From Halisarca cf. caerulea (Eukaryota; Porifera; Demospongiae; Chondrillida; Halisarcidae): a DNA stretch of 64,000 bases. The notes beneath the pieces are model-generated. The model was given only the letters and a program-made list of their open reading frames with translations, made no database searches and was not told where the DNA came from. A program made the position numbers and the translations under genes. The stretch spans positions 152,701-216,700 of the forward strand of contig CAUJGJ010000432.1 in the NCBI GenBank assembly GCA_963170055.1. The letters run 5' to 3'. Below are positions 1 to 64,000 of the stretch, piece after piece; the stretch's first letter is position 1; each line of letters starts with the position of its first letter.

Positions 1-475
1 AAGCAACAAAGTTCAACAGTTCACTAGACACAGCAAATTGCATACAATTATAAGATTTAGGCCTGTAGGCTGGGGGGGGGGGGTGCCTTGGGTGCATGAG
101 CACCCCCCTTCTCAGTTAAAAAGGCTGTTTAAAAATGGATAGTTACCGAAAAAAGAACCAGCAGAGAACATTGGGACAAATGCATTGCTATTCAGATAAT
201 TCACCTTAAAATTGTTATCCTCGATAACTACCTAAGGCTATTTGAGCTGGAATACTCAGCTAAGTTAAGACCTTTGCTGACTTTGGTTACATTTTTGGCT
301 GCTTTAGCAAGGATTGAGTTGTCAACGGTTTCTTTGTCTATTGCACAACTCTAATATGGCGAATAATGCACATAAAAGAGCAACAGAAAACGCGACACTT
401 TAAGTGGTATACTCAATGAATTGCTGTCCAACTCTTGGCCAGTAAAGAAGGGAAATGCATCAGATTTTACCTCTG
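1..475. other. Non-coding sequence, no gene seen
   Basis: No convincing exon or RNA gene. A G-run near 72-82 is followed by a C-run near 104-110, so the sequence can form a short G/C hairpin like those inside the CAGGG-type MITEs nearby. No element ends were found for it. The start of the BRCA2 gene could lie in this part or before the window, but no N-terminal BRCA2 motif was recognised here. Confidence 0.5.
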
Positions 476-884
476 CAGGGTTTCATTTAGGGGGGGGGCA
501 TTTGCCCCCCCCCTTGGAAATTAGGTTAGCCTTATTTTTGTTGAAGAGGTAAATTTGAATAAAGAACTGAACTCAATCTCTTCAAGGTCAAAGAGTAATT
601 CTGTGCCACAATCAACCTTGAATGGTGTAAAAAGTCAATTTTTCCTGGAGCATACTGTGTATATAAGTACCCTTACAACTGTATATTGCAGATAGATACT
701 GTGATACTAATGCTCCCCCCCCCCCCCCCCCAAAAAGGTAATCCGGGAGATGAGCAGCAGAAATCTGGTCATGTCCCCAGACCCCCTAGAAGTCGCACTA
801 TCATGTGCACTCCCTTTGCCCCCCCATTTATTTTGTAAGTATTGTTTTGCCCCCCCCTTGCCCATTTTTCTAAATGAAACCCTG
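476..884. mobile_element. MITE with CAGGG ends and 5-bp target duplication
   Basis: The element begins CAGGGTTTCATTTAG and ends with the exact inverse, CTAAATGAAACCCTG. It is flanked by the 5-bp direct repeat CTCTG (471-475 and 885-889). The interior has long G and C runs that can pair (about 490-512 and 715-735, 850-857) and no ORF. The ends and duplication length suggest a non-autonomous hAT-like or related DNA transposon. A copy with the same end type and duplication length is at 12983-13400. Confidence 0.75.
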
Positions 885-1559
885 CTCTGTAGACCGTGAG
901 CTGACCATCAAGGATGATACTGTCCCCACTATGTACTTTTAATTAGTTATGTTAGTTACTATACTTTTGTATACTTTAGATACTCAGATGTATGCTACTA
1001 TTATATTATACTGAGTGATCTTATGATGTACTATTGTAGTGTAAAAAGCACCCCCCTTTCTGGATACCAAGCTACGGGCATGTATTGACAACTAAACTTA
1101 AATCAGATTTGGATTACTAATAAATGCGAACACATGTAATACAGTGAACGAAAAAATCAGTGACGTGTACTTAGGGACAATGGAATCATGCAGATTGAAT
1201 ACAATGGACGACACAGTAAATGGCATGTAAATGACATGTAAATTGGGTAAACGTGTGTATAATTAAATACAGTGGCATTGCAACATAAGTACACAATTGT
1301 AGTACGTACACATGCAGGCACACAACATAATATATATATTGTCAGTCATTTGTGGTACATATACAGTCTATATACGTGTTTTATGATGGCCTCACAAGAC
1401 ATACGCTTTGATTTTCATGCATTATTCCACTGTGAAGGTTTGAGTTCATTTAGTAGCTTTTTGATCACTCTTGTGTGTCTTTTTGCTTTTCATCTGTACT
1501 GCTTGCATGGAAAGGTGTGGCAGCTTTCGGGTCAAAGGGCCATTTTGGCCTAATACAAC

Positions 1560-2160
1560 CTATAATAATAATAATAATAATAATATACTCAGACAATAAC
1601 AAGCAAACATTAAAGATAGAATAAGTCACGTACATTTGTAGATTGTAGATTGTTACAGTTGTGGAGGTATATACTGCTGATAGAGCCATTTGACAAACTC
1701 CGGGGGGGTAATTTATGGATCTGAGGTGTCAGTGAGTTCCATTCTTGGCCACCCTTAACAGAATCAAGTTAGTACCACAAACTGAAGAGAAAGTAGGCAA
1801 GTAAAGATCATCACTTCTCTATTTGTACTACGCCAATTTAGTTGATAATAGGTCTTAAACATTTCTCTCAAATGAATTGGGGCCTCTCCATTCACACATT
1901 TCTTTATAGTCTTAAAACATAAGATCCTGTGTCTGTCAGTGAGAGTTGTCCACTTCAGATGGCTTCTCATATGATCAGAGGGGTACATTTTGTTAGCATT
2001 CAGAATCATCCTCATTCCCCACTTCTGTATCTGATCAAGTTTGTTGCTGTCGCTCTTGTTACACTTTGACCATCAGACAGAACAGTAGTCTAGGTGTGGC
2101 TGTACTAATGTAGATAAAGCATCTCAACAGATGCCGATGAACTCTGTCTGACCTTATTGA
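1560..2160 (-). mobile_element. Decayed non-LTR retrotransposon (LINE) 3' end
   Basis: Read on the minus strand, 2160 to about 1680 translates, with stops, into a stretch typical of the end of LINE reverse-transcriptase ORFs: a LVQPHLDYCSV block, then QKWGMRMILNANKM, then DRHRILCFKTIKKCVNGEAP. The copy is broken by internal stops. The minus-strand 3' side ends in an ATT-type microsatellite (1562-1585), as expected for CR1/L2/RTE-like tails. Clade assignment is not possible by eye. Confidence 0.65.
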
Positions 2161-2343
2161 TGGTAGATAAAGCACATGAGTATTTCTTCCTCACAGCTTC
2201 GAGTTCTGTTTTTGTTTGGAAACTGAAACATTTTAACATAATATACAGAACACCCTACTGTATGTACAGGGTGTTCTTAACTGTGTGTATTCCGGCTTGT
2301 TTTCACTGCATATTATGTATATTTTGGTATTTTCCTTTGTGCA

Positions 2344-5300
2344 GACAAGAAAGATTGATGTATCCAGTTCTCCACTCACTGTGCATGGCTATACGAAGGT
2401 AGAGAGAACCACATGCACCTCAATGACTAGTCCTCAAAACTTCAGTCAGGACTTGTTTCGTTGTGAAACACCTCCCATGGATGTAGGGCACATGGGAACA
2501 CCTCCCATGGATGTAGGGCACGTGGGAACACCTCCCATGGATGTAGGGCACGTGGGAACACCTCCCATGGATGTAGGGCACGTGGGAACACCTCCCATGG
2601 ATGTAGGGCGCGTGGGAACACCTCCCATGGGTGTTGGGCACGTGGGAACACCTCCCATGGGTGTTGGGGGGGTGTATCATGTTGCTGAAAAGGTATCAAT
2701 CAGTGGGGAAGGACTAATTGATGAAAACCCTTTTCTTTGTGTATGTCAAAGTCCAGATTCTAACCCTTGCAACCTTACTGACAGACCAGCTACTTCTTTG
2801 CTAGCTGGTGTAGAATACTTGGAGAAGTCAACGTTCACATATGCTTCATGCAGTAATTTGGTTAAATTAAAAGGTGATACTCGATGCAAACAACAGAGTC
2901 ATTGCGACACTCCTGCTGAAGATCTACAAGTGTATGGCAGCTCAGAAACACTTTACCAACACCCTCTCCCTGATGGTGATTCAACCACTGTTGAGATGTA
3001 CACAAATAGTCCTCCTCCGAACATGCCACGCCACTCGGTGTCAGAAAAGCCTTCTCTCAGTGTCAATGATCAATCATCCTCTCAAAGGTCACACTCTGTC
3101 CTTCCGAAGAAGAGGAGGGCAAGGAGTAGAGGATTGACAAGGAAGAAGTACTGTCACAGTCAAGAGAAAGGTATTTTGGTGGAAGATGTTTGTAAACCAG
3201 AAAAGGAAGTTAATGATGTCCATGACACCAACCCTACCTCTTGCCTGGTAATGTACAAAGACAATGGTAGTATCTGCATAGATGAGAAAGGACAGTTTAA
3301 GAACATGCCTCAGCCGGAAGAGTCCACTCAAAGTGGTGATCCTTGTAAACCCCAAGCTGTTCTCTTTCTACCACCCACAGGAGTTAATCCTCCATTGCTA
3401 CCTGTCAGTGTCACAGACAACATTACTGAAACTCCTTTCAAAGCAAGATCTGGCGCTCCCAAAATGCATACCAAAGTCAGTAGACGATCAGTGCCCTTCA
3501 AAGCACCTCGCAAGGTAGAAGATGTCTCAGCAAAAGAGGAGATGACTTCCAGGAGAAAACTCCTTAGAGGTTTTGGAATTGAGCTAGATGTTACTGGGGA
3601 TGAGCAGAAGCCGCTATCTGGGTCTCCAGTTCCCTGTCTGTTTCAAACTGCAAGTGGTAAATCTTTGGAGCCTTCAGTGAAAGCGCTGACCAATGCAAGA
3701 CAGCTGCTGCAGACAGTTAATGATGAGATGAGCTCAAACGATTCCATCCCTCTCAAAGAGAAATGTAGCCTGCTTCATGTATTGGATGATGGGAATCAGA
3801 GATGTCCTGTGGGGTTTTCAACTGCCAGTGGCAAAGAAATTAGAACTTCAGAAGAGTCCATGAAGAAAGCCGCACTGATGCTGGCGGGCGACTCTTCCAT
3901 GACAGTTCAAACATTGAAAAACAACTCCCTACCTGACCCGTGTAGGGATGGTTATAATGTTGATGAGGGGGTTGAGAAGAATCTTGCCAAGTCAATGTCT
4001 GGTGCATGTGGTGAACAAGACAGAACTACTGTTGGGTTCTCAACTGCTGGAGGAAGGGCTCTGACTGTGACAGCTAGTGCTATGCAGCTGGGAAGGTCGG
4101 TTATTGACCAGTGCAGGGTCCCCACTGGCCCCATTGGCATCAGTGATGATAGTGGACGTATAGTAGCTGGATCCTCTACAGCTGGAAGGAAGCTGACTGT
4201 GTCTGTTGATTCTGTGCAGCATAGCCGTTATGTTCTGAAGGATTTAGAGATGGGAGGAGATTTAAGTGATGGTACTGTGGAGGGTGAAATGTGTGATGTG
4301 GTGGAGGGTGAATGGAGTGATAGGGCAAATGGATATCTTCCTGTAAAAACTGGAGAATCTTTAGACTTTGAGAGTTTTGCAGTGTTCACTCAGTTTCCAC
4401 CTCCAGTGTCTGCTCTGTTGGGTACTGCTCTGAACATGGACAATACCAGCTGTAACAAGCAAGATCAAGTGTCTGGTTAGTAGACTCATTCTCATTCAAA
4501 TAGTGAGAGTTCTATTTGCTATTCTCTTTTGCTTTTGTTCATTCTGCAGCAGATCTAGACTCACCAATGATCACAGGAGATGTACACACACCAGTGACAG
4601 GAGATGTACACACACCAGTGACCACAGGAGATGTACACACACCAGTAACAGGAAATGTACACACACCAGTGACCACAGGAGATGTACACACACCAGTGAC
4701 CACAGGAGATGTACACACACCAGTGACAGGAAATGTACACACACCAGTGACAGGAAATGTACACACACCAGTGACAGGAGATGTACACACACCAGTGACC
4801 ACAAGAGATGTACACACACCAGTGACCACAGGAGATGTACACACACCAGTGACCACAGAGAACACGCTATCCTCTACAATAACCTTGGATAGTTCTACTG
4901 ACCTCTTAGCTGATCTAAATACTCAAGTCATCAATGAACTCCATTCTTCTTCTACAGAGGACCCTTATTCTACCGTGACCCACCTCCGTTCTTCTACAGA
5001 GGATCCTGTGAACATTAATCTACTACAACAGAGGAAGAGTCTACTATTTTCTTGTGACCTCCCTCATCCAGGAGTAGTTTCAGAACATGTCTTGTCAACA
5101 TCAATGGCATCTTCAGTAGATTCTTCAGAATCCATCATTTCACGTAATTTGAAGTTACCATTGCTTCAAACAGCTAGTGGGAAGGCTGTGAGTATCAAGG
5201 AGGACAGTTTGCAATATGTAAGGGCTGATCTAGGCTTTAGTACTGATTTTCCTGTGTCTTTACAAACAGCAAGTGTAAGGGTTGTTGGAGTGAGTGAGGA

Positions 5301-8300
5301 CAGCTTGCAGCATGTAAAGGCTAGCTTGAGAGATGCAGTACCAAAACCTGTACAGTCAGGGTCAACAGGTATGGAGTGTGTTACCACACAACACACAACA
5401 TATGTGGAGGCTGGGGACAGATGTATTGTAGAGAGCTGTCCCAGCAAGGACACAAGGAAAGCAGGGCTTTTATCCAGGGTGTTCACCACAGCAGGTGGCA
5501 GGTCTGTGGATGTGTCACAAGAGGCCCTGCAAGCTGTAAGGTTGGGGTCAGTGGAGAGTGAAGATGTACCTGTGGATATACCCAGAAACTCACTTGGAGT
5601 AGAGTGTACTGTAGTGAGTAGCTCACTTGGAGTAGAGTGTACTGTAGTGAGTAGCTCACTTGGAGTAGAGTGTACTGTAGTGAGTAGCTCACTTGGAGAG
5701 AGTGTACTGTAGTGAGTAGTTCACTTGGAGAGAGTGTACTGTAGTGAGTAGTTCACTTGGAGAGAGTGTACTGTAGTGAGTAGCTCACTTGGAGTAGAGT
5801 GTACTGTAGTGAGTAGCTCACTTGGAGTAGAGTGTACTGTAGTGAGTAGCTCACTTGGAGAGAGTGTACTGTAGTGAGTAGTTCACTTGGAGAGAGTGTA
5901 CTGTAGTGAGTAGCTCACTTGGAGTAGAGTGTACTGTAGTGAGTAGCTCACTTGGAGAGAGTGTACTGTAGTGAGTAGCTCACTTGGAGTAGAGTGTACT
6001 GTAGTGAGTAGCTCAATTAGAGTAGAATGTGCTGTACTGAGTAGCTCAATTGGAGTAGAGTGTGCTGTAGTGAGTGGTGTACTTGGAGTAGTGTGCTGTA
6101 CTGAGTAGCTCAATTGGAGTAGAGTGTGCTGTAGTGAGTGGTGTACTTAGAGTAGTGTGCTGTACTGAGTGGTGTACTTAGAGTAGTGTGCTGAGTGAGT
6201 GGTGTACTTGGAGTACAGTGTGCTGTAGTGAGAAGGTCTGTGTCTTTTGTATCCATTGGGCCCAGGGAAATGATCCTTTGTTGCAAAAGAAAGCATCACT
6301 GGCAGAACCAATCCTTGAGTCCCTCAAACTGGCTCCTCCAGGGAGATATGCACCCAGGTTCAAACCTGGTGCTGTCACACTAAGTGCAGGAAAGGCCACC
6401 CCAACACAGACCAGCAACTCAAAGTGTCCGCAAAGTTGGTATTCTGTGCTGATCAGCGAGTGGTTTTTATCAACTGCCATTTCTTCTCTTCCTTCAGCTC
6501 CTGTATCACCATCCTTCAGACCATGCATGCACTCCACTCCAGAGGGGTTCCTTGCTGACCGGCACAACCTGAAAAAGCCATTGTGTGTGTCAGAGTTGTA
6601 CACACCGCCAATGAAGTGTGTTGTGTGTGAGCATTTGAGCAAGCAGTGGTGTTTCAGCAGACAATGACCTCTTCATACTTCATTTTCTGTAGGTCACAAA
6701 TGACCAAGTTTGTTTATTCTGTTCCATTCAAGCGAACGGTTGGCAGGGCTACTACTGGAAGTAGTAATGCATCTTCCTTACACAGATTCTATACACCAAA
6801 GTCAAGTGTTGACTCATCAGGGAACACACCCACTAGTGCTCAGACCACACCCACCAGTGCTCAGACCATACCCACTAGTGCTCAGACCACACCCACCAGA
6901 GCTCAAACCATACCCACCAGTGGTCGGCTCGTGCCTAACAGTGCTCAGACCACACCCACCAGTGCTCAGACCATACCCACTAGTGCTCAGACCACACCCA
7001 CTAGTTCTCAAACCATACCCACCAGTGGTCGGCTCGTGCCTAACAGTGCTCAGACCACACCCACCAGTGCTCAGACCATACCCACTAGTGCTCAGACCAC
7101 ACCCACTAGTGCTCAGACCACACCCACCAGTGCTCAGACCATACCCACTAGTGCTCAGACCACACCCACTAGTGCTCAAACCATACCCACCAGTGGTCGG
7201 CTTGTGCCTAACAGTGCTCAGACAACACCCACCAGTGATCCAGTCATGCCCACTAGTGCTCAGGCCCCACCCACCGTCAACAAAATCTCCACTGGCTGTT
7301 CTACTGAACCTCCTCAGTCTCCTGTCTTGAGGTCATTGTGTGCAAAGACAAGTTTTCAGGACATATCCTCAGAGGTAAGACTGATTGCCCATTTTGTCTT
7401 GTACCAGTCTTGCCATGTTGCCCCTATAGGCCAAGGAAGACCTTCACCTCTCAGAGAGCCAGTTGACACTGTTCATGAATATGACTCAAATGGAAGAGGG
7501 TAGTTTTGGAGACAGGGGTTGTAATGTCTCACATGGGGGGTACAATCTCACAGAAGTGTCCCTTCTCCATCCATCACACTCTCTTAACCCTGTCTGCAAG
7601 TCTATTGATGTTTTAATGGAGGACTCAGGCATAGGGACATTCCCCACCTCCCGGGACACCTCCAAGCATAGCCCTGAGATAGCAGAAGCACAGCTGTCTC
7701 TTAAAAGCAAGAGATCAAACCTCATCAGCCACTTGGAACCACGATCTAAACAGTTGAGAACTGATGTGGACGTCCATAATAGCACAATGGCTACTTTAGT
7801 CAATGAAAGGAGTGTTACCAGGACTGATGGAAGAGTGCGTCCTCAGGATGGCCTGTTGTACTCCCTGAGGAGGACTTTTCGAAGGTCTTTGACACCCTTG
7901 AGTAGACTAGGTGGTAGGTACGGTCCTATCACCTCAATAGAGCAGGTAGGGGAGGTCCCTTCTGAGTTGTACCATCTTCACAATGCAGTACTTCTTTCCC
8001 TACCTCAGCTGCTGTCAATGGGCATTCATCCTTCAGTGCTGACAGCCTCTATAGACAGATCTGCAGAGTTCCGGTTCCCAGGGCATCTCCAATTCAGCAG
8101 TTCCATCATCCAAGGTCAGCCTGTTAGGATTGGTGATGGTGCTGTGCTCCATCTTGGAGAGGACTCCTGTGCTGGGGCTACTGAGTTCGAAAGGTTATCT
8201 GCATTCTCTGAGTTAACTAGCATGTGTAGTGTTGCACGCGCGCGTGTGTGTGTGTGTGTGTGCTTGCATGCTTGTGAGTGTGCACTCACAAGCATCTATT

Positions 8301-8794
8301 TCTGTGTCCACCTTGTACCAGGGCATTCAATACAGTCCCAGGAGTTGACCCAAGGCTGGTCTCCACAGAGTGGTTCAGGAACCACTACAAGTGGATAGTC
8401 TGGAAGCTTGCCTCATTGGAAGTCAACTTCCCTAGACAGTTTGCAGGGAGGTATGCCCCCATCACATGCTGCACGATATCTTGGCTGTGTAAGGTAAGGC
8501 TGTTCTTGTATGTGTTCAGATCTCTCACTCCTAACCAACTGATGCTGCAAATGAAGTACAGATATGATGTGGAGGTGGACCATGCCCATAGGTGGGTGTG
8601 GTAATACGATCAGGTGTTTGATTTTTGACTCTGTCATTTCTCCTCCCTTCAGGTCAGCTCTGAGGAGGATATTTGAACACGATGACTCTCCTGGAAAGAC
8701 CATGGTCCTCTGTGTTAGTAGAATACACAGTGTAGAATCCAGATTGGAAGGGGTGGGTTATTTCCATGGCAGAGATACATACCCTCTGCAGTAG

Positions 8795-8836
<42 letters not shown>

Positions 8837-10047
8837 CAGGATCCTAGTACATCAGTGGAGCTGAGTGATGGTTGGTACTCCATCCGCGGAGTGCTGGACT
8901 CAGTCTTGGAGGAGATGGTACAAAGAGGTACCATTGAGGTTGGGTGCAAGCTCTGTGTCACTGGGGCAGAGCTGTCTGGATTGGATAGCCCATCTCCACC
9001 TCTGGAGGTGCATATGATTGATATCTGTTACCATTTGTATCGTCATGGTAACTCCTTTGTACACAGGCTCCGGAGAGTGCTGCCCTGCGTCTCCATGGCA
9101 ACTCAACACGTCGAGCTCAGTGGGATGCCAAACTTGGCTACCAGAGGGATCCCAGACCTATGCATGTTCCTCTCAGCTCTGTTCTCCCAGCAGGTGGGAA
9201 GGTAGGCTTCACCTCCTTCTTAATTGCTAGGGTTTACCCCCTACTATACATGGAAAAGACTGCTGATGGGAGAAAGGTGTTTCGCACAAGCAGAGCCGAG
9301 GAGCAGGAGGAGAGGAAGTTTGCCAAGTACAAGCAGACACTTTTGGAGAGGATCTGCGAGCAAGAGACGAGAGCATTTGAAGAAGAAATGGCTAAAGGTT
9401 TGTCTCTGAAGTCCCTTAGTCTCGTTAACCAGACCCTAGTTCGCCAACCGATCTTTAATCGGCCATTTTAACGAGGCGATTGGGTCTGGTTGATGAGACT
9501 AGAAGTCCCTTAAAAGAACTAGTGATTATTCCCACCTTCCTCTCTGGAAGAAGAGGCATTAGCATTGTCTGGGTTGAGAAGAAACAGGAGGCTGAACAGC
9601 AGGTCAGTCAGAAATCTTGACACTGGGGAAGAGTTGTACAGTGCATTGCAGCAGGCACCTGATCTCATGTCATTTCAGGTATGCATACCACTTTCATTCT
9701 TCAGTGTGACATGCGTGCGTGTGTGCAGTGCACTGTGCTGTATGGTGTGTGTGTACTGTGGTATTTGAATGACTCAGGAGTGGCTGAGCCCAATGCAGAC
9801 AGCTCTGCTCATGAGCTATAAAGAGAGTGTTGAGAGTCAGAGGAACATCAATCTCCAAAAGAGGATCCACCAAGCATTGGAGGAAGCTGAAGGGAAGAAG
9901 GTTGGTTTGCTGTTTGATGTGTACTACGTACTTGGATACTTCACACCCTCCTATCCATCAGCCGACACAGCGTAATGTAGTTCCTCTCCTCAAAGCAAGG
10001 GTGATGGAGGGCAGGAAGTGTTTGTCAGCTCCAGGTATGCTACAAAT

Positions 10048-10084
<37 letters not shown>

Positions 10085-11197
10085 GCGTGTGTGTGAGCGC
10101 ATGTGTGTGTGTGCGTGTGCGCGCGCATGTGTGTGTGTGTGTGTGTACAAGTGTATGCACATCTACATGGAAGGTGTCTGTCCTGTAGACTTGAATAGGG
10201 TGAGGATGTTGTTTGCTTGATCCTTGTCTGTCAAAGCTGTACCTTTCTGCAGGATTTGAGGCCATGTTTTCTGTGTGGAGACCCTCGTATGACGTGCAGC
10301 AGATGATAAGAGAGGGAGCTTTCCTCAAGGTGTCTCATTTACAAGCATCAGAAACACGGTAAGGTCCTACTGCACTTGTCTGTGAGGTGTATGAACTTGT
10401 ACTGAGTCATATCTCCCTTGTAGGTCTAAGGAGTGTGGACTGCAGGTATGTTTGTTCACCCCATGCCTGCACAGCACTCTGCTAGTTGATCCCCCCCCCC
10501 TCTCACTTATACAGTTGACCGCCACTAAGCTCACTCGCCTCAGTGAGGAGAAACGAGACACTGTGGGCCTGTACTCACCCAGAATGGTCAGTGAATATTA
10601 GCTAATCTTGCATGTATATACCAATCCATTGTGACCATCTTACTAGGTGACTCCCTTGTCCAATGTGTGCAGTGGAGACTGTTCCAGTGAGGTGGATGTA
10701 GTGGGTGTGGTCACAGAAGTAAACAGCGAACCCCTCCTCATATCCAGGTACAAATTAACCCCTTCCTCCTCTCACTATCCCTCTTCCCCTCCCCACCCCT
10801 CTCCTTCCCTCTACTCCCTCCCCAGCCCTCCCCACCCCCTCTTCCCCTCCCTTAATCCCCACTACTCCCCACTCCCTCTCCGTGATCTCCTGTACTACTT
10901 TTCATTGTGTTCTATTATAGGGGAACCACCATGCTGGACCATGTACACCTGCAGGATGCAGAGGGACATTCAGTTGTCATCAAAGTATGGGGAGGTTTAC
11001 ATGTGTTGGGATATGCTGACCTGGTACAGGTTGGTACTGCTATTAGTGGCTCAAATCTGCGTGTTGCAGACCACAGTGCAAATTTTGACACCCAGCCTGT
11101 GCTAATCGCCAGTGAACTCTCTGTGTTCAGCCAGTTACCCAAGGAGCGCCATCTCAGAGAAGCGCTGGAGGCCGTCAGGAGAACACTGAATTTGTAG
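2344..11197 (+). CDS. BRCA2: BRCA2 DNA repair protein (5' partial, multi-exon)
   Basis: Nuclear mediator that loads RAD51 onto single-stranded DNA during homologous recombination. Exons recognised: about 2344-4475, 4550-5535, 6499-6615, 6693-7374, 7430-8193, 8322-8450, 8520-8591, 8653-8752, 8837-9007, 9067-9397, 9551-9678, 9778-9900, 9971-10034, 10254-10358, 10424-10445, 10515-10586, 10647-10747, 10921-11197. BRC-type repeats (F-x-T-A-S-G-K) come first. A linker exon with PFKRT resembles the vertebrate VPPFKTK segment. The helical domain (PGVDPRLVS, then [11 protein letters not shown]), OB1 ([11 protein letters not shown]), tower bundle ([11 protein letters not shown]), OB2 and OB3 follow. 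The stop comes about 13 codons after the KERHLREAL helix, so the vertebrate C-terminal RAD51-binding tail is absent. No N-terminal PALB2-binding segment is seen; the first exon(s) are upstream or unrecognised. An extra exon may exist near 6240-6470. Identity is secure; the 5' end and the 5536-6498 part are uncertain. Confidence 0.93.
2466..2676 (+). repeat. 30-bp coding minisatellite in BRCA2 (about 7 copies)
   Basis: Tandem 30-bp units encode the decapeptide [10 protein letters not shown] seven times, in frame with the BRC-containing exon. The last two copies carry MGVG in place of MDVG. Unit length is a multiple of three, so copy changes keep frame. Confidence 0.9.
3632..5550 (+). other. 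Seven BRC-type RAD51-binding repeats of BRCA2
   Basis: Repeats begin near: (1) 3632 [13 protein letters not shown]; (2) 3815 [13 protein letters not shown]; (3) 4034 [13 protein letters not shown]; (4) 4159 [12 protein letters not shown]; (5) 5158 [13 protein letters not shown]; (6) 5251 [13 protein letters not shown]; (7) 5478 [13 protein letters not shown]. Each is followed by the amphipathic second half (for example [11 protein letters not shown]). Copies 1-3 and 7 keep the F-x-T-A core. Copies 4-6 lack the Phe that docks in the RAD51 pocket in known BRC-RAD51 complexes, so they may bind weakly. The array is split by the intron 4476-4549. Confidence 0.9.
4569..4858 (+). repeat. 24/27-bp coding minisatellite in BRCA2
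   Basis: Roughly eleven units encode GDVHTPVT or GDVHTPVTT (with N for D in some) between BRC repeats 4 and 5. The two unit lengths differ by one codon (ACC), so frame is kept. Confidence 0.88.
5585..6225 (+). repeat. About 30-bp minisatellite, probably intronic
   Basis: Units of about 27-31 bp contain the core GTGAGTAGCTCACTTGGAG. They begin just after BRC7 and continue for about 630 bp with stops in the BRCA2 frame after 5700. I place it in the intron after a donor at 5536 (GTAAGG), although the first two units are open in frame. Confidence 0.75.
6826..7265 (+). repeat. 21-bp coding minisatellite in BRCA2
   Basis: About twenty 21-bp units encode TPTSAQT or IPTSAQT, punctuated by a variant SGRLVPNS block that recurs three times with similar spacing, so a higher-order unit has been amplified. 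It lies in the exon 6693-7374, between the PFKRT segment and the DNA-binding region. It predicts a long, Ser/Thr/Pro-rich disordered linker. Confidence 0.88.
9417..9501. mobile_element. 85-bp MITE, TAGTC ends, 9-bp target duplication
   Basis: The left end TAGTCTCGTTAACCAGACCC and the right end GGGTCTGGTTGATGAGACTA are inverse with two mismatches. The element is flanked by perfect 9-bp direct repeats GAAGTCCCT (9408-9416 and 9502-9510). It lies inside BRCA2 intron 9398-9550. The 9-bp duplication fits a Mutator-like transposase, which is an inference. Relatives are at 52809-52897 and 53000-53671. Confidence 0.85.
10050..10148. repeat. GT-rich microsatellite in a BRCA2 intron
   Basis: Alternating purine-pyrimidine tract, mostly (GT)n with GC and AT interruptions, in the intron 10035-10253. 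Confidence 0.85.
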
Positions 11198-11241
11198 ATT
11201 CCGAATCCGTGGTGAATCTTTACCAATCAAGGGTTATTTTA

Positions 11242-11280
11242 TGACGTCATCAATAATTATTATTCAAGCAAAGATGGCCG
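11242..11280 (+). promoter_or_regulatory. Putative HERC2 core promoter: CRE and YY1-like sites
   Basis: The 114 bp between the BRCA2 stop (11197) and the HERC2 ATG (11312) contains the palindrome TGACGTCA (11242-11249, consensus for CREB/ATF) and AAGATGGCCG (11271-11280), which matches the YY1 consensus. There is no TATA box. A similar pair precedes the SLAIN gene (41014-41053). The promoter role is inferred from position and motif match. Confidence 0.55.
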
Positions 11281-11311
11281 TGTCCGTCGAAATTAGTTAA
11301 TCGGAGAGAAC

Positions 11312-40765
<29,454 letters not shown>

Positions 40766-40944
40766 ATATTGTAACTAGTTGTAAGACTGCCCTCGAGTTT
40801 TCTATTAATTGCCAGTTTAATTTACTAGCACACAATTTTGATTTTTCATCTGATGATAATTAACGAGTGGTCTATAATGGGTCGACCGACTGCTCTGACC
40901 GTAGATCAGTTACCTTCTATAATGATATTTATTGATTTCTATTA

Positions 40945-40950
40945 AATAAA
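40945..40950 (+). promoter_or_regulatory. Likely HERC2 polyadenylation signal
   Basis: AATAAA 180 bp after the HERC2 stop and about 95 bp before the next gene's ATG. Confidence 0.5.
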
Positions 40951-41013
40951 ATAAAAAAATCTTAACCTCTCCGTTTCTATAATAATATGATACTACGTAA
41001 GGTTGGGATGTGA

Positions 41014-41053
41014 TGACATCATCAATTATGTTCGTCTCTGGCAAAATGGCCGC
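41014..41053 (+). promoter_or_regulatory. Putative SLAIN promoter, CRE-like and YY1-like
   Basis: TGACATCATCAATTAT (41014-41029) closely matches TGACGTCATCAATAAT upstream of HERC2. AAAATGGCCGC (41043-41053), a YY1-like site, contains the start codon itself. No TATA box. The role is inferred. Confidence 0.5.
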
Positions 41054-43766
41054 AAACTCTGAGGAATTGCTCGTGGAAGTCGAGTGTTCCTCGAATGTCG
41101 AGAACGACATGTGGTAGGTGACGGTACACTTGACTCCTTTGTAAATTTATAATGTTCATGATATTGGTGGAACATAATTGTCCCCTTTTCCGTGCAAATT
41201 TACTGCCTGTGTACCTTTGCCTGTGGTTTAGGTTGTACGTCTCTCCTGTTCGTCATCCCACTCCTACCGAGAGACTGGTATCTCCTCGACAGTGGTTGGA
41301 AGAGGATTTACAAGGGCATAACATTCCGTCTTTAAACGAAGTTCGTATTGCACTTTTCTCGAAGGAAAGCAGTGCTAACGACATGTTTAGATCCCCGAAC
41401 CGCAACCCGCTTCAAGTGTCTTCTTCAGCACCTGGTAGGTTTTTCAATCAATGTTGGACTTTTGGCTACTCGTTATGAAGATTTTTATCCTCAGGTTTGG
41501 TTGATGGGAGTAATGATAGGTCTGTAACGGTTTGTTTTAGTGATGGAATTTCTTCAATACCAAGAGGAGGTGAGGGTAACACCTATGAATGTTGTGCAGA
41601 CATCATACATCAGCTAGGAAAATGTTGACAATTTCTGTTTGGTATGACAATAGATATCCAGGCCTCTTCCTGTCCATCACAAGTGACTGGAAGTACTTGC
41701 TCCAAAACCATACAGAGAAGAGCTGTAGATCCTGACACTGTACAGAGAAGAGCTGTAGATCCTGACACTGTACAGAGAAGAGCTGTAGATCCCGACATTG
41801 TACAGAGAAGAGCTGTAGATCCCGACACTGTACAGAGAAGAGCTGTAGATCCCGACACTGTACAGAGAAGAGCTGTAGATCCTGACACTGTACAGAGAAG
41901 AGCTGTAGATCCTGACACTGTACAGAGAAGAGCTGTAGATCCCAACACTGTACAGAGAAGAGCTGTAGATCCCGACATTGTACAGAGAAGAGCTGTAGAT
42001 CCCGACACTGTACAGAGAAGAGCTGTAGATCCCGACACTGTACAGAGAAGAGCTGTAGATCCCAACACTGTACAGAGAAGAGCTGTAGATCCTGACACTG
42101 TACAGAGAAGAGCTGTAGATCCTGACACTGTACAGAGAAGAGCTGTAGATCCCAACACTGTACAGAGAAGAGCTATAGATCCCGACACTGTACAGAGAAG
42201 AGCCATAGATCCCGACACTGTACAGAGAAGAGCTGTAGATCCCGACATTGTACAGAGAAGAGCTATAGATCCCGACACTGTACAGAGAAGAGCTGTAGAC
42301 CCCGACACTGTACAGAGAAGAGCTGTAGATCCCAACACTGTACAGAGAAGAGCTGTAGATCCAAACACTGTACAGAGAAGAGCTATAGATCCCGACACTG
42401 TACAGAGAAGAGCTGTAGATCCCGACACTGTACAGAGAAGAGCTATAGATCCCGACACTGTACAGAGAAGAGCTGTAGATCCCGACACTGTACAGAAAAG
42501 AGCTGTAGATCCCGACACTGTACAGAGAAGAGCTGTAGATCCTGACACTGTACAGAGAAGAGCTATAGATCCTGACACTGTACAGAGAAGAGCTGTAGAT
42601 CCCAACACTGTACAGAGAAGAGCTATAGATCCCGACACTGTACAGAGAAGAGCTATAGATCCTGACACTGTACAGAGAAGAGCTGTAGATCCTGACACTG
42701 TACAGAGAAGAGCTGTAGATCCTGACACTGTACAGAGAAGAGCTGTAAATCCCGACACTGTACAGAGAAGAGCTATAGATCCTGACACTGTACAGAGAAG
42801 AGCTGTAGATCCTGACACTGTACAGAGAAGAGCTGTAGATCCCGACACTGTACAGAGAAGAGCTGTAAATCCCGACACTGTACAGAGAAGAGCTATAGAT
42901 CCTGACACTGTACAGAGAAGAGCTGTAGATCCCAACACTGTACAGAGAAGAGCTGTAGATCCCGACACTGTACAGAGAAGAGCTGTAGATCCTGACACTG
43001 TACAGAGAAGAGCTGTAGATCCCGACACTGTACAGAGAAGAGCTATAGATCCCGACACTGTACAGAGAAGAGCTGTAGATCCTGGTAATGTTTCAGGCGG
43101 GAATTTCAATAAGAGAATGTCTCCTAAAATGCAGCATCGTGGCATTAGATCTCCTGGTCATCTATCGTCCAATTTGTCCTCACCACGTGTTGGTAGTGGT
43201 AGAATGGGAACGGGAAGCAGTCCAACATCCCTGTCTTCACCAGGAGAGCAAGGAACACAACCGAGTAAAACTCCTGGAAGAAGGCAATACCAGCAATCTC
43301 CCCCCTCTAGACTGAAGCCTAGAGCAAGGTTTGTGTGTTGGGTGCATGTGTGTCCCAGATTTGGTGTGACTGTCCGTCCTATTACGTGAAAGTATGCATG
43401 CAGGGGAGCCTCTCCAGTCCAACAACCTCTCTAAGATGTCCATTCCGAGAGACATGCACCATGTTTGACTGTACTAAAAACACTAGATAATCCGACATCT
43501 ATATTGAATCCCATGGAGTGTCAGATTATGGAGTTTTCATTGTGGGTGCCTAGTCGTTGTGTGTGTTTACGTATGTGTACATGTGTGTGTACATGTGTGT
43601 GTGAACATTGGAAAGGGCTGGCTAGTGGGCAAACATGCATGTGTGCATATACATATATGTGTGTGTGACTGTTGTGCCTGTTCCTTGCTATAGACAATCA
43701 CTTGGTCAGCAAGGAGTCAGAGGAACAGAGACTTCCAATGATGGCTGGATGGACGGCTGCTATTAG
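41046..43766 (+). CDS. SLAIN: SLAIN-family microtubule plus-end protein with decapeptide array
   Basis: SLAIN proteins recruit XMAP215/ch-TOG to growing microtubule ends through EB proteins. The model (41046-41113, 41232-41434, 41495-41569, 41654-43328, 43694-43766) keeps phase and gives 697 residues. The SLAIN motif spans exons 1-2: MWLYVSPVRHPTPTERLVSP then RQWLEEDLQ, matching vertebrate [20 protein letters not shown]. Exon 3 has SSIPRG, an S-x-I-P EB-binding motif. The C-terminus DGWMDGCY matches the family ending DSWKDGCY. Between them exon 4 encodes about 45 copies of AVDPDTVQRR, not known from other SLAINs. The N-terminal coiled coil of vertebrate SLAINs is missing; the start is close to the SLAIN motif and is preceded by the promoter-like sites. 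Identification rests on the two conserved ends, which are distinctive. Confidence 0.85.
41707..43083 (+). repeat. 30-bp coding minisatellite in SLAIN (about 45 copies)
   Basis: Unit AGCTGTAGATCCCGACACTG plus TACAGAGAAG, extremely regular and with no length change across 1.37 kb. Substitutions are few and recurrent (Val/Ile, Asp/Asn, C/T third positions). It encodes alternating acidic-Pro and Arg-Arg decapeptides. The minus strand is also open, a by-product of the unit. Confidence 0.97.
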
Positions 43767-44547
43767 GGATCACTTTCACATTATAGTTTGAGTTTTATTC
43801 ATTATTTCCCTTCATATTGTGTTTGTCCCTTAACAGCTATTTATTACCCCTGCTTGCAAGTGTGTGTGTGTGTGTGTATGTGCAGAATGAGACCCGCACA
43901 GTATGTATTCACCCGCACAGTATGTATCCACCCACACAGTATGTACAGCCGATGTTTCGTACGTCAGTGGTTGCAGTTGTACAAAACCATATCTCATGGA
44001 TCAAGGGCAGCATGGACCACTGATGAGAAGATTTTGTGGTGCTAGTCTACTACATAGGCACATGGTCATTCCAGCTACAAAGTCTTGTTCCCAGAGCTAC
44101 TAAATTTCATGGCCTGTGTGCATGTGGTTGTTGGTCTGGGAACAAGACCACAGCTGCTATAGAACTAGGTAATTTGAATCCCCGCCGAAGTAAGAACACT
44201 GTTATTGAATAATACCTGGTTAGGAAGTACAAGGATATGATACCCCAGCTTATAACCCATAATACTAATCTATATGGTTAGCAAGTACTACTGATAGTGA
44301 GTAGCAATTTGGAGGGTCCCCAGGTGTACTCCTAACGAGGTTTGACTGTATATCAAGTGATAACTCGGACTATAACTGCTGCTCGACACTATGCATTCAC
44401 TGTTCATTCATTGACAGACTGACTCACAAAATATCAGAGCCGTATACATAGACTTCAATGACATTACACGGGGGACCATGGCAACAGTGTCTTAGCAACA
44501 ATCAATGCTCAAGTGTGATTGGCTGCTTCATAACCAATAATCAATTA
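43767..44547. other. Intergenic sequence with a small inverted repeat
   Basis: No gene seen. 44080-44094 AGTCTTGTTCCCAGA and 44141-44154 TCTGGGAACAAGAC are inverse and may bound a short MITE. Three CACAGTATGTA units lie at about 43897-43945. Confidence 0.5.
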
Positions 44548-45034
44548 CAGTGGGCCCCACTTAATCGCATACCACTTAAAGGAATATTCTGGTTAATGGA
44601 ATGTTATCTCTAAGTACAGAATCAATTGTATACATGCACTGTAGTGAGAGAACTGCTTAAAGGAATACCACTTAAAGGAATATTCTGGATATAGGAATAA
44701 GAATTTCAAATCATTTATATTCGAAGAGTATATAAACCATACTGCTTATAAGAATAACATTGTAAATGTAAGTTATTTCAAGTCAGTTATAGCTACCCTG
44801 CAATGAAAACAGCAGTAACATTGCTTGCTACTTTCAAAGTTCCCATTTAAAACATGCTATTGAATTCCCTGTATGTGTTTATATTGTACATATGTGCCAT
44901 CATACATGTAATATACACAAAGATGGTCCTTCCTACTGGCATAGCAGGAAAATGTGTCCTGGATAAAGGAATATTCTGGATAATGGAATAATTTTGCCTG
45001 GTCCGGAGGGTATGCAATTAACAGGGGCCCACTG
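44548..45034. mobile_element. 487-bp Tc1/mariner-type MITE (TA target, CAGT ends)
   Basis: Left end CAGTGGGCCCCACTTAAT and right end ATTAACAGGGGCCCACTG are inverse with small differences. TA lies on both sides (44546-44547 and 45035-45036). The interior repeats TTAAAGGAATATTCTGG several times. Same end type as 16520-17141 but a different family by sequence. Intergenic between SLAIN and SOD. Confidence 0.82.
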
Positions 45035-45540
45035 TATTGTTATTATTATGAGAGATCCAAATGCCGTCAGTATGCCAGGAAGAAAGAATCAGAGATGTTG
45101 AAACTAGCTCTTTTAAATCCACTTGTTTTCTCAATCTTTGGGGGAATGAGTAAGCTGACCACAGTGGCGTACAAGCGTCTTGCTGACCTGCTATCAGCAA
45201 AGAGGAATGAACCGTACAACCAGGTGATTTCTTGGATTAGGATTAGGATCAACTTGATCCTCATCAGGTCAGCTGCCAATGCCATCAGAGGGTACCGATC
45301 TCGACAAGGCAAACCATGCTGGCTTGATTCGTGTACCCTGGCAAACAGCTTATGCAAGCCATAACTCTGGACATAGAACTGTGTGCTTTTTTGTTTGGCT
45401 TGTTTTCATGATTTTTCTCTTGTTCTGTAGTCTGTAAATCATATACGCATGGTTATTTTCTGGGCAGTGCGCATGTGTGCCCCCCTTTATTGATTTTGTT
45501 GGAGTTGAATTTTCCGAATAATCAATTATTGCGTGCAGTT
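45035..45540. other. Intergenic sequence, no gene supported
   Basis: Short open frames on both strands (about 45095-45364) show no recognisable domain and no splice context. A degraded mobile element is possible. Confidence 0.4.
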
Positions 45541-45543
45541 AGG

Positions 45544-45567
45544 GTCACGTGACATTGTTTATAAAAT
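45544..45567 (+). promoter_or_regulatory. SOD promoter: E-box palindrome and TATA box
   Basis: GTCACGTGAC (45544-45553) is the full CLEAR/USF-type E-box palindrome. TATAAAAT (45560-45567) lies seven bases after it and 53 bp before the ATG at 45620. It is the clearest TATA promoter in the window. Binding by a MITF/TFE or USF factor is inferred. Confidence 0.6.
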
Positions 45568-45619
45568 TTGAGCAAGGACGTCTGATCCCATTTGTCACAG
45601 ACTGTCGGAAAGGACTGAG

Positions 45620-46801
45620 ATGAAGCTGTTTCGTTTTGCTTTAGTATTGGCCGTCGTTGTTCCCACATTGATCTGTGGAGAAGGCTCCCTTGCAGACGTG
45701 TCAACCGCAAGCGAGGACGAGGAGCTTGTTGGAGGAAGAGACGTCCCCGAAGATCGGCCGTGCGGATTCAAACAGCTCTTGAGGGAGACGGAGAGGCCAC
45801 TTGACGACTATGGGTACGTGTGTCTTGTGGTGAACGCTTTCCTCTTTGAAGAGATGTGGTAATACCGTAGACACTCTTTTTCCACAGGCCAAACGTCTGT
45901 CAAAGGAGAGCTGTTTACATGGAATCGCGCTCTGAATGCACCTATCGACGTGTCTGCCGCAGACAGAGGCAGAGCTTCCATTGCTGGTATGTAGCGGAGT
46001 GTTCTGTGCATGTTATCTATCATGCTTTGTGTGTGCACGTGGGGGCTGCAAGTGATCACCATGAGTATGGCAGCGCTACACCAGGGGTGGGGGCACTGGC
46101 AAATGATATTGGGCAGACAAGTCAGTAATCAGCAACAATTGCAGCAGCTGTTCACCTACTGCTGTGTACGTGTGAGCACCTACTGCTGTGTCCGTGTGAG
46201 CACCTACTGCTGTGTACGTGTGAGCACCTACTGCTGTGTCCGTGTGAGCACCTACTGCTGTGTACGTGTGAGCACCTACTGCTGTGTACGTGTGAGCACC
46301 TACTGCTGTGTCCGTGTGAGCACCTACTGCTGTGTCCGTGTGAGCACCTACTGCTGTGTCCGTGTGAGCACCTACTGCTGTGTCCGTGTGAGCACCTACT
46401 GCTGTGTCCATGTGAGCACCTACTGCTGTGTCCGTGTGAGCACCTACTGCTGTGTCCGTGTGAGCACCTACTACTGTGTACGTGTGAGTACCTACTGCTG
46501 TGTTGCTATGTATGTGTCTGCTCTGAAGTTCCTGTCATCTCATCCTGTGTGGCTCAGTGTGTGTATTGTTGTAGGGCTTTGCAGGTGTGTCAAGAGCTGT
46601 TGTTATGTGTTCCTGTCCAGACTTGTTTGAGGGGGCAAAGCATATCATATTGTTCTCTAATAATCACATGTGCATCTAAGGCTTCCTCACCTTTGTCATC
46701 TACAAACAGCCATTCTTGTTAGTGCATTCTACAAAGGCTGGAATGCTCATGTGTACAAGCATGTACGTGCATACACACCCACACACACACACACACGCAC
46801 G

Positions 46802-46851
<50 letters not shown>

Positions 46852-49014
46852 TACATACACATGCATACATACACACACATACATACAGGGTGACATAATA
46901 GCTGTTTCCTTCAGGTATGTTTGCAGAGGAGGCAAGAAGTGTACAACTTATGAGACAATATACACATTTGAGCCAGTTTGCTGCAGTGGATATGCCAGCC
47001 ATGTGTCAGCATTTGTTGCCAGTCAATCAGCTGATGTGGACCAGGTGTTGAGAGACGAGGGATGCGTAGTGGGTAAGCAGGTAGTCCACATGACTCAAGC
47101 ACTCTTAACTGCTGTTTTTGCTGATAGAAAACAAACCTATTGTCAAGGCAACCTGTCTAATCAGAACTGGTTCTGTACAAGGGAATATCACAATCACACA
47201 AGCTGTGAGTGGATATGTGCATCACTTCCTGTCACATTCTGCACACGTCACTTCCTGTCAGTCTATACACACATCACTGCTCACAGTCTGTACACACATC
47301 ACTGCTCAGTCTGTACACACATCACTGCTCACAGTCTGTACGCACATCACTCCTCAGTCTGTACACACATCACTGCTCAGTCTGTACACACATCACTTCT
47401 CAGTCTGTACACACATCACTGCTCAGTCTGTACACACATCACTGCTCAGTCTGTACACACATCACTGCTCAGTCTGTACACACATCACTGCTCAGTCTGT
47501 ACACACATCACTGCTCAGTCTGTACACACACCACTGCTCAGTCTGTACACACATCACTGCTCAGTCTGTACACACATCAGCTGTTTGTTGCTGTGGTAGA
47601 ATGTAACATCCATGGCTGAAATCACTGGAGTGGTGGAAGGACTGGAACCTGGTCAGCATGGCTTCCACATTCATGAGTATGGCAACTTCCAAGAAGGTGA
47701 TCCACTTGTTTGCACAGTGTAATTTCTGAACTGTTGATGTGTGTGGTCGTGTGATGTTGATGTGTGTGGTTGTGTAACGTCTGCACTGTGGATGTGTGCT
47801 GTGTAGGTTGCGGTGATGCTGGTGGACACTACAACCCATTTGGTACAGTCCATGGAGCTCCTGATGCAGCAGTGAGGTTAGAAACATGCACCCTTGTGTG
47901 TTCATGTGCCCAGTTCCATGCACCCTCAACCTGTGTGTTCATGTGCCCAGTTCCATGCACCCTCAACCTGTGTGCTTGTGTGCCCAGTTCCATGCACCCT
48001 CAACCTGTGTTCATGTACCCAGTTCCATGCACCCTCAACCTGTGTTCATGTGCCCGGTTCCATGCACTCTCAACCTGTGTGCTTGTGTGCCCGGTTCCAT
48101 GCACCCTCAACCTGTGTGTTCGTGTGCCCAGTTCCATGCACCCTCAACCTGTGTGCTTGTGTGCCCGGTTCCATGCACCCTCAACCTGTGTGTTCATGTG
48201 CCCGGTTCCATGCACCCTCAACCTGTGTGCTTGTGTGCCCGGTTCCATGCACCCTCAACCTGTGTGCTTGTGTGCCCAGTTCCATGCACCCTCAACCTGT
48301 GTGTTCATGTGCCCGGTTCCATGCACCCTCAACCTGTGTGTTCATGTGCCCGGTTCCATGCACCCTCAACCTGTGTGTTCATGTGCCCGGTTCCATGCAC
48401 CCTCAACCTGTGTGTTCATGTGCCCGGTTCCATGCACCCTCAACCTGTGTGTTCATGTGCCCAGTTCCATGCACTCTCAACCTGTGTGTTCATGTGCCTA
48501 GTTCCATGCACTCTCAACCTGTGTGTTCATGTGCCCGGTTCCATGCACCCTCCACCTGTGTTCATGTGCCCAGTTCCATGCACCCTCAACCTGTGTTCAT
48601 GTGCCCGGTTCCATGCACCCTCAACCTGTGTTCATGTGCCCGGTTCCATGCACCCTCAACCTGTGTGTTCATGTGCGCGGTTCCATGCACCCTCAACCTG
48701 TACAGACATGTTGGGGATCTCGGAAACATAGAAGCTGATGGGAGTGGACAGGCTACCATATCCATCACAGATCACATGGTTAAGTTGAATGGACCAATCT
48801 CTGTCATTGGGCGGTCTTTTGTGGTAAGCACTAAAGCCCATACATTGTGATGTCTGTGGCACTATCATGTGACTGTCATGTGACTACCATCTTCTTGTCT
48901 TAGGTGCATTCTGGAGTGGATGATCTCGGTTTGGGCGGAGTCCCGGCCAGTCTGACCACCGGCAATGCAGGGGGGCGTGTCGGTTGCTGCACTATTTCCA
49001 TAGCTAGACCCTGA
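45620..49014 (+). CDS. Secreted Cu/Zn superoxide dismutase with N-terminal EMI-like module
   Basis: Converts superoxide to hydrogen peroxide and oxygen outside the cell. Exons 45620-45813, 45888-45986, 46915-47072, 47128-47204, 47600-47696, 47807-47876, 48706-48823, 48904-49014 keep phase and give 307 residues. Residues 1-20 are a signal peptide ([20 protein letters not shown]). Exons 2-3 encode a Cys-rich module, [20 protein letters not shown] to [13 protein letters not shown], resembling an EMI domain (start NVC, end CC-x-GY). The SOD domain follows with all metal ligands: [32 protein letters not shown] (His and Asp), [10 protein letters not shown]. The disulfide Cys (EGCGDAG, VGCC) and catalytic Arg (GNAGGRVGC) are present, so activity is expected. 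Three introns are tandem arrays. The EMI assignment is by pattern only. Confidence 0.9.
46140..46505 (+). repeat. 24-bp minisatellite in SOD intron
   Basis: About 15 units of TGTGTCCGTGTGAGCACCTA plus CTGC (CGTG/ACGTG variants). Confidence 0.95.
46780..46890. repeat. (CA)n microsatellite
   Basis: CA-rich tract with ACAT interruptions in the same SOD intron, ending shortly before the acceptor at 46914. Confidence 0.95.
47255..47580 (+). repeat. 23-bp minisatellite in SOD intron
   Basis: About 13 units of AGTCTGTACACACATCACTG plus CTC, filling intron 47205-47599. Confidence 0.95.
47885..48705 (+). repeat. About 37-bp minisatellite in SOD intron
   Basis: About 22 units combining TTCCATGCACCCTCAACCTG with TGTGTTCATGTGCCCGG. 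The array runs from a few bases after the donor (47877) to the acceptor CTGTACAG (48698-48705); the last unit is part of the 3' splice region. Confidence 0.95.
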
Positions 49015-49058
49015 TCATGAGATGGAGTTGGCAAACGATGTTCTTCAATATTGACTCA

Positions 49059-49064
49059 ATTAAA
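49059..49064 (+). promoter_or_regulatory. Possible SOD polyadenylation signal
   Basis: ATTAAA 45 bp after the SOD stop, a common variant of AATAAA. Confidence 0.4.
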
Positions 49065-49369
49065 ATGATGTGCATTGAATTTGCGTCTTTTGGTAGTGTA
49101 CAATTTTTAGTAATTAGCTGCTCATTCATGCTTAAAATTTGTAATAATTCATAAATTCTTGAAATTGAGTGATTGAAAAAAAGTTGTGAAATCTTTTGAT
49201 ATAATCTTTGACAAAATCTCCCACCTTTGTTTTCAGCACTTGAGAGGCTTCTGTGCTACCTGGAGGACAAAAAACATTGCCATTCAATGAAGTGGTGAAG
49301 ATGTAGTGTGTGTGCTCACAGCATGTGGGCTGTGTGGTTACGGGAATCTAGATAGATGCAAAAGATTAC

Positions 49370-49510
49370 AAGCACACGTGCAGAGGTGTGTATGGTGGTT
49401 ACAAGCACGCGTGCTGGGGTGTGTATGGTTACAAGCATGTGTGCTGGGGTGTGTATGGTTACAAGCACATGTGCAGAGGTGCGTATGGTTACAAGCACAT
49501 GTGCACCTTT
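49370..49510 (+). repeat. About 30-bp minisatellite between SOD and RECQL5
   Basis: Four to five units of GGTTACAAGCACATGTGCAG type between the convergent SOD and RECQL5 genes. 49065-49369 holds nothing I recognise. Confidence 0.85.
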
Positions 49511-49562
49511 GCATTGAGCAGCCAGAGGGAGAAGGGTTGAGGATAAAGCTCTTGCCAACTCC

Positions 49563-56201
<6,639 letters not shown>

Positions 56202-56833
56202 CCTACTCCTTATCGACCTAACTTCGAATTAAGCTATTTGGCCGGAGGAAGAGTGACAGGTGCTCGTCGTGGGTATGGGTATCTACGCGTACGGTAATCA
56301 TGATAACCAGCCCTCAGTCCGCCATTTTTTATCCCGACAAACAACTATAATAAAATGGCGGCAGTGAAAAATGGAGGCGAGAATGGGGTCTATGCGACGT
56401 GAGACTAGTGGGTGGGTAGCTATAAAGGGTCTATGGTCTAGAGCCACAATGGTATGACAATGCGTTGGCATTGTGCCCTGGACGGTCTCCCTCTCACGCC
56501 ATAGCCGTCTCCAGGGACGGTCTAGCCAACTAGACTAAACTGAGAAAGAAACAAGACGGTCTGTGGCTGTGAAAATACACTAATAATAGTCTTCAGTAGA
56601 CAAACCTCCCATGCCTACACGAACTAATCACCACACAACTCCAGGGACTATCACATGTAGATCTAAACCTTCTATTATCATTTACTCAATTGCAATATAA
56701 ACAATTGTGCACCACATACTGAAAATTCAAAACAATTGCAACCTTTACACTGTAAAATAAACAATAGTACTTTAATACAATTGTGCCTCTCGTGTACTGT
56801 ACATGCAAGTAAAGTTGTGTGAAGTTTGAAGTG
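56202..56833. other. RECQL5 upstream / RAB9 downstream spacer
   Basis: No gene seen. 56280-56409 resembles half of a TAGTC-type MITE (it ends GACGTGAGACTA and contains CGCCATTTTTTATCCCGAC and AAAATGGCGGC). A matching left end was not found. GGATGGCGATGGC on the minus strand (near 56190-56202) overlaps the RECQL5 start and is YY1-like. TTTAAT at 56771-56776 reads ATTAAA on the minus strand, a possible RAB9 poly(A) signal. Confidence 0.45.
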
Positions 56834-57460
56834 TTACCGACAGCATCCTCCTGTCCTGTTGACTGTGATCTGGTTCTCCAGGCCAAACCCGTTGGACAAA
56901 TCTGTTCGTTTCTTATCTGAGCTTAGCTCTATCCTGTTCTTCTCCACCAGAGTCTTTACAGCAGCGTGGAAAGCCTGCTCGACATTGGTTGCAGTCTTTG
57001 CACTGGTCTCAAAGTGCTTCAGGTCGCCATTTTCCTGGCACCACCTCCGTACCATGGCTGGATCGACCCTGGCATCATCAACATCCACCTTATTCCCTAC
57101 AATAACAAAAGGGAAACTCTCTTGGTCTTCTACATCAGCATAATAGAAGAACTCTTTCTGCCACATTGACAAGTTGAGGAAGCTTCTCTCATCGTCAACT
57201 GCATATACCAGCATGCAACAATCTGTTCCTCTGTAGAAGGGTGTACGTAGCGACTTGAACCGCTCCTGGCCCGCTGTGTCCCATATCTGTAACGTGTAAT
57301 GAACGTCGTCCACTACCAACTCTTTGGTAAGGAACTCCACTCCAATGGTGTGGTAGTGATTTGAGTCGAACGTGTTGTTAACAAACCGCTGCATTAAGGA
57401 CGATTTCCCAACACCTCCATCTCCTAGAAGAACAGCCTTAAGAATAACCGGTCTTGACAT
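56834..57460 (-). CDS. RAB9: RAB9 small GTPase
   Basis: Late-endosome Rab that directs mannose-6-phosphate-receptor traffic back to the trans-Golgi. Single coding exon of 208 residues. G1 GDGGVGKSS, switch I HTIGVEFLTKEL, G3 WDTAGQERF, RabF-like SLRTPFYRGTDCCMLVYAVD, G4 GNKVD and G5 ETSAK are all intact. KEFFYYADVEDQESFPFVI is specific to RAB9 among Rabs. The chosen start (MSRPVILK) matches the usual RAB9 N-terminal length; an ATG nine codons upstream (57487) is also in frame. The C-terminus is TGGCCR, giving two prenylatable Cys followed by one Arg, whereas RAB9 usually ends in CC. Confidence 0.93.
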   Translation of the reverse strand: MSRPVILKAVLLGDGGVGKSSLMQRFVNNTFDSNHYHTIGVEFLTKELVVDDVHYTLQIWDTAGQERFKSLRTPFYRGTDCCMLVYAVDDERSFLNLSMWQKEFFYYADVEDQESFPFVIVGNKVDVDDARVDPAMVRRWCQENGDLKHFETSAKTATNVEQAFHAAVKTLVEKNRIELSSDKKRTDLSNGFGLENQITVNRTGGCCR

Positions 57461-57487
57461 GTCTAGAGATGTAGGCCTTTGTAACAA

Positions 57488-58081
57488 CTAAACAACTTCT
57501 TCCGAACGATTCAACAGACACTGTTCACAGTCTGTCGACTTGGACAACTTTCTGTACTATAAAGACAACAAAATTTCATTGAAAAGATTGCAGCATTTCT
57601 GAGAGACCTTTGTTCTCCAAACTGCCAGCTAAGTGATGACTGGCAAATATTAGCACAATCGGCCACTTGTCTCAATCTCCTTCGGGTACAAGTCATGTGA
57701 TAATGGACGCATTCCAACTCGAAATTGAAGCAATCGAGAACGGAACATCCTGATCTATCAAGTTCTCTTTACGAAGTGATCTAGGTCCAATCCCTAAAAT
57801 TATAGCAGTCATTCTACAGTCTCTCATGAATTAGGCAAGATAGTTGTATAAGGTCAGTTAAATTACTTCTTTTTATTTTATTGGGTAATTGTTTGTAGAA
57901 ACCCAAAGTCTTGTGTTATGTTGGTGTCTGTCTGCCCCCTCGATAAGACACCTTATGTCCGTCAACGTCGTTTACTTCTGCTTGTCCACGTGCTTTGCGG
58001 ACGAACCAACCCGAATCACCTCAGAAACAATGTCGACACTGAATAACTCGTTCATTTCTTTAGAGCTAGACCTCATTAGGC

Positions 58082-58142
<61 letters not shown>

Positions 58143-58620
58143 CGTGTGTGCATGTGTGCATGTGTGCGTGTGAGTTGGTGATTCACTTTTAACAATAAAT
58201 AATGCTGTTGCCAATTTCACTAGGAAATGATGAGTGATCATGTGACTGTCAGCTGAACAGCATTCACTGGGGGGGTGTGGTTTTTGCCCTCTAATGTTGT
58301 TCATAGCAGTGGGGTAATGTGAGGTCTTTCATTTTCAAAGCCTTATAAGGTCATCTACATAATATCAAAGGTAGTGCCAATCGTTTCAGGGCTAAAATGA
58401 GTTTCTACTCTCACCATCGCTTATCAACACTTTCCTTGCCTCTAACCTTTCCTGATGAGCCTATCTGTGAGTTAATGGGTGTCCTTATTCTAATGCAAAC
58501 ATTGTGTGTTTTTGTTGTGGCCAGTGGCTGTATGGCTTCATATGGCTTTAGTGATGGGTCGTGTTCTCTGCAGACTACCCATTCAGTCCAGGAGTGTCTG
58601 CTCAGAGAGAAGAGAGGACA
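57488..58620. other. Divergent spacer between RAB9 and the GRAF gene
   Basis: Both genes are transcribed outward from this 1.1 kb. It contains a (GT)n microsatellite (58083-58138). No coding exon is supported here; 5' untranslated exons are possible. Confidence 0.5.
58083..58168. repeat. (GT)n microsatellite
   Basis: About 56 bp of pure GT followed by a GCAT-interrupted GT tract. Confidence 0.95.
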
Positions 58621-61600
58621 ATGGGACTTCCCCCACTGGAGTATCTGGAGTGTTATCTTGATTCACCTTCCTTCAGAGAGAACATTAGGCTTTATGAGAG
58701 GGAACTGAATGCCAACTCGGAGAAGTTGAAGGCTCTATTGAAAGAATGTAGACAAATGATAAAAGCCACAGAAGGTTAAAGCCTTCCTTGGAGTCCTCCT
58801 GCCTGTGATTTGTCACTCAATTGAGAATCTTTTTCTTTTTAGATTATTCAAGAACCCTGACATCTTTTGCAACAGTTCTGGGAGAGTTCTCCTTTGAAAC
58901 AGAAGGATCAGAGAAGTCTGATGAAGAGAGAATGCTGGGTATGCCTGTGTTTGTAGCCACTATTGCACCATCACCACCAGCACCATCAGTACCAGCACCA
59001 CCTGCACCACCACCACCACCACCAGCACCATCACCAGTACCATCACCTGCACCGTCATCTGCACCATCACCACCAGCACCATCACCATCTGCACTATCAT
59101 TGCTTGCACCAACACCACCAACACCACCAGTACCAGCACCGGTGCAATCCCCACCTGCACCATCACCACCAGCACCACCACCACCACCTGTACCACCAGC
59201 ACCACCACCACCACCTGTACCACCATCACCACCAGCACCACCACCACCACCTGTACCACCACCACCACCTGTACCACCATCACCACCAGCACCAGCACCA
59301 CCACCACCTGCACCATCACCACCAGCACCACCACCACCACCTGTACCACCACCACCTGTACCACCACCACCACCTGTACCACCATCACCACCAGCACCAG
59401 CACCACCACCACCTGTACCACCACCACCTGTACCACCACCACCACCTGTACCACCACTACCTGTACTACCACCACCACCACCTGTACCACCACCACCTGT
59501 ATCACCACCACCTGTACCACCACCACCACCTGCACTGCCGCCACCTGTACCACCACCACCACCAACTGTACCACCACCACCTGTGCCACCACCTGCACCA
59601 TCAGGAAATTTTAACAGGTACTGTTTTTAATCATGTTTCTCTTCAGCCTCTTCCTTGACAAGCTTTTCAGAAACTCTTCTACTGATAGAAGAGTCTCGTA
59701 CAAATTTGGTCAGTGTTTTTGCTGTCAGTTCTTTCCATTTTGTTTCAGTTTGGTCTCATGTACTTAGATAACAACCATGACACATCGGCTGGTCAAGAAT
59801 TTGGAGAAATTCCGGAAGGAGAACATTCACAGCTGCAAAGTAAACCTTGTCTTACAGCATTGACCTCATTCAAGCTGAACTTAAATTACATATTATCATT
59901 TGTAGACACATGTGTTGTGTGTGGGAGGGGAACGTGTATGAGGGGGACATTAAGTGTGTTGTGTGCACATTTGTGTGGGGGGACATTACTTGTGTTGTAT
60001 GCACATGTGTGTGAAGGGGAGACATTACATGTGTTGTGTGCACATTTGTGTGTGTGGGGGGGGGGACATTACGTGTGTTGTGTGTGCATGTGTGTGAAGG
60101 GGAGACATTACGTGTGTTGTGTGTACATGTGTGTGAAGGGGGGACATTACGTGTGTTGTGTGCACATGTGTGTGAAGGGGGGACATCACGTGTGTCGTGT
60201 GCATGTGTGTGAAGGGGGGACATCACGTGTGTCGTGTGCATGTGTGTGAAGGGGGGACATTACGTGTGTTGTGTGTACATGTGTGTGAAGGGGGGACATT
60301 ATGTGTGTTGTGTGCATGTGTGTGAAGGGGGGACATCACGTGTGTCGTGTGCATGTGTGTGTAGTGAGTGAATGGAATGCTTGTGTTCAGCTTGATTGGT
60401 GACTTGTTAGGAGGAGAAAAAGAAATTTGACAGAGCAACTGAAAGATACTATCAGTTCATGGACAAGTTTCTGTCTCAGTCTCAAAAGAAAGGTGCTCCT
60501 CTGCCTGAGGTACGTTTGTGGTCTTCTTGTTGGTCCTTGTAGACTACTCAGTGTCAGTCATTGGTCATCACAGTACGAGGACCAGCTGGTTAAGGAGCAG
60601 CTGTCTTTCCAGCAAGCGTCATTTCAGTATGTCTGCATGGTGCAAGACTTGCATGCACAAAAACAGTACGAACTGATGGAACCAGTGAGAAATGACTAAT
60701 CTGTTGAGTGTGTGTCGTGTGTCACTATTGCCACTTCTCAACAGATAATTGGGTACTTCCACGACATCACTGCCTTCTTTCACCAAGGTGAATATTTCTC
60801 AGTTTATGCATACATACCACCCCACCTCACACTGGTCCACATTCCCTCCTCACACTGGTCCATGCTCCCTACCTCACACTGGTTCATACTCCCCACCTCA
60901 CACTGGTCCATGCTCCCCACCTCACACTGGTTCATACTCCCCACCTCACACTGGTCCATGCTCCCCACCTCACACTGGTCCATGCTCCCCACCTCACACT
61001 GGTCCATGCTCCCCACCTCACACTGGTCCATGCTCCCCACCTCACACTGGTCCACACTCCCTACCTCACACCGGTCCATGCTCCCCACCTCACACTGGTC
61101 CTGCTCCCTATCTCACACCGGTTCATACTCCCCACCTCACACTGGTCCATGCTCCCTACCTCACACTGGTTCATACTCCCCACCTCACACTGGTCCATGC
61201 TCCCCACCTCACACTGGTTCATACTCCCCACCTCACACTGGTCCATGCTCCCCACCTCACACTGGTCCATACTCCCTATCTCACACTGGTCCATGCTCCA
61301 TGCTCCCTATCTCACACTGGTCCATGCTCCCCACCTCACACTGGTCCATGCTCCCCACCTTACACTGGTCAATGCTCCCTATCTCACACCAGTTCATACT
61401 CCCCACCTCACACTGGTCCATGCTCCCCACCTCACACTGGTCCATGCTCCCTACCTCACACTGGTCCATGCTCCCCATCTCACACTGGTCCATGCTCCCC
61501 ACCTCACACTGGTCCATGCTCCCCACCTCACACTGGTCCATGCTCCCTATCTCACACTGGTCCATGCTCCCCACCTCACACTGGTCCATGCTCCCCACCT

Positions 61601-63418
61601 TACACTGGTCAATGCTCCCTATCTCACACCAGTTCATACTCCCCACCTCACACCAGTTCATACTCCCCACCTCACACTGGTCCATGCTCCCCACCTCACA
61701 CTGGTCCATGCTCCCTACCTCACACTGGTCCATGCTCCCCACCTCACACTGGTCCATGCTCCCCACCTCACACTGGTCCATGCTCCCCACCTCACACTGG
61801 TCCATGCTCCCCACCTTACACTGGTCCATGCTTCCTATCTCACACCAGTTCATACTCCCCACCTCACACTGGTCCATGTTCCCTACCTCACACTGGTCCA
61901 TGCTCCCCACCTCACACTGGTCCATGCTCCCTATCTCACACCAGTTCGTACTCCCCACCTCACACTGGTCCATGCTCCCTACCTCACACTGGTCCATGCT
62001 CCCCACCTCACACTGGTCCATGCTCCCTATCTCACACTGGTCCATGCTCCCCACCTCACACTGGTCCATGCTCCCTACCTCACACTGGTCCATGCTCCCC
62101 ACCTTACACTGGTCCATGCTCCCTATCTCACACCAGTTCATACTCCCCACCTCACACTGGTCCATGCTCCCTACCTCACACTGGTCCATACTCCCCACCT
62201 CACACTGGTCCATGCTCCCTACCTCACACTGGTCCATGCTCCCCACCTCACACTGGTCCATGCTCCCTATCTCACACCAGTTCATACTCCCCTCCTCACA
62301 TGCATACATACCATGCTGAGTGAAGGGTTAGTCAGTGAAGTTTGTCTCTTCTTCAGCTTATGATGCTGCTTCCAGTTTGTCCCCTTTTGTGGAAAAGATA
62401 CAACATAAAGTTCAGCTGGTTAGTGGGCGTGGTCTCAGCTTGGGGGTGTGGTCACAACATGTTTACTAGCTTGTGGGTGTGCTTGTATGATCATCCTGGA
62501 TAAAGAGTGTGTTCGTATGTAGTAAGTATTGACTGATGAGTTTCATCCAAAGCTTCACTCCTATACCCTCAACCCTCACACCCTCAACCCTCACACCCTC
62601 AACCCTCACGCCCTCAACCCTTACACCCTCAACCCTTACACCCTCAACCCTTACACTCTCAACCCTCACACCCTCAACCCTCACACCCTCAACCCTCACA
62701 CCCTCAACCCTTACACCCTCAACCCTTACACTCTCAACCCTTCACCCTCACATTCTCAACCCTCACACCCTCACACCCTCACACCCATGTAGCTGAGAGA
62801 GGTGTTCTTGGATTGTCAGAACAAGCGATATGCTCTCAAGACAGCCGTCCTAGCCAAAGCCCAAGAGATGGTCTCTCAGCATCCAGAGTTCAAGAGACAA
62901 GGACATCTCATGGTGCACGAGAGGAAAGGAAGTGAGTATTCCATAAATAGTGTGATTCAGTGGACATAAGCCACTCCCCTTCCGTGTCAGGTGTGCTGCA
63001 GTCTGGTTGGGTGAGGTACTTCGCTCAGTTCAGGAAGAACGAAGATGTTGGATGCATCGGAGAAGTGAAGCTGGTGTCTTTGGAGAGTAGAGGCAATCTA
63101 CCAGTGAGTATTATGGATTGACAGCTGTATGTTCTTCTGTGTTACCATGGTAACAATCATCCAGAGAGATTTTGTGGAGGTAAAGAAGTGTATCCGTTGC
63201 CGTCATGATGATGTGGATAGGAGATATTGCATGGAGCTGGAATTAGTCCTGGGCTCTGCGTAAGTGTTTGTGTCATGAGATATCATGTGATGTCATGTGA
63301 TGTCATGTGATGTTTCATGTTATCCAGTCAGGAGGACCCTATGAAGAAGTACACAGTCCAGGCAATGAACCAGGACGACAGGCAGAAGTGGATGGATGCT
63401 ATGGAAGGCAAAGAGCCT
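58621..63418 (+). CDS. GRAF/oligophrenin-family BAR-PH RhoGAP (3' partial)
   Basis: These proteins shape and sense curved membrane (BAR), bind phosphoinositides (PH) and inactivate Rho GTPases (RhoGAP). Exons 58621-58774, 58843-58938, 59647-59708, 59768-59839, 60411-60509, 60574-60684, 60745-60787, 62357-62418, 62793-62931, 62991-63103, 63165-63259, 63328-63418 keep phase, 379 codons. The start MGLPPLEYLECYLDSPSF matches the family (MGLPALEFSDCCLDSP). BAR segments: SLTSFSETLLLIEESR, LEKFRKENIHSCK, EEKKKFDRATERYYQ, ASFQYVCMVQDLHAQKQYEL. PH: GHLMVHERKG, SGWVRYFAQFRKN, DDVDRRYCMELELV, DDRQKWMDAMEGKEP, the last nearly identical to family members. The donor GTGAGA at 63419 shows it continues; RhoGAP and SH3 parts lie outside. 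ARHGAP26, ARHGAP10, ARHGAP42 and OPHN1 cannot be told apart here. Confidence 0.9.
58960..59615 (+). repeat. (CCACCA)n-type minisatellite in BAR intron
   Basis: About 650 bp of CACCACCAGCAC and CACCACCTGTAC units. All three frames are open on both strands and the plus frame reads as a Pro-rich protein. The flanking donor (58939) and acceptor (59646), with matching phase and BAR homology on both sides, show it is intronic. Confidence 0.9.
59920..60365 (+). repeat. About 38-bp minisatellite
   Basis: Units of GGGGGACATTACGTGTGTTG plus TGTGCACATGTGTGTGAA in GRAF intron 59840-60410. Confidence 0.93.
60825..62300 (+). repeat. 1.5-kb, 24-bp minisatellite (about 61 copies)
   Basis: Unit CACCTCACACTGGTCCATGC plus TCCC, with TATCTCACACCAGTTCATAC variants and visible higher-order blocks (compare 61300-61400 with 61540-61640). 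It fills GRAF intron 60788-62356. Confidence 0.96.
62565..62785 (+). repeat. 15-bp minisatellite (ACCCTCAACCCTCAC)
   Basis: About 14 units with CTTAC variants, ending just before the acceptor at 62792. Confidence 0.93.
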
Positions 63419-63469
63419 GTGAGAATGGGCGGATAATGCACTGAGCAGTGCTTGTACATTACAAACCAT

Positions 63470-63858
63470 TCTAACCCAGACCTACTCTAACCCGGACCTA
63501 CTCTAACCCGGACCTACTCTTAGCTAGACCTACTCTACCCCAGACTTGCTCTAACCCAGACCTACTCTACCCCAGACCTACTCTAACCCAGACCTACTCT
63601 AACCCAGACCTACTCTTAGCTAGACCTACTCCAACCCAGACCTGCTCTAACCCAGACCTACTCTTAGCTAAACCCACTCTAACCCAGACCTACTCTTAGC
63701 TAGACCTACTCCAACCCAGACCTGCTCTAACCCAGACCTACTCTTAGCTAAACCCACTCTAACCCAGACCTACTCTAACCCAGACCTGCTCTTAGCTAGA
63801 CCTACTCCAACCCAGACCTACTCTTAGCTAGATCTACTCTAACCCAGACCTACTCTTA
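63470..63858 (+). repeat. 18-bp minisatellite (CTCTAACCCAGACCTACT)
   Basis: About 22 units with CTTAGCTAGACC variants and a recurring larger block, in the GRAF intron that begins at 63419. Confidence 0.93.
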
Positions 63859-63859
63859 G

Positions 63860-64000
63860 CAGGGTTCTATCTAGGATTTGAATTTTGGGGGGAAGCTTGA
63901 GTATTACACTGAATGACTGCCGCGCAAGATATGCATGTAGATTAGATCCATGTATTGTATGTGTATAGCAGGGTGATGGGGGGGAGGGGGCAGTTACAAA
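63860..64000. mobile_element. Left part of a possible CAGGG-type MITE, cut by window end
   Basis: CAGGGTTCTATCTAGGATTT is followed by a G run (63887-63893) and a second G-rich stretch (63977-63989). The start sequence and composition match the elements at 476-884 and 12983-13400. The right end is outside the window. Confidence 0.45.

Follow-up and report, generated by a model that had tools for sequence, protein, structure and literature searches.

Gene content and gene structure

The window, i.e. the whole stretch of 64 000 nt of Halisarca cf. caerulea DNA that was analyzed, contains a gene for a Cu/Zn superoxide dismutase (SOD) in which the enzyme domain is preceded by a cysteine-rich module (Table 1). 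Splicing of its exons yields an in-frame coding sequence of 924 nt with a product of 307 aa plus stop. An earlier interpretation made from the letters alone (the sequence-only reading) had proposed an in-phase gene of eight exons at this site, and we recovered exactly the same coordinates with GT-AG introns throughout. Three introns of the gene carry different minisatellites, with repeat units of 24 bp (14.6 copies), 23 bp (13.8 copies, 47258-47579) and 37 bp (22.1 copies).

Further genes were recognized in the window: BRCA2 repeats in two long frames (Pfam E-values 1.4e-10 and 3.8e-11) probably mark a BRCA2 gene, and frames with ZZ, RCC1 and HECT domains (Pfam) presumably belong to one large HERC-type ubiquitin ligase. 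The opposite strand carries a DEAD-box helicase frame and a Ras-family GTPase frame (Pfam), which we take to be RecQ-like and Rab9-like, respectively. Also, one tRNA gene was detected with 65.5 bits.

Table 1. Features of the window and subdivision of the SOD gene
Feature	Position	Strand	Remarks
Frames with BRCA2 repeats	2237-5712	+	
tRNA gene	24926-24997	+	
Frames with ZZ, RCC1, HECT domains	28321-40765	+	
SOD gene	45620-49014	+	8 exons, all 7 introns GT...AG
Exon 1	45620-45813	+	
Exon 2	45888-45986	+	
Intron 2	45987-46914	+	24-bp tandem array 46153-46503; CA-type repeats 46773-46887
Exon 3	46915-47072	+	
Intron 3	47073-47127	+	55 nt; splits codon 151 between module and SOD; kept in P0001 message
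Exon 4	47128-47204	+	
Exon 5	47600-47696	+	
Exon 6	47807-47876	+	
Intron 6	47877-48705	+	37-bp tandem array 47895-48701 fills nearly the whole intron
Exon 7	48706-48823	+	
Exon 8	48904-49014	+	
Signal-peptide-like N-terminus, residues 1-20	45620-45679	+	hydrophobic, judged by eye
Acidic stretch, residues 21-63	45680-45808	+	net -8; first module cysteine C48
Basic Cys-rich module core, residues 64-124	45809-46993	+	YGPNVC...CCSGY, net +7; exon 1 end, exon 2, exon 3 start, interrupted by introns 1 and 2
Module tail and linker, residues 125-150	46994-47072	+	last module cysteine C148 (DEGC)
Cu/Zn-SOD part	47128-49014	+	exons 4-8; ends IARP + stop
DEAD-box helicase and Ras-family GTPase frames	55035-57487	-	

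Spliced products

Two database proteins correspond to products of the SOD gene. One of them, P0002 (232 aa; 6 members and 3 contigs), is fully identical to residues 76-307. The other, P0001 (194 aa; 2 members and 1 contig), agrees in 194 of 194 residues with a product from which introns 1, 2 and 4 have been removed and in which intron 3 is kept, and it ends at a stop that is created across the exon 4/5 junction. Since neither of them can be obtained from the DNA read unspliced, we infer that both come from RNA, the alternative being a splicing gene predictor applied to DNA. The start of P0002 is an internal Met, and its sequence is exactly what a message retaining intron 1 would give if read from the first Met: the protein represents either a 5′-incomplete contig or an intron 1-keeping message, for which a downstream start is possible. 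The joining of exons 1, 2 and 3 is supported by P0001 and by the full-length record of Halisarca dujardinii (P0003, see below). The sequence-only reading had named transcripts that skip exons 2-3 as the outcome that would count against it; none were seen, and P0001 has the three exons joined.

Relatives and distribution

The closest named relative that we found for the SOD gene is P0003 from H. dujardinii (nr, 'Cu/Zn superoxide dismutase-like 1'), a protein of 307 aa with 67% identity to the window protein. It has the same length, architecture, module cysteines and SOD ligands. P0004 (305 aa) is 55% identical to P0003 over the full length, and its module is 60% identical to that of the window protein. 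All 10 module cysteines align in the three proteins. Because the same layout recurs in P0003 and P0004 it is not a product of chance: the gene and the fusion of module and SOD are real and conserved. In a tree of 95 rows the SOD domains of the three proteins form one well-supported group (100/97), the deep forks of this tree being weakly resolved and SOD3 standing on a long branch.

With the module region as query, P0001, P0002 and P0003 alone came up, and P0004, which a full-length profile recovered, was missed; it therefore does not follow that the module is absent from other sponges or animals. A filter for cysteine-rich front parts, which left out seven proteins without HGFHVH-type motif (P0001 among them), flagged eight proteins among the 120 listed of 4430 matches, and inspection by eye showed this module in P0002, P0003 and P0004 only. 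In the genome (194.47 Mb searched, 454 contigs) the module occurs once: the search gave two matches, both of them exons of the SOD gene, and found no paralogs.

The H. dujardinii ortholog is already present in a public database under an SOD name. For the architecture itself, be it called an EMI-SOD or a module-SOD fusion, no description was found in open-licence PMC papers, nor was an account of the SOD gene in Halisarca, which agrees with the earlier remark that the architecture is not known as a described family.

Two more SOD-like genes were located in the same genome. L001 (G000:C121:182121-183022) is an ordinary SOD1-like gene whose product starts with MEAICVLRG..., which is not of the signal type, and is 56% identical to P0003 over the main exon. 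In the third gene, L019 (its SOD-like part lies at G000:C311:20191-20532), the copper-ligand motifs HVH, GGHFNP and VIHF are kept and the zinc ligands H71 and H80 are absent, both as judged by eye. Another SOD-like start lies downstream. The very long open frame at this site is caused by N letters. We take the layout of L019 to resemble that of copper-only SOD-repeat proteins.

The SOD domain

Residues 167-302 match Pfam Sod_Cu with an E-value of 3e-43 and 147.8 bits (cut-off 28.9). The window protein and P0003 keep the equivalents of human SOD1 H46, H48, H63, H71, H80, D83, H120 and R143 as well as the C57/C146 pair; the SOD1 chain used as reference is a variant that has Ser at position 83. 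With the Sod_Cu match and all metal ligands in place, the window protein has the complete SOD domain that the sequence-only reading had ascribed to it. P0004 carries Ala at the zinc-ligand Asp position (SOD1 D83), which means that some members may lack full Cu/Zn chemistry. In the window protein SOD1 lysines 122 and 136 are replaced by G and T. NCBIfam returned three bacterial SOD models, each below its own cut-off, for each of P0003 and P0004.

Two further cysteines of the SOD part, one at the position of SOD1 C6 (C160) and one following C146 (C300), are the counterparts of C45 and C190 in human SOD3, which form a pair in that enzyme. We applied a crude pattern test to the 104 proteins in which both sites were readable, among the 120 listed of 4430 matches: 20 have both extra cysteines (including P0002, P0003 and P0004), 17 the first alone, 3 the second alone and 64 neither. 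The chain stops at IARP straight after the SOD domain without a basic tail, so that the heparin-binding tail of vertebrate SOD3 is missing; the sequence-only reading had proposed placement by other means than this tail.

The cysteine-rich module

The front part had been read as a secretion-type start followed by a cysteine-rich module with the motifs PNVC and CCSGY. Both motifs are present in the translation, and the N-terminus is signal-like and hydrophobic when judged by eye. The net charge of the module is +7 in the window protein, +6 in P0003 and +11 in P0004, with acidic flanks; the SOD part is acidic with net charges of -7, -5 and -6, respectively. Among all 12-residue stretches of the window protein the most basic one falls inside the module, and a dense positive patch in the N-terminal region reads RRVCRRQR.

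No other domain family was matched by the module in Pfam, NCBIfam and a PDB sequence search. The PDB search with a module profile gave six endoglucanase sequences with E-values of 0.55-0.58, which is chance level. An AlphaFold model of P0003 (50 sequences) was confident in the SOD domain and poor in the module, with pLDDT mostly below 55, and a model of P0001 (4 sequences) reached a mean pLDDT of 39. Neither model gave a usable fold of the module, for which the sequence-only reading had suggested a comparison with EMI folds. A Foldseek search with the P0003 model returned SODs in the best 50 of 463 rows.

Possible relation to EMI domains

The module had been called EMI-like. The end motifs and some alignments to TGFBI speak for this, whereas the Pfam EMI model and our own EMI profiles do not. 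It is possible but in our view rather unlikely that the module is a diverged TGFBI/periostin-type EMI domain which, by binding matrix proteins or multimerising with them, would build the SOD into a protein network. The three modules start with GPNVC and end with CCSGY, CCSGF or CCKGF (CC-x-G-Y/F). The EMI domains of TGFBI and periostin (5nv6, 5yjg) share the GPNVC start and a later GCP with the module and end with CCPGY; compared with them the middle of the module is longer and there are additional cysteines, and profiles do not join the two. The end pattern, which was chosen post hoc, matches each of the three modules and all six EMI domains used, in comparison to 42 of 300000 module shuffles. 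A better EMI candidate is found elsewhere in the genome (L006, positions 1501-1647, G000:C30; RVCPRQ...CTRYRTQY), with a Pfam EMI E-value of 0.00037 and 21.6 bits, just below the cut-off of 25; the end pattern does not fit this partial sequence.

We compared the modules with EMI segments, four of the six sequences being provisional. When gaps were cheap, 2, 0 and 6 of 5000 cysteine-preserving shuffles aligned as well as the three modules to the EMI domain of TGFBI, which is confirmed in the PDB, and SMB, EGF and Kazal controls did not beat shuffles in the same test. However, the numbers rose to 15, 23 and 335 of 5000 under ordinary gap costs, and to 64, 800 and 1141 when GPNVC was omitted. Alignments to EMILIN1 and MMRN1 were mostly unremarkable. 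A profile built from the three modules scored the six EMI domains with 1.9-8.0 bits and controls with 0.5-1.5 bits, a faint trend; in terms of shuffles it gave 3/2000 for EMILIN1 and 113-329/2000 for the other five.

In the reverse direction the profiles did not recover the modules. A profile of the six EMI domains, which finds each left-out EMI with 0 of 3000 shuffles as good, was matched as well by 599, 90 and 1035 of 3000 shuffles as by the three modules; with fixed cysteines the numbers were 326, 49 and 506 of 2000. For a TGFBI/periostin profile 1366, 1736 and 1385 of 2000 shuffles were as good, although this profile is weak on true EMI domains too (MEGF10 344/2000, EMILIN1 74/2000). A profile-profile comparison aligned 12 columns with a probability of 8.8%. 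The Pfam EMI search that the sequence-only reading had recommended for the module gave no match at E-values up to 10, a test of little power because the same model also misses the real EMI domain of TGFBI. Taken together, the EMI label for the module is unproven. The end motifs and some of the pairwise alignments favour what would be a distant link to TGFBI/periostin-type EMI, and we put common ancestry of module and EMI at slightly less than an even chance, which is a broader claim than that the module also functions like an EMI domain.

Proposed function of the fused protein

We propose, with about even confidence, that the gene encodes an extracellular Cu/Zn SOD whose front module would fold with its own disulfides and hold the enzyme to anionic polysaccharide of the matrix or the cell surface. 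The signal-like N-terminus suggests that the protein is secreted, the module probably folds via its own disulfides, and the C-terminal SOD domain with its complete metal ligands would be enzymatically active. The acidic-basic-acidic layout of the chain suggests electrostatic binding of polyanions via the basic module; a basic patch by itself is weak evidence for such binding. From charge and N-terminus together we infer that the enzyme may be placed at the matrix or the surface.

The N-terminal module would then do the job of the polycationic C-terminal segment in vertebrate SOD3. The sponge protein shares with SOD3 (2jlp) what would be a signal-type start, the Cu/Zn-SOD domain and counterparts of C45, C107, C189 and C190. 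Since it contains no counterpart of C195, which we take to be the cysteine behind the inactive form of human EC-SOD, it would be expected to form the active disulfide pairing only. Human EC-SOD occurs in active and inactive disulfide forms, and species without one cysteine make the active form only (PMC2100054). The polycationic C-terminal domain of SOD3 mediates its binding to heparan sulfate, collagen and hyaluronan (PMC12937663), whereas the basic part of the sponge protein is N-terminal and cysteine-rich.

In a stricter version the module would be an undescribed disulfide-rich domain, distinct from EMI, that replaces the vertebrate heparin-binding tail as the anchor of SOD in these sponges, and retention of intron 3 could give an enzyme-free anchor; this combination of claims we consider unlikely. 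It is improbable that the front part serves as a pro-domain or an aid to folding which is removed or inert after secretion, leaving the SOD to act as a free secreted enzyme. The many Arg pairs, and a basic module coming after an acidic stretch, would be compatible with processing, and in other animals there are secreted SODs that work without a module of this kind (184-aa forms are listed). Examples are the spider secreted-type SODs P0020-P0022, which have 184 aa and the same CC pair, show 61-62% identity to P0003 over 49% of P0003, and have no cysteine-rich front part flagged by our filter. However, the three sequences agree in all 10 cysteines and in much of the module, which is more conservation than a discarded part would call for. 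Finally, a separate functional module-only protein through retention of intron 3 is highly improbable: P0001 matches exactly such a product, with introns 1, 2 and 4 spliced, and the intron sits between module and SOD, but P0001 is one contig with two member sequences, an intron of 55 nt can easily be retained accidentally, and three more junctions follow the one between exons 4 and 5 that holds the stop, which would make decay of the message likely.

Our preferred reading remains an extracellular SOD that is held by its N-terminal module. If the module binds matrix, animals would have at least two structurally distinct solutions for anchoring extracellular superoxide removal, placed at opposite ends of one enzyme fold. 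The way in which extracellular SOD is localised, and the reason for it, could then be tested outside the vertebrates, in an early-branching group of animals.
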